Source of the DNA: Halobium salinum | GTDB taxonomy: Archaea; Halobacteriota; Halobacteria; Halobacteriales; Haloferacaceae | Direction: 5' to 3' | DNA: 64,000 nucleotides | Assembly (NCBI RefSeq): GCF_026586625.1 | Contig: NZ_JAODIW010000005.1 | Coordinates: 1-64,000, forward strand | Part shown: positions 1-64,000 of the stretch, one piece after another | Numbering within the stretch: position 1 is the stretch's first letter | Layout of the letters: every line of letters starts with the position of its first letter | Program-made: the position numbers and the translations under genes | The notes under the pieces: generated by a model | What the model was told of the DNA's origin: nothing | What the model saw: only the letters and a program-made list of their open reading frames with translations | Database searches by the model: none

Positions 1-276
1 GCTGATTTCTGGCATAGAGCACCAAGAAATCACGTCGCCTCACTTTTCACGCTTAACTAAACACGACCCTGTTTCGTGCCATCAATTAGGAAAACCCCTC
101 GTACCGTTCTATTACATAACATATTAACCGCGACGCAATGTGTAGCTTCGGTACGGACTGCTTTGGCCGCTGATTTCCCGGGTTGTCATTCAATTGGCTT
201 AGACTGGTACTGGAGTGTACTCGGCGTGGCCTCTTCGTACGAGGACACTGCCTTTCAGACGGTGGATGTCGAGTTA
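1..276. other. Window edge, no gene recognised
   Basis: No convincing gene is seen before the first regulatory-subunit gene. Short open frames on both strands here overlap one another and lack recognisable domains. The bases are relatively AT-rich compared with the coding sequence that follows. Confidence 0.5.
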
Positions 277-753
277 TCAACCCGTTACCAACTCTTCTAA
301 GGTTTCGAATGCGTCTTCCGAACCTACGACAACCAGTACGTCGTCTGCTCGGATCTGGGTATCCGGTGACGGGTTCGAGACCGTAGTCGTCTCCCGCTGA
401 ATACCGATGATGGAAGCGTTCGTCTGCGTCCGAATTTTCCCCTCTCGAATCGTCTTTCCGGCAAGCGGAGAATTCACTGGGACTGCTATCCAGCGAATCC
501 TGGCATCCTGAAACACATTCTCCAGATCTTCGGGTACCGGTTCGAAATACGTCCCATCGAAAATCTCCGCCAGCTTCCGGGCCTGCGACTCCGTCGTTTT
601 GAACAGGCGCTCACTGTCGCTGTCTTCGTCTTCGCTCCAGAAGGCCTCACGATCTCCGTCGTTGTGCAGGAGGAGCGTGAAGACCCCGCTTTCCGCAAAC
701 GAAACCTGGTATCGCGTCCCCACACCGGGGAGTTGTGTCTCGCGTACTTTCAT
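277..753 (-). CDS. KhtT-like RCK_C (TrkA-C) regulatory subunit of a cation/proton antiporter
   Basis: A 158-residue soluble protein is read if translation starts at the Met of MKVRETQLPGVG, which is the usual N-terminus of this haloarchaeal family; the frame is open 24 codons further upstream. The C-terminal half (about residues 80-158) has the RCK_C pattern: a conserved segment with SPLAGKTIRE, a beta-strand ending GIQRE, and the closing DDVLVVVGSEDAF. RCK_C domains bind small ligands, including c-di-AMP in bacterial KhtT, and gate the partner antiporter. The gene is divergent from two CPA2 antiporter genes, so it probably regulates one of them. The N-terminal domain resembles the beta-rich region of KhtT. 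The ligand is not determined by the sequence. Confidence 0.82.
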   Translation of the reverse strand: MKVRETQLPGVGTRYQVSFAESGVFTLLLHNDGDREAFWSEDEDSDSERLFKTTESQARKLAEIFDGTYFEPVPEDLENVFQDARIRWIAVPVNSPLAGKTIREGKIRTQTNASIIGIQRETTTVSNPSPDTQIRADDVLVVVGSEDAFETLEELVTG

Positions 754-882
754 ACAGTCTCGTTCTTCGGCCAACCATATCGCTGTTCGGCCCCAGAACG
801 GAACCAGCCCCACATCATAACTCACCGGAGAGCAATGTATAGGTGAACGCCGGGCCGAGAATCAGGTGGAACACATATTCTG

Positions 883-2568
883 ATGCAAGCAGAGACTGTC
901 TCACTCACCGTCGATTTCTCTCTGATTATCGTCACAGCGGTCACGTTGAGCTACATCGCGCAACGAACCGGTCAACCGACGATCATCGCCTACATTTTCA
1001 CCGGAATCGTCCTCGGGCCCGTCTTTCTGAACGTCGTCTCCGAAACCGTCATCGTCGATCTGATGGCGGAACTCGGGTTGGGCTTCTTGCTCTTTCTCCT
1101 CGGAATGAAGATGCGTATCGACGACATCCGCGAGATTCTTCGACCGATCATCAACATCGCGGTCTGGCAGACCATCCTTCAAACGGCGTTAGCCTTCGCT
1201 GTCGCGTGGCTGCTCGGATTCACGCTCGTCGAAACCGTCATCATCGCACTCGCAACGGTCTTCGGGGCGACGCCGATCATCGTGAAACTGCTCACCGATA
1301 AGGACGAACTTTCGACGCTTCCGGGACGGATCGACATTGGCGTCCTCATCATTCAGGACATCTACCTCGTCGTGCTCCTCGCATTGCTGAGTGCCGAGTC
1401 CCTCGGTTCGACGAGCGAGGTTGCGCTCAGTATCGGAACTATCTTTGCACTTATCGCGGGAATCGGTGCGTTCTCGTACATCTCTTCGAAGTACATACTG
1501 CCACGGTTGTTTGACCTCGTCGCTGACGATCAAGAGAGCTTCTTGGTTGTCGGAATTGCGTGGGCGTTTTTATTTATCGCCGTGGCAGAACAACTCGACC
1601 TCTCGATCGAGGTGGGTGCATTCCTCGCCGGGCTCAGCCTCGCTCAGGTATCCTACACGAGTGAACTCACCGAACGCGTCCGTCCACTAACTGACTTCTT
1701 CATGGTGGTGTTCTTCTCGAGTATCGGACTCCGACTCGCCGCCGACCAACTATTCGCGTACTGGGAAGAAGCGCTCATCGCATCTGCCCTGATGATGGTC
1801 GGGAACTTCCTCATTATGTTCGGGCTCATCAACTACGAGGATTTCACGCCCGAAACGTCGTTCATCGGGTCGATCAACCTGATCCAAGTCAGCGAGTTCT
1901 CACTTGTCGTCGGAGCAATCGCCGTGTCGCGTGGATTCGTCGACCTTGACATCCTCGGATTTCTCAGCCTGATGGCTATCGTCACAATGGCTCTTTCGAC
2001 GTACGTCATCAATTACAACTATCAGATCTGGTCGCGCGTCGAGCCCTACTTTGCCCGATTCGAGAGTCCGGACAAGCGCGACGTCGAACTGCGGACGTAC
2101 CGCGACCACGCCGTCGTGATCGGCTACGACGACGTTACGAAGCGGGTTCTCCCCCGCCTGAAAGAGTCGTACGGAGACGTCGTCGTTATCGACCGCAACC
2201 CGGGCCACCTGGAATTTCTCCAAAACTCCCCGTACGAGTACATCTACGGAGATTTCAAGCACGGGGAACTCCGGAAAGCCGCCGGGATCGGACGTGCAGC
2301 GTTCGTCCTCAGCTCGTCGGTGGAGCCAGACGTAAACTGGACGGCACTACGGGATGCCGATGAGGACGCGCTCGTTTTCGTCGAGGCTGATTCGAAAACC
2401 GACGCAGTCGAACTCTACCGACGAGGCGCGACGTACGTTATCATCAGCACTGCACTCACGGCAGATCAACTCGCGGCGACGGTCGAATCATATCTCGTCG
2501 ATCCCGAAACGTTCCGTCGAGAGATAACCCGTGACAGGACGACGCTCGGTGGTGAAATCGATGGTTGA
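883..2568 (+). CDS. CPA2-family cation:proton antiporter with C-terminal RCK_N domain
   Basis: This 561-residue protein has about 12-13 hydrophobic segments over residues 8-390, including the CPA2 pattern of an early FTGIVLGP segment and a GAFLAGLSLA segment. A Rossmann-like TrkA-N (RCK_N) domain follows from about residue 405, starting HAVVIGYDDVTKRV. Its glycine motif is degenerate (GYDDVT instead of GxGxxG), so nucleotide binding may differ from that of the neighbouring paralogue. It probably exchanges K+ or Na+ for H+ at the cytoplasmic membrane (KefB/Nha-like). The stop codon overlaps the start of the next antiporter gene, so the two are translationally coupled. The divergent RCK_C gene could supply the missing regulatory half. 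Confidence 0.88.
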   Translation: MQAETVSLTVDFSLIIVTAVTLSYIAQRTGQPTIIAYIFTGIVLGPVFLNVVSETVIVDLMAELGLGFLLFLLGMKMRIDDIREILRPIINIAVWQTILQTALAFAVAWLLGFTLVETVIIALATVFGATPIIVKLLTDKDELSTLPGRIDIGVLIIQDIYLVVLLALLSAESLGSTSEVALSIGTIFALIAGIGAFSYISSKYILPRLFDLVADDQESFLVVGIAWAFLFIAVAEQLDLSIEVGAFLAGLSLAQVSYTSELTERVRPLTDFFMVVFFSSIGLRLAADQLFAYWEEALIASALMMVGNFLIMFGLINYEDFTPETSFIGSINLIQVSEFSLVVGAIAVSRGFVDLDILGFLSLMAIVTMALSTYVINYNYQIWSRVEPYFARFESPDKRDVELRTYRDHAVVIGYDDVTKRVLPRLKESYGDVVVIDRNPGHLEFLQNSPYEYIYGDFKHGELRKAAGIGRAAFVLSSSVEPDVNWTALRDADEDALVFVEADSKTDAVELYRRGATYVIISTALTADQLAATVESYLVDPETFRREITRDRTTLGGEIDG

Positions 2569-4219
2569 GTTGCTGACGCCACTGGCGACCATCTTCATCA
2601 TCTCAGCTGTATTTTTGCTCGCGGCAAAGTACGTCGGAGTCCCGTCTGTTCCGGTATACATCGTCGTCGGTATAGTGATCGCTCCCCTTATCGGGCGTGG
2701 AGAGACGTTGGAACTGGCTCAGTTCGGAATCGCGTTTCTCGTCTTCGTATTCGGCGTCTACGTGGAGCCACAACGACTCCGCGTCGTCGCCAGGGATAGC
2801 GAACACATTGCAGCGATCCAATTCCTCATCGTCGGCGGGGGAGCAGTTGCGGGTGCCCTTCTGCTTGGTCTCCGACCGCTGGATGCCGTCTATATCGGGA
2901 TTGGGGCGTCGCTCAGCTCGTCGCTCGTCGGACGCGAGTTACTGGGTGAAAACGTCCACCTCGACCTTGTCTACGGACGACTCACGCAGTCGATTCACTT
3001 CGTCCAGGATCTCTTTGCCGTCCTGTTCGTTCTCCTGTTGAGTGCCGCGGCCTTCGAGCTGGACGCGATTGCACTGGAACTCGGGTACGGCGTTATGGTT
3101 CTGATCGCAGCTCTATTCGTGCGGGTCTACCTCTTTGATCAACTCGTGCGGCTGGCTTCCGGCTCCGAAGAAGTGATCGCACTCACGGGTATCGCACTTC
3201 TCGTCGTGTTCGTCGCGGCAGCCGAGTTACTCGGCATTTCAATCGTCGTCGGTGCCTTTGCCGCCGGAGCGGCGATCAACCTCCGCTTCGAGGACAACCT
3301 GGCTTTGCTCAACGCCCTGGATTCGTTGGAGAGTTTCTTCACTGCGATTTTCTTCGTGACAGTCGGAAGTCTCGTTGCGCTGCCGACGGTCTATACTGCA
3401 CTGCTTGCAGTCGGTCTGACGCTGATTGTCGTTCTGGTGAAACCACTCGTGACGATCGCTGCGCTCGTCCGCCGAGGATATGAGGTCCGCACAGCGACGC
3501 TGACAAGTTTGGGACTTGACCAGGTGAGCGAATTCACCCTCATCATCGCTATTCAGGCATTGATTTTGGGAAGGATCGGCCCCGAGGTCTTCGATGCCAT
3601 CGTGCTCGCCGCAGCAGGAACGATGATCACGTCCACAGTGACACAGCAGTACGACGAGCGTCTGTTCCGATGGCTGGACGGTTGGATTCCATACGAATCT
3701 GCCCACGAACGGACGCGAAATCGGAGTTCAGTCGATCCAGGTCTCACCGATCATATCGTTATTGTCGGCTACGGTCAACTCGGACGACAGCTCGTCCGGG
3801 TATGTGAACAACTGGAGCGACCGTACGTCGTCGTAGACCATAATCCGGAAGCGCTCGATGAGATTCGATACGAATGTGAAAACTACGTCTTCGGCGATAT
3901 ACTGGCCGATGTCTCCCGTGAGATAGCTCACGTGAACCAGGCACAGGTGCTCATCTCTACGAGTCCCGACCGACGAGTGACAAAACATCTGCTCGCACTC
4001 GATATCGCTCCGGATGTCTTCGTGCGTTCGAGAACGGGTGAAGAAACAAACGCCCTATACGAAGCGGGAGCGGAATACGTGATCGTTCCGGACGATCTCG
4101 CAGCAGGTGCACTCCTTGATACCCTGGAGTCCGTGTTTGCCGGTGATATTGCGCCGGAGGATCTCCGGCGTTCAGAACTGCGGTCCCTTCTCAAATCCGG
4201 TCGGCTCGAAGAGGGATAG
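2561..4219 (+). CDS. Second CPA2-family cation:proton antiporter with RCK_N and RCK_C-like region
   Basis: This 552-residue paralogue of the upstream gene is read from an ATG that overlaps the upstream stop by 8 bases; an earlier ATG at 2531 would add only a basic non-membrane tail. Residues 1-385 contain about 12 membrane helices with the family segment VVGAFAAGAAINLRF. From about residue 400 there is an RCK_N domain with an intact dinucleotide motif (HIVIVGYGQLGRQLV), then a helical C-terminus. The two adjacent antiporters may act as a heteromer or as separate systems; nothing in the sequence decides this. The likely role is K+/H+ or Na+/H+ exchange in pH and osmotic homeostasis. Confidence 0.87.
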   Translation: MVELLTPLATIFIISAVFLLAAKYVGVPSVPVYIVVGIVIAPLIGRGETLELAQFGIAFLVFVFGVYVEPQRLRVVARDSEHIAAIQFLIVGGGAVAGALLLGLRPLDAVYIGIGASLSSSLVGRELLGENVHLDLVYGRLTQSIHFVQDLFAVLFVLLLSAAAFELDAIALELGYGVMVLIAALFVRVYLFDQLVRLASGSEEVIALTGIALLVVFVAAAELLGISIVVGAFAAGAAINLRFEDNLALLNALDSLESFFTAIFFVTVGSLVALPTVYTALLAVGLTLIVVLVKPLVTIAALVRRGYEVRTATLTSLGLDQVSEFTLIIAIQALILGRIGPEVFDAIVLAAAGTMITSTVTQQYDERLFRWLDGWIPYESAHERTRNRSSVDPGLTDHIVIVGYGQLGRQLVRVCEQLERPYVVVDHNPEALDEIRYECENYVFGDILADVSREIAHVNQAQVLISTSPDRRVTKHLLALDIAPDVFVRSRTGEETNALYEAGAEYVIVPDDLAAGALLDTLESVFAGDIAPEDLRRSELRSLLKSGRLEEG

Positions 4220-4346
4220 TTCCGAGCGGAATGCTCCCCCTTCCTCGACCCCTGTATGAGGTTCTTTCAGATCTATTGCCGTCAGCGTTGAGCGTCACTG
4301 TTCGCCACCCATCCCACAATTGATCTCAGCCCATCCATACCTGTAT

Positions 4347-4889
4347 CTATCCATCTCGTGGTGTCGTGCGATATTCTCCATCTTCAAAAACCGTTACACG
4401 TCCGGTTTCTGCGCTCAGCGTGATTGTTGTAACTACCTCTGGACGAGCAGAGGTGTTCTAATGCGTTCATGTGCCGGGACCCATCCAGTCGGCGTCCTGT
4501 TTCGAGTGCTTCGGTGGATGTTCCGAACCGGCCGGATAATCGCGGAACCGAACCATTTGCTCTTGAACGATGCCATCCACGCTAATGACAACTGCCCCAT
4601 CCCGTGACCGAGCAACCTCGGCCGTCGCTTCGTAGAAGCTATCTACGTCGTCAAGGACGTCACGACTGTCAGAGACAGGCCAGGGATTGTCACCCATCGG
4701 ATCCGCGTGATCGCGGACAGGGTATCCCGATATGATTGCGAAGTAGATACCTGGGCCGGTGATGTAGGCCTCTTCCCAGCGCTCGAAGGATAAACTAATT
4801 TCTTCGATACAAAATCGAATAGTGTCGATTGGTTTCTGCACTCGTTTATGAGGTCTGTATTTAATGTCCAATGGATCGATCTGAGGCAT
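4347..4889 (-). pseudogene. Broken DisA_N-domain (diadenylate-cyclase-like) gene
   Basis: The intact N-terminal frame (start at 4889) gives 140 residues and stops at 4467. It holds the DisA_N landmark DGA at residues 97-99 in SRDGAVVISVDG. Directly after WMGPG the reading frame is lost, but the expected continuation is legible: RHMNAL in the shifted frame, then TSARPEVVTTITLSAETG and RVTVFEDGEYRTTPRDG back in the original frame, ending at 4347. Two opposite one-base shifts about 20 bases apart (near 4475 and 4456) therefore remove the RH motif and introduce stops. The family is a short haloarchaeal DisA_N protein of roughly 180 residues, not full-length DacZ. Repairing both shifts would restore a whole protein, so sequencing error must be excluded. 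Confidence 0.72.
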
Positions 4890-5107
4890 ACTCTGTACTC
4901 GGGGAGTCGTGAGTTAAGAGCGTCCGTTCCAATTACGGTCTCCTGAACACCCCCACCGGGAACTCACCTCTGCTGCTGACATTGTAGATGAAACGTGGCC
5001 GTTTCTAAGTACCCATGCGGGCGATCCGACTCGCTCTCATAACATTCTCCACTTGAGGTCGCTCTGGCAAACGATGAAGGAAGTACCCGACAAAACCTCA
5101 TCCAGAG

Positions 5108-6004
5108 ATGTACGACCATATAATAATCGCTGTGGACGGGAGTGACGAAGCGAGACGAGCAGCAAGACGTGGGCTCCGGCTCGCTCAGGACTTCGACGCG
5201 ACTGTCGATGTTCTCTCCGTCGTCGAGCAGAAAGCACTCCGACTCACAGAAACGTCTGCTGAGAAAGCGCAGTTACGCGAACGTGGGGAGGCCGCCCTCA
5301 CTGAAATCGAGGAACTTGCGTCAGAGATTGGACACCCTGTTACCACGAAACTGCCAGAAGGAAAGCCCGCTGTCCGAATCAGCGAGTACGCTGACGAACA
5401 GGACGCAGACCTGATCGTCGTCGGGCGACAGGGTTTGACCGGGCTCGGTCGGCGTCTCTTGGGTGGTGTCACCGAAAGGCTCCTCCACCGAAGTGACGTC
5501 CCGGTGCTCGTCATCTCCGGCGAGGACAACGGAGATGATGTGGAGGCCGAGTATTCACGAGTCCTCATCACGACGGATGGCAGTGAAAACGCCGAAGTGG
5601 CGATTCCCCACGGAACAGCCATCGCGCAGCATTACGGTTCAGACGTTCACGTGCTGAACGTCGTGGATATTCAGGCTGCAGGCGGTGCGTTCAACGCTGG
5701 GGGCCTCGAAGAGGAGTTCCTCGAACGACTCGACGCGAGAGGACAAGAAGCCGTTGACAGCGTTGCAAACAAAATCCAGGAATCCGCCCCAGATTTACCT
5801 GTTGAGACTGCCGTCGAACGGACGGCATCGTTCGAAGGAGCGGCTGCGGGTGTCCGTGAATACATCGAGGAAAATGAGATCGATCTCGTCGTGATGGGTT
5901 CGCACGGTAGGTCAAATCTCAAGCGACAGCTTCTCGGCAGTGTTGCCTCCACCGTGCTTCGAACGGTCGATATCCCTGTCCTCGTGGTCAAGCGGTCTGA
6001 TTGA
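5108..6004 (+). CDS. Tandem universal stress protein (UspA x2)
   Basis: A 298-residue soluble protein with two UspA domains, about residues 1-140 and 150-298. Each domain starts with a strand leading to a D-G-S motif (IIIAVDGSDEA; VLITTDGSENA). Each carries the ATP-binding signature G-2x-G-9x-G(S/T): GRQGLTGLGRRLLGG in the first and GSHGRSNLKRQLLGS in the second. Both domains look ATP-binding competent. The gene sits 103 bases before a second tandem UspA gene on the same strand and after the antiporter block, which fits a stress or ion-homeostasis cluster. The exact stress signal cannot be read from the sequence. Confidence 0.93.
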   Translation: MYDHIIIAVDGSDEARRAARRGLRLAQDFDATVDVLSVVEQKALRLTETSAEKAQLRERGEAALTEIEELASEIGHPVTTKLPEGKPAVRISEYADEQDADLIVVGRQGLTGLGRRLLGGVTERLLHRSDVPVLVISGEDNGDDVEAEYSRVLITTDGSENAEVAIPHGTAIAQHYGSDVHVLNVVDIQAAGGAFNAGGLEEEFLERLDARGQEAVDSVANKIQESAPDLPVETAVERTASFEGAAAGVREYIEENEIDLVVMGSHGRSNLKRQLLGSVASTVLRTVDIPVLVVKRSD

Positions 6005-6053
6005 CGCCCTCTTCGAGAGAGCTATTTTGTAGTTCCGGAGTGAACCGTAGAGT

Positions 6054-6935
6054 ATGTCCTCTCGCATTTTAGTGCCAGTCGATGGCTCGGCCGAATCACG
6101 ACTTGCGCTCACCCACGCTACCACGCAGTTCCCCGAAGCGCACATCGTTCTTCTCCACGTAATCGAACCATTTGCCGACCACTCGAAGGCTGCGGGACAC
6201 CAAGGACAGCGAACAAAACAGGTCTTCGAAGAAAGACAGCAGCTATTAGACGAGATGGTGGAACGAGGGGACGAGTACGCAGGGACGTTCTCGACGGAAC
6301 TCGTCTACGGGCGGCCAGTTCACGTAATTCCGAGGTTCGTCGACACACACGGAATCGATGAGGTCGTTATCGGCTCACGTGGGCGCGACGGGACGGCCCG
6401 GCTCTTGTTGGGGAGTGTCGCAGAAACGGTTGTACGTCGTGTTCCGGTTCCGGTGACGGTCGTCCGATCGAGAGCCGAAGACGACGAAGACGATTACCAG
6501 TCACCAGAACACGTGCTCGTCCCATTTGATCGGTCATTCTGTTCACGTAATGCACTCGAATACGCTTTCGAGCAGTTCCCGGATGCAACGGTGACCGCGC
6601 TCTTCGTGAAGTCTCCGTTATTCGAAGCGTACGAAACCATCGAATCAGAAGATGATCTCGACGACGTAATCGCTGAAGACGAAGAGATCGATGACGAGAC
6701 TCATAATGTCTTTGAGATGGCACGGCGAATCACTGATCAGAACGAACGGACTGTCGAAACCGCAACGGCGGAGGGTGATCCGTCACGTGGGATTCTCGGC
6801 TGGCTCGACGAGAACGATGTTGATCATGTGGTGATCGGGTGTCACGGACGAGATGGTGTCGCCAGATGGGTACTCGGAAGCGTCGCAGAGACCGTCGTTC
6901 GCCGTGCACCCGTTCCAGTCACTGCGATAAAATAA
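6054..6935 (+). CDS. Tandem universal stress protein (UspA x2)
   Basis: A 293-residue protein with two UspA domains. The first opens with ILVPVDGSAESR and ends with the nucleotide motif GSRGRDGTARLLLGS. The second begins near residue 150 with VLVPFDRSFCSRN, a degenerate DGS, and ends with GCHGRDGVARWVLGS. A very acidic linker near residues 142-147 (DDEDDY) and another acidic stretch in the second domain are typical of halophilic adaptation. It follows the previous tandem UspA gene by 49 bases and may be co-transcribed with it, and it lies just upstream of the NSS symporter gene. Confidence 0.93.
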   Translation: MSSRILVPVDGSAESRLALTHATTQFPEAHIVLLHVIEPFADHSKAAGHQGQRTKQVFEERQQLLDEMVERGDEYAGTFSTELVYGRPVHVIPRFVDTHGIDEVVIGSRGRDGTARLLLGSVAETVVRRVPVPVTVVRSRAEDDEDDYQSPEHVLVPFDRSFCSRNALEYAFEQFPDATVTALFVKSPLFEAYETIESEDDLDDVIAEDEEIDDETHNVFEMARRITDQNERTVETATAEGDPSRGILGWLDENDVDHVVIGCHGRDGVARWVLGSVAETVVRRAPVPVTAIK

Positions 6936-7007
6936 GTAGTTCAGCTTCTGCTACCGCGTTGGGCAATACTGAGCTATAACAAACCGGAATCTGAAGAGAA
7001 CTGTATA

Positions 7008-8408
7008 ATGGATTTGTGGTCGTCACGCACCGGCTTTATTCTCGCTGCGACAGGTGCAGCTGTCGGTATCGGAAACATCTGGCGCTTCCCGTCGGTCGTC
7101 GGTCGAAACGGCGGGGGTGCGTATCTGATTCCGTTCCTTATCGCCGTGTTCGTCTTCGCAGTGCCGCTGATGATCCTCGAAATCAACAGTGGCCGGCGGA
7201 CACGCACCGATATTGTCGCCACGTTCCGTGACGTTCGGCCACGATTCAGGATCTTTGGGTGGTTCATCGTCGCTATCGTCATTCTGGTTCTCAGTTACTA
7301 TCTCGTCATCACGGGCTGGATTCTCGCGTTCTTGGGGGCAGCGGTAACTGGAGGAGACATTTCGTTGGCTAGCTTCACCGCGACGTACGCACCGGTGCTT
7401 TCCTTTACTGTCTCGCTCGGTATCGTTGCAGCTGTGCTTTCCCTCGGGGTGCGAGAGGGAATCGAACGATTGACGACGATACTCATGCCGCTCGTGTTCG
7501 TGATCCTCCTCGGCATGGCGGCCTTCTCGGTGACGTTGTCGGGATTTTCAGAGGGAGTGGCATTCTTTTTGACGCCCGATCTATCTGTGCTCTCTGATCC
7601 GCTCATCTGGAGCGCTGCATTCGGACAGGCCTTCTTCTCGCTATCAGCAGGCATGGGGATTCTCATCACGTACGGGAGCTACGTGGGCGAAGAGATGGAC
7701 ATTCCCGAGGCCGTGGCTATCATTGCGGTGGCGGACGTGATTGTTGCCGTCTTGGCTGGCATCGTCATCTTTCCCATCGTCTTTACGTTCGATCTCGAAC
7801 CATCGCTCGGCACTGAACTGGCGTTCTCGACTCTTCCTGCAGCGTTCTCGCTTCTTCCCGGTGGCCGAATCGTTGCGGGGGCGTTCTTCGGTCTCCTCTT
7901 CGCGGCCGCGATCACGTCAGCCGTCTCAATGATGGAAGTTGGTGTCTCGACCGTTCGGGGTGAAACGCAATTCTCACGGCGACAAGCGACAGTACTCGTC
8001 TCCGTCATCGTTTTCTTCCTCGGGATGCCGTCGCTGTTGAGTTACACGCCGTTCCAACTCCACGTGTGGGGGACACCGTTCCTCGATCTCTTGGACAACT
8101 CCGTTGGGACGCTCGGGCTGCCGGTCACGGCGCTCATCATCTCGATCACGTTCGGCTATTTTGCGAAACACGAGGAGGTCCGGGTACCACGCATCGAGCG
8201 ATTGACTACCACGTCTACGAAATACCTCCTTCCCCCGGTTCTCGTCGCAATTATCGCCTCACAGCTGTTCCTCGGGTTCGATTTCCCCGGCTGGCATACA
8301 CTTCCTGGTAGTACGCTGGACCGAGCGCTCGTCTCCGCCGCGATCCTCGTCTGTATCGGTGTCCTGGCCTATCTCCTGCTTCGACTCCAACGAACGGCGG
8401 CTAAGTGA
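7008..8408 (+). CDS. Sodium-dependent transporter, NSS (SNF) family
   Basis: This 466-residue membrane protein begins with the strongly conserved NSS first-helix signature (WSSRTGFILAATGAAVGIGN then WRFP), which forms part of the Na+ and substrate sites in LeuT-fold transporters. About 11-12 hydrophobic helices follow. The family imports amino acids or related amines with Na+; substrate specificity cannot be assigned here. It is flanked by UspA genes, an arrangement often seen in haloarchaea, where UspA proteins accompany secondary transporters. A TATA-like ctataac lies about 35 bases before the ATG, so the transcript leader is probably very short. Confidence 0.92.
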   Translation: MDLWSSRTGFILAATGAAVGIGNIWRFPSVVGRNGGGAYLIPFLIAVFVFAVPLMILEINSGRRTRTDIVATFRDVRPRFRIFGWFIVAIVILVLSYYLVITGWILAFLGAAVTGGDISLASFTATYAPVLSFTVSLGIVAAVLSLGVREGIERLTTILMPLVFVILLGMAAFSVTLSGFSEGVAFFLTPDLSVLSDPLIWSAAFGQAFFSLSAGMGILITYGSYVGEEMDIPEAVAIIAVADVIVAVLAGIVIFPIVFTFDLEPSLGTELAFSTLPAAFSLLPGGRIVAGAFFGLLFAAAITSAVSMMEVGVSTVRGETQFSRRQATVLVSVIVFFLGMPSLLSYTPFQLHVWGTPFLDLLDNSVGTLGLPVTALIISITFGYFAKHEEVRVPRIERLTTTSTKYLLPPVLVAIIASQLFLGFDFPGWHTLPGSTLDRALVSAAILVCIGVLAYLLLRLQRTAAK

Positions 8409-8474
8409 CTACGACGCCTATTCTAGAGAGAGGGTAGTGAGAGTGTTAATGCATCATCCATACTAATAATCGCC

Positions 8475-9332
8475 ATGGTCACAGAAACTCCGGGCGGGAC
8501 ACTTTTAGTGCCTGTAGCGAATCCAGAAACAGTCGAACGATTACTGGATACGGCTATCGATATCGCACACGGCCAGTCGATGCGTATCGTCGTGTTACAC
8601 GTTGTCGAGGTTCCGCCCCAAGTTCCACTCTCCGCGGGTGACAGTCTTATCGACGACGATGGTGGAGAGGTACGACTTCTCGATGATGCAGTCAAACAAG
8701 CCGCAGACGCTGACGTCACGGTCGAATCACGGATGCGCTATGCACGGGACGTTGCGACCGGAATCGTGGGAGCAGTCGATGTGCACGATGCTGACGCCCT
8801 CCTCGTGGGATGGCGGGGACGACCTCGACGACGCGACATCATATTGGGGAGTTTCCTCGACCGAATTCTCGGTGAAGCACCGTGTGACGTCTTCGTCAAA
8901 CGCATCCGCACAGCATCAAGAGACATTGACTCCATCTTAGTTCCAGTCGCAGGTGGCCCACACTGTGAGCTGGCCGTCGAACTCGCCGGTACAATCGCAG
9001 CACAGCACGACGCGCCCGTTCATCTTCTTCACGTTACCCACCCCGATGCAGATGACTCGACGCAGGAAGATGCCTCAGCACTTCTCCAGAACTATGGTTC
9101 TTCCCTCAGCGACATGGATATCAAAGCCGAGTCAACAACACTCCGGAGTGACCACGTTGCGGGTGCGATCACAGACGAAACTGCGGACCATGACCTCACC
9201 ATCCTCGGCGCGACACGCGACCCATTTCTCAAGCGAAAGCTCGTCGGATCGGTCGCCGAAGGCGTTGGTCGGGCAGCTGCCAGTTCGGTCATTTTGACGC
9301 GTAAAGCTCCGAAAGACGAAGACGGCCGATGA
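8475..9332 (+). CDS. Tandem universal stress protein (UspA x2), second domain degenerate
   Basis: A 285-residue protein with two UspA-like domains. The first starts with LLVPVANPETVER, lacking the usual DGS, and ends with GWRGRPRRRDIILGS, a good G-2x-G-9x-GS match. The second ends with GATRDPFLKRKLVGS, lacking the second glycine of the nucleotide motif. It follows the NSS transporter by 66 bases on the same strand and probably serves as its associated stress protein. It may bind nucleotide in one domain only. Confidence 0.88.
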   Translation: MVTETPGGTLLVPVANPETVERLLDTAIDIAHGQSMRIVVLHVVEVPPQVPLSAGDSLIDDDGGEVRLLDDAVKQAADADVTVESRMRYARDVATGIVGAVDVHDADALLVGWRGRPRRRDIILGSFLDRILGEAPCDVFVKRIRTASRDIDSILVPVAGGPHCELAVELAGTIAAQHDAPVHLLHVTHPDADDSTQEDASALLQNYGSSLSDMDIKAESTTLRSDHVAGAITDETADHDLTILGATRDPFLKRKLVGSVAEGVGRAAASSVILTRKAPKDEDGR

Positions 9333-9370
9333 TACACGAGAGCGCTTAGAGCAATGAAACATCAAGTGGC

Positions 9371-9805
9371 TCACTCACCAGTACTATTGACCACCAAAAC
9401 TGGTACTTGATCTGCCCGTAGAAGCGCCTCCGTTGTGCTTCCAAGCAGAATCGTCTTGAAGACGGATCGGCCTTTGGCACCCATGACTACGAGGTCGATT
9501 TCCTGCTCCTCTACGTACGAGAGGAGCTCTTCATGCGGGATCCCTTCTCGAACTGAGGTGACGATGGAAACGTCGGGCTCTCCCTCCGTCTCAACGGCTG
9601 TCAGTGCCTTTTCTCCATCTTCTCGAAGGTTCTGCCGTACGGTGTTGGGATCGACGATTGCGTTATCGTACCCTGTTCTGGTTTCGATAACGTAGACTGC
9701 GTGGAGTTCGGCTCCGTACTGTCGAGCCAAGTCGAGAGCTTGGCGTGTCGCGCGCTGTGCATTATCACTCCCATCCGTGGCGACGAGAATCCGGTTGTAC
9801 ATCAC
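9371..9805 (-). CDS. Single-domain universal stress protein UspA
   Basis: A 144-residue protein covering exactly one UspA domain. It opens MYNRILVATDGSDNAQ and ends with GAKGRSVFKTILLGSTTEAL, giving the intact G-2x-G-9x-GS ATP-binding signature, then VLVVNS. It is transcribed convergently with the preceding UspA and divergently from the SLC13-type permease gene. ATP binding is likely. Confidence 0.93.
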   Translation of the reverse strand: MMYNRILVATDGSDNAQRATRQALDLARQYGAELHAVYVIETRTGYDNAIVDPNTVRQNLREDGEKALTAVETEGEPDVSIVTSVREGIPHEELLSYVEEQEIDLVVMGAKGRSVFKTILLGSTTEALLRADQVPVLVVNSTGE

Positions 9806-9955
9806 ACCCAGCTACGTGTTGCGGAGCAAAGAACCAAGGGCTGACAAACGATATTCGGGACTGCTTCCCCCGTACAATTGTTTTCGTACCCGAAGCTTCA
9901 CTGATACGTACCGTGTAGCCGTTCACACCCCTCGTAAACTAACTCAGTCTCAGAA

Positions 9956-11485
9956 ATGGTCCTTCACAGTCGCGTCTCTACTCTCGCCACCCGACAGCAG
10001 GTCGGATTGGTTCTGGGGCCAGCACTGTTCACTGGCTTTCTCCTGTTTCCCTCGTTTAACATCTCGCCGTCCGCAAATGCAGCGCTCGCAAGCACTCTCT
10101 GGATCGCAGCTTGGTGGATAACCGAAGCGATCCCGATCCCAGCGACCAGCCTTCTTCCAATCGTTCTCTTCCCGCTAACGGGTGTGGTTGATGCCACCGG
10201 AGCGACAGCACCCTATGCTGACCCAGTTGTGTTCCTCCTCCTGGGTGGATTCCTCCTTGCACTCGGGATCGAACGCTGGGATCTCCACAGGAGAATCGCC
10301 CTCACCGTTGTGAGCCTCGTCGGCGTTCGAGCTGACCGCCTCCTGCTCGGGTTTATGATAGCAACTGCTTTCCTCTCGATGTGGATCTCGAACTCGGCGA
10401 CGGCGATGCTGATGGTGCCAATTGGGACCGCGGTCATCATATCAGTCGGGACCGTTGACGAGTCTGATCGGGCACTAGTGGAGGGGGACGAAGAAGATGA
10501 ACTCGTCGTGGGAGTTCGCACGGATCCGGATGACCGGCCCGCGACTGACTTCGGTCTCGCATTGATGCTCGGGATAGCGTATAGTGCATCGATTGGTGGT
10601 GTGGCAACCCTGATCGGGAGTCCTCCGAACGCGGTCTTCGCAGGCATCGCAGCATCCCGTCTGGACGTGCAGATCAGTTTCCTCGACTGGCTCGTGTTCG
10701 CGGGGCCACTCTCTATCGTGTTCCTGTTCGTCACGTGGCTGTTGCTGGTGAAACTCCTTCGACCTGAGATTCCACTCGACCGGGGGGCTGAGACCGTAGT
10801 TCGGGTACAACGTGAGGAACTTGGGAGGATCTCTCGTGGCGAACGGCGGGTATTGGTGGTGTTCACGCTCGTCGCAGCGGGATGGCTCCTCCGACCATTT
10901 GTCCTTCAATCATTGTTCCCAGCAATAACGGACACGGTCATTGCTATCGTTGGCGGGGTGCTCCTGTTCGTCGTTCCTGTTGACTACGAAAACCGTGAGT
11001 TTCTGCTCGACTGGAGTGATGCAATACGCTTGCCATGGGGCGTGCTCCTGCTCCTCGGGGCTGGGTTTTCACTGGCGAATGGATTTCGGGAGAGTGGACT
11101 TGACACCGTCATCGCCCAAGGTTTCGCTGGTATTGCGGGCGTCCCAGTGGTCGTGCTCATCCTTGTGATTGCTACAGTTGTGGTGTTTCTGACGGAAGTC
11201 ACCTCGAACACGGCGACAGCGACGGTCTTTATGCCGATAATGATCAGCCTGGGGGTGACCCTCGGCGAATCACCGCTAATGTTGATGGCGACCGCTGCAC
11301 TCGCGGCCTCAATGGCGTTTATGCTTCCGGTGGCGACGCCACCGAACGCGATCGTTTTCGGCAGCGGCTACGTGACGATTCCCCAGATGTCGCGCATCGG
11401 CCTGTGGTTGAACCTGCTTGGCATCGTCGCCATTATCGTACTCACGTACCTGTGGCTGCCAATCGCCTTCGCATTCGCTGGGTAG
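9956..11485 (+). CDS. SLC13/DASS-family anion permease
   Basis: A 509-residue membrane protein with about 11-12 hydrophobic segments. It shows the divalent anion:Na+ symporter pattern: WWITEAIPIPATSLLPI near residue 50, a serine/asparagine-rich hairpin with SNSATAMLMVPI, an IGSPPNAVFAG motif near residue 220, and a second SNTATATVFMPI hairpin near residue 425. These paired SNT motifs form the Na+ and substrate sites in VcINDY-like carriers. Probable substrates are dicarboxylates, sulfate or phosphate. An acidic cytoplasmic loop (near residues 165-185) interrupts the first half. The divergent UspA gene lies 150 bases upstream. Confidence 0.9.
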   Translation: MVLHSRVSTLATRQQVGLVLGPALFTGFLLFPSFNISPSANAALASTLWIAAWWITEAIPIPATSLLPIVLFPLTGVVDATGATAPYADPVVFLLLGGFLLALGIERWDLHRRIALTVVSLVGVRADRLLLGFMIATAFLSMWISNSATAMLMVPIGTAVIISVGTVDESDRALVEGDEEDELVVGVRTDPDDRPATDFGLALMLGIAYSASIGGVATLIGSPPNAVFAGIAASRLDVQISFLDWLVFAGPLSIVFLFVTWLLLVKLLRPEIPLDRGAETVVRVQREELGRISRGERRVLVVFTLVAAGWLLRPFVLQSLFPAITDTVIAIVGGVLLFVVPVDYENREFLLDWSDAIRLPWGVLLLLGAGFSLANGFRESGLDTVIAQGFAGIAGVPVVVLILVIATVVVFLTEVTSNTATATVFMPIMISLGVTLGESPLMLMATAALAASMAFMLPVATPPNAIVFGSGYVTIPQMSRIGLWLNLLGIVAIIVLTYLWLPIAFAFAG

Positions 11486-11590
11486 GCTGAGAAGTCGTGA
11501 ACCATTGGGCGGTCCCTTCTCTTTCCTCAGGAAAAGTCCGGACACGGGTATCCCAACGTGCCGTCGTCCGGGAGTAGCTTCGGATACAGG

Positions 11591-12370
11591 TTATCGCCAG
11601 CTCGTCCACCCGCTGTCCACGACGAGCGATTCACCAGTGACGTAACTCGCCAAATCACTTACGAGGAATGTTGCAGCTCCAGCAACATCATCTGGTTGGC
11701 CGTATCGGCCGAGTGGTACCATCTGAGTGAACTGTTCGGCCTGTTCAGCGGCCGCCTCGGGTTCAGTCGCTTCGCCGCCAATCATCGTCTGAATGCCTCC
11801 TGGGTGGATTGTGTTGACACGAATCCCGTGCTCGCCGAGTTTGTGCGCGAGGGAATAGGTAAACGTCGTTAGTCCACCCTTCGATGCGGAGTACGTCGGC
11901 CAATTCCCGTTTCCGAAGAGACCAGCGATGCTGGAGATGTTGACGATGGATCCGCCGTCGCCGTTCTTGACGAGGTGTTCTCCCACGATCTGGGACCTAA
12001 AGTATACGCCTTTGAGATTGATGTCCATCATCCGTTGGTAGTCGTCTTCAGTCACCTCGAAGAAGTCTTCAGCGTGCCATATTCCCGCGTTGTTCACCAT
12101 CACGTCGAGACCGTCGTATTTCTCTCCAGCCTCAACAGCTTCTCTGAGGTCTGCGCGTTTCGTGACATCGCACTCTACGAACTCTGACGATGTGTCGGTC
12201 TCCGTCTCAAGTAATTCGTGGGTTGGTGGACCATCTTCTTTCGGGTCTTCGCGGATATCGGCGACGATGACCGCTTCAGCTCCGTGCTCTGCAAACCCGT
12301 GTGCGATCCCTCTACCGATACCTGAAATCGCACCGGTGACGACCGCTGTCTGTCCATCGAGGAGTGCCAT
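11591..12370 (-). CDS. SDR-family NAD(P)-dependent oxidoreductase
   Basis: A 259-residue classical short-chain dehydrogenase. Visible motifs are TGAISGIGRGIA (residues 12-23, the cofactor-binding TGxxxGIG), NNAG near residue 93, the catalytic Ser in ISSIAG, and YSASKGG carrying the Tyr-x3-Lys pair. The C-terminal part has HPGGIQT and a substrate loop, ending with SYVTGESLVVDSGWT, all typical of the FabG/glucose-dehydrogenase-like group. An Asp at the end of the second strand (VADIRED) suggests preference for NAD(H). The substrate is unknown and the neighbours do not indicate a pathway. Confidence 0.92.
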   Translation of the reverse strand: MALLDGQTAVVTGAISGIGRGIAHGFAEHGAEAVIVADIREDPKEDGPPTHELLETETDTSSEFVECDVTKRADLREAVEAGEKYDGLDVMVNNAGIWHAEDFFEVTEDDYQRMMDINLKGVYFRSQIVGEHLVKNGDGGSIVNISSIAGLFGNGNWPTYSASKGGLTTFTYSLAHKLGEHGIRVNTIHPGGIQTMIGGEATEPEAAAEQAEQFTQMVPLGRYGQPDDVAGAATFLVSDLASYVTGESLVVDSGWTSWR

Positions 12371-12541
12371 CCTTGTACACCCCCGTAAACCTATGCGGCT
12401 AGTTGCACGATGAGAGATGAAAGAGTGTCAATTTTAGAGGAGTACTTGAGATCGAAACTCAAACTATCACACCTGAGAGAGACAGTGTGTCGTTTTTCAT
12501 TTGGCCACAGCAATGAAAACTGGTCCAGATAAAGCGATGAT

Positions 12542-13747
12542 GTGCACGACAATTTTCAAACCCCGAGACGGACGATACTTCGAACCACGGGCGTAGCCGT
12601 CGCGGCCGCCGGTCTTAGCAGCACTAGAATGTCGGCCACATCAGAGAACGCGACAGAGGAGTCAGACGCTTCAATCTCGAACGAGACGGATTTAACGCCC
12701 ATTACCGGACGGCGACGTTCGATCGGCGGAGGTCCCGTTGTGGACTTCGTTCAAACTGACGAGGGATACATCGCACTCCAAACAAGTGAACCGACAAGCA
12801 CTCACGAACCCCCGGATAGCACCGGCGACGTCTGCATCCGACTAGTCGAAGTTGGGGCCTGCGGAGATGTCGTCGGCCAGATAACCGTTGGATGGGATGG
12901 ATCGCAACATCCGCATGCATTTGCTCGAAGCAACGATGGGTACATTGTGGCCGGAACCACCCACCGCGAGGAGGATACAAACGACCGACAGTCGGGGTTC
13001 GTCGCCGAAATCAGCCCGGGAGGTGACGTCCAGTGGTGCATTGAAGCAGGCTCCAGACTCCAAGATGTCGTCACTGTTCTCAGTGGCGAGTACGTTGCAG
13101 TCGGGTCGGGAGGAGATGTAAACGAGCCTGGACCGGGAGAGAACGGTTTAGCGGTTCGCTTCGACGCTGGCGGTGAGGTTGATTCGGTTCGAGAATACCC
13201 CCGTGAGCGGCCTAATATTAATGGACAACGGTTCTATTCGGTCGCCCCGATGGAGGACGGTGGTGTTGTTGCTGCCGGTCAGCAGTCTCGTGGAATCTGG
13301 GTACTTGCAGTTTCCCCGACAGGGGGAGAGCGGTGGAGCGCTGGCCTCGAAGTAGACGAGGGACAAATACGTGACATCGTTCGGACGACAGATGGTGGGT
13401 ACGCCTTAGTTGGATACGCGTTCTTTTCCGAGGGAGGATATGGCAGCGGTTGGGGTATAGGGCCGTTTCTTTGGAAACTAGACGGAAGTGGAAGCACACA
13501 GTGGGTGACGCGATTTTCAGATCCACCGTACGCCCGCGCAGTCGTTGAGACGGAGGCAGGGTACGCCGTTACTGGCGAGGAGTTCTCCGTCCTTGGCACT
13601 ACTGCGCAAGGGACTCCACAGTGGTTAGTGCCGAGGACAGAGGGAATCGGACGGACTCTTCTCGCGAGGTCTGATGGTAGTCTCGTCGCTGGTGGATTCA
13701 ATCGGGGGAGTGGGGAGCTCTTGGAGGTTCCGGCGTCCAAGCTTTAG
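12542..13747 (+). CDS. Putative Tat-exported beta-propeller-like protein
   Basis: A 401-residue protein starting at a GTG. The first 35 residues form a Tat-type signal: twin arginine in PRRTILRTTG, then a short hydrophobic stretch VAVAAAGL. The mature part has repeated blocks of about 45 residues with DGGY/EGGY-like turns (for example NDGYIVAGT, DGGVVAAG, DGGYALVG, EAGYAVTGEEF), each followed by a tryptophan-containing strand. This is the layout of haloarchaeal secreted propeller proteins with PQQ-like or Kelch-like blades. No catalytic residues can be named. It lies alone between the SDR and a UspA gene. Confidence 0.75.
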   Translation: MHDNFQTPRRTILRTTGVAVAAAGLSSTRMSATSENATEESDASISNETDLTPITGRRRSIGGGPVVDFVQTDEGYIALQTSEPTSTHEPPDSTGDVCIRLVEVGACGDVVGQITVGWDGSQHPHAFARSNDGYIVAGTTHREEDTNDRQSGFVAEISPGGDVQWCIEAGSRLQDVVTVLSGEYVAVGSGGDVNEPGPGENGLAVRFDAGGEVDSVREYPRERPNINGQRFYSVAPMEDGGVVAAGQQSRGIWVLAVSPTGGERWSAGLEVDEGQIRDIVRTTDGGYALVGYAFFSEGGYGSGWGIGPFLWKLDGSGSTQWVTRFSDPPYARAVVETEAGYAVTGEEFSVLGTTAQGTPQWLVPRTEGIGRTLLARSDGSLVAGGFNRGSGELLEVPASKL

Positions 13748-14038
13748 CCGAAAACAGATTCGAAGTTGGGGTCAAAAAGCCTCAACGTATAATAGACGGT
13801 ATCACGATGGCGATATATTGATCCTTGCCGACCGGAGTGGTAATAATCCGTGATTGCCCGGTAGACCCCCGGTTCATCGATAACCCTACAGGAATCAATG
13901 GCCCTGGATTCCTCGGTGCTCGGAACTGAGAGATAGCTGCCAGAGTTTGAGTATCGAAAGCAATGAGATATAGACGAACAGCCACCAGTAGCGCGCCCGT
14001 CGTTTTGAGGTCCCTCTCGAATGGTCGGAACCGGGACT
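13748..14038. other. Spacer without recognised gene
   Basis: Between the propeller gene and the next UspA promoter only short overlapping frames are present on either strand, none with a recognisable domain or plausible start context. Confidence 0.5.
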
Positions 14039-14040
14039 GC

Positions 14041-14048
14041 TTTTATTT
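14041..14048 (+). promoter_or_regulatory. TATA-like box for the UspA gene
   Basis: The sequence ttttattt lies 25-32 bases before the ATG at 14073, the usual distance for a leaderless or short-leader haloarchaeal transcript. It supports that start rather than the upstream in-frame ATG at 14052. Confidence 0.5.
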
Positions 14049-14072
14049 CCCTTGTCGACGAAGCCCAACCGA

Positions 14073-14522
14073 ATGTACGACCATATTTTGCTCTCAACCG
14101 ATGGTACGAACGCCTCCGAGGAGGCCGAATCGCATGCGATTGAATTGGCTGCAACTCATGACGCGGTATTGCACGTGCTCTACGTCGTCGACGAGGACTT
14201 AGTGACTTCCTATAGTGGTGACGAGTACGTCGACGAAGCGGAAGGTCTAGAACACGGCTTGGAAGAGCTGGGACGAGCTACAATTGATGATGTCCGTACT
14301 AGAGCGGGCGAACAAGGGGTTGAAGTCGTTGAAGCTCTGCAGCACGGCCAGCCCACCGAGAGAATCATTACATACGCTGACGAGAACAATATCGATCTGT
14401 TGGTACTCGGAACGAAGCGCCGACCGGCGGAGTACCGGGCACTTCTCGGGAGCGTAACTGAACGGGTCCTCCGGTTGACCGATCGGCCAGCGACGGTCAT
14501 TAAGACCGAAGTCAACACATAG
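14073..14522 (+). CDS. Single-domain universal stress protein UspA
   Basis: A 149-residue UspA protein when started at MYDHILLSTDGTNAS; the frame is open seven codons further up, but those residues would fall in the promoter. The C-terminal nucleotide motif is altered: GTKRRPAEYRALLGS has Arg where the second glycine is expected, then TERVLRLTDRPATVIK. The domain is otherwise complete. It marks the right end of the ion and stress block; the sequence beyond it is largely remnants. Confidence 0.88.
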   Translation: MYDHILLSTDGTNASEEAESHAIELAATHDAVLHVLYVVDEDLVTSYSGDEYVDEAEGLEHGLEELGRATIDDVRTRAGEQGVEVVEALQHGQPTERIITYADENNIDLLVLGTKRRPAEYRALLGSVTERVLRLTDRPATVIKTEVNT

Positions 14523-15021
14523 ACGCAGTCACCGCTCCCGATTCTCCGAATTGGGCTAGAAATCACATGTGCTACTCTCGGACACCCCGTTTCTATTCAG
14601 AGAATAGTGGACGGAGTGCATGTCACCACAAGAGAAATAATACGATCCATACGTGGCACGCGTATCGGTACTGAGTCACGCCGATCGCATCGGAACTAGA
14701 TTTTTTATGCTGATTAAATGTATATTCTATCTATGGTTGGTTTTCCTCCTAGTAGCCAACCACGCCAGAACCAGCAGTCGTCCTGAGAATCCGAAAATGA
14801 GTGACGAGCGTTATAGTCAAGAGAATTTCACCACCAACTCAAATCAGAACTCCAAAGAGTTCTAGCCCTCCCAGCAGAAAATCCCAGAAGCAATCACTCC
14901 CAGAAGAAACAGGGACGAACCAATCCAGAAAGCTTCGTTACGTGGGAGAGGGCTGTGAGCGTTTCCGTCTTATAGTCAAGTAAGTCATCGTGTGAATAAT
15001 TATTTCTGCTCTGCAGGACTC
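14523..15021. other. Gene-free, AT-rich spacer
   Basis: About 500 bases with no supportable gene. Base composition is clearly more AT-rich than surrounding genes, with runs such as ttttttatg near 14701. A repeat-like element follows immediately. Confidence 0.5.
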
Positions 15022-15122
15022 GCGGCATGACCATAGGAACTGACTCACGTCAAGGCTGGCCAGAACAAAGTTCGTTTCTTTCAGCGTCGGCCAGCCTGAC
15101 TCAGCCCTGCAGACAGAGCGTG
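15022..15122. repeat. Composite copy of the two recombination-site-like repeats found at 20 kb
   Basis: The first 28 bases (15022-15049) match the inner inverted repeat at 20284-20311 at 23 of 28 positions, sharing the block ctgactcacg. The last 48 bases (15075-15122) match the outer repeat at 19998-20046, sharing tttctttca, tgactcagc and agacagagcgtg with one gap. Between them lie 9-base inverted arms, aggctggcc at 15053-15061 and ggccagcct at 15089-15097. The two halves keep the same relative orientation as at 20 kb but are only 25 bases apart. A small membrane-protein gene starts 100 bases downstream. Confidence 0.6.
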
Positions 15123-15222
15123 TATCTAGTGCGGAAAGAACTCGAAAGATGTACGCAACGGGAAGAACTGTTAGTGTAACCCACTAGAAAAGAATTAACC
15201 CACATCCGATACAAGCACCTGT

Positions 15223-15384
15223 ATGGACAGCCGAGGCAATCTCTACGTCGCTGCGTTTATTAGTGCGTCACTCTCGTACATATTCAACGTCCTCGCGTTT
15301 ACTGGTAGCTTTGATGTCTTCCGTTGGTTCGTGTTCGCTGTCGTCTTTCTCGGGTTTACCTATGGGTTCGAGAAGTTCATATAG
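15223..15384 (+). CDS. Small two-helix membrane protein (53 aa)
   Basis: An ATG-started frame of 53 codons gives a protein with two hydrophobic segments, about residues 7-27 (LYVAAFISASLSYIFNVLAF) and 34-50 (WFVFAVVFLGFTYGF), ending EKFI. The charge pattern and compact size fit a small membrane protein. No homologue is recognised. It lies just downstream of the composite repeat, and other small membrane frames lie inside the cassette at 20-22.5 kb. Confidence 0.45.
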   Translation: MDSRGNLYVAAFISASLSYIFNVLAFTGSFDVFRWFVFAVVFLGFTYGFEKFI

Positions 15385-15928
15385 TGGCAGACTGGATAGC
15401 GGTGCCTCAATTGGGCCGAGTCGGTTTACCGTGCTGACTGCACTTTCTGTATGCAGCAAGCCGGGAGACAGTACGCACCCGCACCGTCTAGTTAAGGAGT
15501 GAGCAGGTCGAAGAGCTAGTTTCCTATGCTGCTCGAAGACCTGCTCATCCTTATCTAGACAGTGCCAAGTGGTCGTTTGGACTGGAAATGTGACACCTCT
15601 CAAAACCCGCCGTTGGCGGTGAGACGGGTGTTGTCGGGGGCTGGTGGAGGCTCCGACCCTTCACGGACGCGTCGAGCGTTCGGGTGTTAATTCCAACCGA
15701 CCCGTGAGGGAAGGTCGAGAGGAATTAGTTTCACCTGCGGGTGCAGTGCATGCCCAAAACGGTGAAGGCTCGGAGCTTGGCCCCCGAGGAACTTCACAAA
15801 GTCGTCATCGGCGGACGTCCTGTCGAGGTTACGCAGCAGGCTGCCTCTGCCAGTCAGACCGAGTAGTTCTCTCTGACCTAAGTTAGCAGAAGAGGGCGGC
15901 CTGTTACTCACCACACGTCTCATCACAA
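15385..15928. other. Spacer with possible small frame and remnants
   Basis: No firm gene. A 38-codon ATG frame at 15750-15866 on the plus strand reads MPKTVKARSLAPEELHKVV and ends ASASQTE; it has no ribosome-binding context or recognised domain. The GC-rich stretch 15600-15870 resembles the degraded 3' end of a gene more than random spacer, but its identity is unresolved. Confidence 0.3.
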
Positions 15929-16111
15929 TCATGTGAGGAGAACCGTCACGACCCAGAGGGTACTAAAGATGACCATCGCCGCAACTACGATCTTCCAAGC
16001 CATGTCAAGTAAGACTCGGGCGACAAAAATGACGAGGCCTGCAACCATTAGCAACCCTATGGTTCGGGTGAACGGTAAGGAAGTCAGATATCTTTCCAAG
16101 CTGGGTGACAT
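15929..16111 (-). CDS. Small membrane protein (60 aa)
   Basis: Read from the Met of MSPSLERYLTSLPF, this gives 60 residues with two hydrophobic helices, TIGLLMVAGLVIFVARVLL and WKIVVAAMVIFSTLWVVTVL. The frame is open 42 codons further upstream but that part is polar and unlike a signal. Small two-helix proteins of this kind are common in haloarchaea. Function unknown. Confidence 0.45.
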   Translation of the reverse strand: MSPSLERYLTSLPFTRTIGLLMVAGLVIFVARVLLDMAWKIVVAAMVIFSTLWVVTVLLT

Positions 16112-16240
16112 GTGGAGGGGTACACGTAAGGGAGACACGGAGTCACCGTGGACCTCTTCGTCGACAGCTAAATTAGTGGCGAGATGGCTGTCCGTCTTTG
16201 AATGATAGTAGATGGCACCGGAAGGACAAGCAGGCACGAT

Positions 16241-16426
16241 CTAGAGGTCTTCACTCTCCCCCAGGAGTCGGTCCAACTGTCCACGGTGGCGAATGCCAGT
16301 TCCGTGTTCGGTGTACAGGAAGATCGTCGGGCCGTCGTACGCACCGACCTGGTAGAAAGCGTGCCGGGCGAGGTCCTCGTCGCGCATGATCTGCTCGTCT
16401 GAGAGCTCGTCGATGGTCTCTTTCAC
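16241..16426 (-). CDS. Hypothetical protein, possibly N-terminally truncated (61 aa)
   Basis: From a GTG start the frame gives 61 residues, MKETIDELSDEQIMRDEDLA then RHAFYQVGAYDGPTIFLY and TEHGTGIRHRGQLDRLLGE. The frame stays open 14 more codons upstream (EATKEEFERNLDRV) to a stop without an ATG, so the native N-terminus may be lost. The composition looks like real coding sequence. No function is recognised. Confidence 0.4.
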   Translation of the reverse strand: MKETIDELSDEQIMRDEDLARHAFYQVGAYDGPTIFLYTEHGTGIRHRGQLDRLLGESEDL

Positions 16427-16558
16427 CCGGTCGAGATTGCGCTCGAATTCCTCCTTCGTCGCCTCCTATTTCGTTCTGAATGCCCTCCTATAGGTTTCCG
16501 ATTCGGCTTCCCAAAGCATGGACACAAAATATGGGACAAGAGTCGTCAAGGCCCTCCA

Positions 16559-16740
16559 TGTCCGACAAAATATTCGTTCCAGCTGACGGAAGTCGAAGTA
16601 TGGGGGCGGCCGTTCGATATGGGCCCCGGTTGGCAGACGAATTCGTGGGAGTCGAAGTTCGACCCAGTCTCGTCGCCCGACAGACGGGTCGAACGTCGAA
16701 AGTGCCCGAAGCGATGAGTAGCCGAGGGGAGATGGAGTGA
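16559..16740 (+). pseudogene. N-terminal fragment of a UspA gene
   Basis: The 60 codons MSDKIFVPADGSRSMGAAVR onward show the first strand and DGS turn of a UspA domain, then lose the pattern and stop after VPEAMSSRGEME. A C-terminal UspA piece on the same strand lies at 17697-17828. The two together lack about 40 central residues and are separated by a DoxX-like gene and a P-type ATPase tail. Probably one UspA gene broken by insertion or replacement. Confidence 0.6.
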
Positions 16741-16755
16741 CCGTGCAAGCTACTC

Positions 16756-17214
16756 ATGAACGACCAGATTCACTCGCTCCGAGAACGGATTGGACAAGTC
16801 GACGATAGAATCGTCAGCTTCCTCGAACAATACGGACACCGCCTCCATAGGCGGTCTCTCGGTGTGTTGTTCATCTGGCTCGGGTTGCTCAAACCGATGG
16901 GCCACGAGACAGCGACGTCTCTGCTCGCACACACGGTCTACTGGGGGTCGCCCGATACGATGGTGCTCGTTCTCGGGTGGTGGGAGGTCGCCATCGGGCT
17001 TGCGATGCTCTACAAATCGTTCGTCCGGGTCGCTCTCTTCTTGCTCTTACTCCGAATACCGGGAACGATCTTGGCGTTCGTGCTTCTTCCCGACGTGACG
17101 TTCATCGAGTTCCCTCTAGTGCCGACCCCGGAAGGGCAGTACCTGCTGAAGGACCTCGTGCTGTTTTTCGCGGCTATGGCCATCGGTGGATCCATCCGAC
17201 ACGAGTATTCCTAA
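16756..17214 (+). CDS. DoxX/YkgB-like (DUF417) membrane protein
   Basis: A 152-residue protein with a soluble N-terminal helix and four hydrophobic helices: residues about 36-48 (GVLFIWLGLLKPM), 70-88 (MVLVLGWWEVAIGLAML), 93-112 and 133-147 (LVLFFAAMAIGGS). The first helix motif FIWLGLLKP and the central GWWEVAIG are characteristic of the DoxX-like YkgB/DUF417 group. Biochemical role unknown. It starts 16 bases after the UspA fragment and ends just before P-type ATPase debris, so it may have arrived with the sequence that broke the UspA gene. Confidence 0.7.
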   Translation: MNDQIHSLRERIGQVDDRIVSFLEQYGHRLHRRSLGVLFIWLGLLKPMGHETATSLLAHTVYWGSPDTMVLVLGWWEVAIGLAMLYKSFVRVALFLLLLRIPGTILAFVLLPDVTFIEFPLVPTPEGQYLLKDLVLFFAAMAIGGSIRHEYS

Positions 17215-17380
17215 GAGCGTTCACGTCGAGCGAACCACGGAGTCCGTTCCGGCCCACGACAGGCGCTCGATTGCGGAACTCCCGTTGTCGGATGGGGTTC
17301 GGACGCAGCTTCGTGGACGACGCCCCGGCTCGGTACTGAGTGCCCTGCAAGCCGGATTCGGGTGAACAAGCACCGAAAGT

Positions 17381-17701
17381 TCAGCGAGAGTGTTCTTCGA
17401 AGCCTCCGTCGAGAGGGAGATATCGCTCAACCGTACGAGCGACGGCGAGATACGCGGCGAGACTGACGGCGAGCACCGCGCCGATAATACCCCAGTCTCC
17501 GAACCCGAGTGGCACTGTTCCAAAGTACTGATTGAGTGGGGTGTACAGAACGGCGAGGTGAAGTACGACTGAGGCTGCGACAGCGACCGTGAGCCACGGA
17601 TTCGAGAACGTCGGCGTCTCGCGCATCCAACGGATGACATACAGTCCCACCAACTCGAGGAGGACCAACCCCGTAAACACCAATATCACCGCCCAAGGGA
17701 T
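17381..17701 (-). pseudogene. C-terminal remnant of a cation-transporting P-type ATPase
   Basis: About 106 codons read IPWAVILVFTGLVLLELVGL, a membrane segment, then SNPWLTVAVAASVVLHLAVL and LNQYFGTVPLGFGDW, then a last helix. This is the Cation_ATPase_C pattern (SNP-x-L, then a VLHL helix, YTPL, FGTVPL, W) that closes P2-type Ca2+/Mg2+/Na+ pumps. The rest of the pump is absent: at about 17700 the frame runs into the antisense of a UspA C-terminus, marking a recombination junction. The fragment is not functional. Confidence 0.65.
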
Positions 17702-17828
17702 CGATCTGGTCGTGATGGGGATCAAAGGTCGAAGCGGTGTTGACCGCGCCCTGATGGGTAGCGTCGCCGAACGTGTGGTCCGACGCCCACCAGTTTCGGT
17801 CCTCATAGTACGAGGCAAACAAGCCTAA
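17697..17828 (+). pseudogene. C-terminal fragment of a UspA gene
   Basis: The frame reads GIDLVVMGIKGRSGVDRALM then GSVAERVVRRPPVSVLIVRG, a perfect UspA C-terminus with an intact G-2x-G-9x-GS motif, but no UspA N-terminus precedes it. The upstream junction at about 17700 abuts an oppositely oriented P-type ATPase tail. Probably the displaced end of the gene whose start is at 16559. Confidence 0.6.
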
Positions 17829-18460
17829 CAGAATCCGGTTCCATTGATATCATTTTCCCACCGCGTAGCAGCCCTTATCGGAGAAGGGAGTAGCTGATGG
17901 CCTCGCCGCCGTGAACACGCCCGCGCAACAACCCACAGAGAAACGAATCAGACGAGGGCGTCGTCGTGGTTTGCGTAGATAGGTTGGTTCGAGTAGCCCG
18001 CACCGAGGGCCGACCGGTGACCGACCTGCGATCTGTATTCAACACGGGTGTGAAAAACTGTCACCAACTCGGTGATTACATCGAACTCTCTACGAATAGT
18101 CGGTCGCGAGCGACGCGGAGGGCGGCAGCGGCGAGCGAGGCGGGCCGGAGAGAAACACCGTTCAACTGGGCCCGACGCTCAGTAACCCAACCACCATCCT
18201 GGTGGACTCAGAAAGGGCGAGGCCGCCTCGGTTATCCCCCGACCCCGTAAGCACCGTAGGCACGAGGAGCGCAGCGTGGGTCGCGGGATGCCGAGCGGCC
18301 GAGGGCTTTCAGAGATGACGCTCTCGGTCAACGTTCCAAGGTCTTCAGAAACCAGCCGGCGGTCGTCCCGAAACAAAACTGTTAGCCGACACGCGATCGG
18401 GATTCCCAGTCCTCTCTCAGAGGTCGTACGGGTCGTCAAGCCCGGTCGTGATTCGGTCGG
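17829..18460. other. Gene-free region with one repeated motif
   Basis: No supportable gene in about 630 bases. The stretch 18016-18046 resembles 22427-22457 (24 of 31 positions, sharing gtgaccgac and a ttcaacacg/ttcagcacg end), so the two may be degenerate ends of a former mobile element. Confidence 0.35.
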
Positions 18461-18802
18461 TTATTCTTCGGTCGGTGCCTCGAGATAGGTCTCAAGCTCG
18501 TCGACGACGGTTTGGACGAACGATTCCTTGAGTCGCCCCTGCCGTCGGACAATCGCGGCGTGCTTCGGCGACGCGACTGCCCACGGTGAGGCGTAGCTCT
18601 GCCTGGGCATCCCGCCCTCAACCCAGTCGGCGTCGTCGAGGGAGATGCCCTCGTCATGGGGTGTCGTCGTCAGCGTGACCGTCATGTACTCTTCGTCGCC
18701 GAACGGATGGCTGTCGTTGTTCAAAATCAGCCAGGGACGCGGGTTCTCACCCGACTTGAACGGATCGGGTCCCCAGACGACGTCCCCGCGCTGGTAGCTC
18801 AT
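18461..18802 (-). CDS. PemK/MazF-like type II toxin
   Basis: A 113-residue protein with the MazF-type opening RGDVVWGPDPF, in which the RGDVVW strand begins the SH3-like barrel, then NPRPWLILNNDSHP, a strand MTVTLTTTP and a SYASPWAVASPKH region. These match haloarchaeal PemK-like ribonuclease toxins. MazF-type toxins cleave RNA; cleavage specificity is unknown. Its start overlaps the stop of the upstream helix-turn-helix gene by four bases (ATGA), the typical arrangement of a toxin behind its antitoxin or regulator. Confidence 0.8.
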   Translation of the reverse strand: MSYQRGDVVWGPDPFKSGENPRPWLILNNDSHPFGDEEYMTVTLTTTPHDEGISLDDADWVEGGMPRQSYASPWAVASPKHAAIVRRQGRLKESFVQTVVDELETYLEAPTEE

Positions 18803-19164
18803 TCAGTCGCCTCGTCCTCGTCGTCGACGGCGTGCTCCAACCACTCGTCCATGTCTTCCTCGCCGAAGCGGTCGTTGGCCGCCCGCGTACTCTCGAGCAT
18901 GCTGGCGTACGCGGCGACATCGTCGGCTTCACCGAGCGCCCAGTAGGTGCCCTTGTGCCGGACGAGACCCCGATCCTCGAGTCGAGAGAGGACGACGCTG
19001 ATGCTCCCGGCTTTCACGTCGGTCGCATCCCGAATCTCGCTCTGGGTGAACGCCTGATCGGGATGGGCGGCGAGGAATCGCATCACGCGATCGGCGTTCG
19101 TCTCCCCAGAGTGCTGGAGGCGGTCCTCGGGGGAGGATTCGAACGTCTCGATGTCGATGGGCAT
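18799..19164 (-). CDS. Winged-helix (MarR-like) regulator, probable antitoxin partner
   Basis: A 121-residue acidic protein from the Met of MPIDIETFESSPEDRL; the frame is open further but those residues are unlike the family. Residues about 28-80 form a winged helix: ADRVMRFLAAHPDQAFTQSE, then DVKAGSISVVLSRLEDRGLV as recognition helix and wing. The C-terminus (FGEEDMDEWLEHAVDDED) is strongly acidic, as in toxin-neutralising tails. Coupled by ATGA to the MazF-like gene, it probably represses the pair and neutralises the toxin. Confidence 0.75.
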   Translation of the reverse strand: MPIDIETFESSPEDRLQHSGETNADRVMRFLAAHPDQAFTQSEIRDATDVKAGSISVVLSRLEDRGLVRHKGTYWALGEADDVAAYASMLESTRAANDRFGEEDMDEWLEHAVDDEDEATE

Positions 19165-19258
19165 ATGTATTGCTTTGTCGCTGTATGTATTAGATGTATC
19201 GACGTATTTTAAGCCAGTTCGTTCTCGCTGATCGACTGGGAGTGGTGGGCCGAGCGGG

Positions 19259-19588
19259 CTATCCATCGACGACGTGCGTCTCGAGGTCCCGTGTCCAGTA
19301 CGTCGCGGGGCCACCGGGGTTACAGCGAGTACACAGCTGCAACGGCCCTTCGAGATGCCCGAGTTCGACACGGAATCGCGTCAGTGCAGTGAGCGTATCG
19401 ACGACGAGACCACAGCCATCGCAAACGTGGTAATCACGCTCGTCGGGGTCGGGCCGCGCTTGGACGGCACAGGCGACACAGATCTGGTGGGTGACCCGCT
19501 CGTCTTCCCCCCACGTATACGCTGTTCCTGCCGTGAATCCAGGTGCTGCATCACAGAAGGCACAGCCGGAGAGCGTCTGCTGCATCAC
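19259..19588 (-). CDS. Cysteine-rich zinc-binding protein (DUF7558-like)
   Basis: A 109-residue protein with four paired cysteine motifs: CAFCDAAP near residue 9, CVACAVQ near 38, CDGCGLVVD near 56 and CTRC near 86. The layout suggests two zinc sites. It resembles a haloarchaeal family often found on plasmids and integrated elements. Function unknown; a role in nucleic-acid or protein binding is only inferred from the fingers. Its start overlaps the stop of the upstream gene by four bases. Confidence 0.65.
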   Translation of the reverse strand: MMQQTLSGCAFCDAAPGFTAGTAYTWGEDERVTHQICVACAVQARPDPDERDYHVCDGCGLVVDTLTALTRFRVELGHLEGPLQLCTRCNPGGPATYWTRDLETHVVDG

Positions 19589-19875
19589 TCGTCAGCCTCC
19601 CCTGTATCGTGGGCAGCCGACCAGCCGCAGTGGAACACGGCGAGTTGCCGAATCGAGTCGAACGCTTCGCCACTCGGTTCGTGGACCAACACTCGCTGCT
19701 CGGCGACCGCCGTCACGATACCGTCGTCGACGAGGTTACTGACGAGTTGTCGCGCCGTCGTCTTGTCGACGTCCGCCGTTGACACCCGGGCTGCATCCCG
19801 GTCCTGTGCGAGAAGTTCGGTTTCGAACCGCTCGTGATCGGCTGCTGTATCATCGAATGCGTCTGGAGCAGTCAT
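19585..19875 (-). CDS. Hypothetical acidic protein with helix-turn-helix-like segment
   Basis: A 96-residue protein, MTAPDAFDDTAADHERFETE onward. Residues about 34-55 (DKTTARQLVSNLVDDGIV) look like a short winged-helix segment; the C-terminus has the sequence AVFHCGWSAAHDTGEADE. Coupled by ATGA to the cysteine-rich gene downstream, so the two are probably co-translated. No family is firmly recognised. Confidence 0.5.
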   Translation of the reverse strand: MTAPDAFDDTAADHERFETELLAQDRDAARVSTADVDKTTARQLVSNLVDDGIVTAVAEQRVLVHEPSGEAFDSIRQLAVFHCGWSAAHDTGEADE

Positions 19876-19994
19876 GTAAATTCACGCTCCGGCACGCTCG
19901 CAGGCGCGCCTCGCGCCTTGGGCGTCGACAGACATGCCTCTTTACTGGGGAGGACCTGGCATACTCACTGCTTCGGAGAATGGATCAAATTCAC

Positions 19995-20050
19995 GACTTT
20001 CTTTCACCGTAGTTGTCGGTGACTCAGCTTCTAGAGACAGAGCGTGAGTC
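19995..20050 (+). repeat. Outer inverted repeat, left copy (56 bases)
   Basis: This 56-base sequence recurs in inverted orientation at 22501-22556 with 55 of 56 positions identical. It contains a dyad tcaccg-7-cggtga (20004-20009 and 20017-20022), the shape of a tyrosine-recombinase core site, then tgactcagc and agacagagcgtg. It bounds the left side of a 2562-base segment carrying a recombinase and VapBC. Confidence 0.8.
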
Positions 20051-20112
20051 TCCGAAAAGCGTTGAGCGAGAATAGACAGAAAAGCTATAATCAGTCGAAA
20101 GGAGCCTTCGAT

Positions 20113-20250
20113 GTGTACCTCCTATTCGGTTCGCCTTCGACTGGTCCAGATATACTTCTAATCGGCGTTTTTTGGATTCTGGTAGCCCTCATGTTCGTCG
20201 GGATTTTACGGATTCTCGTTAGGAGATGGTCGTCACGGAACGGGGAATAA
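20113..20250 (+). CDS. Possible small single-helix membrane protein (45 aa)
   Basis: From a GTG the frame gives 45 residues with one hydrophobic helix, DILLIGVFWILVALMFVGIL, followed by a basic tail RILVRRWSSRNGE. That is a positive-inside membrane pattern. An earlier ATG at 20044 is in frame but lies inside the inverted repeat. No family is recognised. It sits between the outer and inner left repeats. Confidence 0.35.
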   Translation: MYLLFGSPSTGPDILLIGVFWILVALMFVGILRILVRRWSSRNGE

Positions 20251-20283
20251 CGGAATCGTCACCGTCCACGTATTCCTGTAGTT

Positions 20284-20311
20284 GCGGCACAACTCTAGGA
20301 GCTGACTCACG
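20284..20311 (+). repeat. Inner inverted repeat, left copy (28 bases)
   Basis: These 28 bases recur inverted at 21184-21211 with one mismatch (at 20291) and immediately flank the recombinase gene. The shared block ctctaggagctgactcacg is also related to the outer repeat (ctctagaagctgagtcacc), so inner and outer repeats look like diverged versions of one site. Confidence 0.75.
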
Positions 20312-20342
20312 TAGGTTCCGCGTGAAAATAAAGGCCGAATCG

Positions 20343-21143
20343 CTACCGGGAGGAGTGAACTGATCGGAGCGCTCGACGCGTGGCCTCGGCAGTTCCATTG
20401 AGATACGTCTCGGCGGTTGCGAGCTTCTCCCAGCCCATGAACGACTGAAGTGGGAGTCCCGTCAGTCCGCGTGAGGCGTGGAACGTGCTCGCGGTCGCAC
20501 GAAGTGCATGCGGGTAGACCCGGTCGCTGTCGAGTCCGTCAGCCACTTCGGCCGCGTCCGTCACGCGCCGATTGACGCTCCCGCGACAGTGTGGGTATGA
20601 TTCCAAGTCCTCGAAGAACCGCTCGATCTCCATCTCGACCCGTATGTCGAAATCGAACGGGATTGCACGGGCACCCGCAGCAGTTTTCGGCGACCACCGC
20701 GTCGAAAGCGCCTGTTCAACGGATAGCTCCTCGTTGTGTTCGGCGATGGAGTGAGCGAGCCTCCGACAGTATCCGCATGGTCCGTCGTCAGTACGGCCCT
20801 TCTGACACCGATCGAATGCCGGGATGCGGATGACTTTCTCGCGCCAGTCGACCCATTGTTCGGTCATGTGAGTGACTTCGCCGGCTCGCATCCCGAGCCG
20901 CCCGGTCGCGAAGATCACGAACCGCGCGAGACTGGCGTACGGTTCCTCGAGTCGCCGGGCTCCTTCGAGGAGCAGTTGGAACTGACGGTCGGTCAACGCA
21001 TCCTCTTTCGAGTTCAGAACCTGTTCCGAGCCGATCAGTCGATCACGCCAGAACCCATCCTGAGATTCACTAGTGTTCGCGGGGTCGACTTTCGAGCTAC
21101 CGTGTCGTCTCTCGTCTGCTCTCCCGCTCGATGTGAACCGCAT
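20343..21143 (-). CDS. Tyrosine recombinase (phage-integrase family)
   Basis: A 266-residue protein with the catalytic domain of a tyrosine recombinase. Visible active-site residues are Arg86 in GRLGMRAGEV, a probable Lys153 in SPKTAAGARAIP, His212 and Arg215 in HALR, Trp238 in MGWEK (third His/Trp position) and nucleophile Tyr247 in ETYLNG. All key residues are present, so the enzyme should be active. A CxxC pair (GPCGYCRR) is inserted near residue 123, as in many haloarchaeal integrases. The N-terminal arm-binding domain is very short. The gene is enclosed by 28-base and then 56-base inverted repeats, which suggests inversion or resolution rather than classical integration. Confidence 0.87.
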   Translation of the reverse strand: MRFTSSGRADERRHGSSKVDPANTSESQDGFWRDRLIGSEQVLNSKEDALTDRQFQLLLEGARRLEEPYASLARFVIFATGRLGMRAGEVTHMTEQWVDWREKVIRIPAFDRCQKGRTDDGPCGYCRRLAHSIAEHNEELSVEQALSTRWSPKTAAGARAIPFDFDIRVEMEIERFFEDLESYPHCRGSVNRRVTDAAEVADGLDSDRVYPHALRATASTFHASRGLTGLPLQSFMGWEKLATAETYLNGTAEATRRALRSVHSSR

Positions 21144-21183
21144 TGTATTCTCAAATACGAGAGTTCATACAACTAGGTTTCCT

Positions 21184-21211
21184 CGTGAGTCAGCTCCTAG
21201 AGTCGTGCCGC
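21184..21211 (-). repeat. Inner inverted repeat, right copy (28 bases)
   Basis: Inverted partner of 20284-20311 with 27 of 28 positions identical. It lies 41 bases upstream of the recombinase start codon, so any flipping between the two copies would invert the recombinase gene together with its promoter-proximal sequence. Confidence 0.75.
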
Positions 21212-21257
21212 GAGTGTAGCGCTGGAATTCCTAACAGATTGAGTTCATATTGGAATT

Positions 21258-21289
21258 GGCGTGACCAACTTAGAGGGTAAGTTCAGCAG
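21258..21289 (+). repeat. Direct repeat left of the VapBC pair
   Basis: The 32 bases starting ggcgtgaccaac share ggcgtg, aac, tagagggt and agttcagca with 22103-22134, in the same orientation and spacing. A short dyad (gtgaccaa at 21261-21268 with ttggttac at 21293-21300) allows a hairpin around it. The two copies bracket the toxin-antitoxin genes. Confidence 0.55.
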
Positions 21290-21329
21290 ACTTTGGTTAC
21301 ACTAGTGGGCACAGTAGCAAACTTTACCC

Positions 21330-21345
21330 AGTAGTATGTTCTACT
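21330..21345 (+). promoter_or_regulatory. Candidate operator dyad before the VapB-like gene
   Basis: Perfect 5-base arms agtag and ctact separated by 6 bases end 8 bases before the antitoxin ATG. Ribbon-helix-helix antitoxins usually bind such short dyads to repress their own operon. Only the symmetry and position support this. Confidence 0.35.
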
Positions 21346-21352
21346 AAATGGC

Positions 21353-21628
21353 ATGGCCACGTCGGTAAAGATGGACGACGACACCAAATCCCGTCTCGAA
21401 CGGTTACAGGCCGAGATTCGGCTAAAGACGGGAAAGCGAGTGACGCAGCAGGAAATCTTGGCACGGCTCGTCGAGCATGCCATCGAGTCCAAGGCAGACC
21501 TCATCGACTCGTTCCGCGAGAAGCGTGTTCCGCTTGCTGAATCCGAGCGCGAGAAGTTCCACGAGGGGATGGTCTCGTCCGGAGTCACGACGACCGAGGA
21601 AGACATCGACGACGTGCTGTACGGATGA
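21353..21628 (+). CDS. VapB-like antitoxin (ribbon-helix-helix type)
   Basis: A 91-residue protein. The N-terminus MATSVKMDDDTKSRLERLQA has the beta-strand then helix of a ribbon-helix-helix DNA-binding fold, followed by TGKRVTQQEILARLVEHAI as the second helix. The acidic C-terminus (TTEEDIDDVLYG) is a typical toxin-binding tail. Its stop overlaps the start of the PIN-domain gene by four bases. It should neutralise the toxin and autoregulate the operon through the dyad just upstream. Confidence 0.8.
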   Translation: MATSVKMDDDTKSRLERLQAEIRLKTGKRVTQQEILARLVEHAIESKADLIDSFREKRVPLAESEREKFHEGMVSSGVTTTEEDIDDVLYG

Positions 21629-22053
21629 GTGTCTTCGTCGATACTGGCGTGTTCTTTGCGCACCACGATACGGATGCTGACCGACACGACCAAGCCGTCA
21701 GTGCATTCGACGACTTGTTCGACGGGGAGTTCGGACAACCGTACACGAATGACTACGTTTTCGACGAGACTGTGACGCTTACGCGTGCTCGAACGGGTTC
21801 GTTCGAGGCTGCAGATACTGTCGCCAGTCGCATTCTTGGAGAAGACCCGTTTCCGCGTGTCTTCGAGATGATTCACGTTGAGCCAGATGATGTACGCGCG
21901 TCACTGGAAACGTTTCGTCGATACAACGACCACGATCTCAGTTTCACTGACGCGTCAATAGTCACTCTGTGTGAGTCACGTGGCATAGATGCAGTGTTGA
22001 GCTTCGACACAGATTTCGACGGACTCGTTGACCGTATCGAACCAGGGTACTAG
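21625..22053 (+). CDS. VapC-like PIN-domain ribonuclease toxin
   Basis: A 142-residue PIN domain. Acidic active-site residues are visible: Asp6 in VFVDTGVFFA, Glu near residue 50 in YVFDETVTL, Asp in HDLSFTDASIV near residue 112 and Asp in VLSFDTDFD near 132. Together they form the metal-binding site of VapC-type RNases. It is complete in length and coupled to the antitoxin by an ATGA overlap. The pair lies inside the outer inverted repeats, where it could act as an addiction module keeping the cassette in the genome. Confidence 0.87.
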   Translation: MSVFVDTGVFFAHHDTDADRHDQAVSAFDDLFDGEFGQPYTNDYVFDETVTLTRARTGSFEAADTVASRILGEDPFPRVFEMIHVEPDDVRASLETFRRYNDHDLSFTDASIVTLCESRGIDAVLSFDTDFDGLVDRIEPGY

Positions 22054-22102
22054 TGACTCACCGGGAGTGTCTTACTCAACCCATACAAAAGTTGTCAGAT
22101 GT

Positions 22103-22137
22103 GGCGTGCTGAACGTAGAGGGTGAGTTCAGCACGCC
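22103..22137 (+). repeat. Direct repeat right of VapBC, perfect 12-base hairpin
   Basis: The sequence begins ggcgtgctgaac and ends gttcagcacgcc, a perfect 12-base stem around an 11-base loop containing tagagggtga. The first 32 bases align with 21258-21289 left of the toxin-antitoxin genes. It could be a transcription terminator for vapC or the subterminal hairpin of a mobile unit. Confidence 0.55.
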
Positions 22138-22236
22138 TACCGCTCTTCGGTTCACACTGGATGAGTTGAAGAGACCGATAGGAAGAGCGCACGTGTCTCG
22201 CAGAAAGTATTTGTCTCACGAATCGGCATAGTGCAT

Positions 22237-22377
22237 ATGGACACCTCACTCGCCCTTGCCGTAGTCGTCGTTTTAGGACTAATTGCTATAATAGTGGAGA
22301 TAGGACTCGAACTGAAGCAATATCTAAACAACCGAAGTGAGCAATCCGACTCGAGTACGGCTGAATCAAATACGTAA
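22237..22377 (+). CDS. Small single-helix membrane protein (46 aa)
   Basis: An ATG frame of 46 codons reads MDTSLALAVVVVLGLIAIIV, a membrane helix, then a charged tail EIGLELKQYLNNRSEQSDSS. The short N-terminus and hydrophobic helix fit a small membrane anchor protein. A second one-helix frame lies at the other end of the cassette, near the left outer repeat. Function unknown. Confidence 0.4.
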   Translation: MDTSLALAVVVVLGLIAIIVEIGLELKQYLNNRSEQSDSSTAESNT

Positions 22378-22500
22378 TTCCTCTGTATCTATGATTCCGA
22401 CTCTCCTCTACAGATGACGACCACCCAGTGACCGACTTGCGCCCTGAGTTCAGCACGACGAAACTGGCAGAGCTGCGAGACGTCGTGTCTCCTGGCGATA

Positions 22501-22556
22501 GACTTACGCTCTGTCTCTAGAAGCTGAGTCACCGACAACTACGGTGAAAGAAAGTC
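22501..22556 (-). repeat. Outer inverted repeat, right copy (56 bases)
   Basis: Inverted partner of 19995-20050 with 55 of 56 positions identical; the single difference is in gacttacgct against gactcacgct. Identity stops sharply on the cassette-internal side. The near-perfect conservation implies recent duplication or continued recombination between the copies. Confidence 0.8.
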
Positions 22557-22627
22557 TCGAATCAGCCCTATCCTCTGAAGCTGTGAGACCCCAATCGTCA
22601 AACCGGAAGACACCGATACAGTCTGTA

Positions 22628-22858
22628 ATGGAGAATTCGCGGACGCCGCTCACCTCCAGCGAGGAAGCTGCGCTCGATCACCTCGAGCGGTACCTCGACA
22701 CAGCAGATGACGAGGTCCCCACGCGAGAGGGTGCTGTCGTCTATCTCATGGAGCAGGATATCGAACGTGCCGATGCGCGAGCGTACGTTGAGCAGTTACT
22801 GCTGAAGGGCTACCTCTACGAAGTCGAAGACGAACTGCGGTTGCCATCACGACTCTGA
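22628..22858 (+). CDS. Hypothetical small protein with winged-helix-like fold
   Basis: A 76-residue acidic protein, MENSRTPLTSSEEAALDHLE then DEVPTREGAVVYLMEQDIER and VEQLLLKGYLYEVEDELRL. The helix-turn-helix spacing and final hairpin (GYLYEVEDELRL) resemble a minimal winged helix. An in-frame ATG at 22544 lies inside the inverted repeat and is less likely. Its upstream sequence is in the invertible segment, so its expression could depend on cassette orientation. Confidence 0.5.
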   Translation: MENSRTPLTSSEEAALDHLERYLDTADDEVPTREGAVVYLMEQDIERADARAYVEQLLLKGYLYEVEDELRLPSRL

Positions 22859-23022
22859 GGAGGTGGCCGGCCACTGTATCCTGTTGCCAGCTGTTACCGC
22901 TGGAGCACCTGATGGCTGTGAATAGAATGATACCGAAGCGGCCGCAGCCCGGAATCGGCTCAAAGCACTTCTTCTCGAAGAATATTGGAAATCGATAGGA
23001 CGTTTCGAGGTTCGCTTCCTTT

Positions 23023-24297
23023 CTATGAACGACCCCCACCCACTAGCCGTTTCGCCTTCTCCCAGATCGACTCACCAGCTGATCCTGGCTCGTCAGCAAC
23101 CTCCTGATCTCGGGCGGTCTGCTCTTGCACGGTTGACGCGGATGATGCTCTCAACTCGGCGATTTCCGCTTCGAGAGACTCGATTTGTTCCTGCTGTTGT
23201 TCGATGGTTTCCGCCTGCTGTTCGAGTTTCGCGGACAAAATCTGGTTCTGCTCTTTGAGATAAACACGCTCGCGACTATCCAACTGCTCGTCGGCTCCCG
23301 TCTGTGGCGTCCCAATTGACTCATTCACCTCTGTCGTGGGTGGCTGCTTGGGCTGACCTCTCGTATCGGAATGGTCGCTCTCTTCTTCAGTAGGTTCGAA
23401 GAAGTCCGTCGTGCTCCCGATAGCGCGCTCGATGGTTCGCTCACCGTAGGTCGCCCCATCAGCGAAGTGCTGTTCGTCCCACTTCGGGCGGATCAGTCCG
23501 GACTCACGAAACAGACGGTCGACACGCGTTGGGTCGCCGCCAGTCCAGAACGCAAGCAGGCAACAGAGCGCCATATCAGCTTCTGACTGGCTCTCGTAGC
23601 CATGGATGTCCCCACCCCACAGTCGGTCGAACTTCTCGCCGTTGGCGGCGGTCTGGGCCTTCTCGATGAGTTCCTCGTCAGTAAGATCGACATCTCCCGT
23701 CGGTGACTTCGTGGTACCCGTCGCCTGTTTTGGTTCCCCGCTGGCCATCGACGGCTTCCGGACGTATTCACGATGAACCTCCGCAAGTGCCTCCTGTCGT
23801 GCTTCGACCGTTTGCGGCGTGACATCGACGCGATCGCCAGTCATTGTGAAGAATCGCGCCGAGTCGTACATTTCCACGCTTCCCGTTCGATTCCGGCCCT
23901 CGGGTAACTCGCCCTCAACGAGGACGTGGAAGCCGGTTCCTGACGGTGATACCTCGGTGTAGGAGTCGAGTCGATTGACGATGTCTCGAGCATCGTCGTC
24001 TACGTGTCCTGTTTCAGGGTCACGGCAGTCGTCAAGGTCGACACCGACGAACGGATCGTTGTCGGTGAACACAAAGCCAAGTCCATCCGCTTCGTCGTTT
24101 TGAGCGTACTCGACTGCAGTCTCGAAGTCGGTCCATGTGTCTCGATCAGTCGATGACGCGAAACCACCGGTCCGGGGTGTGATGGGAATCTTCGTCGGCT
24201 TTCCATCGCGGGTTTGCTCGTTCCAACAGACCCACTGGTCACGTTCGACGAGCGCAGTCGGCAACACCCCTCTGTCGATGTGTTCTCGTTCACTCAT
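23023..24297 (-). CDS. NrS-1-like primase-polymerase, putative replication initiator
   Basis: A 424-residue protein when started at MSEREHIDRGVLP. The N-terminal 160 residues carry the archaeo-eukaryotic primase pattern: Asp87 and Asp89 in FVGVDLDDC, His124 in SGTGFHVLVEG, and a third acidic position near 155 in FFTMTGD. This resembles the phage NrS-1 polymerase group, with WVCWNEQTRDGKPTKIP at the front. A helical domain (residues about 200-300, with CCLLAFWTGGDPTRVDRLFR) follows, then a coiled coil (about 345-400, with QQAETIEQQQEQIESLEAEI). The gene is directly preceded by iteron-like repeats, supporting a role as plasmid or virus replication protein. Confidence 0.75.
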   Translation of the reverse strand: MSEREHIDRGVLPTALVERDQWVCWNEQTRDGKPTKIPITPRTGGFASSTDRDTWTDFETAVEYAQNDEADGLGFVFTDNDPFVGVDLDDCRDPETGHVDDDARDIVNRLDSYTEVSPSGTGFHVLVEGELPEGRNRTGSVEMYDSARFFTMTGDRVDVTPQTVEARQEALAEVHREYVRKPSMASGEPKQATGTTKSPTGDVDLTDEELIEKAQTAANGEKFDRLWGGDIHGYESQSEADMALCCLLAFWTGGDPTRVDRLFRESGLIRPKWDEQHFADGATYGERTIERAIGSTTDFFEPTEEESDHSDTRGQPKQPPTTEVNESIGTPQTGADEQLDSRERVYLKEQNQILSAKLEQQAETIEQQQEQIESLEAEIAELRASSASTVQEQTARDQEVADEPGSAGESIWEKAKRLVGGGRS

Positions 24298-24426
24298 ACT
24301 CAGTAACTCCAATTGCGAGCCACCGCTCTCTGCTCGCTGACAAAATCCCCTTTTGAAACGCGCTTCAGCGCAACCTCCCGCCCAACGGCAACCCCCTTCT
24401 CTATATTAGTTGGTTTTCGGCTTCCG

Positions 24427-24590
24427 TTTACCCGGACCACCGCTGCCGTCTTGCGATTTACTCGGGACAGCTGGTCTGGCGATGATTGGCCGACTTGCTT
24501 TACCCGGGACAGCCGTCCCGTCTTGCGATTCCCGGTTCGATTCATTTTACCCAGGACAGGTACCCAGACCAGCGGTTCCGTCTGGCGATT
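24427..24590. repeat. Four iteron-like direct repeats, candidate replication origin
   Basis: Four units start at about 24427, 24457, 24499 and 24546. Each begins tttac, carries a variant of ccgggacag, and ends gtcttgcgat or gtctggcgat. Unit lengths are about 27-45 bases, and the first two are immediately adjacent. They lie in the 331-base gap just upstream of the primase-polymerase-like gene, the usual position of iterons bound by a cognate Rep. An AT-rich patch (tctatattagttggtttt) at about 24400-24417 could be the unwinding element. Confidence 0.6.
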
Positions 24591-24628
24591 TCGGCGAGCT
24601 ATCGCCGAATGGAAGAACAATCCGAACA

Positions 24629-26530
24629 TCAGTCAAGCAACTCCCATCCGGCTTCCGTCAGATCAGCGCCAACGTAGCACCTCACTCGACTTCCATCGAC
24701 GCGGCGACGACTCGTCTCGATATCGAGGAGGCCGCGGAGGTTCCGCGAGAACCACACCTTTGTCTCAGTTGGTTCATCGTGATGCTCGGCGCAAATCACG
24801 TATGCTTGGTACAGGTCGTTTTTCGGTACGATTGCGTCGGGGTCCTCCTCAACGTATGTCTGTACGAATCGCTCCAAGTTCCACTCACCGTCGTCTAATG
24901 TCTCGATATCAGGTACAGTCTCATCGCTAAACGAGGGCTCAACAGTATCTGTGTTCTCGATCTCATCGGCGCTCTCCTCACTAGTTTCGCTCTCTTCTAT
25001 CGATTCTCCGCATTGTCCAGTACAGTCCTTACCGGCTATCCGTGGTGAGTCCGTAATTAGTGTAGAGAGTGGTTGTGTTGTTCCATCTCCCCCATAGACT
25101 ACCGGATCGCCTCCCTCGGGGAGGATGAGAATTCGATAGGTGTCGTGAGTGAATGCAGGAACCGGTAGCTCAACCTCTGGGACGAATGGCTTCTTGACCG
25201 TCACCCACTCCGCCTCGAACGCAGCCTTCGAGTCGTAGGTCTGGCGGGCATCACCAGTAGTGACGACGTATTCTCCCATCGTCTCATCGTAGGTATATAC
25301 GCCGGGAACTGCGTGCTCGGAAATTGACTCGTCTTGCGAAACCCGGGTGTACTCCGTCCCATCACCGTCGAGGAGTACTATCTGATCGTCTTCGACACGC
25401 CAGACAGTCCGCCGCGAATCATCGGGACCGGTCACTGGCCGTACGGCCGAGAGCCGTTCACCGGTTGATGCTCGTCGAGCTTTGAGCGGTTCGTCAAACG
25501 TGTAGAGGTGTGGCGTTTCGTTCTCACCTGCACGTTCCTTGACCGGTGGTCGAAGAATGCGATCGACGCGCTCAGCCCAGAACGTCTCGGTTTTCTCTGG
25601 CCGAACGACGAATAGCGGGATCGTTTCCTCGTCCTGTGCCTTTCGGAGGTTCGTGAGCACTTTGACCGGGTTTTCGGGTGTCGTCGTCTCGACCTCGATA
25701 GCGAACTCCACATCCAACTCTGGATGGGTTGCCCGACCGTCGGGCTGTTCGCTTCGATCCTGTGTGAGAACACGAGCGTCGAACCCCGCCGCGGTTAACG
25801 CTCGCTCGATTTCGTAAACACCATCGTCGTGGTCGCTTCCTCCTGCCGCTTGCACGTCACCTGTGTCGGGCGTGACGACCTCCTCACCGCGTTCGGTGAG
25901 CGAGATGGCTAACTCCCCAGTATCGGTGTCCAAATCCACAGCAAGCAACTGTGAGCGCTCTCGGACTGCACCGAGTTCTTCGTAGCTCGGCGGGTCGGCA
26001 TCGACGTCGGCGAATAGGCTCCGAAGCTCGTCGTCCACCTCCTCTACCGGAACGTCGCCATTCTCTTCTCGAACTCCATTGCGAAGCTGAATCGTACGGA
26101 TGACCTTTGCGAGGGCCTGATCGAGATTTCCATTATCCGTCCCGAGCCTCACTTGCACATCCTCAGGCGAATCACGTGGCTCCGGGACCGAATCAGCAAT
26201 TCCGAACTCCGCGTTCGTCCGCTCTTTTACGCGCTCAATTGCTGCCTCGACGCGCACTTCCTCGTCGCCAGTAAGTGGCTGGTCGCTCTCAGGGTGACCC
26301 GGAGGAATTGGAAGCGGGGCAACGCTGAACGGTGTCGGACCGGATTTGCAAAACTCCGGACTCGGTACCTGTGCGGGCGATACTGAGACGTTCCCAATCC
26401 CATCACGCAGATAATTATCGCTCCTTCGTACGTTTGAGTCATTCATTTGCAACAAACGTTTGTAACACGTGTTTGCAGCAGCCACGTGAATCAACGCTTC
26501 AGCCTCCGCCAATGCATCACTACCGGTCAT
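24629..26530 (-). CDS. Large plasmid-type protein with primase-C-like winged helix at C-terminus
   Basis: A 633-residue acidic protein starting MTGSDALAEAEALIHVAAAN; a 22-codon upstream extension would overlap the divergent gene. Three regions are visible. An N-terminal helical part. A central region (residues about 250-330) with a nuclease- or ATPase-tail-like signature, VEFAIEVETTTPENPVKVL then NLRKAQDEETIPLFVVRP, seen at the end of haloarchaeal HerA/conjugation-type proteins. A C-terminal 70-residue winged helix, VPKNDLYQAYVICAEHHDEP then SRRRVDGSRVRCYVG, resembling the domain at the end of P4/D5-type primases. No ATPase motor is present. It may assist replication with the neighbouring Rep; exact function unknown. 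Confidence 0.55.
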   Translation of the reverse strand: MTGSDALAEAEALIHVAAANTCYKRLLQMNDSNVRRSDNYLRDGIGNVSVSPAQVPSPEFCKSGPTPFSVAPLPIPPGHPESDQPLTGDEEVRVEAAIERVKERTNAEFGIADSVPEPRDSPEDVQVRLGTDNGNLDQALAKVIRTIQLRNGVREENGDVPVEEVDDELRSLFADVDADPPSYEELGAVRERSQLLAVDLDTDTGELAISLTERGEEVVTPDTGDVQAAGGSDHDDGVYEIERALTAAGFDARVLTQDRSEQPDGRATHPELDVEFAIEVETTTPENPVKVLTNLRKAQDEETIPLFVVRPEKTETFWAERVDRILRPPVKERAGENETPHLYTFDEPLKARRASTGERLSAVRPVTGPDDSRRTVWRVEDDQIVLLDGDGTEYTRVSQDESISEHAVPGVYTYDETMGEYVVTTGDARQTYDSKAAFEAEWVTVKKPFVPEVELPVPAFTHDTYRILILPEGGDPVVYGGDGTTQPLSTLITDSPRIAGKDCTGQCGESIEESETSEESADEIENTDTVEPSFSDETVPDIETLDDGEWNLERFVQTYVEEDPDAIVPKNDLYQAYVICAEHHDEPTETKVWFSRNLRGLLDIETSRRRVDGSRVRCYVGADLTEAGWELLD

Positions 26531-26561
26531 TATATTACGCACACGCTCTAATAGATGCTCG

Positions 26562-27092
26562 ATGGGAGCACCGAAACGCGAACGCAGCCCGCCCACCTCG
26601 GATTTCTCCGAGGGACTCGCCGAGCGACTGCAGGACGCGCCAGCCGACGAACGAGTCTACCGTATCGCGCTCGAGCTCCACGAACCCACACGAGTCACCG
26701 ACGTCGCTGAGCGAGCTGACTGCTCGAAGAACGCCGCCCGTCGCCACCTCCGTCGACTCGTCGACATCGGACTCCTGACCCGCGTCACGGACAATCCAGA
26801 GACGTTCAGACGGAACGAGTCATACTTCGAGTGGCGACGCCTCAATCGTCTCTCGGAACTCAGCAACGAAGAGTACACAGAACGGCTCAAGGAACTCCTC
26901 TCCGAGCACGAGTCGTACCAGGACAAGTACGGCGTCGAGAAACCGGACGACATCGACCCGTTGAACTACGGTGACCACGGGGACGCAGAGCAGGTGTGGC
27001 TCGACTTGAACAACTGGGAAGCGGTCCGGACAGAGATTCGTGATCTCCGTCGGTCGCGTCCGGACGAGACGGTCGACGAAGGAGTCGTCTGA
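26562..27092 (+). CDS. Helix-turn-helix regulator (DUF7342-like)
   Basis: A 176-residue protein with a winged helix at residues about 38-90: RVTDVAERADCSKNAARRHL then RRLVDIGLLTRVTDN. A long charged helical region follows (RLSELSNEEYTERLKELLSE). The pattern matches a haloarchaeal regulator family often paired with a small downstream partner. It is divergent from the 633-residue plasmid-type protein; only about 31 bases separate the two starts, so their promoters overlap. The next gene starts 2 bases after its stop, forming an operon. Confidence 0.72.
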   Translation: MGAPKRERSPPTSDFSEGLAERLQDAPADERVYRIALELHEPTRVTDVAERADCSKNAARRHLRRLVDIGLLTRVTDNPETFRRNESYFEWRRLNRLSELSNEEYTERLKELLSEHESYQDKYGVEKPDDIDPLNYGDHGDAEQVWLDLNNWEAVRTEIRDLRRSRPDETVDEGVV

Positions 27093-27094
27093 CG

Positions 27095-27535
27095 GTGGAC
27101 TACGGCGGTCACGAGCGGTCACCGAACCGCGCCCAGCTTCGTGAACTCGCGTCCCTACTCGAATCGGAATCGTGGATCGAGACGGTTTCGGTGTTCCCTC
27201 CGAACCGGCCGGAATCAATCGTCCTCGAACTCGTCGAGCACCACTACCCCGAAGAACAGATCGCGGAAGCCTACGTCGAGATTCGGTCTTACACGAACGG
27301 CGACTTCCATATCACCTACATTGAGGACCACTATGGGGAGCGGTGGATGTGTCGGTGGGATCGCCACGAAAGCACCGAGTACACACGCGACCATTACCAC
27401 TCCCCTCCCCGAGCCCGTCATGAGGATGGAGAAAACCGGGACTACCCTCGAGAATTCGCGGCAGTAGTTGCTGAAGTGGTTGTACCATGGGTGTATGATC
27501 GGATGGGTGAGGTTTGGGAAAACGTCGATACGTAG
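27095..27535 (+). CDS. Haloarchaeal hypothetical protein, operon partner of the upstream regulator
   Basis: A 146-residue protein starting at a GTG two bases after the regulator stop. It has alternating strands such as IVLELVEHHYPEEQIAEAYV, then DFHITYIEDHYGERWMCRWD and a HYHSPP segment. The tight pairing with a helix-turn-helix gene suggests a toxin-antitoxin-like or regulator-effector unit, but no catalytic motif is recognised. Likely part of the same integrated element as the Rep-like gene. Confidence 0.55.
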   Translation: MDYGGHERSPNRAQLRELASLLESESWIETVSVFPPNRPESIVLELVEHHYPEEQIAEAYVEIRSYTNGDFHITYIEDHYGERWMCRWDRHESTEYTRDHYHSPPRARHEDGENRDYPREFAAVVAEVVVPWVYDRMGEVWENVDT

Positions 27536-27696
27536 CTTCGTCCGAAGAGAACCTGCTCGGGAGAATGTAGTCCGTTCCCGAAGCTGGGATGTAGGTGACT
27601 AGTTAACCAACATTGTCGGGGTGAAGCAGATATTCTTAACCAACACGCAGAATCCCAACGACAGTACACTCAACCGTTCAAGATGAGCGGCACTAG
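27536..27696. other. Spacer without recognised gene
   Basis: Between the operon at 27.1-27.5 kb and the mobile-element remnant only short non-homologous frames are present. No repeat or promoter is convincing. Confidence 0.4.
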
Positions 27697-27840
27697 TCAA
27701 CTCTTGTTCACAGGGCCTTTGTACTGACTCTTGATCGAGTCGCCTTCGCGCCACTGCCAGTACCAGTACCCGTTATCGTTGATTGTTTTCTTGGTTATCG
27801 TTGCCTTCGTAGGAACTCCTTCAGGAGGGGGGTCGCCTTT
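27697..27840 (-). pseudogene. Remnant of a small phage/plasmid-type protein
   Basis: The minus-strand frame reads TKKTINDNGYWYWQWREGDS then IKSQYKGPVNKS and a stop. The GYWYWQWREGD-xx-KSQY-xGPV pattern is typical of short proteins found in haloarchaeal mobile elements. An in-frame stop lies just upstream and no start codon precedes it, so only about 45 C-terminal residues survive. Confidence 0.4.
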
Positions 27841-27990
27841 CTAGTCCACGTTCGCGTCTCGTTCTCCCGGAGTTTCTCTGTCCGCCCATCGGCGGTCGAC
27901 GGAGATACGTGCTCTCGGACACCGGCTGAAGCCGGCAAGATGCGTCGACTTCTCCGTCATTGATATCCGCATAGAGAAGAGTACAGAATC

Positions 27991-28731
27991 GTGCAACTCG
28001 CGCGATTGCTGACAGCTGATGGTCCGGTCACTGGGCGTCTCGAAGACGGCGTCATTCACGCAGATGAGGGACGCTATCAGGTGGGTGTGGACGGACGACT
28101 CTTACCTCCGTGTACTCCCTCAGCGGTCTACTGTGTCGGGAGGAACTTCGCGGAGACATTAGAGCAGCGAGAGTACGACCGACCAGAGGAACCCGACTTC
28201 TTCATCAAACCCCCCACGTCGGTCACCGGTCACGAACAACCGATTACATACCCCGAATTTACCGAAGAGCTCACCTATGCGGGTGAGTTAGCAGCAGTAA
28301 TCGAAGAGCGCTGCCGTAACCTTTCACCAGAGACGGTCTCGGACGTCGTGCTCGGGTACACGATTTTGAACGACGTCGATGCCCTAGACCAGCAGGGCAG
28401 AACCGCCCGAAAAGCGTTCGATGGGTCGGGTCCACTCGGGCCGTGGATCGAGACAGAAGCCGACCCTCGGGACATCGATATGTGGACCGATATCTCTGGG
28501 GAGCGCAGACAAGAGTCGAACACGAGTTTGATGCTGTTCAAGCCGTCCGAAGTCATCTCGTATCTTTCGAAGCGGTTCACGTTCCAACCGGGGGACGTGA
28601 TCTCCTTCGGGAGTCCCGCGAATCCGGGTACCGTAGAACCCGGGGACACCATCGAAATAACGTACGAGGGCATTGGGACGCTCAGGAATACTATCGTAGA
28701 TCAGCCCAGAACGGAGACTCCGACAGACTAA
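27991..28731 (+). CDS. Fumarylacetoacetate hydrolase (FAH) family protein
   Basis: A 246-residue protein starting at a GTG. FAH-fold landmarks are VYCVGRNFAETLEQRE near residue 48, DFFIKPPTSVTGHEQPI near residue 70, then EELTYAGELAAVIEERCR, where the family metal ligands E-x-E are partly replaced (EELTYAGE), and GYTILNDVDALDQQ near residue 123. The final PGDVISFGSPANPG and VEPGDTIEITYEGIG match the family C-terminus. Members hydrolyse or decarboxylate 2-oxo acids from sugar-acid or aromatic degradation. The neighbouring ABC sugar-transporter remnant suggests a lost sugar-acid pathway. Confidence 0.85.
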   Translation: MQLARLLTADGPVTGRLEDGVIHADEGRYQVGVDGRLLPPCTPSAVYCVGRNFAETLEQREYDRPEEPDFFIKPPTSVTGHEQPITYPEFTEELTYAGELAAVIEERCRNLSPETVSDVVLGYTILNDVDALDQQGRTARKAFDGSGPLGPWIETEADPRDIDMWTDISGERRQESNTSLMLFKPSEVISYLSKRFTFQPGDVISFGSPANPGTVEPGDTIEITYEGIGTLRNTIVDQPRTETPTD

Positions 28732-28739
28732 GTGGTTCG

Positions 28740-29190
28740 TACAGCTCTACGGCGCCTGCTGGTTTCCCACTAAGCATACGGGTTGCTTGATGGCCGCCGA
28801 CCTCGACTTGTTCGTCCTCGCCGATGTCGGTGTCGGGGTCGACGCTTATCAGGAGTTGACCCTGCTGACCCGCTCACCACCCATCGTTGCACAGGTCTCG
28901 TCCTCCCGGTACGGAGGTAGATGTATATCTCGTCGTCCATCGATTCTAGCATGCCGGTCACATAGTGAACACACCTACCAGATGAGACCATCACCGGAAC
29001 GACCGGGGAGATAGACGTTCTCGGGATGGACGCCGAGGGTGATTGTTTCGTCGACCGGGACGCTGGCGGCTCTTAGGTCGAATACAGTGCCGATGGCTTC
29101 GCTCGTGAAACCCGTTCTCGGTGGCCTCCCCTTCGATGAAGTTCGCCTCGGTCAATTGACTCGACACCGAATTCCAAGGCGATTCACCGA
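28740..29190 (-). pseudogene. Degraded C-terminus of an UgpC/MalK-type ABC ATPase
   Basis: Several frames on the minus strand together spell the TOBE region of a sugar-transporter ATPase: ANFIEGEATENGF, then after a frameshift TSEAIGTVFDL and DETITLGVHPENVYLPGRSG, then a stop, then GMLESMDDEIYIYL, and in a third frame LLISVDPDTDIGEDEQVEV. The ATPase domain itself (Walker A, signature, Walker B) is absent. At least two frameshifts and one stop are present, so it is a clear relic. Boundaries are approximate. Confidence 0.6.
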
Positions 29191-29436
29191 TTCCGAGTAT
29201 CGGTCGGACAGACCGATCTTCCAATTACTTCTACGTCGAACTGTGGTGCCAACGGTCGAGTCGTCCTCCCCGGACGAAGGTCCGAGGGAGCAGTCCCGAC
29301 AAGTTCGACACGTCGGTGGTCGGAAACCCGCTGTGTCGACAGTTTCGCGCCACCAGCACGGTCGCTCAGGAACGTTCACGACGCTTTCGAGACCCGTTCG
29401 ACGACGTTAAGAACGTGAACCCGGTTCGTAGTTGAC
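29191..29436. other. Spacer before trehalase
   Basis: No gene is recognised. The composition changes near here, from the AT-richer mosaic region on the left to uniformly GC-rich genes on the right. Confidence 0.35.
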
Positions 29437-31029
29437 GTGCCCTATCTCTCGTATCTGGAGGACGCTCTCTTCGAGGCGGTCCAGCGCCACGACGTGTTCG
29501 AGGACTCGAAGACGTTCGTCGACAGCGTGCCCGCCGAGGACCCCGAGACCATCAGCGAACGGTTCGAGTCGGTCAGGACCGACGAGGTGCCCGCCGTCGA
29601 GTCGTTCGTCTCCAACAACTTCCGTGTATCTGGTGACGACGAGTCGGTGACCGTTCCCGACGCCGGGTCGATGGAAGAGCACGTCCGAAAGCTGTGGCCC
29701 GCACTCGTCGAACACCCCACTGCGACCGACCCGGAGGTCGAGCGGGGAACCCTCCTCGCGCTTCCGCATCCCTACGTTACCCCCGGCGGGCGGTTCCGCG
29801 AACTGTACTACTGGGACAGTTACTTCACCGCCGAGGGACTGGCGGCGAGCGACCGGTTCGACCTCGTCGAGGCCTTCGCCGACAACCTGGCGTGGTGTGT
29901 CGACCGCTTCGGCTTCGTTCCCAACGGAAACCGGGAGTACTTCACCACGCGCTCGCAGCCGCCGACGTTCGCCGCGCTGGTCGACATCGTCGCCCGCGAG
30001 CGCGGCGTCTCGGCGGTCGAAGAGTACCTTCCGGCGCTCGAACGCGAACACGCCTTCTGGATGGACGGTGCCGCCTCGGTCGACGCCGCAGTCGAGACGG
30101 CGTCGGAGACGACCGCGGCCCAGCGAGCGGTCACGCTCCCCGGAGGGACGCTGAATCGCTACTGGGACGACGCCGCCATCCCCCGACAGGAGTCGTTCCG
30201 GGAGGACATCGACCTCGCGGAGCGGGCGACCGACCGCGACCCGAAGCGACTGTACCGGGACGTGCGGGCCGCCTGCGAGTCCGGGTGGGACTTCTCCACT
30301 CGGTGGTGCTGGGGGGAGGGGCTGGAGACGGTCCACACGACCGACCTCGTCCCCGTCGACCTCAACGCGGCGCTGTACGGGCTCGAGTCGTCGCTCGCGA
30401 CGTGGCATCGGGCGCTCGGTAACACCTCGAAGGCGGACCGGTTCGATGCCGCGGCGACCCGCCGCCGGGAACTCCTCGACCGCCACTGCTGGGACGACGA
30501 CGCCGGCTGGTACTTCGACTACGACTTCCGCGCCGGTGAGCACACGTCGACGTGGAGCCTCGCCGCCGCTGCACCTCTCTTCTTCGGCGCCGCGAGCGAC
30601 GCCCAAGCGGCGCATGTGGCGTCGCATATCAGACAAAAGTTCTTGGAACCTGGCGGGCTGGTGACGACGCTCGTCGAGAGCGGCGAGCAGTGGGACGCGC
30701 CGAACGGGTGGGCGCCCCTGCAGTGGTTCGGAGCCGTCGGCCTCGAGCGGTACGGTCACGACGCGCTCGCCCGCGAGGTCGCGACGCGGTGGGTCGACCA
30801 CGTCCGGAGTGTCTATCGGCGGACGGGGAAGCTCGTCGAGAAGTACGACGTCCGCGGCGACGGCCGAGGCGGCGGCGGGGAGTACCCGCTCCAGGACGGG
30901 TTCGGCTGGACCAACGGCGTCACCCTCGCGCTCGGCGACCGGTTCGACCTCGGTGTCGACGACGAGGCCACGAGGACCGTCGGCGACGGAGGACGGCGCG
31001 GACGAGGCGGCGAGAGCCGGTCGCAGTAG
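29437..31029 (+). CDS. Trehalase (glycoside hydrolase family 37)
   Basis: A 530-residue protein starting at a GTG. Both GH37 signatures are present: PGGRFRELYYWDSYFTAEGL near residue 110 and EQWDAPNGWAPLQWFGAVGL near residue 416, with RSQPPTFAAL and WDFSTRWC between. The catalytic acid and base positions in these blocks look intact. It hydrolyses alpha,alpha-trehalose to glucose; lack of a signal peptide implies a cytoplasmic enzyme. The C-terminal glycine-rich stretch GDGRGGGGEYPLQDGFGWTN is the usual lid motif. Trehalose is also a compatible solute in halophiles, which fits the osmolyte genes further right. It stands alone upstream of a K+ channel gene. Confidence 0.92.
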   Translation: MPYLSYLEDALFEAVQRHDVFEDSKTFVDSVPAEDPETISERFESVRTDEVPAVESFVSNNFRVSGDDESVTVPDAGSMEEHVRKLWPALVEHPTATDPEVERGTLLALPHPYVTPGGRFRELYYWDSYFTAEGLAASDRFDLVEAFADNLAWCVDRFGFVPNGNREYFTTRSQPPTFAALVDIVARERGVSAVEEYLPALEREHAFWMDGAASVDAAVETASETTAAQRAVTLPGGTLNRYWDDAAIPRQESFREDIDLAERATDRDPKRLYRDVRAACESGWDFSTRWCWGEGLETVHTTDLVPVDLNAALYGLESSLATWHRALGNTSKADRFDAAATRRRELLDRHCWDDDAGWYFDYDFRAGEHTSTWSLAAAAPLFFGAASDAQAAHVASHIRQKFLEPGGLVTTLVESGEQWDAPNGWAPLQWFGAVGLERYGHDALAREVATRWVDHVRSVYRRTGKLVEKYDVRGDGRGGGGEYPLQDGFGWTNGVTLALGDRFDLGVDDEATRTVGDGGRRGRGGESRSQ

Positions 31030-31129
31030 CGCGGTCCCGGAGGCCGTCGCGAGAGTATCCGTCATCACGGCTGGGGCCTCGACGTGGCGACCCGGCGAAG
31101 ATATACTTCCTGTCGACGAACCGTTTCGT

Positions 31130-32011
31130 ATGGTCAGAGCCTCACGACGCCGGGTCAGCGAACTGGTCGACCCGGGAACGGAGGACCGCTGGGGACGGCG
31201 TCTCACCGCCGCCGTCGTCCTACTCGCGTCGCTGAACGTTGTCGCCCTCGTTCTTCAGAGCGTCCCCGCGGTCTACCGGAGTTCCCCCCGGTTCTTTAGT
31301 GCGTTCTCGTTCGGGTCGGTCCTCCTGTTCACGCTGCTCTACGCCCTCCGCGTGTGGTCGGTGACCGCCTCGGCGAACAGACGCGACGCCGACGGTCGGC
31401 TCCGGTTCGTACGGAGCCCCATCGCGGTCGTCGACGTCGTCGTCCTCACCCTCTTCTGGGGTGGGCTCCTCTGGGAGGTCCTGTGGCCCACCACGGTACC
31501 GTCGGTGTTCGGGGCCGGAGCGGTCCGCGTGCTCTGGTTGGCGCACGTCTTCGAGCTTCCGCAGCTCAAACGGTCCCGAAGACGGTTCAAGCGCGTCCTC
31601 CTCGCTCAGCGCGAGGACCTCGCCATCGCGTTCAGCGGGGCCGGAATGCTCGTCCTCGTCTCCTCAACGCTCATGTACTTCGCGGAGCGCGGCGCACAAC
31701 CCGACGCGTTCTCGTCAATCCCGGCCGCACTCTGGTGGGGCGTCGTGACGCTCACCACTGTCGGGTACGGCGACGTGATACCGGTCACGCCTCTGGGCCG
31801 TCTCCTCGGCGCCATCACGACGTTCGGCGGCATCGCCTTCTTCGCACTCCCCTCGAGCGTACTGGCCGCCGGGTTCTTCTCGGAGCGGACGGCCGAGCGA
31901 GAGGGGACGACCGAAGACGGACGAACGTGTTGTCCGCACTGTGGCAAGTCGCTCCATTCGGCGGCAGGCGGCGTCCGACCGGCCCTCGGTTCATCTTCGG
32001 AGGACGACTGA
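31130..32011 (+). CDS. Voltage-gated-type potassium channel
   Basis: A 293-residue membrane protein starting at MVRASRRRVSELVDP; a TATA-like gatatact lies about 30 bases upstream. It has a Kv-like plan: hydrophobic segments S1-S3 within residues 25-120, an Arg-rich segment LPQLKRSRRRFKRVLLAQRE that may correspond to S4/S4-S5, a further helix, the pore loop with the selectivity filter TLTTVGYGDVIPVT near residue 205, and the inner helix LLGAITTFGGIAFFALPSSV. The C-terminus has CCPHCGK, a possible half metal site. It conducts K+ across the cytoplasmic membrane. Confidence 0.9.
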   Translation: MVRASRRRVSELVDPGTEDRWGRRLTAAVVLLASLNVVALVLQSVPAVYRSSPRFFSAFSFGSVLLFTLLYALRVWSVTASANRRDADGRLRFVRSPIAVVDVVVLTLFWGGLLWEVLWPTTVPSVFGAGAVRVLWLAHVFELPQLKRSRRRFKRVLLAQREDLAIAFSGAGMLVLVSSTLMYFAERGAQPDAFSSIPAALWWGVVTLTTVGYGDVIPVTPLGRLLGAITTFGGIAFFALPSSVLAAGFFSERTAEREGTTEDGRTCCPHCGKSLHSAAGGVRPALGSSSEDD

Positions 32012-32063
32012 GCGGGCCCACCCGCTCGTCGGTGCGGGGACCCGGCGAAACCGGGGTGGCTAC

Positions 32064-33437
32064 TCAGTCCTCGGCCTCGTCGGGTCGCTGTCGCAGGGCT
32101 GTCGCCCTCTCTTGTCGCTCCGCGGCCCACTGGTTTCCCACGACGGTTCGGCGTGGGACCGGGCTGTCTAGGTTCGGATGCCGCGTGAGGAGCCGTTCCA
32201 AGAGGCTCAGGTCCTTCGGGTCCGACTTGCCGATAACCTCGTACTCCACGACGACGGCCCCGTCTTTCTCGAAGAGCCGGACGTAGTTCAGCTGATACCA
32301 CGGGTAGAACACTCGCGGGAGGATGCCGAGCACGACGGACTGCCGGGACAGTCGCTTCAGCCACGTCCCCGTGTTCACGACCGCGCGGTCGTCTATCTCT
32401 GTGACCGACGCACGGTGGGTGTGCCCGTAGACGAAGACGGCGACCTCGGGGTGGGAGTCGAACACGTCTCTCGCTCCGTCGAGGTACGTATCCCGCACCT
32501 CCTCGGGGTCGTCGCCCTCGTCCAAGAATCCGAACCTGCGCAGCGTCTGACGGACGTCTCTGACGAGGACTAACAGTGGGATAGCGATCACCGTGAGTAG
32601 GCCGATGACCACGACGTTGACGGCGAGGACGGTGTCGATGAGCGCCCCGACGACGCTCAGTTGGCCGAGTACGGAGAGGACGAGTTGATGCGGGGTCGAC
32701 CAGAGGCCGACGACGTCAAGCAGAACGATGGCGAGATAGAGGAGGCTGACGTTGAACAGGAGGAGAAACGGCACCGCGGCGTACCGGATGAGTGGACTCA
32801 TCTCGCGGTAGAAGTAGTTCGATATCATCCAGTCGGGGATCTGCGTCATCGGGGTCACCGACTGGATGTCCTTGAGCCAGTTGAACCGTCCGCGCTTCGA
32901 GAGCTTCCCCGCGCGACTCGTGATGTGGCGGTTCACGTAGTAGCCCGGCGGGTTCGCGTACGGGTTACCGAAGTCGGGGCTCTCGTTGTTCGGGTCGCGC
33001 TGTTGACCGTGTTCGATCCAGGCGACGCGGTCGCCGACGGGGCGGGTGAGGACGACCTCCTGTTCGAGCGTGACGTTGTACTCGGCGAGTCGGTCGACGT
33101 ACTCCGGGTAGCAGGCGAGTTCGTAGTCGTGGTTCCCCGGCATGAACGTGATGGGAATCCGCTCGCCGGTCGCCCTGAACTGCTCGAAGAGCTCCGGGTA
33201 GCGTTCGACGAGCGTGTCGAACTTCGCGAGCCCCTCGAGTTCCGTGTACTCCCACAGCCCGAACGCGTCGCCGTTGACGATCAGCTCTACGTCCTCGTCA
33301 CTCGCTTCGAGTTCACGGAGGAACGACAACAGTTCCGCCTCGAACTCCACGTTCTGGAGCTCCTCGTCCCCGCCGATGTGCAGGTCGCTGATGAAGTAGT
33401 ACGCTGTCGGGTCCGACCGTGCCGTCTGTGGTGCCAT
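32064..33437 (-). CDS. Membrane-associated metallophosphoesterase
   Basis: A 457-residue protein with calcineurin-like phosphoesterase motifs: YFISDLHIGGD near residue 15, LIVNGDAFGLWEY near 52, FMPGNHDYE near 110, EHGQQRD near 142 and VFVYGHTHRASV near 340. Between the last two blocks lies a membrane region of three helices (residues about 220-310, such as PFLLLFNVSLLYLAIVLLDV), so the enzyme is anchored in the membrane with its catalytic domain split by the insertion. Substrate unknown; UDP-diacylglucosamine pyrophosphatase-like or nucleotidase activity are family possibilities. Confidence 0.85.
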   Translation of the reverse strand: MAPQTARSDPTAYYFISDLHIGGDEELQNVEFEAELLSFLRELEASDEDVELIVNGDAFGLWEYTELEGLAKFDTLVERYPELFEQFRATGERIPITFMPGNHDYELACYPEYVDRLAEYNVTLEQEVVLTRPVGDRVAWIEHGQQRDPNNESPDFGNPYANPPGYYVNRHITSRAGKLSKRGRFNWLKDIQSVTPMTQIPDWMISNYFYREMSPLIRYAAVPFLLLFNVSLLYLAIVLLDVVGLWSTPHQLVLSVLGQLSVVGALIDTVLAVNVVVIGLLTVIAIPLLVLVRDVRQTLRRFGFLDEGDDPEEVRDTYLDGARDVFDSHPEVAVFVYGHTHRASVTEIDDRAVVNTGTWLKRLSRQSVVLGILPRVFYPWYQLNYVRLFEKDGAVVVEYEVIGKSDPKDLSLLERLLTRHPNLDSPVPRRTVVGNQWAAERQERATALRQRPDEAED

Positions 33438-33577
33438 TGGTGTGCTGTCCCGTCACCCAAGTCGTCGGCCGAACAACCGGCGTCGGCTCGGGACGACGCG
33501 ATGGATACCCCGAGTACGTCGACCAGGTACTTGAACGGGTACGCCCGAGTCGATTTCGACGTGTGTCGGGTCGGCGA

Positions 33578-34294
33578 TCACAGGACCGGTTCCCACTCCT
33601 CTGTCATCGCTCCCTCCCTCTCTTCGTTGATAGGGTGGTCTCCTGTCACAGTCCTCGCGAAGCGGAGTCGACCACCTCTTTCGAGACGGGTGATACAGCC
33701 CAAGTCGACGAGTCGGGAGATCGCGTGTCGGAAGGCGTCGTCGTCGGAGAACCCGTCGAAGAAGTGTCGGTCCCCAACGCTCCACCGGCGCTCGTACACC
33801 TCCACGACGAGGTCGCGTTCGGTGAGGACTTCACGGTGGAACGGCCGGTGACCTTCGTATACCACCTTGTCGTACCCCACTGCGTAGACAAACGCGTCCT
33901 GTGGGGTCAACTCGATCGGAGTGCCAGTGAAAACCCACCCGGCCATCCCGAGAACTGCCATCAGCCTCGATATCCCGGTTTCGTCGGCGACGACGAACGG
34001 GGAGACGGCGGGAAGCAACCCGGTAGCGTCCTCGACAGCAGCGCCGACGTCGAAGGTGAGATGCTGCTGCGTGACTCGGGTCACAGACCGTCCATCGTTG
34101 GGGCCGGCGCTCAGCAGTCCGCCCATCCTGGTGATCAGCCGCTCAACGAATGTCGGGGAGTCGACGACTGGTCGCACCGATAGGTGGTGCTCTAGCACCG
34201 GCCGGGCCAGCGCCGAAAAGCGGTGGTCCACAAGTATCGGCTCGGGGGAATCGACCTCGGCGAAGTCGCTGCTCCGAACGTGAACTGTCTCCAT
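33578..34294 (-). CDS. Haloarchaeal transcriptional regulator-like protein (TbsP/DUF5821-like)
   Basis: A 238-residue protein. Residues about 90-130 (DATGLLPAVSPFVVADETGI) look like an effector-type domain; the C-terminal 70 residues form a winged helix (FSDDDAFRHAISRLVDLGCI then TRLERGGRLRFART). It resembles the haloarchaeal DUF5821 group annotated as TbsP, but this is recalled by pattern only. It probably binds DNA; the target is unknown. It lies divergent from the two small membrane-protein genes to the right. Confidence 0.55.
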   Translation of the reverse strand: METVHVRSSDFAEVDSPEPILVDHRFSALARPVLEHHLSVRPVVDSPTFVERLITRMGGLLSAGPNDGRSVTRVTQQHLTFDVGAAVEDATGLLPAVSPFVVADETGISRLMAVLGMAGWVFTGTPIELTPQDAFVYAVGYDKVVYEGHRPFHREVLTERDLVVEVYERRWSVGDRHFFDGFSDDDAFRHAISRLVDLGCITRLERGGRLRFARTVTGDHPINEEREGAMTEEWEPVL

Positions 34295-34492
34295 CGTCGG
34301 TCACGGCTAGTACGCACCCGGCTCGGATCAGCCTTGCCCGCGCCGAGTTCTGAACGGTGCCACGTCCTCCCGTTTCCGTATCAGATATCTTGATACCGGC
34401 TCAGGGTGTATCGTGGAGTGAACGCCGGAGATGTAGGCGTCGGGGTCGGAAGCGGTCGAGACGCCTGAAGTCCCTCCGGAAGGTAACCAATC

Positions 34493-35104
34493 ATGAGTCA
34501 AGCGCTACCCGAAGAGTGGTTCATCAAGGACGCCCGCCTCAACGCGGCAATCGCGTGGGTGCTGACCGGACTACTCGTGTTGACAGCCGTCTCGAACTTC
34601 TTCTCCGGCCTGTTAGTCGCGATGGCCATTGCGGCCGTCGCTGCGGCCGTGGCGGTCGTCCCGGCGGCGGCTCACCGGTCCTGGACACGGACCGTCCCGT
34701 GGCCGATGTTGCTACTCGCGTCGCTTCCCCTGCTCGTCGGCGCCTTCAGCCCCTCGTTTCTCGGTGACACGCTGTCCGCGCTGGGGATTGCCGCGTTGGC
34801 GATTCTCGTCGTCGTCGCGCTCGAGATGACGACGACGATTCGGATGACACCGAACTTCGCCATCGGGTTCGTGATGATCGCGACCCTCGCGACCGCGGGG
34901 TTCTGGGCGCTCGGTTCGGCGGCGTCCGCCCGCTACCTCGGTACCGCGTTCGTCGAGACCAACGCGCAGTTGATGACCGTCTTCACGTCCGCACTGCTGG
35001 CGAGTGTCGTCTCCGCGCTGCTCTTCCGGTGGTACTTCCGGCGGCAGTTGGAGGCGAACCGTGAGCGCGAGCGTGGCCTCGTCGACCAGCGGGGTGTCGC
35101 ATGA
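34493..35104 (+). CDS. Haloarchaeal multi-helix membrane protein
   Basis: A 203-residue protein with about six hydrophobic helices: residues 18-35, 38-60, 70-85, 93-110, 121-140 and 158-182, then a basic-acidic tail ending in RERERGLVDQRGVA. No functional motif is seen. The stop overlaps the ATG of the next gene by four bases, so it is co-translated with the YjdF-like protein and probably acts with it. Confidence 0.7.
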   Translation: MSQALPEEWFIKDARLNAAIAWVLTGLLVLTAVSNFFSGLLVAMAIAAVAAAVAVVPAAAHRSWTRTVPWPMLLLASLPLLVGAFSPSFLGDTLSALGIAALAILVVVALEMTTTIRMTPNFAIGFVMIATLATAGFWALGSAASARYLGTAFVETNAQLMTVFTSALLASVVSALLFRWYFRRQLEANRERERGLVDQRGVA

Positions 35105-35769
35105 GAGTCAGAGACCGCGCCCGCCTCACCCCGGAACGGCAGGGTCGACTCGTTCGGGTCCTGCAGGTGGTGATGGCTGGCATCCTCGCCGTCGGACTGT
35201 GGTACGGAAACGGAGGTGTCGCGGTCAACGCCGCCGTCGGGCTCCTCGTCACGTTCCTCCCGGCGCTGTTGAAGCGCAACTACCGGTTCACCATGGACGT
35301 CGGCCTCGTCCTCTGGATTACGACGGCCATGTTTCTCCACGCGTTCGGGACGCTCCCGCTTCCGGGACTGGAGTTCCTGAGCCTCTACAGCGCGACGTGG
35401 TGGTGGGACCACATGACCCACGCGCTCTCCTCGTCGCTGGTCGCCGGGGTGGCGTACACCATCGTCCGCGCCCTCGACGAGCACAGCGAGTTCATCCACA
35501 TGCCGCCCCGATTCCTCTTCGTCTTCCTGCTCATGTTCGTCATGGCGTTCGGCGTCGTCTGGGAACTCCTCGAGTTCTACATCGGCGTCTCGGCACAGCT
35601 GTTCGGCACGGCGGGGGTGCTCACGCAGTACGGACTGGACGACTCCGTCCTCGACCTGTTCTACAACACGCTCGGCGGGCTCCTCGTCGCCATCTTCGGT
35701 GCTGCCCACCTCACGGGGGTCTCCGGTCAACTCGCCGAACGACTGGGCGGTGCGTCCGCGAAACGCTGA
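35101..35769 (+). CDS. YjdF-like (DUF2238) membrane protein
   Basis: A 222-residue protein with about six helices. The central motif FLSLYSATWWWDHMTHALSS contains the conserved W-D-x-x-T/H-H pattern of the YjdF/DUF2238 family, and FGVVWELLEFYIG with an E-x-x-E pair follows in helix 5; these polar residues within the membrane could bind a metal. The end, YGLDDSVLDLFYNTLGGLLV, is the family D-x-x-x-D/N-x-x-G-G block. Function unknown. Coupled by ATGA to the preceding membrane-protein gene. Confidence 0.78.
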   Translation: MRVRDRARLTPERQGRLVRVLQVVMAGILAVGLWYGNGGVAVNAAVGLLVTFLPALLKRNYRFTMDVGLVLWITTAMFLHAFGTLPLPGLEFLSLYSATWWWDHMTHALSSSLVAGVAYTIVRALDEHSEFIHMPPRFLFVFLLMFVMAFGVVWELLEFYIGVSAQLFGTAGVLTQYGLDDSVLDLFYNTLGGLLVAIFGAAHLTGVSGQLAERLGGASAKR

Positions 35770-36206
35770 TCGACACCGTTCCATCGTTTTCGACTACCGA
35801 ATCGGATTCGGCCCGGCTCGTCCCCCCACCGGAAGGTTGTCGCGTCGAAGAAGGCCCGGGATGAACTGAGAACGACAGGCGTTGTCGTCACCCATCTCGG
35901 GTGCCGTCGACCGCCGCGAACGGATGGTCGGGTACGTAGAGAGATGGAGAACACGCCGATGGGTCGAGTACTGGCGAGACCGCAATCAGACGCCGCAGTC
36001 GAGAAACGGTCGCGTGTGTCGAACGGTTTCACCGACGCAGTCGCGTCACCGGGGGCCGCAGGGTCCCGATTTCGACGGAAACCGTGTGTTACCTGGGCAC
36101 GGTCGGACTAACGCTGTTACCGATGTTACGTACTGTCCGCGAACCGGTCGATTCCGTCTCGTTCGACCCGAGTCGCGAGGCGGTGCACTGGGAGAACCAG
36201 ACCGGA
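35770..36206. other. Spacer without recognised gene
   Basis: GC-rich spacer between the convergent YjdF-like and MFS genes. Only antisense-type open frames occur, with no domain recognised. Confidence 0.45.
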
Positions 36207-36222
36207 CCGGACCCCCGTCCGG
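36207..36222 (-). terminator. Candidate terminator hairpin after the MFS gene
   Basis: Six-base arms ccggac and gtccgg around a cccc loop lie immediately downstream of the stop that ends the displaced MFS tail (36224). No clear T run follows, so only the hairpin supports the call. Confidence 0.3.
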
Positions 36223-36223
36223 G

Positions 36224-36452
36224 TCAGTCCTGCTCGGCGGGGTCGGACGGGACTCGCTCACCGGACTCCGGCGCGAACCCGCTTTGGTCGGCCGAACCCG
36301 CAGTCTGTGAACTCCCTCGCGGGAGCAGCGCAGAGAGGACCAGCGTGAACAGAACGACCACGACCAGTAGCAACAGCGTCTCCCGCTGCGCGGCGGTGAT
36401 AGCCGCCTCGAAGACGGCCGCGAGCAGTTCCCGCTCCGAAGGCGTCAACCCC
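36224..36452 (-). pseudogene. Frame-displaced last helix of the MFS transporter
   Basis: Directly after the main MFS frame stops, the next frame reads GLTPSERELLAAVFEAAITA then ETLLLLVVVVLFTLVLSALL, the 14th helix of a DHA2 transporter with its linker, and ends with an acidic tail at 36224. Adding one G to the run of four at 36449-36452 would join RAFLRG to GLTPSEREL and restore a full-length protein. Either a one-base deletion in a homopolymer or a sequencing error. Confidence 0.65.
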
Positions 36453-37953
36453 TCAGGAACGCTCGCTGTGTCTCGGCGGTCGCCGTCTCGGCGGCGTCCT
36501 GAAGCGCCAGTACGAGTTCGGTCCGCCGGTCCGCAGCCACCGGGCGGTCGGTCGCCGAGAGAACCCCGTCGACGACACCACCGTAGAACCGCTGGAGCAG
36601 GAACGACCCCACGACGGCCGTCCCGAGCGCGTACCCGAGCATCCCGACCGCGTTCAGCACGCCCGAGGCTTCCGCGGAGTTCGACGCCGGAACGGCGGAG
36701 AGCGTCATGTCTACCAACTGTGCCATCAGCAGGCCGAGGCCGAGGCCGAACAGCGTCATCGGGAGGACGGTCGACCCGATGGTCTGTTCGGGACCTGTAC
36801 GCGCAACCAACAGTAGGAGCCCGACGCCCATGACGACGATGCCCGACTGGACGAGCGTCTTTTGGGGTACGTACGCACGCCAACCCGTCGTGAACATCGA
36901 CGTGACGAGGGTCGCGACCGAGAAGGGGAGCATCGCGAAGCCGGCCTCGAATGCGGTGTACCCGAGCCCCGCCTGGAGGTAGACGGGGACGACGAAGATG
37001 AACCCCGCCATGACGACGGACCGGCTGCTGAACGTGAGGACTCCCGAGGTGAACCGGCCGTTGCTGAACACCTCGGTGGGGACGAGTGGTGACCCTCCCG
37101 CCCGCTCGATGCGCGCCTCGTACTGGAGGAAGGCCGCGAAGGCGAGGAGTCCGGCCGCGATACACCAGATTGCGGGGGAGGTCCCGGCGGGGGTGAACTC
37201 GACGCCCGCGACGACGAACGGCCGTGTCGCGGTTAGCCAGCCGTACCGCCCGCCGAGGAGGAAGCCGGTCACGAGCCCCGTCACCGAGACGACCGACAGG
37301 AGCGTTCCGCCCACGTCGAGCGACTCGCGCGTCTCGGTCAGCCGGTCCGGGGTCAGGTATCGGACGAACAGTAGCGTCACGGCGACGACCACCGCTTCCA
37401 ACGCGAACCCCCACCGCCAGCTGGCGTAGGTCGTCAGCGCGCCGCCCAGGATTGGACCGACGGCCGCGCCGGTCGCGCTCACCCCCGCCAACGTGCCGAG
37501 CGCCTTCGCTCGGTCCGCCCCCTCGTAGCTGACGACGAGGACGGTGAACGTCAGCGGGAGGAGGACGGCGGCCGCCGCCCCTTCGATGACGGACCACCCG
37601 AGATACAGGACGGTCGTGTTCCAACTCACCGCCGCCAGTAGCGTCCCGACGGCGTACACGACGAGCGTGGCGGCCGTGAGTCGTCGAATCCCGAAGATGG
37701 AGGGAAGCTTTCCACCCGGGAGGATGAGCGCCGCCATCACCAGCGAGTAGAACGTGATGGCCCCTTGGACGACGGTGACCGTCGTATCGAGGTCGGAGAC
37801 GATCGCCGGGATAGCCACGTTCATCATCGTCGAGTCGATGACCGCGATGAACATCGCGAGGTTCACCGCGATGGCCGGCCCCCAGTACGAAAGCCCGCGG
37901 TCGGCGGGGCGGGCGGGCGACTCCCCGTCGACCGTGTCGGTTGCGGAACCCAT
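36445..37953 (-). CDS. DHA2-family MFS drug/proton antiporter, 3' frameshifted
   Basis: A 502-residue reading from MGSATDTVDGESPARPADRG, with a TATA-like ctatttct about 30 bases upstream; longer starts add only polar residues. It has 13 clear helices with the DHA motifs: IAVIDSTMMNVAIPAIVSDL in helix 1, GGKLPSIFGIRRLTAATLVV for motif A, and the ATGAAVGPILGG antiporter motif C in helix 5. Fourteen-helix DHA2 pumps export drugs, dyes or metabolites with H+. The frame stops at 36445, after RAFLRG, before the last helix, which continues in another frame (see 36224-36452). If the shift is real the pump lacks helix 14. Confidence 0.85.
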   Translation of the reverse strand: MGSATDTVDGESPARPADRGLSYWGPAIAVNLAMFIAVIDSTMMNVAIPAIVSDLDTTVTVVQGAITFYSLVMAALILPGGKLPSIFGIRRLTAATLVVYAVGTLLAAVSWNTTVLYLGWSVIEGAAAAVLLPLTFTVLVVSYEGADRAKALGTLAGVSATGAAVGPILGGALTTYASWRWGFALEAVVVAVTLLFVRYLTPDRLTETRESLDVGGTLLSVVSVTGLVTGFLLGGRYGWLTATRPFVVAGVEFTPAGTSPAIWCIAAGLLAFAAFLQYEARIERAGGSPLVPTEVFSNGRFTSGVLTFSSRSVVMAGFIFVVPVYLQAGLGYTAFEAGFAMLPFSVATLVTSMFTTGWRAYVPQKTLVQSGIVVMGVGLLLLVARTGPEQTIGSTVLPMTLFGLGLGLLMAQLVDMTLSAVPASNSAEASGVLNAVGMLGYALGTAVVGSFLLQRFYGGVVDGVLSATDRPVAADRRTELVLALQDAAETATAETQRAFLRG

Positions 37954-38152
37954 GTGTCTCGGGAGGGATACGTCCCCACGATAGAAATAGTGGCCTGTCG
38001 GTCGGACACCCGTGGACGATTCCAAACTCTGAGTCGGATATTCGGATTCGAACGCTCGAACTCGACCCTCGGGCGAGCGAAAGGCTATGTTCCGGCCGCA
38101 CGTGCATCGACGTGTCGCGACCGTCCGAGAAGTGTCGTCGAACTACCCTGCC

Positions 38153-39472
38153 ATGGCCGAAGAACACACCGAGACACCACCGACAGCGAACTCCGTAGCG
38201 GAACCCTCCGTACGACGCATCACGGCGACCGTAGAGTGGGGCCCCATCGACCGGGCCCGCGCGGCGCTGTGGGTCGTCGCCGTCGTACTGCTTCTCGGGC
38301 TCCTCTACGTCGGATGGCGGTACGTCGGAACGCTCGTCATGGGCGTGTTCGTCTACTACGTCGCACGACCGGTGTTCCGGCGCATCAACACCCGAATCGA
38401 GCGTCGGACGGTCGCCGTCGGGGTGACGCTCCTGGCGGTGGCGCTCCCGCTGCTCGTCGTCGTCGGGTGGGCGGTGGTGATTCTGGCCGAGGCGTTCGGC
38501 GACCTTCTAGGGTCGGACGCGTTTGCCGACCTCGAGGGGTTCGTCGGCTCCTACGCCGACCTGCTCGTGGGACTGGAGGCCGTAGTCGACGAGGTGCTCA
38601 CGAACCCGAGGAGCCTGGCGGACCTCGAGTTCGGCCCCCTGCTGAACGACCTGCTCGGGTCGTTGCTCGCTTGGGTGGGGACCGTGTTCGACGTCGGGAT
38701 TCACGGCTTCATCGTCCTCATCCTCGTGTTCTACCTGCTCAGGGACGACTACCGCCTCGCCCGCTGGAGCCGCGCCACGTTCGTCGACGCCGACGGGGTG
38801 TTGGAGTCGTACTTCGCGACCGTCGACCGCGACCTCCACAACGTCTACTTCGGAAACATCCTGAACGCACTCATGACCGGTCTGCTCGCGGCGGTAGTGT
38901 ACACCGTCCTCAACTTCTTCGCACCCTCCGTCACCCGCATCCCCGAGGCGGCCTTCCTCGGACTGCTCGTCGGCGTCGCCAGCCTCGTCCCGGTCATCGG
39001 CATCAAGCTCGTCACCTGGCCGGTCGGCGCGTCCCTCCTCGGCCGTGCGCTCTGGCTGGACCCCGAAGCGGTTTGGTTCCCGGTCGTGTTCCTCCTCGTC
39101 TCGTTCGTCGTCGTGGACTACATCCCCGACCAACTGCTTCGGCCGTACGTCAGCGGTCGAACGCTCCACGTCGGCGCCGTGATGCTCGCGTACACCCTCG
39201 GACCCCTCCTGTTCGGCTGGTACGGCATCTTCCTCGCGCCGTTGTTGTTCGTCGTCGTCTTCGAGTTCGGCCGGCTCGTCTTCCCGTGGTTGCTCGCCCC
39301 GGAACGTCTCGAGGCGTCGCATTCGGGCTGGGACGAGCGCCCCACGGGGCCCGACCCGGAGACGGGTGACAGTCGGCCGGTGAACTCGACGGAGGACGTC
39401 GACCTCGCCGACGGCGTCGACGACGGAGGGCTCTCCACCACGACCGAGAGCGCCGACCCGACCGGAGAGTAG
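38153..39472 (+). CDS. AI-2E family transporter-like membrane protein
   Basis: A 439-residue protein from MAEEHTETPPTANSVAEP; the ATG at 38087 would add 22 basic residues and is less likely. It has about eight hydrophobic segments in the AI-2E/TqsA plan: two helices at residues about 40-75, a pair at 85-115, a long soluble loop (DALLVGLEA-type, residues 120-180), then helices around 185-205, 240-262, 265-300 and 310-350, ending in a disordered acidic tail. Visible family pieces are LILVFYLLRDDYRLARWSRA and PVIGIKLVTWPVGA. Some relatives are Na+/H+ antiporters; the substrate is not evident. Confidence 0.85.
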   Translation: MAEEHTETPPTANSVAEPSVRRITATVEWGPIDRARAALWVVAVVLLLGLLYVGWRYVGTLVMGVFVYYVARPVFRRINTRIERRTVAVGVTLLAVALPLLVVVGWAVVILAEAFGDLLGSDAFADLEGFVGSYADLLVGLEAVVDEVLTNPRSLADLEFGPLLNDLLGSLLAWVGTVFDVGIHGFIVLILVFYLLRDDYRLARWSRATFVDADGVLESYFATVDRDLHNVYFGNILNALMTGLLAAVVYTVLNFFAPSVTRIPEAAFLGLLVGVASLVPVIGIKLVTWPVGASLLGRALWLDPEAVWFPVVFLLVSFVVVDYIPDQLLRPYVSGRTLHVGAVMLAYTLGPLLFGWYGIFLAPLLFVVVFEFGRLVFPWLLAPERLEASHSGWDERPTGPDPETGDSRPVNSTEDVDLADGVDDGGLSTTTESADPTGE

Positions 39473-39574
39473 CTCCCGTCTCGGGCCTGCCGACCGCAGA
39501 GCCGTCTCTCGACTCGAGCGACTGAGGTACGGAGCGCGTTCTCCCCACGCGGTCGCCGTGCTCCCCGACGTACC

Positions 39575-39583
39575 GCTTTATCT
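39575..39583 (+). promoter_or_regulatory. TATA-like box for the DUF389 gene
   Basis: The sequence ctttatctt lies 23-31 bases before the ATG at 39606, supporting that start over the in-frame ATG at 39558, which precedes it. Confidence 0.5.
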
Positions 39584-39605
39584 TGACACGCATCCTACCC
39601 GTTGC

Positions 39606-40970
39606 ATGCGGCTCGTTCAGGTACTGATTCCGGAGGGGACGCGCGAGAGTGTCGTCGCTACACTCGACGAGCAGGGTATCGACTACGCGATCTTCGACGA
39701 GGTCGGCCGCGGGGACTTCGAAGCGATGGTCCAGTTCCCCGTCCCACCGAGCGGCGTCGAGCCGATCCTCGACGAGCTGACGGTAGCCGGTGTCCAGGAG
39801 GACGCGTACACCATCGTCCTCCCGACCGAGACGGTCGTATCACGACGCCTCTCGGGGCTGGTCGAGCGATTTCCCGGCTTGCGAATCTCCCGGGACGAAC
39901 TCTACGCCCGTGCCCAGGACCTCGCACCCGCGAACTCCACGTTCTTCGCATTTCTCCTGTTGAGTACGGTCATCGCGACTACGGGGCTACTCCTCGACTC
40001 GGCGGCGACCATCATCGGCGCGATGGTCGTCGCCCCGCTCATGGGGCCGGCGGTCGCCGCGAGCGTCGGGACGATTCTCGACGACCGCGACATGACGGCC
40101 CGCGGCATACGGCTCCAGGTGACGGGGCTTCTCGCCGCAATCGCGACCGCGGCGGTTCTCGGCTGGCTGCTCCAACAGACCGTCCTCATCGCGCCGGGGT
40201 TGGACATCCGGGCCGTTCCGCAGGTCGCCGAGCGGACGAGCCCGAACTTCCTGTCGCTGTTCCTCGCGCTCGGGTCCGGCATCGCGGGCGCCATCAGCAT
40301 CATGCGGGGGTCGGGGTCGACCCTCGTCGGCGTCGCTATCGCCGTGGCGCTCGTCCCCCCCGCAGCTACGTCCGGACTCGGAATCGCGTTCGGGCTCCCC
40401 GGAGTCGCCATCGCCGGCGCGGTGCTGGTCATCGTCAACCTTCTCGCCATCAACCTCTCCGCGCTCATCCTCTTCTACCTGGCCGGGTTCAAGCCGCTGG
40501 ACGCCGGAAAGTACGAGGGTATCAGGTCGTCCGTAGCCTCCCGGGTCGTCACCATCGTGGTCGCCATCACCGTCCTCTCGCTCGTCCTCGGGACCGTTAC
40601 GCTGACCACCTACCAGACACAGGCGTTCGAACGACAGACCGAGGCCCTCATCGAACAGGAGTTCGAGGCGGCGGACGTCGAGGGGGTCGTCCTCGTTGGC
40701 GTCTCCGTCGACTACCAGCCCGTGGACCGACTCCTCGGCGACGAACCGGTAGTCGACGTGCTCGTCGGCATCCCACGTGACCTCGAAGCACCGCCCGACC
40801 TCGCCCAGCGGTTCGACGATCAACTGACCGAACGGCTGGGTCAGGACGTGATCGTCCGCGTCGGATTCATCGAGGCACAAGTCTCGGACGGTGAGCCGCC
40901 GAGCAGTCCGCTCGGGGACCGCTCCGCCACGACCACACGGCCGAGTGTCGTCCGGCTCCCGACTCACTGA
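39606..40970 (+). CDS. TIGR00341/DUF389 family membrane protein
   Basis: A 454-residue protein from MRLVQVLIPEGTRESVVATL, placed by the upstream TATA-like box. The N-terminal 110 residues form an ACT-like soluble domain. The membrane part starts near residue 115 with TFFAFLLLSTVIATTGLLLD, then SAATIIGAMVVAPLMGPAVA, the hallmark of DUF389, then four or five further helices including VGVAIAVALVPPAATSGLG. A soluble C-terminal domain (residues about 330-430) resembles another regulatory fold. Function unknown. It is a common haloarchaeal protein. Confidence 0.88.
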   Translation: MRLVQVLIPEGTRESVVATLDEQGIDYAIFDEVGRGDFEAMVQFPVPPSGVEPILDELTVAGVQEDAYTIVLPTETVVSRRLSGLVERFPGLRISRDELYARAQDLAPANSTFFAFLLLSTVIATTGLLLDSAATIIGAMVVAPLMGPAVAASVGTILDDRDMTARGIRLQVTGLLAAIATAAVLGWLLQQTVLIAPGLDIRAVPQVAERTSPNFLSLFLALGSGIAGAISIMRGSGSTLVGVAIAVALVPPAATSGLGIAFGLPGVAIAGAVLVIVNLLAINLSALILFYLAGFKPLDAGKYEGIRSSVASRVVTIVVAITVLSLVLGTVTLTTYQTQAFERQTEALIEQEFEAADVEGVVLVGVSVDYQPVDRLLGDEPVVDVLVGIPRDLEAPPDLAQRFDDQLTERLGQDVIVRVGFIEAQVSDGEPPSSPLGDRSATTTRPSVVRLPTH

Positions 40971-41066
40971 CCGTCGGCGCCCCGCCGCTGACCGTTCGTT
41001 GCCGTCTCGCTCGTCACCTTCAGGTGCGTCGAAAGAGGCGTCCACGCCGCGTCCCGCTCCGACCGT

Positions 41067-41660
41067 TCACCGGGCCGTCGACCCGGAGCCGACGACCCCT
41101 CGCGACCCGAGCATCGCGGCGACGCCGACCACCATCAGTCCGAGGCCGAACAGGGTTCCGAGCGCCCACGAAGCGTTGCTCGGCCAGGAGACCACGAGCA
41201 GCGCCGCGATAGCCACGAGGGCCACACCGAGAACCGTCGACGCGATGCGGTCGGCTTCCCGATGAAGCACTCCGGTGAGCCTGCCGACGCCGTCGAGGAG
41301 GAGCGGGACCGCGAGCACCACCGACAGTCGCGACGCGTCGAGAGGGAAGAACACGAGCAGTATCCCGACGAGGACGTACCCGGCCGCGCGGAGCAGTTCC
41401 GCGGCCACGTCGCCGAGCGGTGTCGTCTCCCGACGCTTGAGCCCCTCCACACGGACGACGCCGAGCACGACGAGCAGCAGACCCAGCCAGACGCTGAGGA
41501 CAGCGCCGGTGAGCAGCGGCATCGCCACGGCGATTACGCCGACACCGGCGGCAATCACGCCGACCGCGAAGCCGTAGTCGTCGGTCGCCGCTTCGCTACC
41601 GGGTTCGTCGTCGGTCGGCTGATTCGGCTGGTTCGGTCGTTCCTCTCGTGTCGTCGTCAT
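41067..41660 (-). CDS. HdeD-like (DUF308) membrane protein
   Basis: A 197-residue protein with a polar N-terminus (residues 1-28) and six hydrophobic helices arranged as pairs of DUF308 repeats, such as VGVIAAGVGVIAVAMPLLTG and LSVWLGLLLVVLGVVRV. The last pair contains NASWALGTLFGLGLMVVGVA, matching the same helix in the adjacent HdeD-like protein. It probably arose from duplication with that gene, 135 bases upstream on the same strand. HdeD proteins are linked to acid or stress resistance in bacteria; role here unknown. Confidence 0.75.
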   Translation of the reverse strand: MTTTREERPNQPNQPTDDEPGSEAATDDYGFAVGVIAAGVGVIAVAMPLLTGAVLSVWLGLLLVVLGVVRVEGLKRRETTPLGDVAAELLRAAGYVLVGILLVFFPLDASRLSVVLAVPLLLDGVGRLTGVLHREADRIASTVLGVALVAIAALLVVSWPSNASWALGTLFGLGLMVVGVAAMLGSRGVVGSGSTAR

Positions 41661-41795
41661 CGTATCGTACGAGTTCGAAGCCTCCGAAGCGTCGGAGAGG
41701 CGTTCGGGAGCCGACCGACGGACGGGTCGGTGTCAAGCGCTCCGTTTCGGTTCGCGGGCTCGCGTTTCGAGGGTCGGCTGTGCTGACTCACCCTG

Positions 41796-42407
41796 TCAGA
41801 CCCCACCGACGCCGGCCGCGGGTTCCGTGGTCGTTTCGGTGAGGCTCCGCGCGCCGAGGGCCAGGGCGACCATCGAGGTACCGGTTACGAGGAGGTTGGC
41901 TCCGAAGAGGACCCCGACGGCCCAGAGTGCGGTGGTGGGGAACCCGAGCCACAGCATCGCGGCCAGCGCGATTCCGACGACCCCACTCGCGACCGTCCAC
42001 ACCCAGTACTTCTCACCGCGCAGTTGGAGCCCCATCACGACCTCGACGACCCCAGTAGCGAGGAGGTAGCCGATGACGAGCAGGGTCAACGTCGCGAGGC
42101 CGAACGCGGGGTTCAGCAGGACCGCGCCACCGGCGATGAGAGTGACGACCCCGAGAACGACCTGCCAGACGAACCCCCTCCACCCTTGCCCCCTGAACGC
42201 ACCGACGAAATGGAGGACGGCGCTCCCGACGAGGAGCAATCCGACCAGCAGCGCGATAGAGATGCCGGTCAGGAGCGGGGAGAGCATCGCGAACACGCCG
42301 AACGCCGCGATGACGACACCGGCGACGAGGAACATCCGCCAGTTCGACTGGAGCGTGTTCGTCAGCGATTCTGTCGACTCCGGCATGTCCGCTTCACTCG
42401 TCGCCAT
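41796..42407 (-). CDS. HdeD family membrane protein (DUF308)
   Basis: A 203-residue protein with six helices after a short polar N-terminus: WRMFLVAGVVIAAFGVFAML, SIALLVGLLLVGSAVLHFVG, VVLGVVTLIAGGAVLLNP, ATLTLLVIGYLLATGVVEVV, VWTVASGVVGIALAAMLWLG and TALWAVGVLFGANLLVTGTS. The repeated G-x3-L-P/G pattern and length match HdeD. A TATA-like cttaagt lies about 35 bases before the ATG. Adjacent to a shorter DUF308 paralogue. Confidence 0.85.
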   Translation of the reverse strand: MATSEADMPESTESLTNTLQSNWRMFLVAGVVIAAFGVFAMLSPLLTGISIALLVGLLLVGSAVLHFVGAFRGQGWRGFVWQVVLGVVTLIAGGAVLLNPAFGLATLTLLVIGYLLATGVVEVVMGLQLRGEKYWVWTVASGVVGIALAAMLWLGFPTTALWAVGVLFGANLLVTGTSMVALALGARSLTETTTEPAAGVGGV

Positions 42408-42555
42408 ATGTACGACCGTACGATGGCATCGTGTCGACTTAAGTAGCGTTCTCGTCTGCGTGGAGAATCACGTTCTTCAGAGGATCGTAACTGGCTGATT
42501 TCCCGTTTTTCCGTCAACAATGTTGATGATTAGCCACTGCCAGCTACCCGGTGCG

Positions 42556-43053
42556 ATGAGTAGCTTGGTTGTACTCGCATTCGACACCGTAGACGGTGCA
42601 ACGGACGTACGCGACAGGCTCTACGAACTACAGAAGCAGGAGCTCATCACGCTCGAAGACGCCGCAGTGGTCGTCCGCAACGAGGACGGAAAGGTGAAGG
42701 TCAATCAGGCACACAGTCTGGTCGGCGCCGGGGCGCTCGGCGGCGCGTTCTGGGGGATGCTCATCGGGCTCCTCTTCTGGGTGCCCTGGCTTGGGATGGC
42801 GATCGGGTCGGTGACCGGCGTGATATCCGGGAAATTCACCGACATTGGGGTCGACGACGACTTCATCAAGAGCGTGAGCGAATCCATCGACCCCGGCAAC
42901 TCGGCGATCTTCCTCCTCATCCGCGACGTCCAGAAGGACCGCGTCCTGGAGGAGATCGAGGGGCACGCCCCCACCGTCCTCCGAACGAACCTCTCCCCCG
43001 AGCAGGAGCAGAACCTCCGCGAGGCCTTCGGCACCGAAGCACCCCCGGCCTGA
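42556..43053 (+). CDS. DUF1269 domain-containing membrane-associated protein
   Basis: A 165-residue protein from MSSLVVLAFDTVDGATDVRD; the ATG at 42520 would add 12 residues. The N-terminal domain (strand then helix, with ALEDAAVVVRNEDGKVK-type sequence) is followed by the DUF1269 glycine-rich hairpin GALGGAFWGMLIGLLFWVPW and MAIGSVTGVISGKFTDIGVD. The closing IDPGNSAIFLLIRDVQKDRV and APTVLRTNLSPEQEQNLREAF match the family fully. The glycine hairpin probably inserts in or lies on the membrane. Role unknown. Confidence 0.88.
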   Translation: MSSLVVLAFDTVDGATDVRDRLYELQKQELITLEDAAVVVRNEDGKVKVNQAHSLVGAGALGGAFWGMLIGLLFWVPWLGMAIGSVTGVISGKFTDIGVDDDFIKSVSESIDPGNSAIFLLIRDVQKDRVLEEIEGHAPTVLRTNLSPEQEQNLREAFGTEAPPA

Positions 43054-43770
43054 GTCACGAGGGTAGTTCGACCGTCGCCGCTGTCCGGACGGCGGCACTC
43101 ACCGGACGGACCACGGCTCCACCCTCCCCGGTCACACCTGGGTGTCGATAACCCCGGTCGATTGAAAGCTACATTGGTACAATTACTTACGAAGTATAGC
43201 CAAAGTAGATACGATACTCGACCACGGCCTGGCTAGATGGCGTGACTTCCAGACGAAAGAGCGTATGCGAGTTTTTGAATCTCTGGTCGAATCTGAGCGA
43301 GTCAGGCTTTAGTTCGATCGAGCGACTATTTCCCAACTGTCGATTATTAGTTTTTATTATACTGAACCGTAAGATATGTGAATTCTGCCTTTGCTCTCCA
43401 TAATATCGAATATAATGGCCAGAGTGCGTCACTAACTGAGATTTTGTAGACAACTCACAACGACCGAGCCTGAGGTTGTTTTAACAATTATAATTGTATT
43501 TTTATGGAGGCCCATTCCGTGGCGTCGTTTAGCCGGCAGTCCGCTCTCGGGTTCCGACCTCCCGACGTAAGACACCCGTCTACAGGAAGCGAGGAGCGAG
43601 TCAGTACACGTCGTCACCTGGCAACGACAACCGAACCGACGGCACGTGTCGTCCCCGATACCGACAGCGACAGTCCCACACCGGCAGTCTGCCGGTGGAC
43701 CACCGTGACGGACGAACCGACCACGTACCGCGAGGCGCCGCCCGCCGACTTCGACCGACCGTTCGGGCCA
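43054..43770. other. Spacer with a low-GC core (about 43160-43510)
   Basis: The middle part is strikingly AT-rich for this genome. An 88-codon frame at 43187-43453 on the minus strand is not like haloarchaeal proteins (few acidic residues) and is not called. The remainder up to the DoeA promoter is GC-rich but without a recognised gene. Confidence 0.45.
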
Positions 43771-43780
43771 AACTATTTAC
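43771..43780 (+). promoter_or_regulatory. TATA-like box for the ectoine hydrolase gene
   Basis: The sequence aactatttac lies about 35-44 bases upstream of the ATG at 43815, implying a short leader and supporting that start over the open frame beginning 40 codons upstream. Confidence 0.4.
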
Positions 43781-43814
43781 AATCGCTTCACCAACCCCCG
43801 AGAGAGTCGTTCAC

Positions 43815-44993
43815 ATGCCCCGAGCCGTCTTCGACAGTAGCGAGTACGACCGTCGTATCGCCCGGACGAGAGCGCGGATGGAGGAGGAGGGGGTGGACGC
43901 GCTGTTCGTCAGCGACCCGGCGAACATGAACTACCTCACGGGCTACGACGGCTGGTCGTTCTACGTCCACCAGGGCGTCGTCGTCACGCGTGACCGCGAC
44001 GAGCCGGTGTGGGTCGGTCGCGGGATGGACGCCAACGGCGCGCGGGCGACCACCACCCTCTCCGAGGACAGTATCCGCGCGTACAGCGACGACCACGTTC
44101 ACTCCCCCCACGACCTCCACCCGATGGACTTCGTCGCCGAGGTGCTCCGCGACCTCGGCGTCGACGACGCGACCGTCGGCCTGGAGATGGACGCCTACTA
44201 CTTCACGGCGAAGTCCTACACCCGTCTGCAGGAGCAACTCCCCGAGGCCGACCTCGTCGACACCACGCTGCTCGTCAACTGGGTTCGAGTCAAGAAATCC
44301 GACCAGGAGTTGGCGTACATGGAGGAGGCCGCTCGCATCTCCGAGAACGCGATGCAAGCCGGCCTCGACGCTATCGAGGAGGGCGTCCCGGAGTACGAGG
44401 CCGCCGAGGCCATCTACTCGGCGCTCGTCGACGGCACCGACGACTACGGCGGCGACTACCCCGCCATCGTCCCGCTGATGCCCTCCGGCGACCACACGGG
44501 GACGCCGCACCTCACCTGGACCGACCGACCCTTCGAGAACGGCGACCCCGTCATCATCGAACTGTCGGGCTGTCGTCACCGGTATCACTCTCCCCTCGCC
44601 AGAACGACGTTCGTCGGCGACCCACCGCAGGAGATCGAGGAGACCGCGGACATCGTCGTCGAGGGGATGGAAGCCGCACTCGACGCCGTCGAGCCGGGGG
44701 TGACCTGCGAGGCCGTCGAGAAGGCGTGGCGCGACGAGATAGCCAAACACGGCGTGAAGAAGGAGGACCGCATCGGTTACTCGATGGGGCTCGGCTACCC
44801 GCCGGACTGGGGCGAGCACACCGCGAGCCTCCGCCCCGGCGACGAGACCGTTCTCGAGGAGAACATGACGTTCCACACCATCCCCGGGCTCTGGTTCGAC
44901 GACTTCGGCGTCGAGTTGAGCGAGACGTTCCGCGTCACCTCGTCGGGTGCGGAGGCGCTCGCCGACTTTCCGCGTCGGCTGTTCACCGCCTGA
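43815..44993 (+). CDS. doeA: Ectoine hydrolase DoeA (EutD), creatinase/M24-like fold
   Basis: A 392-residue protein, close to the usual 399 of bacterial DoeA. It matches that family through blocks that distinguish it from ordinary Xaa-Pro peptidases: DPANMNYLTGYDGWSFYVHQ (residues about 35-54), GRGMDANGAR, EMDAYYFTAKSYTRLQEQLP, DYPAIVPLMPSG, TPHLTWTDRPF, CRHRYHSPLARTTFVGDPPQ and GLGYPPDWGEHTASLRPGDE. DoeA opens the ectoine ring to N-acetyl-diaminobutyrate. The typical M24 metal ligands are partly replaced, as in DoeA. It starts the block with deacetylase-like, aminotransferase and BCCT transporter genes. A close M24 relative acting on another solute cannot be wholly excluded. Confidence 0.85.
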   Translation: MPRAVFDSSEYDRRIARTRARMEEEGVDALFVSDPANMNYLTGYDGWSFYVHQGVVVTRDRDEPVWVGRGMDANGARATTTLSEDSIRAYSDDHVHSPHDLHPMDFVAEVLRDLGVDDATVGLEMDAYYFTAKSYTRLQEQLPEADLVDTTLLVNWVRVKKSDQELAYMEEAARISENAMQAGLDAIEEGVPEYEAAEAIYSALVDGTDDYGGDYPAIVPLMPSGDHTGTPHLTWTDRPFENGDPVIIELSGCRHRYHSPLARTTFVGDPPQEIEETADIVVEGMEAALDAVEPGVTCEAVEKAWRDEIAKHGVKKEDRIGYSMGLGYPPDWGEHTASLRPGDETVLEENMTFHTIPGLWFDDFGVELSETFRVTSSGAEALADFPRRLFTA

Positions 44994-45028
44994 GTCGAAC
45001 CCGCCCCCGGGCCGACCTGCTCTTCGTC

Positions 45029-46009
45029 CTACTCCCCGACCGGGGCTCGAACCAGATTCTCCAGCCCCGCCGCATCCTCGCCGGCGTCCAGTCGCTCGAC
45101 GTTGCGTGCGACGATGTCGGCCAGTCGGTCCCAGTGCTTCGGCGTGTGGCCGCCCGTGTGTGGCGTGATGAGACAGTTCTCGAGGTCCCACAGTGGGTGG
45201 TCCCCCGACAACGGCTCGGGGTCGGTCACGTCGAGGGCGGCGCCACGAATCTTGCTCGTCCGGAGCGCCGAGACGAGCGCGTCGGTGTCGACGATTCCGC
45301 CGCGGGCCGTGTTCACCAGTACGGTCTCGGGTCCCATCGTCGCGAACGCCGCCTCGTCGATGAGCCCCCGCGTGAGGTCGGTGAGCGGGCAGGCGAGGAC
45401 GACGTACTCGCTGCGAGCGAGGGCGTCGTGAAGGTCGTCGTCGTCGAAGCCGACCACCTCGTCGGTCGGACCGCCCTTCTCCGGGCTGTACCGTACGCCG
45501 ATCGTGTCGACCTCGAACCCCTGCAGGCGCTGCACCACCGCCTTCCCGATGGAGCCGAGGCCGACGACGGCCACGGTGCTCCCCGTCAACTCGCCGGACT
45601 GGAAGTGGCGCCACTCCGAACGTTCCTTCCGGCGCCACCCCTCGTGGAGCCGTCGAGCGAACACCAACATGTTGCCGACCGCCTGCTCGGCGATGCCGGG
45701 CGCGTGGATGCCGCCAGCGTTGGTGACGGCGACACCGCGCTCCGCTAGCGCCGCCACCGGAACGTGGTCGGTGCCGGCGAACGTGCAGGCGAACAGTTCG
45801 AGCCGGTCTGCACGCCCGAGCAGGTCCTCCTCGACGGTGATGCCGGTGACGACCCGGGCACCCGGGACGAGTTCGCGCTCCTCTCGGGGCGTCCGAGCGA
45901 GCGCGACCGACCGGTCGGGGAGTCGGTCGCGGAGCGTCTCGGCGTACGACTCCATCGACAGCCCTTCGGTCCCCTCGCGGAGGACGACGACGTCGTTGTT
46001 CTCGGTCAT
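45029..46009 (-). CDS. D-2-hydroxyacid dehydrogenase (NAD-dependent)
   Basis: A 326-residue enzyme of the D-isomer-specific 2-hydroxyacid dehydrogenase family. The dinucleotide motif is VAVVGLGSIGKAVVQRLQGF near residue 145. The catalytic Arg lies in VNTARGGIVDTDAL, Glu in LDVTDPEPL and His in ITPHTGGHTPKH near residue 290. No Tat or membrane signal. Substrates could be glyoxylate/glycerate, phosphoglycerate or a 2-oxo acid from osmolyte catabolism; the convergent position beside doeA does not settle it. Confidence 0.88.
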   Translation of the reverse strand: MTENNDVVVLREGTEGLSMESYAETLRDRLPDRSVALARTPREERELVPGARVVTGITVEEDLLGRADRLELFACTFAGTDHVPVAALAERGVAVTNAGGIHAPGIAEQAVGNMLVFARRLHEGWRRKERSEWRHFQSGELTGSTVAVVGLGSIGKAVVQRLQGFEVDTIGVRYSPEKGGPTDEVVGFDDDDLHDALARSEYVVLACPLTDLTRGLIDEAAFATMGPETVLVNTARGGIVDTDALVSALRTSKIRGAALDVTDPEPLSGDHPLWDLENCLITPHTGGHTPKHWDRLADIVARNVERLDAGEDAAGLENLVRAPVGE

Positions 46010-46259
46010 CGGTTCTCGTTGTGTGTGAGTTCGTCTTAGTCCTTTCCGGTGTCTGGTGGGGCGATGTTCAGTTGAGAGGGATTGAGTCGGTAGAAGTGCT
46101 GTGTCGGTAGTTCACGAAGCCCCCGCGCTCGCGACTCGGGCGGCTGGCGAGACTCGTTCCACTCGTCTCGCTGCTTCCCGTTCGCAACGCTCACGGGTAT
46201 CTCGCTGCGCTCCTCGGCTCGCTCACTGGGTTCGCTCGCCTGCGGTGATTACGTCGTCC
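46010..46259. other. Spacer before the hairpins
   Basis: GC-rich low-complexity sequence with repeated ctcgct/cgctc patterns, common between haloarchaeal genes. No gene recognised. Confidence 0.4.
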
Positions 46260-46311
46260 CGAGAAGTGCCGTCGGCACTTCTCGTGGGCTCACGAGAGCG
46301 AAGCTCTCGTG
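46260..46311. repeat. Two adjacent perfect hairpins
   Basis: The first has an 11-base stem (cgagaagtgcc at 46260-46270 with its complement at 46274-46284) and a 3-base loop. The second has a 9-base stem (cacgagagc at 46291-46299, complement at 46303-46311) and a gaa loop. Such compact hairpins can form stable mini-hairpins in RNA or single-stranded DNA. Confidence 0.6.
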
Positions 46312-46472
46312 AACGCCGGCCTTCGCCGCGAGCACGGCCCCTTCCGGAGTCCCACCCCGTATCGGAAGGCTGGCGGTCGTCGTCCCACTCCCAGCTCGGT
46401 GAGTCGCTCCCGAAACACGAGCCCCAGCGGCCGCGTCCACAGTTAAGTGTGTGGGGTGTGTTAGTGGCGGCC

Positions 46473-47753
46473 ATGCCAGACCCCATCCGCGAGCGACTCA
46501 CGGGGCTCCGTCGCGACCTCCACCGCTACCCGGAGCCGGGGTGGTGTGAGTTCTGGACCACGGCCAGGCTGGTCGAGGAGGTGGAGCGAATCGGCGTCGA
46601 CGAACTCGCCGTCGGCCCCGAGGCGTACGACCCCGAGGACCGGATGGCGATTCCCCCCGAGGACCGAATCGAGGAGTGGTTCGAGCGCGCCCGCGAACGC
46701 GGCGTCGACGACGACCTACTGACGACGATGGCGGGCGGCAACACCGGTGCCGTCGCCGTCCTCGACCGGGGCGACGGTCCGGCCGTGGGCCTCCGCGTCG
46801 ACATCGACGGGCTGTTCATCGAGGAGTCCGGCGAGCCGGGTCACCTCCCCGCGGACGAGGAGTTCCGCTCGGAAACCGGCGAGACGATGCACGCCTGCGG
46901 CCACGACGCCCACGTGACGTGGGGGTTGGCGACGCTCGAAGCGATAGCCGAGAGCGACTTCTCCGGACGGCTCGTCGTCTTCTTCCAGCCCGCCGAAGAG
47001 GTCTCGGGGGGCGGCCACCCGATGGCCGAGAGCCCGTACTGTGCGGACCTGGACTACCTCTTCGCGGTCCACGTCGGCTTGGACCACCCGACCGGCGAGG
47101 TGGTGGCGGGCATCCAGAAGCCCCTCGCGATGTGTCACGTCGACGTGAACATCCGGGGCACCTCGGCGCACGCCGGGAAGGCACCGGAGGAGGGGAACAA
47201 CGCGATTCACGCCCTCGGAACCGCCATCGAGAGCGTGTACGGTATTCCCCGCCACTCGGAGGGGATGACGCGGGTGAACGTCGGCCGGGTCGAGGGTGGC
47301 ACTGCCAGCAACGTCATCGCCGAGCACGTCGACGCCGTCGCCGAGGCTCGCGGGGAGACGACCGAGGTGATGGAGTACGCGAAGTCGGAGCTGATTCACC
47401 GCTTCGAGACGGCCGCCGAACTACACGGCTGTGAGGCCGACGCCACCGTCGAGAGCGAGAGCCCCCGCGCCGACAGCGACCCCGAACTCGCCGAGGTCGT
47501 CGCCCAAACGGCGGAGGGCGTCGACGGCGTCGACACCGTGCTCCCGGCGGCTGACTTCGGCGCCAGCGAGGACGCCACCTTCCTCATGAACCGCGTCCAG
47601 GCGGACGGGGGGCTCGCGACGTACCTCGTCGTCGGCACCGACCACCCGACCAGCCACCACACGCCGACGTTCGACGTGGACGAGCGGAGCCTCGACCACG
47701 GCGTCGACCTACTGACCGAGTCCATCCTCGCGGTCGCCGAGGACGGACCGTGA
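46473..47753 (+). CDS. AbgA-like amidohydrolase, peptidase M20 family
   Basis: A 426-residue enzyme. M20 metal-site motifs are visible: LRVDIDGLFIEESGEPGHLP near residue 112, METMHACGHDAHVTWG-type block (GETMHACGHDAHVTWGLATL) near 142, FFQPAEEVSGGGHPMAESPY near 172 and TDHPTSHHTPTFDVDE near the end. The N-terminal insertion with IPPEDRIEEWFERARERG is the mark of the AbgA (p-aminobenzoyl-glutamate hydrolase A) subgroup. The bacterial deacetylase of ectoine catabolism, DoeB, is an aspartoacylase-like enzyme; none is visible here, so this M20 enzyme is a candidate for N-acetyl-diaminobutyrate deacetylation. Its stop overlaps the next start by four bases (GTGA). Confidence 0.85.
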   Translation: MPDPIRERLTGLRRDLHRYPEPGWCEFWTTARLVEEVERIGVDELAVGPEAYDPEDRMAIPPEDRIEEWFERARERGVDDDLLTTMAGGNTGAVAVLDRGDGPAVGLRVDIDGLFIEESGEPGHLPADEEFRSETGETMHACGHDAHVTWGLATLEAIAESDFSGRLVVFFQPAEEVSGGGHPMAESPYCADLDYLFAVHVGLDHPTGEVVAGIQKPLAMCHVDVNIRGTSAHAGKAPEEGNNAIHALGTAIESVYGIPRHSEGMTRVNVGRVEGGTASNVIAEHVDAVAEARGETTEVMEYAKSELIHRFETAAELHGCEADATVESESPRADSDPELAEVVAQTAEGVDGVDTVLPAADFGASEDATFLMNRVQADGGLATYLVVGTDHPTSHHTPTFDVDERSLDHGVDLLTESILAVAEDGP

Positions 47754-49018
47754 GCGGGAACTCGGAACTCGCCGCCGACGACGTGGTCACCCTCGCCGAC
47801 GTGGAAGCGGCCCGGAAGCGCCTCGACGGGGTCGTCCATCGCACACCGCTCGACGGGTCGACGACGTTCGCCGAGCGGTCGGAGGCGGCGTCGGTGGGGC
47901 TCAAACTGGAGAACACGCAGCGAACGGGCTCGTTCAAGATTCGCGGCGCGTACAACGCGATGGCGCGGCTGGACGAGGACGCCCGCGGGCGCGGCGTCGT
48001 GACCGCCAGCGCCGGCAACCACGCACAGGGCGTCGCGCTCGCCGGTCGACTACTGGGTGTCGACGCGGCGGTCGTCGTCCCCGAAGTGACCCCCGCCGCG
48101 AAAATCGACGCCACGCGGGGGTACGGCGCCGAGGTCGTCGTCGAGGGTGCGGACTACGAGCGCGCCTACGAACGCGCCCGCGACCTCGCCGACGAACGCG
48201 GGGCGACGTTCGTCCACCCCTTCGACGACGCCGACGTGATCGCCGGGCAGGGGACGGTCGGACTGGAGATGCTGGCGCAGACGACGGAGCTCGACACCGT
48301 CCTCGTCTCCGTCGGCGGCGGCGGGCTCGTCTCGGGTGTCGCGACCGCACTGAAAGCCCACGACCCCGACGTACGGGTCGTCGGCGTCCAGCCCGAGGGG
48401 GCCGCCCACGCGAAGCCCTCCATCGAGGCTGACCGCATCCACCGCCTCGACGAGGTCGACACGGTCGCTGAGGGCATCGCCGACGCGCGTCTCCTCGACC
48501 TGACGTTCGCCGTGATTCGCGAGCGCGTCGACGACGTGGTCGCCGTGAGCGACCGCGAGCTCGCCGTCGCGACGACGTTGCTCGCCGAGCGCGCGAAGAC
48601 GGTCGCCGAGGCGGCCGGTGCGGCCCCCGTCGCCGCGCTCCTCTCCGGAGCGGTCGACGTCGCGGACGAACACGTCGTCGCCGTCGTCTCCGGCGGGAAC
48701 ACGGACCTCACCGCCCACGCCGAACTGACGCGGACCGGGCTCCTGGAACTGGGTCGCTACGTCGAGGCCCGTCTCGCACTCGCCGGCTGGCCGACGCGTC
48801 TCGGCGACGTGACGGAGACGGTCGAAGCGGAAGGGGCCGAACTCGACAGCCTCGAACGCGTCCGCCGGGGCGGCGGCGACGACCCGAACCGGGTGCCGGT
48901 GACGGTCGGGCTGGCGGGGAGCGGCCCGGACCACCTCGCGGACGTCTTGGCGGCGCTCGACGACCTCGACGGGGTGGCGATTGTCCGGGACCCACCGCCC
49001 CAGCAGGGGCCAAAGTAA
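47750..49018 (+). CDS. Threonine dehydratase-like PLP enzyme (IlvA/EutB-like)
   Basis: A 422-residue fold-type II PLP enzyme, GTG start overlapping the upstream stop. The PLP lysine lies in RTGSFKIRGAYNAM near residue 62; ASAGNHAQGVALAG near 85 is the substrate serine/asparagine loop, and SVGGGGLVSGVATAL near 185 is the phosphate-binding glycine loop. The C-terminal 90 residues (PVTVGLAGSGPDHLADVLAA onward) look like an ACT-type regulatory domain, which favours a catabolic threonine ammonia-lyase. EutB of hydroxyectoine degradation belongs to this family but is usually shorter, so a role in hydroxyectoine breakdown is only a context-based option. Confidence 0.85.
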   Translation: MSGNSELAADDVVTLADVEAARKRLDGVVHRTPLDGSTTFAERSEAASVGLKLENTQRTGSFKIRGAYNAMARLDEDARGRGVVTASAGNHAQGVALAGRLLGVDAAVVVPEVTPAAKIDATRGYGAEVVVEGADYERAYERARDLADERGATFVHPFDDADVIAGQGTVGLEMLAQTTELDTVLVSVGGGGLVSGVATALKAHDPDVRVVGVQPEGAAHAKPSIEADRIHRLDEVDTVAEGIADARLLDLTFAVIRERVDDVVAVSDRELAVATTLLAERAKTVAEAAGAAPVAALLSGAVDVADEHVVAVVSGGNTDLTAHAELTRTGLLELGRYVEARLALAGWPTRLGDVTETVEAEGAELDSLERVRRGGGDDPNRVPVTVGLAGSGPDHLADVLAALDDLDGVAIVRDPPPQQGPK

Positions 49019-49120
49019 CGCTCCGTGTCCGCGAACAGTTGTGCGGGGTAGTCGTGTGAAACGCCGGCCGTCCGAATACGCTACCGGGAGGCTTATCGAC
49101 GGACGTGGAGACGCTCGGAC

Positions 49121-49657
49121 ATGGACTGGTACAACGAACCGACCTCGTGGAGCCAAGCGGACGACGAACTCGTGGTGGACGCCGACGGCGACACCGATTT
49201 CTGGCGGGTCACCGTCCACGGTTTCGTCGCGGACGACGGGCATTTTCGCTACGAGGAGGTCGAGGGGGATTTCACCGCGACGGTCGAAGTCGCCGGGGAG
49301 TACGCGACGCTGTACGACCAAGCGGGTCTGATGGTACGCGAAGACGAGGAGACGTGGCTGAAGTGCGGGATCGAGCTCGTCGACGGCGTCCAGCAGGCGA
49401 GCGCTGTCGTGACACGGGAAGTGTCCGACTGGTCGGTCGTACCACTGGAGGACGACCCCGACTCGGTGTGGTTCCGCGTCGAACGCACCGGTCCGGCTGT
49501 CGAGGTATCGTTCTCGCGTGACGGTGATTCCTACGCGATGATCAGACAGGCGTACCTGAGCGACGCCGACAGCCTCCACGTCGGCCCGATGGCGGCCGCC
49601 CCGCAGGGAGAGGGCTTCCGTAGCACCTTCGAGGGGTTCGTCGTCGAGAGCGAGTGA
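49121..49657 (+). CDS. DUF1349 (concanavalin-like) protein
   Basis: A 178-residue protein with all-beta patterning. Family segments are MDWYNEPTSWSQADDELVVD, DTDFWRVT, FTATVEVAGEYATLYDQAGL with MVREDEETWLKCGIE and the closing HVGPMAAAPQGEGFRSTFEG. DUF1349 proteins adopt a jelly-roll fold and may bind carbohydrates; no catalytic residues are assigned. It ends 51 bases before the convergent aminotransferase gene. Confidence 0.85.
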   Translation: MDWYNEPTSWSQADDELVVDADGDTDFWRVTVHGFVADDGHFRYEEVEGDFTATVEVAGEYATLYDQAGLMVREDEETWLKCGIELVDGVQQASAVVTREVSDWSVVPLEDDPDSVWFRVERTGPAVEVSFSRDGDSYAMIRQAYLSDADSLHVGPMAAAPQGEGFRSTFEGFVVESE

Positions 49658-49707
49658 GCGAGTGGGTCAGGGGCCTCGTCGTCTGTCGGACCCTTCCCCG
49701 GCCTTCG

Positions 49708-51090
49708 TTACATCGGCGCCTTCGACGCCACGGCGTCCACCGCCTCGCAGAACAGTCCGATTCCGAGGTCTATCTCCCGCTCGGTGACGTCCAGCGGCGG
49801 GAGCAAGCGGACGGTCTTCTTCCCGCAGCCGAGGGTGAGCAGCCCCCGACGCAGCGCCTGTTCCACCGCCTCGTTCCGTCGCTCGGCCGTGTCGAACTCG
49901 ACGGCGAGCATCAACCCCTTCCCGCGCACGTCCACGACGCAGTCGGGAGCGTCGTCGCGCAGGAACTCTTTGGCCTGCTCGCCGCGCTCGGTCGCGTTGT
50001 CGAGCAGGTCGTACTCCTCGATAGCGTCGAGGGTGAACGCCCCCTGCATCGACGCGAGGAGGTCGCCGCCGCCGAACGTCGAGCCGAGGCGATTCTTCTC
50101 GCTCGGGAACAGATCGGCACGGGAGACGGTCGCGCCGACGCGCAGCCCCTTCGCACTCGCGATTACGTCCGGCTCGATATCGTAGTGGTCCGAGGCCCAC
50201 AGTTCGCCCGTCCGACCGACGCCGGACTGAATCTCGTCGACGACGAGCGGGATGTCGTGTCGCGCACACACGTCGCCGACCTCGGTCATGAACGCCTCGC
50301 TCGGGAAGCGGTAGCCGCCGACGCCCTGGATGGGTTCGAGCACCGCGAAGGCGACCTCCGCGGGGTCGAGGTGGCCGCCCTCGGGGGTGAGGGCGTTCCG
50401 GAACTGGGAGCCGTCGCCGGTGAAGAACCCGCAGCCGCAGTCGTCGGCCCGAGAGCCGGCACTCGACGCCGCGTCACAGCCGCGGTCGGCACAGAACGGC
50501 ACGGTCTCGATGCCGGCAATCTGCGGGTAGTGGCGGGTGTACACGTCCTTGGATTTCGTGAGCGAGAGCGTCCCCAGCGTCCGGCCGTGGAAGCTCCCCG
50601 AGAACGCGACGCCGTACTTCGCGGCGGGCGCGTGGTCGTGGCAGATTTTCACCGCGTTCTCGACGGCCTCGGCGCCCGAGTTGGAGAGGAACACCGTGTC
50701 CATACCGTAGTGACTCGTCGCCTCGACGAGTCGGTGCATGAGGTGACTGGAGCCGGGGAACTCGGCGGTCTTCGGGTCGGGGCCGGCGCCGAAGTACACG
50801 TCCTGGCCGGCGATTTTCATCGGCTCGACGAGGTCGAACTCCCGGAGCTTCGAGAGCATCTTCTCGTTGTTGTACCCGAGCGGCGCGGCGCCGATGTGGC
50901 TGGTGAAGTCGAGCAGCACGTTACCGTCCACGTCGGTGACGAAGGGGCCGTCGGCCTCCGCTGTCACGTCCCAGACGAACTCGTGGGAGTACTCGCTCGG
51001 GGCGGCGTGCTCGCCGTGGAACGCTATCCACTTCCGGGCGTTCGGGCCGGGCAGCGCCTCCGCTGTCGGCTCGGCGGTGTCCCTGTCCAT
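49708..51090 (-). CDS. Class III aminotransferase with cysteine-rich insertion
   Basis: A 460-residue PLP enzyme from MDRDTAEPTAEALPGPNARK; an ATG 43 codons upstream lies in unconserved sequence. Landmarks are NSGAEAVENAVKICHDHAPA, SGSFHGRTLGTLSLTKSK, VVDEIQSGVGRTGELWASDH with the cofactor Asp, and SAKGLRVGATV with the PLP lysine. An insertion near residues 200-225 has six cysteines (FCADRGCD and DDCGCGFF among them) and could hold a metal site. Related enzymes are 4-aminobutyrate, ornithine or diaminobutyrate transaminases. It is on the same strand as the BCCT transporter and a second class III enzyme, so it likely serves the same amine catabolism. Confidence 0.88.
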   Translation of the reverse strand: MDRDTAEPTAEALPGPNARKWIAFHGEHAAPSEYSHEFVWDVTAEADGPFVTDVDGNVLLDFTSHIGAAPLGYNNEKMLSKLREFDLVEPMKIAGQDVYFGAGPDPKTAEFPGSSHLMHRLVEATSHYGMDTVFLSNSGAEAVENAVKICHDHAPAAKYGVAFSGSFHGRTLGTLSLTKSKDVYTRHYPQIAGIETVPFCADRGCDAASSAGSRADDCGCGFFTGDGSQFRNALTPEGGHLDPAEVAFAVLEPIQGVGGYRFPSEAFMTEVGDVCARHDIPLVVDEIQSGVGRTGELWASDHYDIEPDVIASAKGLRVGATVSRADLFPSEKNRLGSTFGGGDLLASMQGAFTLDAIEEYDLLDNATERGEQAKEFLRDDAPDCVVDVRGKGLMLAVEFDTAERRNEAVEQALRRGLLTLGCGKKTVRLLPPLDVTEREIDLGIGLFCEAVDAVASKAPM

Positions 51091-51230
51091 GCCACCAAGA
51101 TACGACCGAGGTGAGTTAAAGATTACCACGACACGACCGAGCACACGACACGATTCGGCCGCCGTGACTCCGACGGGCGAGCGAGTTCGGCCGCGTCGTG
51201 ACGCTCGGCTGGCCTTCACCGACGGAATCG

Positions 51231-51361
51231 TCGCACCACCGCGTCAGCGAGGCGGCCGCGCACGAACGCGCGCCCGTCGTTGCGCTCAGTCCCGGTGGTC
51301 GTCACACCACCACGTCGGCGAGACGAGCACGCACGAGCGCGTGCTCGTCGTGGCGCTCAGT
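51231..51361. repeat. Direct repeat of 60 bases, two copies
   Basis: Copies at 51231-51290 and 51302-51361 are the same length and share blocks such as accacc, gtc, gcgag, cgcacga and gcgctcagt. The second copy covers the stop codon of the BCCT gene. Probably a local duplication that also copied the end of the gene into the spacer. Confidence 0.55.
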
Positions 51362-52979
51362 CGTCGTCCTGTGCCACTTGGGACCTCCCCGCCGCCCCGT
51401 CACTCCGGCTCGGCTTCCCGAAGATGTTCGTGCGGTCCTGTAGGAGGACGCCGCCGGTCTCGGCCTGGAACGTCCGGATGAGCCCGAGCATCGCGACGAG
51501 ACAGACCACGGCGAACGGTGCGCCGGTGATGATGGCCGCCGACTGGAGCGCGTTGACGCCGCCGACGACCATCAGGATGGACGCGACGGCACCCTGAAGC
51601 AGCGCCCAGAACACGCGGTTGATGGAAGAGGGGTGCTCCTTCCCGCCGGTCGTCATCATCGACACGGCGAGCGTCGAGGAGTCCGCCGAAGTGACGAAGA
51701 ACGTCGTCACGAGCATGAGGAACCCGAACAGGAGCAGGGGGCCGACGAGCGGGAGTTGGCCGAACAGCACGTAGCCGGAGACGGCTTCGCTGTACTCGGT
51801 GACGGGGCCGAGGATGTTCGCGGTCCCCGAGTTCTGCATGATGACGCCGGTGCCGCCGACGATGGCGAACCACGGAACCGTCGCCATCGAGGTCGCGCCG
51901 ATGCCGGCGAAGGCCACCTCGCGGACGCTCCGGCCGCGGGAGACGCGGGCGATGAACAGCCCGGCGAACGGCGACCACGCCAGCGGCCACAGCCAGTAGA
52001 ACACCGTCCACGCGTTGACCCACTTGTCGCCGGCCTGGGTGGCGGCCTGCGTGTAGAGGCTCATCTCGAAGAACTCGCCGACGAACCCGCCGACCGCCTG
52101 GGTACCGAGTTCGAGGATGCGGATGGTCGGCCCGAAGACGAGCGTCGCGACCATCAGCAAGAGAAAGAGCACCATGTTGAAGTTCGACAGCCGCCGGATA
52201 CCGCGGTCGACGCCGAGCACGAGCGAGACGGTGAAGATGACCGTCATCCCGGTGATGACGAGGATGGTGCCGATGTCGCCGAGCTGGATGCCCCACTGGA
52301 AGTCGAGACCGGTGATGAACTGGCTCCCGATGAACCCCAGCGACGTGGCGACCCCGCCGAGGGTCGCGAACACGGCGAGAATGTCGACGGCCTTCCCGAG
52401 GGGGCCGTCGACGTTGTCGGCGCCGAGAATCGGGGTCAACACCGCCGAAACGCGCAGCGGCGCGTCGTAGTTGTAGACGAAGTAGCCGATGGCGAGCCCC
52501 ATCACGGTGAAGCAGGACCACTGGGTCAGACTCCAGTGGAAGATGGAGTACTGGACGGCGACGGGCATCGCCGCCGCCGACTCCGCGGGCACGTCGTACA
52601 GCGGCGGCACCGAGGAGTAGTGAAACAGCGCCTCGGCGGGCCCCCAGAAGACGATGCCCGCCGCCAGTCCGGCGGAGTACATCATCGTGAAGTACGAGAA
52701 GTAGCTGTACTCCGGGTCGTCGTCGCCGAGTCTGAGCCGGCCCCACGGCCCGAAGATGACGAAGCCCAGAAAGAGGACGAACCCGAGCATCACGAGGAGG
52801 AAGAACCAGTTGAACTGCGCGAGAATCCACACCCGTACGCCGTCGACGGCGTTGTAGGCGGCGTCCGGGCTGAGTGCGAAAGCGGCGACGAACAACAGGG
52901 TGATGAGCGCCCCGGCTCCGAAGATGACCGGTTCGACCTCCTCGAGGAACTCGGAAATCGCCCCGTCCGAGGTGCTCAC
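51357..52979 (-). CDS. BCCT-family betaine/carnitine/choline-type transporter
   Basis: A 540-residue membrane protein with twelve helices. The BCCT tryptophan-rich helix-8 region is present: DKWVNAWTVFYWLWPLAWSP then FAGLFIARVSRGRSVREVAF. An early segment EYSYFSYFTMMYSAGLAAGI and FWGPAEALFHYSSVPPLYDV complete the signature. BCCT carriers import betaine, ectoine, choline or carnitine with Na+ or H+. Lying between two class III aminotransferases and near doeA, it probably supplies ectoine or a related solute. The C-terminal tail is short, so osmosensing may be limited. Confidence 0.93.
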   Translation of the reverse strand: MSTSDGAISEFLEEVEPVIFGAGALITLLFVAAFALSPDAAYNAVDGVRVWILAQFNWFFLLVMLGFVLFLGFVIFGPWGRLRLGDDDPEYSYFSYFTMMYSAGLAAGIVFWGPAEALFHYSSVPPLYDVPAESAAAMPVAVQYSIFHWSLTQWSCFTVMGLAIGYFVYNYDAPLRVSAVLTPILGADNVDGPLGKAVDILAVFATLGGVATSLGFIGSQFITGLDFQWGIQLGDIGTILVITGMTVIFTVSLVLGVDRGIRRLSNFNMVLFLLLMVATLVFGPTIRILELGTQAVGGFVGEFFEMSLYTQAATQAGDKWVNAWTVFYWLWPLAWSPFAGLFIARVSRGRSVREVAFAGIGATSMATVPWFAIVGGTGVIMQNSGTANILGPVTEYSEAVSGYVLFGQLPLVGPLLLFGFLMLVTTFFVTSADSSTLAVSMMTTGGKEHPSSINRVFWALLQGAVASILMVVGGVNALQSAAIITGAPFAVVCLVAMLGLIRTFQAETGGVLLQDRTNIFGKPSRSDGAAGRSQVAQDDD

Positions 52980-53168
52980 CGTCGCTCACCCCCGTCGTCA
53001 CGCGTGGCCGCGCCGGCCGCGACCCGGTCGCCCCCGTCGACGGCTCCCCGCCGCGTCTGCCGTCCGCCGCCCGCCGTCGGTCGACGGACGGACTGTACCC
53101 CGCTCCGGTCGTGTCGCCGGTCGTATGCTGTCGGTCGCATGGGAGTTCCCTCGGAACCGTGTGGTACG
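52980..53168. other. Leader or spacer before the BCCT gene
   Basis: GC-rich, no convincing gene. A 68-codon minus-strand frame overlaps the BCCT ATG by four bases but is rich in Arg and Gly and unlike a haloarchaeal protein. Confidence 0.35.
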
Positions 53169-53182
53169 GTGCCGTTCGGCAC
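53169..53182. promoter_or_regulatory. Palindrome upstream of the BCCT gene
   Basis: The perfect dyad gtgccg-tt-cggcac lies about 190 bases before the BCCT start and just downstream (in its direction) of a TATA-like tttatt near 53202. It could be an operator or the base of a leader hairpin. Confidence 0.3.
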
Positions 53183-53469
53183 GATAATCGGTGACGAACC
53201 GAATAAACGTTGTGGTCGCTCGAACCGGTCGAAACGGGAGCAGAGCCGCTACGGGCGCCGACCGCGGAGCCGACGCCTTCGGCCGGGGTACGCGACTGCG
53301 TCCACCTCGACAGGCACGTCGTCGGGCAGGCGCGACGCCTTGGCACAGACGCGGGCGGGTGGCTCCCCGTCAAACGCTCCGCCGTAGGCCCCGTTCACCC
53401 GGCCGTAGTCGTCGAGGTCGGTGAAAGGTGGTCGGTAGATGGGAGTCAGTGGAAGGTAGTCGCCCGTGG

Positions 53470-54852
53470 TCAGTCGGCGCGCTGTGTCGCAGTCGTCGCC
53501 GCCTCGATGGCGTCGACTATCACGTCGAGCGCCGTCTCGGCGAGTTCCTCGGTGAGCACGAGCGGTGGGAGCAGTCGAAGCACGTTGCCGTGGCGGCCGG
53601 CCTTCCAGACGAGCACGCCGTGTTCGAAACAGTAGTCCTGCACCGCGTCGGCGACGTCGTCGGCCGGGTTCCCCTCGGCGTCGACGAACTCACAGCCGAC
53701 GAACAACCCCCGACCGCGCACGTCGGCGACGTGCGGGTTCCCCTCGCCGGCTTCCCGTAGCCGGCCGCGGATGTACTCGCCGAGGTCGCGGGCGTGGGCG
53801 AGCAGGTCGTGCTCCTGGATGTACTCGATGGTGCGGGTGCCGGCGCGCATCGCGACGACGTGACCGCGGTAGGTGCCGGCGTGGTCGCCGGCGTCCCACG
53901 TGTCGAGGTCCTCGTGGTAGATCGTCGCCGACAGGGGGAAGCCGGTGCCGCCGAGCGCCTTCGCGGAGGTCATCACGTCGGGGGTGACACCCTCCCACTC
54001 GCTGGCCCACCACTGTCCGGAGCGACCCAGCCCGCTCTGAATCTCGTCGAAGACCAACGGTACGCCGTGGTCGTCCGCCACGTCCCTCAGTCCCTGCAGG
54101 AACCCTTTCGGGGGGACGACGACGCCGCCCTCGCCCTGGATGGGTTCGACGAAGATGCCCGCCGGGTTGGCGAGCCCCCCGTAGGGGTCCTCGAAGATGG
54201 CCTGCACCTCCTCGAGCGCGTGCTCGACGGCGGCCTCGGGCGACTTCCCCATCTCGACGGGGTTCGGATACGGCGCGTGGACCACGTCGGAGAGGAGGGG
54301 TGTATAGTTGCCCTTGAACTTCTTGTTGCCCGTGATGCTCATCGCGCCGCTGGTCGCGCCGTGGTAGGCGCCGCGGAAGGCGACCAGCCCCGAACCCTCG
54401 GTGTTGTACTTCGCGAGTTTGATGGACGCCTCGATGGCGTCGCTCCCGGTCGGGCCGCCGAAGACGACCCGGTTGTTCCCGGAGAGGTCCCCAGGTGCGA
54501 TTTCGTCGAGCTTCTCGATGAGTTCGATGCGTGCCTCGGTGGGGAAGTCGACGGTGTGGACGAGTTTGTCGGCCTGTTTGTGGACCGCGTCCAACACGTA
54601 GGGGTTGGCGTGGCCGACGTTCAACACGCCGATACCGGCGAACATGTCGATGTAGGTGTTGCCGTCGACGTCGCGGACGGTCGCCCCTTTGCCCTCTTCG
54701 AAGGCGACGGGGATATCCTCCGGGTAGGCGACCGCGCTGCTGTCGACCTCGCGCTGGCGCTCCAGCAGGCGCCGGGAGTTCGGTCCCGGGACCGTGTCCA
54801 CGTTCGGTGCGTCGTCGTAGTGGAGCTCCTGAATCGGCGGACCTGCGCCCAT
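53470..54852 (-). CDS. Class III aminotransferase, probable diaminobutyrate-2-oxoglutarate type (DoeD-like)
   Basis: A 460-residue PLP enzyme starting [20 protein letters not shown]; the start is fixed by a TATA-like box 23-32 bases upstream. Landmarks: [56 protein letters not shown] (the diaminobutyrate/EctB-like version of this loop), [20 protein letters not shown] and [18 protein letters not shown] with the PLP lysine. In ectoine catabolism DoeD converts diaminobutyrate to aspartate semialdehyde. A divergent neighbour encodes nothing; the adjacent IclR gene is on the same strand, upstream. Function as biosynthetic EctB is less likely, as no ectA or ectC is present. Confidence 0.85.
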
Positions 54853-54874
54853 GGCCGCGACAACGTGTAACAGT

Positions 54875-54884
54875 GCTAAATAGC
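54875..54884 (-). promoter_or_regulatory. TATA-like box for the DoeD-like aminotransferase gene
   Basis: On the minus strand gctatttagc lies 23-32 bases before the ATG at 54852, an ideal haloarchaeal spacing for a leaderless transcript. Confidence 0.55.
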
Positions 54885-54958
54885 TTGCCCACGTCTCCCA
54901 CGGTGAGTGGACACGGTGCCCGTCGACCTGGAGTCCCCGCCCGAGTCGCCGACTTCGC

Positions 54959-55750
54959 TCACTCCCCCCGGTCTTCGGGGGTCCGGTACATCGCCGCGGC
55001 CTCCCGTTCGAAGCGGTCGACGGCCCGTTCGAGCAGTTCGACCTGAGCCGCCCGCGTCTCGTCGTCCACGAGGTACGCGGGGCCGCTGAGGTTCAGCGAA
55101 CCGTACACCTCCCCGCGAGGCGAGCGCACGGCCTTGCCGACGGCCCAGAACCCCTCTATCGCCTCGCCGTCGTTCTCGGCGAACCCCTGCTCGCGGACCC
55201 GCTCGAGCTCCGCGAACAGCGCCTCCTCGGTCGTGATGGAGCGCTCGGTCGGGGCGGGGAGCCCCCAGCGGTCGAGTATCTTCCGCACGCGCTCTTCGTC
55301 GTAGTGAGCGAGGATGGCCTTCCCGGACGCGGTCGTGTGAACGTGAAACGGGCTGCCGTCGACGAGAAAGCGCGGGGAGTTCGCGAATTCGAGGTCGCCG
55401 TACAGCGAGATGACCCGGCCGTGCTCCTCGACGGCGAAGTCGGCGTCCATCGTCGACTCGTTGGCGAGCCACGCCACCGCCTCCTCGGCGACCCGGTGGT
55501 ACTCCTTGCGCGTCCGGACGTAGTCCCCTAGGTGACAGAACTTCGCACCGAGGTGGTACCGGTTGTCCTCGTTGACGACGTACCCGTACGCGGCGAGCGT
55601 GTGGAGGTGGCTGTGGACGGTGCTCTTGGCCAACCCCGTCGCCTCGACGAGTTCGCGCAGGCTCGCGCCGCCGAGTTCGAGGATGTGCTCGACGATACGA
55701 AGCGACGCCGCGGTCGTCTGTAGCACCTGTTCCCCGTCCGGCTGTGTCAT
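54959..55750 (-). CDS. IclR-family transcriptional regulator
   Basis: A 263-residue protein from [20 protein letters not shown]; the frame is open much further upstream but that part is unlike the family. The N-terminal winged helix is [20 protein letters not shown] then [20 protein letters not shown] (residues about 26-65). The effector domain has the family [20 protein letters not shown] and [20 protein letters not shown]. IclR proteins bind small catabolic metabolites. Placed directly upstream of the DoeD-like gene and in the ectoine-type block, it probably controls that block. A dyad around its own TATA suggests autoregulation. Confidence 0.88.
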
Positions 55751-55760
55751 GTCCACACAT

Positions 55761-55786
55761 CGAACGGCCGCCCCTAAATGCGTTCG
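55761..55786. promoter_or_regulatory. Candidate operator around the IclR promoter
   Basis: Inverted arms cgaacg (55761-55766) and cgttcg (55781-55786) flank the minus-strand TATA-like box catttagg, which lies about 25 bases before the IclR start. The symmetry suits binding by a dimeric regulator. Confidence 0.35.
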
Positions 55787-56406
55787 TGCCTCACGGTGAG
55801 CCGGTGCCGACCGACCCGTCCTGTGCCGGGTGGCCGCGCGATAGAGAGGAACAACGTAAGGGAGCCGACTGAGCAACGTATCGACCAGTTTGTACAGTGA
55901 CAACTCGTTCGTGGGAGGCGAACGTTCTTGTACTCGGTCCGACGCCTCGTCCCGGTCGGTACCGTGATTCGTCGCTCCGATTCCGTGTGACTCCGTGTCA
56001 TTGTCCGTCGAGTCGTCCCTTCTGTCCTTTTCTTGTATAACTGTTCGGCTCCCAGGAACCGAGTCAGAGCTGTAGCGAGTCGAGTCGCCCAAATCAGGTG
56101 AGCGAAGACATTATGGACGGGGTATTCATCTGTCGTTCGGCAGAGCCGGACTGCCAAGTGGGGGTGTCGAGAGGCGGAGAGCGTGGCGACGAGCGTCGGC
56201 AGGGTGGACGGTCGTGACGGCTGCGCCCGGACGGGTTGACCCGACTACCGGTGTCTGACGAGACGGTCGGCGTGCGGACGGGAGAGGGTCGTTCGAGTGT
56301 GTCGTCGCCGTCCGAGTCACTCGCCGGTCGTCGCGAGTATCGGTCGCGACTCCACGGTCCAGCCGTGAGACGCAGATTCATCGTGCGTGGGCCCGTACGG
56401 TCGGCA
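55787..56406. other. Spacer without recognised gene
   Basis: Over 600 bases between divergent genes. Open frames here are polar, serine- and arginine-rich and overlap on both strands. Nothing is called. Confidence 0.45.
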
Positions 56407-56778
56407 ATGACCCCGCGAGTAACGGAGGAGTGGAATCGGTGGCTGCCGACGCTCGTCGCCGCCCTCCTGCTCTTTGTCGGTACCGTCGTCCCGCTCCCCC
56501 GGCGACAGAACGCGTCATTCGGCCCCCTCGGTCCGGACAAACTCGGTCACGCCGTCGGTCACTTCGGCCTGACGGCCGTGTTCCTCCGCGCGCTCGGCGA
56601 GGGGCGCCCGGACGGTCGGTCGGCACTGGCCGCGGTCCTGCTCTCGCTGTGCTTCGGGACCTGCACCGAGCTGTTACAGGAGGCAGTCCCGGGGAGAGGG
56701 TTCGAACGTGCGGACGTTTTCGCGGGCGTCGTCGGCTCTCTCCTCGGCGTCCTCCTCGCGACCGGATGCTCGGAGTGA
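56407..56778 (+). CDS. VanZ-like family membrane protein
   Basis: A 123-residue protein from MTPRVTEEWNRWLPTLVAAL; longer starts add an arginine-rich stretch. Four hydrophobic segments follow the VanZ plan: helix 1 (WLPTLVAALLLFVGTVVPL), then the family motif GPDKLGHAVGHFGLTAVFLR, a helix AALAAVLLSLCFGTCTELLQ with the conserved E-L-L/Q, and GRGFERADVFAGVVGSLLGV, the conserved R-x-x-D-x-x-x-N/G-x-x-G block. Function unknown beyond teicoplanin resistance of one bacterial member. Confidence 0.85.
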   Translation: MTPRVTEEWNRWLPTLVAALLLFVGTVVPLPRRQNASFGPLGPDKLGHAVGHFGLTAVFLRALGEGRPDGRSALAAVLLSLCFGTCTELLQEAVPGRGFERADVFAGVVGSLLGVLLATGCSE

Positions 56779-57195
56779 GTTCGGTGTCCCGGCTTCGTGC
56801 GAGAGTTCTATTCGGCCGAATCCGTCGATGACGCCGGCAGGTGGCGGCGCTCGCCCCCCACTCGTGTAGAGTGAGCACACCGCTCCCGTCGCGCCCGCAT
56901 CCGTCGCGTGTCCCGGAGCGGCCAGCTCCGGCGCGTCGCCGTGGTTCTCGCGTGCTGACGTACCGTCTCGCCAGCGTGCTCGTGTGGAATCGTTCTACGA
57001 CTCCCAACACGTTCGGAACGTTCTGCGGGTTCGGTGGTCCGTACAATCACGACTCGCGGGCCGAGGTCTCGACTGAGCCGGCCACGGGGTCGAACACCGG
57101 TCCGCGGGGGCCAGCCGCGACCGGGAACGAGGACCCACCGGTGAGCGACGACGGAACCGGGAGCTACTTGAGTTCGCATCCCCATCGTCGACATC
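56779..57195. other. Spacer without recognised gene
   Basis: About 400 bases of GC-rich sequence with no supportable gene. The overlapping minus-strand frames are arginine-rich shadows. Confidence 0.45.
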
Positions 57196-57819
57196 ATGAC
57201 CGACAGCGACTCGGCGGACCCCCCGAGCCGTACCAAAGTGGGTCGGCTGATCGGAGAGTACGGCCTCGACGGCATCGGCGAGGAGTTCGAGCGCCGCTGG
57301 ACGGGGCAGTCGGGCGAACGCGACAGCCTCCGGACCCTCGCGGACGCGTTCAACGAGCGCCTGCTCGAACGGGCGATGCGCGACGCCGGGATGGACCCCC
57401 TCGAGGGCGAGGTGGAGAACGTCTACCGTCTGCTCACCGACGAGGACGTGAGCCGAGGGGTCGAGACCGAGGTGACGGCCCGGCTCGAGGGGGAAGGAGT
57501 CGACGTGGAGCGTCTCATGACGGACTTCGTCACCTACCAGGCGATTCGGACCTTCCTCAAGGACGTCCGCGGCGCGGAGTACGAGGCGGACGACGGCGAC
57601 AGCGTCGAACGCGCTCGGTCGAGTTTCGCCCGTCTCGTGGGGCGTACGACTGCGGTGGTCGAACAGAAACTGACGCAGCTCCGTTCGTCCGACGAACTCA
57701 CGCTCGGGTCGTTCCGGGTCCGGACGGCCATCACCGTCTACTGTGAGGACTGCGAGACCCAGTACGAGGTCGATGCGCTCCTGAACGCCGGGGGCTGTGA
57801 GTGTGAGTCGGGTGACTAA
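57196..57819 (+). CDS. rdfA: Rod-determining factor RdfA
   Basis: A 207-residue protein with the RdfA pattern: the opening SRTKVGRLIGEYGLDGIGEE then FERRWTGQSGERDSLRTLAD, a central NVYRLLTDEDVSRGVETEVT segment, KDVRGAEYEA, and a C-terminus with four cysteines (YCEDCETQYEV and GGCECESGD) that may bind zinc. RdfA was described in Haloferax as required for rod cell shape. It is followed 145 bases later on the same strand by the SMC-related gene, an arrangement typical of haloarchaea and suggesting a joint role in cell shape or division. Confidence 0.88.
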   Translation: MTDSDSADPPSRTKVGRLIGEYGLDGIGEEFERRWTGQSGERDSLRTLADAFNERLLERAMRDAGMDPLEGEVENVYRLLTDEDVSRGVETEVTARLEGEGVDVERLMTDFVTYQAIRTFLKDVRGAEYEADDGDSVERARSSFARLVGRTTAVVEQKLTQLRSSDELTLGSFRVRTAITVYCEDCETQYEVDALLNAGGCECESGD

Positions 57820-57964
57820 CGTTGTTAGTGGTGTTATTTTGACCGGCCGCTCGAACCCGAAAACCGCCCGACTGCGGCTCCGTCCCGCTGATTTGGTTCG
57901 AGCGCTCGCTGACCGACGCGCCCAGCAGTAGAATTAACTATCCCCAACCCCCAGTTGGCTATAC

Positions 57965-59905
57965 ATGAGTACGGAAGAGCTTTCGAAAGGGAGCGTGACG
58001 GTTCACGCCCGAAACGTGGGTGGTATCTCCGAGGCGGAGGTCAGCTTCGAGCCCGGCGTGACCATCCTCGCCGGGCGAAACGCGACCAACCGAACGTCGT
58101 TGCTGCAGGCGATCATGCTCGGTCTCGGGAGCGACCGGGCGTCGTTGAAGGGTGACGCGGACGAAGGGGAGGTGGAACTCGTCGTCGACGACGAGCGGTA
58201 CACGCGGACGCTCAGCCGGACGGGCGGTGGCGTCGCCCTCGGCGGCGACCCCTATCTCGACGACCCCGAGGTCGCCGACCTGTTCGCGTTCCTGTTGGAG
58301 GAGAACGAGGCACGACGCGCGGTCGCCCGGGGCGAGGACCTCCGCGAAATCATCATGCGCCCCATCGACACGGACGCCATCAGGGCGGAGATCGACGAAC
58401 TCGAACGCGAGCGGCGGGAGATCGACGACGACCTGGAGGAGCTCGAGGAGGTCGAACGCCGACTCCCGGAGCTCGAGTCGCAGCGGTCGAGCCTCGAATC
58501 GGAGATCGAGGAGCGGCGTGCGGAACTCGAGACCGCCGAGTCCGAACTGGAGGACCTCGACGCGACGGTCGAGGAGTCCCGCCAGGAGCGAGACGAGTTG
58601 GAGGCGAAACTCGACGAACTCCGGGAGACTCGCTCCGAACTCGACCGCATACGCCGGCGCATCGAGACGGAGGCGGGCAGTATCGAGTCGCTCACCGAGG
58701 AGCGCGAGGAAGTGGAGGCCGAACTCGACTCGATGCCGGCCGAAACCGACGTCGACGTCGACGACGTCGAGCGCGAGATCGACCGGCTCCGCGAGCGAAA
58801 GCGGACGCTCGACGGCGTCGTCACCGAACTCCAGAACGTCGTCCAGTTCAACGAGGAGATGCTCGAGGGGGACCGCACCGACGTGCGCTCGGCGCTGGAC
58901 GTCGACGACGACGGCGCCGTCACCGACCAGCTCATCGAGGACCAGACGGTGTGCTGGACCTGCGGCAGCGAGGTCGAGAAGGAGCAGATCGAGCGCACCC
59001 TCGACCGGCTGAAAGGGTTCAGAAAGGAGAAGCTCGAATCCATCCGAACGACGGAGGACCGCCTCTCCGAGCTTCGCGAGGAGCTCCAGTCGGCGAACGC
59101 CGAGCGCGAGCGACGGGCCGAGCTACGCTCGAAGCTGGACCGCACCGAGAGCGAACTCGACTCCCGCCGCGAGCGCCGGGAGGAGCTCCGAGCGGAGCGC
59201 GAGGACGTGGAAGCCGAGCTCGAGCGGTTGGAGGGCGAGGTCGACCAGCTGGAGGACGACGAGTTCGGCGAGATTCTCGACAAACACAAGGAAGCAAACG
59301 AGATAGAGTTCGCGGTCGGCCGACTCCAGAGCGACCTCGACGACGTAGTCGACGAGATCGAGGAACTCGAGGGGCGCCTCGCGGACCGCGAGGCCCTCGA
59401 AGCGGAGCGCGAGGAGGTCTCGGACGCGCTGACCGACGCGCGGACCCGCATCGACCAGATCGAAGAGCAGGCCGTCGCCGAGTTCAACACCCACATCGAG
59501 ACCGTCCTCGACATTCTCGAGTACGACAACCTCGACCGAGTGTGGATCGAACGCGTCGAGCGGACGGTGCGGGAGGGCCGCCGGAACGTCGAGCGCACGC
59601 AGTTCGAACTGCACATCGTTCGGACGAACGAGGCCGGGACGGCGTACGAGGACACCGTCGACCACCTCAGCGAGTCCGAGCGCGAGGTGACCGGGCTCGT
59701 GTTCGCGCTGGCCGGCTACCTCGTCCACGAGGTGTACGAGACGCTCCCGTTCATCGTCCTCGACTCCCTCGAGGCGATCGACTCCGACCGCATCGCCAAA
59801 CTGGTGGACTACTTCAGCGACTACGCCGACTACTCGGTCGTCGCGCTGCTCCCCGAGGACGAGCAGGCGCTCGACGACGACTACCGGCGCGTCAGCGGCA
59901 TCTGA
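57965..59905 (+). CDS. Archaea-specific SMC-related protein (Rad50/SMC-like ATPase fold)
   Basis: A 646-residue protein. The N-terminal half-domain has an atypical Walker A, LAGRNATNRTSLL at residues about 36-48, where the usual G-K-S/T is N-R-T. Two acidic coiled-coil arms (residues about 130-310 and 345-530) flank a hinge with a Rad50-type zinc-hook CWTCGSEV near residue 330. The C-terminal half has a signature-like HLSESEREVTGLVFALAGYL near 568 and a Walker B-like PFIVLDSLEAIDSDRIAKLV near 595. The fold is that of SMC/Rad50, but the missing lysine suggests altered or absent ATP hydrolysis. Placed after rdfA, it probably works with it. Confidence 0.88.
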   Translation: MSTEELSKGSVTVHARNVGGISEAEVSFEPGVTILAGRNATNRTSLLQAIMLGLGSDRASLKGDADEGEVELVVDDERYTRTLSRTGGGVALGGDPYLDDPEVADLFAFLLEENEARRAVARGEDLREIIMRPIDTDAIRAEIDELERERREIDDDLEELEEVERRLPELESQRSSLESEIEERRAELETAESELEDLDATVEESRQERDELEAKLDELRETRSELDRIRRRIETEAGSIESLTEEREEVEAELDSMPAETDVDVDDVEREIDRLRERKRTLDGVVTELQNVVQFNEEMLEGDRTDVRSALDVDDDGAVTDQLIEDQTVCWTCGSEVEKEQIERTLDRLKGFRKEKLESIRTTEDRLSELREELQSANAERERRAELRSKLDRTESELDSRRERREELRAEREDVEAELERLEGEVDQLEDDEFGEILDKHKEANEIEFAVGRLQSDLDDVVDEIEELEGRLADREALEAEREEVSDALTDARTRIDQIEEQAVAEFNTHIETVLDILEYDNLDRVWIERVERTVREGRRNVERTQFELHIVRTNEAGTAYEDTVDHLSESEREVTGLVFALAGYLVHEVYETLPFIVLDSLEAIDSDRIAKLVDYFSDYADYSVVALLPEDEQALDDDYRRVSGI

Positions 59906-60201
59906 GCGGGGGGCCGCTGAGGCCCCGTTTTCGCCCCGGACTGGCGTTTCTCGACCCGCTCTTGCCCTCTCTTGCCGACCCCGGCAGGCGGAATCGGCCC
60001 CGACGTCGGACCACCGCCACCCGGAGGCGACAGCGACGGGTGACGTCGGGGCGAGCTACCGTTCGAGTGAACCGAACGTCGTTTTGCATCGTCTCTGGCG
60101 ACCGAACGACGATGCGTCTCGGCCAGGCCGTCCGGGGACGGACGGTCGGGGCCTCAAAAAGCGCGAAAAGTCGGGCCGAGCGGTCCGGTTTCCGCTCGAA
60201 G
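59906..60201. other. Spacer between convergent genes
   Basis: The end gggggccgctgaggcccc just after the SMC stop (about 59909-59925) can fold into a GC-rich hairpin and may terminate transcription. No gene is recognised in the rest. Confidence 0.4.
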
Positions 60202-60966
60202 CTACGAGTACGACATGTTGAGTTCGATCACGTTGGCGGCGCTCATCACGAGTTCGGGAACTTCGGTCTCCAGCCGTTCGCCCTTCATGCGGCTCGAGGG
60301 GCCCGAGACGCTGACGGCGCCGACGGCGACGTCGTCGTCGTCGGTGACCGGGGCGGCGATACAGCGCAGTCCCGAGAGGCGCTCACCGTGGTCGATGGCG
60401 TACCCGCGCTCGCGAATCGCCGCCAGGTCCTCTTCGAGCGTGTCGCGGTCGGTGACCGTCGTCTCGGTTCGCGGTTCGAGTCCCCGCCGGTCGAGAATCT
60501 CGGAGACGCGCTCCTCCGGCATGTGTGCGAGCATCGCCTTGCCGAGGCCCGTACAGTGGAGGTGAACGCGCATCCCGGCGTAGGTGTCGACGCGCACCGC
60601 CTGGTCGCCCCGGGCACGGCAGAGGTAGACGCCGAGACCGTGCTCCTCGACGAGGAGGTTCGCCAGTTCCCCGGTCTGCTCGGCCAGCGCCTCCACCTCC
60701 GGCCGCGCGACGTCGTATATCTTCATCCGGTTGCGGGTGTGCTCGCCGAACTCCAGGAACTGCAGTCCGACGCGGTACGTCGTCCCGTGCTTGACGACGT
60801 ACTCGTTCTCCCGCAGGGTGACGAGGTGGTTGTGAGCGGTGCTCTTCGGGATGTCGAGTCGCGTGGCGAGCTCGGTGACCCCCGCCCCATCGAGCTCCTT
60901 CAGCATCTCCAGGATGCGGAAGGTGGTCTCGGTCGCGTCGATGGTGACGTCGTGTTTCGTTGCCAT
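60202..60966 (-). CDS. IclR-family transcriptional regulator
   Basis: A 254-residue protein from MATKHDVTIDATETTFRILE; twelve upstream codons are less likely. The winged helix spans about residues 12-62 with GAGVTELATRLDIPKSTAHN and HLVTLRENEYVVKHGTTYRV. The effector domain includes DTYAGMRVHLHCTGLGKAML and SGLRCIAAPVTDDDDVAVGA, the typical ligand pocket pieces. It is next to the PdxA2/DUF1537 pair on the same strand and is the likely regulator of that pathway, binding a sugar-acid metabolite. Confidence 0.9.
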   Translation of the reverse strand: MATKHDVTIDATETTFRILEMLKELDGAGVTELATRLDIPKSTAHNHLVTLRENEYVVKHGTTYRVGLQFLEFGEHTRNRMKIYDVARPEVEALAEQTGELANLLVEEHGLGVYLCRARGDQAVRVDTYAGMRVHLHCTGLGKAMLAHMPEERVSEILDRRGLEPRTETTVTDRDTLEEDLAAIRERGYAIDHGERLSGLRCIAAPVTDDDDVAVGAVSVSGPSSRMKGERLETEVPELVMSAANVIELNMSYS

Positions 60967-61008
60967 GGTTGAAACACCCATGCACACGGAGCTACAAAAC
61001 ACTTGTTC

Positions 61009-61022
61009 CGTTCTACTGAACG
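61009..61022. promoter_or_regulatory. Candidate IclR operator
   Basis: The perfect dyad cgttc-tact-gaacg lies 43-56 bases upstream of the IclR start, inside a longer gttc/gaac symmetry beginning at about 61005. Position and symmetry suggest binding by the adjacent IclR regulator. Confidence 0.4.
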
Positions 61023-61232
61023 TATTACGGGAAGCGCATGATTTAACACGGCCGACGCATCCCTTTCAGACGGAGCGAGTGGCACGTATCCGGCCAGTTC
61101 GGTCGCCGTCTCGGAGGCCAGCCGTTCGAGCGACGTGTTCGGTCGGTGTGAACGGGAGTTCTCGGAGCGACGACTGCTCGGCGGGGGGCGCGAGAACGTG
61201 GTCGGCCGGGAAGTCGGAGTGGGACGGCGCCG

Positions 61233-62327
61233 TCAGCGGGACCGGTTCCGCGCCATCCGGACGGCCACGTCGACGGCGTCGACCATGCTCGTCGGCGACG
61301 CGACGCCCTGGCCGGCGATGTCGAACGCCGTCCCGTGGTCGACGCTCGTCCGGATAATCGGGAGTCCGACGGTGACGTTGACGCCGCTGACGCCGCCGGC
61401 CTGCTCGAAGCCGAGGAGTTTGATGGGGATGTGGCCTTGGTCGTGGTACATCGACACGACACAGTCGTAGTCGCCGGCCGCGGCCGCGACGTACACCGTG
61501 TCGGGCGACTCGGGGCCGACGACGTCGACCCCGTCCGTGCGCGCCGACTCGACCGCGGGCGCGATTTCGGCGTCGTCCTCGTCGCCGAGCAGGCCCCCGT
61601 CGCTCGCGTGTGGGTTCAACCCCGCGACCGCGATTCGAGGGTCGTCGACGCCGAGGTCCCTGAGCGCCGCGTCCGTCACGTCGATAGTCGTCCGGACGCG
61701 CTCCTCGGTGACGAGGTCACAGGCCTCGCGGAGCGGGACGTGCGTGCTGACGTGCGTGACGCGGAGGTCGTCCTCGACGAGCATCATCGAGTAGTCCTCC
61801 GTGTCGGTGTAGTCGGCGAGCATCCCCGTGTGTCCGGCGTACTCGCTGCCGGCCATGCGCGTCGCCTGTTTGTTGATAGGAGCGGTGACCATGGCGTCCA
61901 GCGACCCGTCGACGCAGCCCTCGATGGCGCGCTCGACGTACTCGAGGCTCGCCCGGCCGAACGCCTCGCGGAGTTCGCCGTAGGCGTGGTCGTCGACGTT
62001 GTCGAGGTCGAGGACGGGAATCGCGTCGGCGCCGACCGCGTCGGTCCCGGCGCCGTCCACGGCGCCTCCGGACCCGCCCCGCGCCGCCCCGAAGTCGTCG
62101 ACGGCACGGACCGCGAGTTCGCTCCCGCAGACGCGGACCGCGTCGCGCAGCACGTCGGCGTCGCCGACCACGACGACGTCCGCGCGGTCTCTCAGCTCCG
62201 GGTACGCCTTCACGATCACCTCGCTACCGATACCTGCCGGGTCGCCCATCGTCACGCCGACCAGCGGCCGGCGAGCGCCCGACCCGTCGGCGGCCGCGGC
62301 GTCGTCGCTGTCACGGGAGTCACGCAT
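61233..62327 (-). CDS. PdxA2-type 4-phospho-sugar-acid dehydrogenase (PdxA family)
   Basis: A 364-residue enzyme of the PdxA family. Visible motifs are GVTMGDPAGIGSEVIVKAYP near residue 25, TAPINKQATRMAGSEYAGHT near 150, with the metal His in GHT, RVTHVSTHVPLREACDLVTE near 190, AGLNPHASDGGLLGDED near 245 and VVSMYHDQGHIPIKLLGFEQ near 300 with two more His/Asp ligands. Paired with a DUF1537 kinase it belongs to the PdxA2 group, which oxidises and decarboxylates 4-phospho-D-threonate or -erythronate to dihydroxyacetone phosphate. An alanine/glycine-rich insert near residue 90 is a halophile-specific oddity. Confidence 0.88.
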   Translation of the reverse strand: MRDSRDSDDAAAADGSGARRPLVGVTMGDPAGIGSEVIVKAYPELRDRADVVVVGDADVLRDAVRVCGSELAVRAVDDFGAARGGSGGAVDGAGTDAVGADAIPVLDLDNVDDHAYGELREAFGRASLEYVERAIEGCVDGSLDAMVTAPINKQATRMAGSEYAGHTGMLADYTDTEDYSMMLVEDDLRVTHVSTHVPLREACDLVTEERVRTTIDVTDAALRDLGVDDPRIAVAGLNPHASDGGLLGDEDDAEIAPAVESARTDGVDVVGPESPDTVYVAAAAGDYDCVVSMYHDQGHIPIKLLGFEQAGGVSGVNVTVGLPIIRTSVDHGTAFDIAGQGVASPTSMVDAVDVAVRMARNRSR

Positions 62328-63687
62328 CGTCAGTCACCTCACCGCCGAGGTAGTTAGCGATTACGCCGTCGCCGCCGAACGCGCCCGCTTTCGTCACGAG
62401 CGGCGTCCCGTCCGCGACGCCGCCGCGGACCAGCCCGACCGGGATGCCGGCGCCGAGTTCTCGACCGACCGGGGCGACGGCCGCCGCGTCGAGCGCGTCG
62501 AGGGTCGCGCGGGCGACGGCACCGCCGGTGAGCAGCGAGTCGGTCGGCGGCGGGTCGGCGTCTCGCCACACCGCCGCGGCCGTCGCCGCCAGCGCCGTCG
62601 CCACTCGTTCCCCGACGCCGTCCGGCGGAACGCCGGCCGCCCGTCCCGCCTCGCGCGCGGCCGTCACGTCGTCCCGGTCCGTCGCGGCCGTGACGAGCGC
62701 CTGTCCGGTCGCTTCGAGCCGGTCGAGGCAGGCGACCGCCGCGTCGGTCGCCGCCGCCTCGGGTTCTCGAACCGCGGCCGCGGCGTCGAGTCGTACGACC
62801 GCGTCGTCCGGGACCCGGGCCACCTGGTCGAGCGTCGCCGCCGCCACGCTGCCGACGACCGCGAGCGCACGCCGGTCGGCCGCCGTCGCCGGGTCGAGGG
62901 TCGGAGGTCGCGACCCGTCGTCGGGGAGCGGAACGTGCCGGGCCAACCCGCCGCTCCCGGCGAACACGACCGAACCGGGGTCGGCGCCGTCGGCCAGCGC
63001 GGCGAGATGGTCGTCGTGGACGGCGTCGCAGGCGACGAGCGTGCCGGCCGCCGGCCTCGACGACCCCGACGACCTCCCGGCGTCGAGCGCCGCGAGAGCG
63101 CCGAGGCGCTCCGCGACGGCGTCCGGACCGCGGGCGACGGTGGCCGACGCGATACGGGGGACGGACGCTCGCTCCCGCCCACCCTCCGACTCCCCCAGCA
63201 GACGGGGGAGGTACGACGTCGCCGGGGCCTTCGCGTCGTCCCCGGCGGCGGTCGCCGTCACGGGCACGCCGTCGACGAGGTGATGACCCTCGGCCGTGAG
63301 CCGGCCGTTGGCGGGGAACGCCGGGGCGACGAGGGCGAGCGGGCGGTCCGCGGCCGCCCGCGCCGCCGTAACCTCGGCGGCGACGTTCCCCCGGAGCGTC
63401 GAGTCGACCTTCTTGTAGACCACCGCGTCCGGGTCGGCGGCGACGGTTTCGCGCACGACGGTAGCCACCGACTCCCGCGCCGCGTCGGCGTCGGCGTACC
63501 GGGAGTCGGTGTCGACCACCGTCACCGAGGCATCGTCGTCCGACTGGTCGGCCGAGGCCTCCGCCGGGCCGTCCCCATCGTCACCACCCACCTGGACCGT
63601 CGTCCGACAGCCACGGGCGGCGAACTCGTGGCCAGTGTCCATCGCCCCCGTCAGGTCGTCCGCGACGACCAACACCCGTCGAGTCAT
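62320..63687 (-). CDS. Four-carbon acid sugar kinase (DUF1537, DtnK/OtnK-like)
   Basis: A 455-residue protein. The N-terminal domain opens VLVVADDLTGAMDTGHEFAA, the family sugar-acid-binding motif, then VVDTDSRYADADAARE and VYKKVDSTLRGNVAAEV with the conserved K-x-D-S-T-x-R-G-N block. The C-terminal nucleotide domain shows GSVVFAGSGGLARHVPLP-type sequence and LLTGGAVARATLDALDAAAV near residue 395, then GIPVGLVRGGVADGTPLVTK then AGAFG. It phosphorylates D-threonate or D-erythronate at C4, feeding PdxA2, whose start overlaps its stop by 8 bases. It is unusually alanine-rich but all motifs are intact. Confidence 0.88.
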   Translation of the reverse strand: MTRRVLVVADDLTGAMDTGHEFAARGCRTTVQVGGDDGDGPAEASADQSDDDASVTVVDTDSRYADADAARESVATVVRETVAADPDAVVYKKVDSTLRGNVAAEVTAARAAADRPLALVAPAFPANGRLTAEGHHLVDGVPVTATAAGDDAKAPATSYLPRLLGESEGGRERASVPRIASATVARGPDAVAERLGALAALDAGRSSGSSRPAAGTLVACDAVHDDHLAALADGADPGSVVFAGSGGLARHVPLPDDGSRPPTLDPATAADRRALAVVGSVAAATLDQVARVPDDAVVRLDAAAAVREPEAAATDAAVACLDRLEATGQALVTAATDRDDVTAAREAGRAAGVPPDGVGERVATALAATAAAVWRDADPPPTDSLLTGGAVARATLDALDAAAVAPVGRELGAGIPVGLVRGGVADGTPLVTKAGAFGGDGVIANYLGGEVTDDA

Positions 63688-64000
63688 GGCAGCGAGTTCG
63701 GGGTGAGGGGCGAAAAACGCTCGGATGAGTGGGACTGCGGGGCGCGCGGACGGCGGTGTTCAGTTTCGCGCCTTCCGGACGGGGAAGGGACGGTGACCGC
63801 CCAACAGCCGTGGTGGGGTGGACCTCGGCAGGGAGACGCTCGTCGCGACGGTCTGAGCCGGTCAGAGACGCGACGGGGGATAGCCCCGACGCGACCAGGG
63901 ATGGCTCCGAACGGACGTAGCTGCCCGGTCACTCATCGAGGCGTACACGGAGGACCCCGGCCAGCGATACCGACCATTTATGCTGTGGTATTCGAAAGAG
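63688..64000. other. Window edge without recognised gene
   Basis: Upstream of the kinase start no gene is seen to the window end. The last 50 bases become AT-richer (accatttatgctgtgg) and may hold a promoter for a gene beyond the edge. Confidence 0.4.

Follow-up and report, generated by a model that had tools for sequence, protein, structure and literature searches.

The window analysed here is a stretch of 64,000 nucleotides of Halobium salinum DNA (contig NZ_JAODIW010000005.1, positions 1 to 64,000). The locus at 19995-22556 encodes a tyrosine recombinase and a VapBC pair within nested, paired repeats. These repeats are two kinds of one recombination site, A (central octamer AGAGCGTG) and B (central octamer GTGCCGCG), with unlike octamers. 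The features are as follows:

15013-15131, minus strand: a further complete cassette joint in the window, with A and B sites back to back
19964-20038, plus strand: left outer frame, comprising extended similarity, the TTTCTTTCACC motif, GACTCAGCTT and the outer half-site of the A site, CTAGAGAC
20039-20046, plus strand: left A-site octamer AGAGCGTG, the predicted crossover region
20039-20290, no strand assigned: cassette 1, from A to B
20283-20290, minus strand: B-site octamer GTGCCGCA on the 3' side of the recombinase gene, with a frame that extends to about 20331
20343-21143, minus strand: tyrosine recombinase gene, 266 aa (PF00589)
21197-21212, plus strand: B site on the 5' side of the recombinase gene, outer half-site and octamer GTGCCGCG (21205-21212), with a degenerate frame
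21205-22512, no strand assigned: cassette 2, from B to A, with VapBC and a 46-aa ORF
21262-21288, plus strand: a site of a different type, TGACCAACTTAGAGGGTAAGTTCAGCA, just upstream of VapBC, resembling the P sites of a second system in the genome G083
21353-21628, plus strand: VapB-like antitoxin gene, 91 aa, so named because it precedes VapC
21625-22053, plus strand: VapC-like PIN toxin gene, 142 aa (PF01850, E 1.1e-11)
22107-22133, plus strand: second copy of the P-like site, TGCTGAACGTAGAGGGTGAGTTCAGCA, downstream of VapBC
22505-22512, minus strand: right A-site octamer AGAGCGTA, with one change
22513-22587, minus strand: right outer frame, an inverted copy of the left one

Both pairs of inverted repeats reported in the preliminary description are real: the outer copies (19995-20050 and 22501-22556) are identical at 55 of 56 bases and the inner ones (20284-20311 and 21184-21211) at 27 of 28. 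The similarity of the outer pair is in fact longer, covering 88 bp with 77 identities (19964-20051 and 22500-22587). Exact 18-mers paired in inverted orientation within 4 kb number 38 in the window vs 0-3 in 20 shuffles of 2-mer blocks. As described, inverted copies of one site (B) lie close on either side of the recombinase gene, and inverted copies of a second (A) enclose the entire unit. The kinship of the inner and outer repeats also holds, given that GACTCAGCTYCTAGAG or a close variant occurs in both; the octamer that follows it is unlike in the two pairs (AGAGCGTG/A in the outer, GTGCCGCG/A in the inner). The repeats also occur outside this locus: in the window's genome the 88-bp arm has 35 matches at E<=10, itself included.

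The recombinase matches PF00589 (E 6.2e-8), and it is the sole copy found in the window's genome at E<=0.01. R86, K153, H212, R215, W238 and Y247, which we take to be the catalytic residues, are invariant in an alignment of 30 sequences that excluded three relatives with stops. The enzyme possesses the R-K-H-R-H/W-Y set and the fold of the tyrosine recombinases. In the structural model, residues 1-43 are of low confidence and the catalytic domain spans about 44-264, with no core-binding domain; the best fold matches are XerA (5hxy) and Tn1549 Int. Among NCBIfam models, only XerA_Arch was reported for the enzyme (24.6 bits vs a cutoff of 220). Relatives are encoded on 15 viral contigs; none of these was listed in the arm scan, two exact site patterns searched in the viral contigs gave nothing, and neither did blastn of the unit against phages.

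The two cassettes carry small genes. The ORF of cassette 1 (20044-20250; 68 aa, start uncertain) has one predicted membrane segment, and that of cassette 2 (22237-22377, plus strand; 46 aa) contains one hydrophobic stretch. The VapB-like protein has no Pfam family above cutoff. VapBC had been proposed to stabilise the unit but does not look like a dedicated stabiliser, since it shares 91% identity with the VapBC of a Halobaculum plasmid and lies behind a different type of site.

Throughout the window's genome, A and B sites form 23 joints in arrays of small cassettes, each cassette lying between one inward A and one inward B site. After removal of duplicate sequences, 25 of 28 inward pairs in the regions fetched from this genome, and 30 of 31 in Halomarina, are of the A/B type. 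All joints shorter than 130 bp likewise combine A with B (13/13 and 23/23, respectively), with a spacing of 93-94 bp in 11 of the 13 and of 80-82 bp in 22 of the 23; five shuffles of each set yielded 0-1 joints and 0-4 inward pairs. Single sites called by the scan are uncertain because 95 matches were observed vs 47-60 per shuffled set, and the site models were built partly from genomes that they later matched. The conserved frames are about 50-60 bp long. Membrane proteins and lipoproteins are encoded by 45 of 61 cassette ORFs vs a control mean of 8.8. Two Halomarina loci (L173 and L181) are mixed, with an A octamer inside a B-type frame, a combination not accounted for by strict A x A and B x B exchange.

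Several readings of the site structure were discarded. A first dyad model of 12-6-12 was replaced once the Halomarina sites put the dyad centre on the octamer. Crossover at the joint core, TTTCTTTC, the first idea, was ruled out because the identity of shared cassettes stops at the site and 23 bp beside the core differ. A conserved hairpin in the joint is unsupported by the consensus fold of 16 joints, which is weak (-3.9 kcal/mol, with a compensatory change in 1 of 12 pairs). A preference for insertion behind stop codons, seen by eye, was dropped, as the pattern had no control and no clear difference between A and B (10 of 17 A ends and 9 of 13 B ends have a long open frame terminating toward them).

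Three cassettes are each present in two settings, their interiors being 100% identical (window/L011, L013/L014 and H. oriensis/H. rubra). One of these is cassette 1, with its copy at G000:C13:928.2 kb (L011:6266-6511), and for two of the three, a recombinase gene adjoins one of the copies. Each of the 12 borders inspected is consistent with a crossover in the octamer. Six of them, from Halomarina comparisons, join a well-matched frame (94-100% identity) to a diverged cassette (15-29%); the remaining six join an identical cassette (100%) to a frame that matches at 43-61% over 49 bp. The 12 borders are not independent, four belonging to three related recombinase modules, and the pairs were chosen for near-identity. 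For some of the 12, the limit on one side is set solely by differences lying well beyond the site. A number of weaker alignments (82-91%) stop at positions other than sites. As judged from the A/B pairing and the 12 borders, the cassettes appear to have two different ends and to be replaced precisely between them.

The A-cassette-B-recombinase-B-cassette-A arrangement and the accompanying system are common to Halomarina oriensis, H. rubra and a third genome of this genus. The core of the hub, B-recombinase-B, is present in 5 copies in 4 genomes (window, L076, L077, L080 and L189); the H. rubra hub copy is split, with ORFs of 101 and 140 aa, and the second H. oriensis copy gives a match whose length is not a multiple of three. 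In a sample of 392 genomes, a recombinase of >=75% identity was found in 4, that of the window included, and the sites in 8, including all of these 4; three of the 4 genomes with both belong to one genus. The other four site-bearing genomes have no close recombinase (G453 with >=13 sites, G385 with 3, G441 and G340 with 1 each), and such sites are absent from two genomes whose enzymes are 55-59% identical. A second clade, represented by G083 (enzyme 49% identical), has arrays of the same two-site design built of other sequences. The fetched G083 regions contain 71 sites of two types vs none in 3 shuffles, and all 20 joints are of mixed type with the sites 61-63 bp apart.

Taken together, the locus is probably the hub of a dispersed gene-cassette system in which a tyrosine recombinase exchanges cassettes between paired heterospecific sites. 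A cassette would consist of one or two small genes between A and B, both facing inward, each site being a short dyad of an outer half-site, the central octamer and an inner half-site. Cleavage and joining by the recombinase most likely take place inside the octamers, and A would then recombine with A and B with B. Since the two ends of a cassette are unlike sites, a double exchange, A x A at one end and B x B at the other, would put an incoming cassette in place of the resident one and leave the neighbours intact, which would make this a naturally occurring recombinase-mediated cassette exchange. Units of cassette plus joint in tandem arrays have direct copies of A or B on both sides, and might exit as circles and re-enter elsewhere. 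The enzyme apparently trades small genes, mostly for membrane or surface proteins, between many places in the genome, and any benefit might lie in the turnover of small surface proteins.

The preliminary description read the locus as a DNA-inversion cassette. Inversion is indeed allowed, as the recombinase lies between inverted B sites and the unit between inverted A sites, and the B-recombinase-B layout is seen in all five hub copies; in the proposed exchange system, flipping of the recombinase gene or of the entire unit would be a permitted side reaction. It is highly improbable, however, that the locus functions primarily as a switch, with the recombinase inverting its own gene via the inner pair or the unit via the outer pair and thereby controlling its neighbours or its own expression, in the manner of phiCh1 or fim. 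Comparison of related genomes for the inverted arrangement gave a suggestive positive: in H. oriensis and H. rubra, the recombinase has opposite orientations relative to shared flanking DNA joined at an A site. The shared DNA directly adjoining the hub covers 11.6 kb at 99.95%, and the shared flank overall consists of three collinear pieces totalling about 38 kb, H. rubra having about 28 kb of additional DNA. Since the two genomes also differ in cassettes and in the far flank, the opposite orientations fall short of proof of a simple flip. As a main function, inversion is unsupported because the same sites border cassettes at many loci, the A and B octamers differ and the recorded changes are cassette swaps, near-identical flanks differing in cassettes and not in orientation alone. 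An unsystematic look identified no switched promoter or split gene.

It is similarly improbable that the sites are passive and that cassettes are swapped by homologous recombination or gene conversion between short repeats. The conserved frames could seed recombination, and some genomes have sites and no enzyme, but the low identity of the frames in the six exchanges with identical cassettes leaves only a short shared stretch at the border, and the two conserved octamers and the recombinase hub would be left unexplained. Even more doubtful is an origin as non-autonomous transposons or MITE-like units that have long inverted repeats at their ends and depend on an unrelated transposase for movement. 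Dispersal and the similar, inverted ends fit such elements, whereas the nearly invariable pairing of two end types, the tandem units with fixed joints, the variable contents, the break of identity inside the repeat and not at its outer edge, and the lack of a target duplication seen by eye at four compared units do not. The preliminary description had allowed that the repeats might be ends of a common insertion element spread without a recombinase; they are ends of dispersed units, but these form a cassette system associated with a recombinase. A diverged true integron (IntI with attC sites) is barely tenable: the organisation of small cassettes in arrays, delimited by recombination sites and with a tyrosine recombinase alongside, the occurrence of arrays also without the enzyme, the weak match of the relative L081 to the integron-integrase model TIGR02249 (22.4 bits, cutoff 265) and the partly complementary inverted arms of the G000 joints, which could pair in a single strand, speak for it, but no integron-integrase model, TIGR02249 included, was reported for the window enzyme at E<=0.01, the consensus fold of the joints is weak, the sites are of two types and the longest cassette ORFs run in both directions (26 vs 20).

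In a broader perspective, haloarchaea seem, on balance, to possess a class of gene-cassette systems of their own, with an origin independent of integrons. These would combine cysteine-motif recombinases consisting of the catalytic domain only with clade-specific, heterospecific pairs of double-stranded sites, and exchange small genes, mostly for membrane proteins and lipoproteins, among dozens of chromosomal and plasmid frames. The A/B systems and the P/Q systems of G083 would share cassettes; the P-type sites around the window VapBC sit inside an A/B cassette. If so, a second gene-cassette system, archaeal, with a non-IntI recombinase and a two-site logic, would suggest that modular gene shuffling evolved more than once. 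It would also explain the turnover of many small membrane protein and lipoprotein genes in haloarchaea, and could supply natural heterospecific site pairs for archaeal genome engineering.

Among known systems, dif is a short dyad with a central spacer, a design shared by the sites described here, and XerA is among the best fold matches; the differences lie in the many sites, the lack of a core-binding domain in the model and the XerA model score far below cutoff. The R64 shufflon, in which Rci inverts local segments of one gene, likewise combines a tyrosine recombinase with several related inverted sites and a short conserved core, whereas here entire cassettes are common to different loci and species. 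In the laboratory technique of recombinase-mediated cassette exchange with heterospecific lox or FRT sites, two incompatible inverted sites permit replacement by double exchange; the present system would share this logic but is apparently natural and genome-wide, with its own catalytic-domain-only recombinase. The phiCh1 system, in which a haloarchaeal recombinase gene also adjoins inverted sites, serves variation of a virus surface protein, in contrast to the dispersed cassettes seen here, of which we know none in phiCh1. This inversion system is named in reference titles of PMC8371274. Archaeal MAGs have been reported to contain integrons (Ghaly et al. 2022, PMC9668308). With them, the present system shares small cassettes, tandem arrays bounded by sites (six cassettes at L018), a recombinase beside an array and arrays without a recombinase. 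It differs in that no IntI model matched the window enzyme, in the two types of site with unlike octamers that give a cassette two different ends, in the many separate loci in one genome, in ORFs running in either direction and in the recombinase lying between inverted sites, with a B site on each side. To our knowledge, integrons are the sole gene-cassette system known; the system described here is probably analogous to an integron but not one itself.

The best reading of this region is a haloarchaeal gene-cassette system that employs paired heterospecific sites and a tyrosine recombinase consisting of the catalytic domain only. The two site types, A and B, each comprise two half-sites around a central octamer that differs between the types, and a cassette is a short, gene-bearing segment between an inward A and an inward B. 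The preliminary description of a DNA-inversion cassette correctly located the A-cassette-B-recombinase-B-cassette-A unit (hereafter the hub), along with its repeats and open recombinase gene, and inversion is indeed allowed by this layout; this unit is the hub of something larger, and its inversion is an allowed by-product, perhaps a regulatory one. The features in and around the hub are the following (window coordinates):

18461-18802 and 18799-19371, just outside the hub: PemK/MazF-like toxin (below the Pfam cutoff) and adjacent MarR-like regulator
19995-20050 and 22501-22556: outer inverted repeats, 55/56 bases identical, with similarity running on to 88 bp (77/88 identical)
20284-20311 and 21184-21211: inner inverted repeats, 27/28 bases identical
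20343-21143 (-): open tyrosine recombinase gene, enclosed by the inner repeats; its named relatives are haloarchaeal
23023-24312: protein with the NrS-1 polymerase HBD domain (PF22763), near the hub

The PF22763 protein may reflect plasmid or provirus surroundings. Across 30 aligned recombinases (three stop-bearing sequences excluded), the catalytic residues are conserved, as is a Cys113/Cys123/Cys126 motif. The AlphaFold2 model (pTM 0.73; residues 1-43 of low confidence) contains the catalytic domain only, and its top PDB matches are XerA, Tn1549 Int, XerH and the integron integrase, all of which score low globally (TM to query 0.41-0.56 over 18 hits at E<=0.001). By analogy with FimB and FimE, it is plausible that a recombinase without the usual N-terminal domain works at such sites.

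The sites are not confined to the hub. Comparison of the 88-bp arm with the whole H. salinum genome (4.46 Mb, 14 contigs) produced 35 clustered matches at E<=10, and 14 regions, then 7 more, were fetched. Two arms recur, type A (GACTCAGCTYCTAGAGAC AGAGCGTG) and type B (GACTCAGCTYCTAGAGAC GTGCCGCG), and short segments are bounded by one A and one B, both inward; where segments abut, A and B lie back to back in a joint of ~119 bp. Several such segments in a row form an array:

Contig C13, 533.4-537.6 kb (L018): six-cassette array

A sequence-only model of 16 joints (R1) yielded 25 rows at E<=2e-10 in this genome, that is, 23 distinct places (two rows are reverse strands of others, and one spans 82/107 positions), 16 of which are the joints from which the model was made. 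No R1 match at E<=1e-6 was found in 169 other genomes of the family under strict filters, with 23 candidates scored per genome. With duplicate sequences removed and the overlapping Halomarina loci L154, L159, L167, L169, L172 and L178 excluded beforehand, inward pairs combine an A with a B (mixed type) in 25/28 cases in the H. salinum regions and 30/31 in the Halomarina regions, and all joints shorter than 130 bp are mixed (13/13 and 23/23, respectively), with a spacing of 93-94 bp in 11/13 and 80-82 bp in 22/23; with duplicates still in, Halomarina has 25 joints and 31/32 mixed inward pairs. Shuffled controls (five per set) contain 0-1 joints and 0-4 inward pairs. Because the same scan finds 95 single matches in the H. 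salinum regions and still 47-60 per shuffled set of them, single sites are no proof, whereas pairing and spacing are. At L209, L201, L214 and L080, there are A-B joints of just 25-38 bp that lack the usual frames (the conserved sequences on the outer side of the sites), so the frame may be dispensable. At L181:1548-2134 and L173:1505, a B-type frame carries an A octamer, and the converse also occurs in L181; an inverted cassette or an A x B exchange could be involved.

Near-identical sequences in different settings suggest where recombination took place. The window cassette 20042-20287 and L011:6266-6511, as well as L013:6838-7179 and L014:5944-6285, all in H. salinum, are 100% identical inside while their surroundings differ; a third such cassette is found at Halomarina oriensis C2:58466-58691 and in the H. 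rubra hub (C14:309573-309798). Conversely, a 9,156-bp flank common to H. oriensis and H. rubra (99.93%) ends at an A site beyond which the cassettes are unrelated, and another flank, common to L077 and L080 over 1,324 bp at 99.2%, is followed by one versus two cassettes. Identity changes at the site in 12/12 borders compared, in pairs picked for near-identity; several weaker alignments (82-91%) end away from sites. In six Halomarina borders, the frame side is 94-100% identical and the cassette side 15-29%, with the first difference in most at +5, just inside the octamer; in the remaining six, the cassette side is 100% identical and the frame side 43-61%, with the first difference in several at -4 to -6, just outside the octamer. 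If one mechanism made all 12 borders, these positions would place the crossover in the octamer.

When named genomes were scanned with 15 aligned recombinases, 61 recombinase-related loci emerged. The closest are the two copies in H. oriensis JCM 16495 (75% and 77%) and the two in H. rubra ZS-47-S (76% and 63%). As in the window, inverted B and then inverted A sites surround the gene at L076 (H. oriensis) and L077 (H. rubra). At L080, the second copy in H. oriensis, the arrangement is B-gene-B followed by a two-cassette array. The L077 gene is interrupted, leaving ORFs of 101 and 140 aa, and the match at L080 is 751 bases long, which is not a multiple of three. Next to the L080 recombinase, at L080:60-186, the B site with its frame is duplicated exactly in direct orientation, the 58-bp copies being 69 bp apart. 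No such flanking sites are seen at L079, the 63% copy of H. rubra, where the contig end is 122 bp away. The copy in G471, a further member of this genus (L189, 75%), is flanked by the B pair and, farther out, by A sites; the right-hand A is a weaker match, and one more B-like match lies between. At E<=0.01, R1 matches 12 places in H. oriensis and 18 in H. rubra (many of them partial, the best at 1.6e-6), but it matches nothing in six further genomes whose recombinases are more distant.

R2, a 60-bp model of the B half-site derived from 59 sequences, was run at E<=1e-4 on a sample of 392 genomes from the order, with no more than 13 candidates scored in each, and matched 8 of them. These include all four with a recombinase of at least 75% identity, namely H. 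salinum, G350 and G352 (by sequence identity, H. rubra and H. oriensis) and G471, partly by construction because these genomes supplied sequences for R2. G453 (at least 13 sites), G385 (3), G441 (1) and G340 (1), which make up the rest, did not contribute to R2, and the recombinase was not found in them at E<=1e-5, save a 40-residue partial match in G340. G190 and G324, with 55-59% identical enzymes, have no R2 match. Two plasmids of Halomarina sp. BCD28 also carry sites. Among related recombinases, one in Salinadaptatus halalkaliphilus lies downstream of an array of ~75-bp tandem repeats (L086:1304-1770), and one in Natronococcus pandeyae is spanned by a long direct repeat, ~2.6 kb apart (L097:9855 and 12454), possibly attL/attR.

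Comparison of the two Halomarina species bears on inversion. Hub-adjoining DNA is common to both over 11.6 kb at 99.95%, and the sharing extends over ~38 kb in three pieces of the same order, with ~28 kb extra in H. rubra between the first two:

H. oriensis C2:6519-45072 and H. rubra C14:307943-240949: shared hub-side DNA

The recombinase modules are 94.5% identical and run in the same direction, while the shared adjoining DNA is turned around with respect to them. In the two genomes, the gene therefore points in opposite directions relative to one and the same neighbour. This is compatible with B-B inversion but does not prove it, because the genomes are also unlike in their far flanks and cassettes.

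The cassettes are rich in membrane and lipoprotein ORFs. Their ORFs of at least 45 aa were sorted with a rough lipobox pattern combined with a hydropathy criterion. Of 61 cassettes, among which three are counted twice and up to ten were hand-added from earlier coordinates, 45 were membrane- or lipoprotein-like: a lipoprotein-like signal is present in 16, and 29 have just a membrane segment. In 20 draws of length-matched DNA from outside the cassettes at these loci, the count averaged 8.8 and never exceeded 12. The longest ORF (if at least 70 aa) runs from B to A in 26 cassettes and from A to B in 20, hence the cassettes probably have their own promoters. Cassette 2 of the window encodes VapBC, 91% identical to that of a Halobaculum marinum plasmid, and a 46-aa ORF (22237-22377).

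A second system of this type came from distant relatives of the recombinase, whose upstream and downstream flanks were compared in inverted orientation: 5/33 loci (L084, L091, L140, L078 and L087) reached nominal p<0.05, with 1 to 2 expected. A TTCAGCA- or TGCAGCA-type motif is common to L084, L087, L093 and L096 (the latter two at p 0.066). Among eight genomes searched with TGCTGAATAGAGRGCGYGTATTC (up to 3 mismatches), the haloarchaeon G083, whose recombinase is ~49% identical, has 27 matches and each other genome 2-8; the reversed TGCTGAATAGAGRGCGYGTATTC has 0 in all eight. In the fetched G083 regions there are 71 sites, each either of type P (AGAGGGTG) or of type Q (AG[AG]GCGCG), and three shuffles of these regions contain 0. 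Joints are mixed in 20/20 cases, with a spacing of 61-63 bp, and inward pairs in 22/23, the exception being a 4-bp artefact; 17/24 cassettes carry membrane or lipobox ORFs (control at most 8, 20 draws). The arrays are long, for example:

G083 C2:118220-121971 (within L249-L255): P/Q array

In the window, VapBC is bracketed by direct P-like copies (21262-21288 and 22107-22133), with a third, partial copy at 22424-22455. Upstream of the Halobaculum homologue, a P-like site occupies the corresponding position (L218:2449), so that, judging from these sequences, the A/B and P/Q systems appear to share cargo.

No description of such arrays was found in the open-access literature (titles and abstract openings; most subscription journals and all bioRxiv preprints lie outside this scope), including the portions covered of PMC8371274, PMC9668308 and PMC4158269. 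The haloarchaeal cassette system resembles integrons in its way of working but differs from them in its enzyme, which tests negative as an integron enzyme, and in its cassettes, which end in two types of sites.

Follow-up and report, generated by a model that had tools for sequence, protein, structure and literature searches.

The TraB protein of Streptomyces reads its clt repeats in a plasmid-specific manner by means of a winged helix (WH), and in the alpha protein of phage P4 a C-terminal WH serves as the origin-binding domain. TraB is a hexameric, pump-type ATPase that recognizes short repeats carried by the plasmid that encodes it (PMC4170104), and alpha combines origin recognition, helicase and primase functions, according to a work cited in PMC9611036. 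At the vegetative origin (oriV) of RSF1010, the work is divided among separate proteins, with RepC at the iterons, RepA as the helicase and RepB' as the primase at ssi hairpins (PMC4234260). The primase of phage NrS-1 recognizes the site TTTGGTTA (PMC8718748). Among open-licence papers, no description was found of a module that joins a WH, iterons, a dyad and a primase-polymerase (PrimPol). We propose, with the scales about level, that the array described here is the cis-acting initiation site of such a module, which is widespread on haloarchaeal plasmids and processes their DNA, most likely for transfer or establishment, and of which the copy analysed here is truncated.

The array lies in the window, by which we mean the whole 64,000-nt stretch of Halobium salinum DNA that was analysed. 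A gap of 331 bp (24298-24628, 56% GC overall) separates the PrimPol gene from the gene upstream of it, both on the minus strand. The first-pass annotation had reported four repeats in front of the primase gene, and these are real: four composite units, each made of a box B (ATCGC[A/C]AGAC) and an iteron (consensus TGTCCCGGGTAAA), occur on the minus strand. They sit inside the gap but do not fill it as had been supposed, their extent being just 24427..24590. Unit 1 carries box B ATCGCCAGAC (24580..24589) and iteron TGTCCTGGGTAA (24547..24558), together with a partial extra iteron copy, GGTCTGGGTA (24561-24570); unit 2 has box B ATCGCAAGAC (24520..24529) and iteron TGTCCCGGGTAA (24500..24511); unit 3 has box B ATCGCCAGAC (24474..24483) and iteron TGTCCCGAGTAA (24458..24469); and unit 4 has box B ATCGCAAGAC (24448..24457) and a degenerate iteron, GTGGTCCGGGTAAA (24427..24440), all on the minus strand. 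Read on the gene strand, the iteron words are TGTCCCGGGTAAA, TGTCCTGGGTAAA, TGTCCCGAGTAAA and the degenerate GTGGTCCGGGTAAA, and the distance from box to iteron is variable. On that strand the four units are followed by a conserved dyad, AACCAACTAATATAG...GTTGG (24382..24415, minus strand; arms at 24409-24413 and 24382-24386), and then by ~85 bp leading to the PrimPol start codon. Within the gap, AT content peaks at the dyad, where the best 20-nt stretch is 75% AT.

A family of 12-mers with four members occurs in the 330 bp before the PrimPol gene. Dinucleotide shuffles gave at most three members (mean 2.08), and none of 60 reached four, which places the direct repeats beyond chance. The perfect iteron occurs a single time in the 64-kb window, and every copy with at most one mismatch falls within the array. 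Single 13-14-mer matches with three mismatches are at chance level window-wide, and the significance resides in the clustering of the repeats rather than in single matches.

The gene that the array precedes (23023..24297, minus strand) encodes a 424-aa protein that is an NrS-1-type PrimPol of the AEP fold, with a D-x-D and H catalytic motif, a helix-bundle domain (HBD) and a C-terminal predicted coiled coil. A profile of 28 homologues matches the crystal structures of the NrS-1 primase-polymerase (E about 1e-54); the window protein itself matches the Pfam NrS-1 HBD (PF22763; 104.5 bits, E 2.6e-30, residues 237-302) and PHROG 1829 (E 1e-98). Active-site residues had been assigned as D87/D89, H124 and D155. 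The first three are invariant in the 28 homologues, but position 155 varies (D in 20, N in 3, E in 2, A in 2 and K in 1), and the assignment of D155 was wrong. Beyond the HBD, no helicase family was matched in Pfam or PHROG, there being just a long, strongly helical and coiled-coil-like C-terminus. The AlphaFold model of the protein is poor (pLDDT 56) and was left out of the argument, and NCBIfam names neither the PrimPol nor the upstream protein. Relatives are present in 110 of the 171 genomes of the family, and more distant ones appear in 505 phage records.

The regions upstream of PrimPol were compared at 83 loci, comprising 82 homologues and the window, drawn from plasmids, genome contigs and family genomes, with some being copies of the same record. 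At 58 of the 83, a common plan is found: an upstream protein ending in a WH (signature K.WF.R.L...Y.G), then iterons, then a dyad that opens with CCAACTAGTATAG, then PrimPol. This confirms that the architecture is conserved. The first-pass annotation had raised the prospect that the repeats might be missing upstream of homologous genes, or that homologues might always be chromosomal without them; instead the plan is widely kept, and PrimPol relatives occur in 137 plasmid records. Of the loci with neither WH nor dyad, most are on large chromosomal contigs or belong to a different subclass (L106-L119). The two features are also missing from a few plasmid-size contigs, for example pHTIA (L042), which has a transposase gene directly upstream, and on one plasmid (L045) a 181-aa gene with the WH, and with no motor, adjoins the iterons. 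At two loci on large contigs from family genomes (L110, L114), PrimPol homologues outside the WH/dyad plan are preceded by 4-6 repeats, GTACACCCCTGG and TTCTACACCCAC, perhaps representing another branch of the same design.

The word of the iteron varies by element, at a similar offset from the gene, and 11 word classes were scored, among them TGTTCCACCC, GTTACGGC, GGTCAGGGG, TGTTCAGGGCA, TGTCCACGCA and GTGTGACACCC. Because the word is element-specific, a literal search for the window iteron upstream of homologues returned almost nothing, and the plan emerged from side-by-side reading. The window is unusual among the compared loci in having four composite units. A box, AAATCGCAAGACGG, was matched with at most 3 mismatches at 28 of 47 loci as opposed to 15 of 940 mononucleotide shuffles, a figure that is descriptive rather than an independent test, since the consensus was derived from the same regions and the window is a perfect match to it. 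In most loci having the box, an iteron follows within ~10 nt. Where loci share an iteron type and their spacers have diverged, the iterons are 83-90% identical against 47-54% for the spacers; iterons kept amid unconserved spacers point to selection on the iterons.

The gene upstream of the gap (24629..26374, minus strand; 581 aa with homology) is the C-terminal remnant of a conjugative ATPase of the T4CP/HerA type. Starting at 26374, it aligns to residues 901-1493 of a 1501-aa homologue at 53-55% identity, and nothing matching the first 900 residues of that homologue was found in the 64-kb window. By this alignment, the window copy is a truncated remnant that lacks the ATPase's motor half. Intact plasmids have the WH at the end of a 1000-1500-aa protein whose motor matches DUF87/HerA, T4SS-DNA_transf, TraG-D_C and TrwB, and whose gene directly follows VirB4-type genes. 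The module thus adjoins a coupling ATPase and type IV secretion system (T4SS) genes in those plasmids; the window keeps the C-terminus of the ATPase alone, and no T4SS homologue or secretion gene was found in it.

The C-terminal WH (24653..24907, minus strand) is of Pox_D5/RFX type and is the proposed reader of the iterons. In homologues it matches Pfam Pox_D5 (best E 4e-4, just under the curated cut-off) and, weakly, RFX; in the window it matches PHROG 6088 (E 6.9e-5), a family of phage DNA primases, over the C-terminal part of that family. The AlphaFold model has a pLDDT of 72 overall and 82-90 over the WH, and its top fold matches are the DNA-binding domains of RFX1 and RFX5 (TM 0.75-0.79 by target length; E 1.5e-3 and 3.8e-3). 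RFX1 was likewise the best, although not necessarily significant, match for the Pox_D5 domain in the D5 structure paper (PMC9611036). A profile of the upstream protein gave nothing significant against PDB sequences. Residues ~205-240 of the translated segment 24632-26374 hold an invariant block, QD..PD..A.H...F.IE.ETTTP..P.K.L.NL, that resembles, by eye, a PD-(D/E)XK nuclease core and might stand in for a relaxase.

WH and iterons are exchanged together. With iteron types set by patterns that were written after the sequences had been viewed, iteron type follows WH identity (r 0.71) far more closely than PrimPol identity (r 0.20); corrected for PrimPol, the partial correlation with the WH is 0.71 (permutation p 0.001), and that of PrimPol corrected for the WH is -0.18. 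In 46 pairs of loci, which represent few exchange events since several loci recur, both the PD-(D/E)XK-like body (up to 97%) and PrimPol are at least 80% identical while the iterons differ, and WH identity is only 25-56%. In 40 control pairs with the same iteron, the WH is at least 82% identical. Body and PrimPol being conserved while WH and iterons are replaced, breakpoints must lie on both sides of the WH and iterons, which behave, as far as these comparisons can tell, as an exchangeable specificity cassette. The two are physically adjacent and linkage therefore contributes to their co-inheritance; it could account for joint inheritance, but not for the concerted change of the iterons at all positions. 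We propose that the WH reads the iterons.

The dyad shows covariation of its own. Its arms, CCAAC and GTTGG, are paired in 95.5% of cells across the loci, compared with at most 42% in slid controls, and six cells are altered on both sides with the compensatory forms CCGAC/GTCGG and ACGAC/GTCGT, counts that are inflated by kinship among the sequences. Covariation of the inner hairpin is weaker than that of the outer dyad (75% paired), and the window dyad folded alone has no unusual stability (z 0.10). When no more than one mismatch is allowed, the dyad core has a single occurrence in each of two complete plasmids and a single one in the window, each time in front of PrimPol. Its complement, TAGTTGGTTTT, has TTGGTT in common with the NrS-1 site, a likeness that is suggestive only, given that six bases are shared and that a rough count puts the chance probability at the percent level.

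Around the module, the window is a mosaic. Up to about 29 kb its GC content is 52-62%, and from there on it is 60-75%. A number of genes for universal stress proteins and transporters lie in the low-GC part (1-29000), and some of them have homologues on plasmids. Pieces at 18.09-18.3, 19.26-19.9, 22.59-22.88, 23.4-24.25 and 25.1-26.37 kb match haloarchaeal plasmids, so that the segment is plasmid-derived. Five plasmid sequences carry homologues of two small genes (19259..19875, minus strand) at 63-80% identity; in those that have PrimPol, the homologues adjoin it or lie a few kb downstream of it. Another small gene (22544..22858, plus strand) has homologues on pHTIA and on the plasmid C12, a 104-kb contig of the same genome. 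The first-pass annotation had taken 18.4-27.8 kb for an integrated replicon. Alignment with haloarchaeal plasmids upholds a plasmid derivation, as ~18.1-26.4 kb is partly collinear with circular plasmids; however, the segment is truncated and without a T4SS, and no element ends (tRNA gene or flanking direct repeats) were found in the window, the left border not being settable because the contig (C10) begins at the window's first base. With the ATPase half missing from the upstream gene, it is doubtful that this is an integrated replicon with autonomous activity. A viral source, also suggested at first, found no support here: the closest relatives, at 50-60% identity, are plasmids, and ten ORFs of 18.4-27.5 kb matched no structural PHROG, the only matches being a primase, an integrase, a MazF-like protein and one unknown.

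A recombinase and a toxin-antitoxin pair had been counted as parts of the replicon, yet both lie inside a separate insertion of ~2.65 kb (19964-22587) bounded by 88-nt inverted repeats (19964-20051 and 22500-22587). It holds a tyrosine recombinase (20343-21143) with 28-nt inverted repeats of its own (20284-20311 and 21184-21211) and an RHH/PIN (VapBC-like) pair (21353-22053), and is possibly a recombinase-driven invertible or mobile unit. In C12 the same two flanking genes are uninterrupted and about 36 bp apart, and the recombinase was rejected as evidence of plasmid integration. C12 has T4SS genes and a different HerA/T4CP-type ATPase, and no full PrimPol relative. At this locus (L124, G000:C12:46001-66000), the ATPase is 1451 aa long with a different C-terminus, and two further genes are placed like the "DNA primase"/"primase-associated protein" pair of a Natribaculum luteum plasmid.

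These surroundings bear on whether the window array has any present function. That it is a decaying fossil is an evenly poised question, which applies to the window copy alone and does not conflict with our explanation for the family. Loss of the ATPase N-terminus and of any T4SS in the window, slight degeneracy of the iteron copies and the mosaic character of the low-GC region all speak for decay. Against it, the PrimPol and WH frames are intact with all invariant residues kept, iterons and dyad retain the conserved plan, and the T4SS plasmid of the same genome, C12, could act in trans.

For the family as a whole, we prefer, with modest confidence, a transfer-linked initiation site to a sole vegetative origin. 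The C-terminal WH of the coupling-type ATPase would bind element-specific iterons and load the motor beside its own gene; the motor would then open or pump the DNA, and the helicase-less PrimPol would recognize AAAACCAACTA at the dyad and begin DNA synthesis towards its own gene. The module would thereby constitute an origin of transfer with built-in priming. A role in transfer or establishment is favoured because the module comes directly after type IV secretion genes and the plasmids carry Orc1/Cdc6. A MobA-type relaxase (PF03432) was found in none of the 12 plasmids searched, and MOB-suite classed 135 of the 137 plasmid records with PrimPol relatives as non-mobilizable. Every step of this explanation is computational, and the plasmid without a motor (L045) and the pHTIA PrimPol without WH and dyad count against it.

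That the module is instead a vegetative oriV of the RSF1010 or P4 type, at which the WH binds the iterons, a helicase opens the DNA and PrimPol primes at the hairpin, allowing maintenance independent of Orc1, is somewhat unlikely. Iterons, an AT-rich dyad and a primase gene do stand side by side, the PrimPol is homologous to phage replicative primases, and RSF1010 offers a precedent in which one protein binds the iterons, another is a helicase and a primase works at ssi stem-loops (PMC4234260). However, Orc1/Cdc6 is encoded by all 13 plasmids examined, the module closes the conjugation operon in intact plasmids, its neighbourhood showed no SF3 or DnaB helicase, and GC skew has no turning point at the module in AP017571; whole-plasmid skew of two plasmids was uninformative. 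The initial call of a probable origin stands insofar as the array directly precedes a PrimPol of plasmid type and has a conserved plan, while its vegetative form is not borne out and a transfer origin has at least equal probability; both readings have the recognition and priming steps in common. Least probable is that the repeats are operators and the dyad the PrimPol promoter or leader, with the WH protein autoregulating its operon and no origin present, for although TAGTATAG is TATA-like, stands 100-145 nt ahead of the start codon and has the iterons just upstream of it, the covarying dyad extends upstream of that element, its motif occurs once per plasmid and solely at PrimPol, and 3-6 iterons over 180 bp exceed an ordinary operator.

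Returning to the transfer-linked site, it is conceivable, and we put this forward tentatively, that it belongs to a family of haloarchaeal conjugative plasmids with a split phage-type module of primase, helicase and origin binder, in which PrimPol is a separate gene and an origin-binding WH has been grafted onto a conjugative coupling ATPase that occupies the helicase slot, the WH-iteron cassette giving new types of DNA recognition, for compatibility or for specificity of transfer, without a relaxase. The key genes of haloarchaeal plasmids of this type are annotated "hypothetical", and the module supplies a candidate site, a primase and a named domain as the proposed reader. The natural WH-iteron exchanges are ready-made chimaeras for the study of specificity in laboratory haloarchaea. 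If the proposal is true, an exchangeable recognition cassette would define the identity of these plasmids, in a manner comparable to that of incompatibility iterons or the Streptomyces clt repeats.

Among described systems, NrS-1 PrimPol (NrSPol) has in common with the window family the PrimPol and helix-bundle domains, the D..D..H active site and TTGGTT, which here is conserved beside the gene and in NrS-1 is part of the recognition site. NrS-1 and phage PrimPol-helicase-WH proteins, however, are one chain, whereas here PrimPol and WH are on two, with no fused SF3 helicase and with the WH residing on a separate protein that bears a conjugative ATPase. RSF1010 oriV resembles the module in its split proteins and in having iterons and a hairpin beside the primase function; the present module differs in its archaeal host, its NrS-1-type PrimPol, the additional presence of Orc1 and the absence from view of a RepA-type helicase. 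TraB and clt offer a parallel to the proposed reading of repeats by an ATPase, and are set apart by the full T4SS operon of the intact haloarchaeal plasmids, by the Pox_D5/RFX type of the WH and by the PrimPol and dyad that follow. The P4 origin likewise combines a C-terminal WH as origin reader with repeats near the gene, although in P4 a single protein carries all the domains and the primase is of the Toprim type (PMC4234260). Finally, pRN1 (ORF904) also has an archaeal PrimPol with an HBD, a WH domain and a stem-loop origin, but it has no iterons, its stem-loop is downstream of the gene and an SF3 helicase is present.
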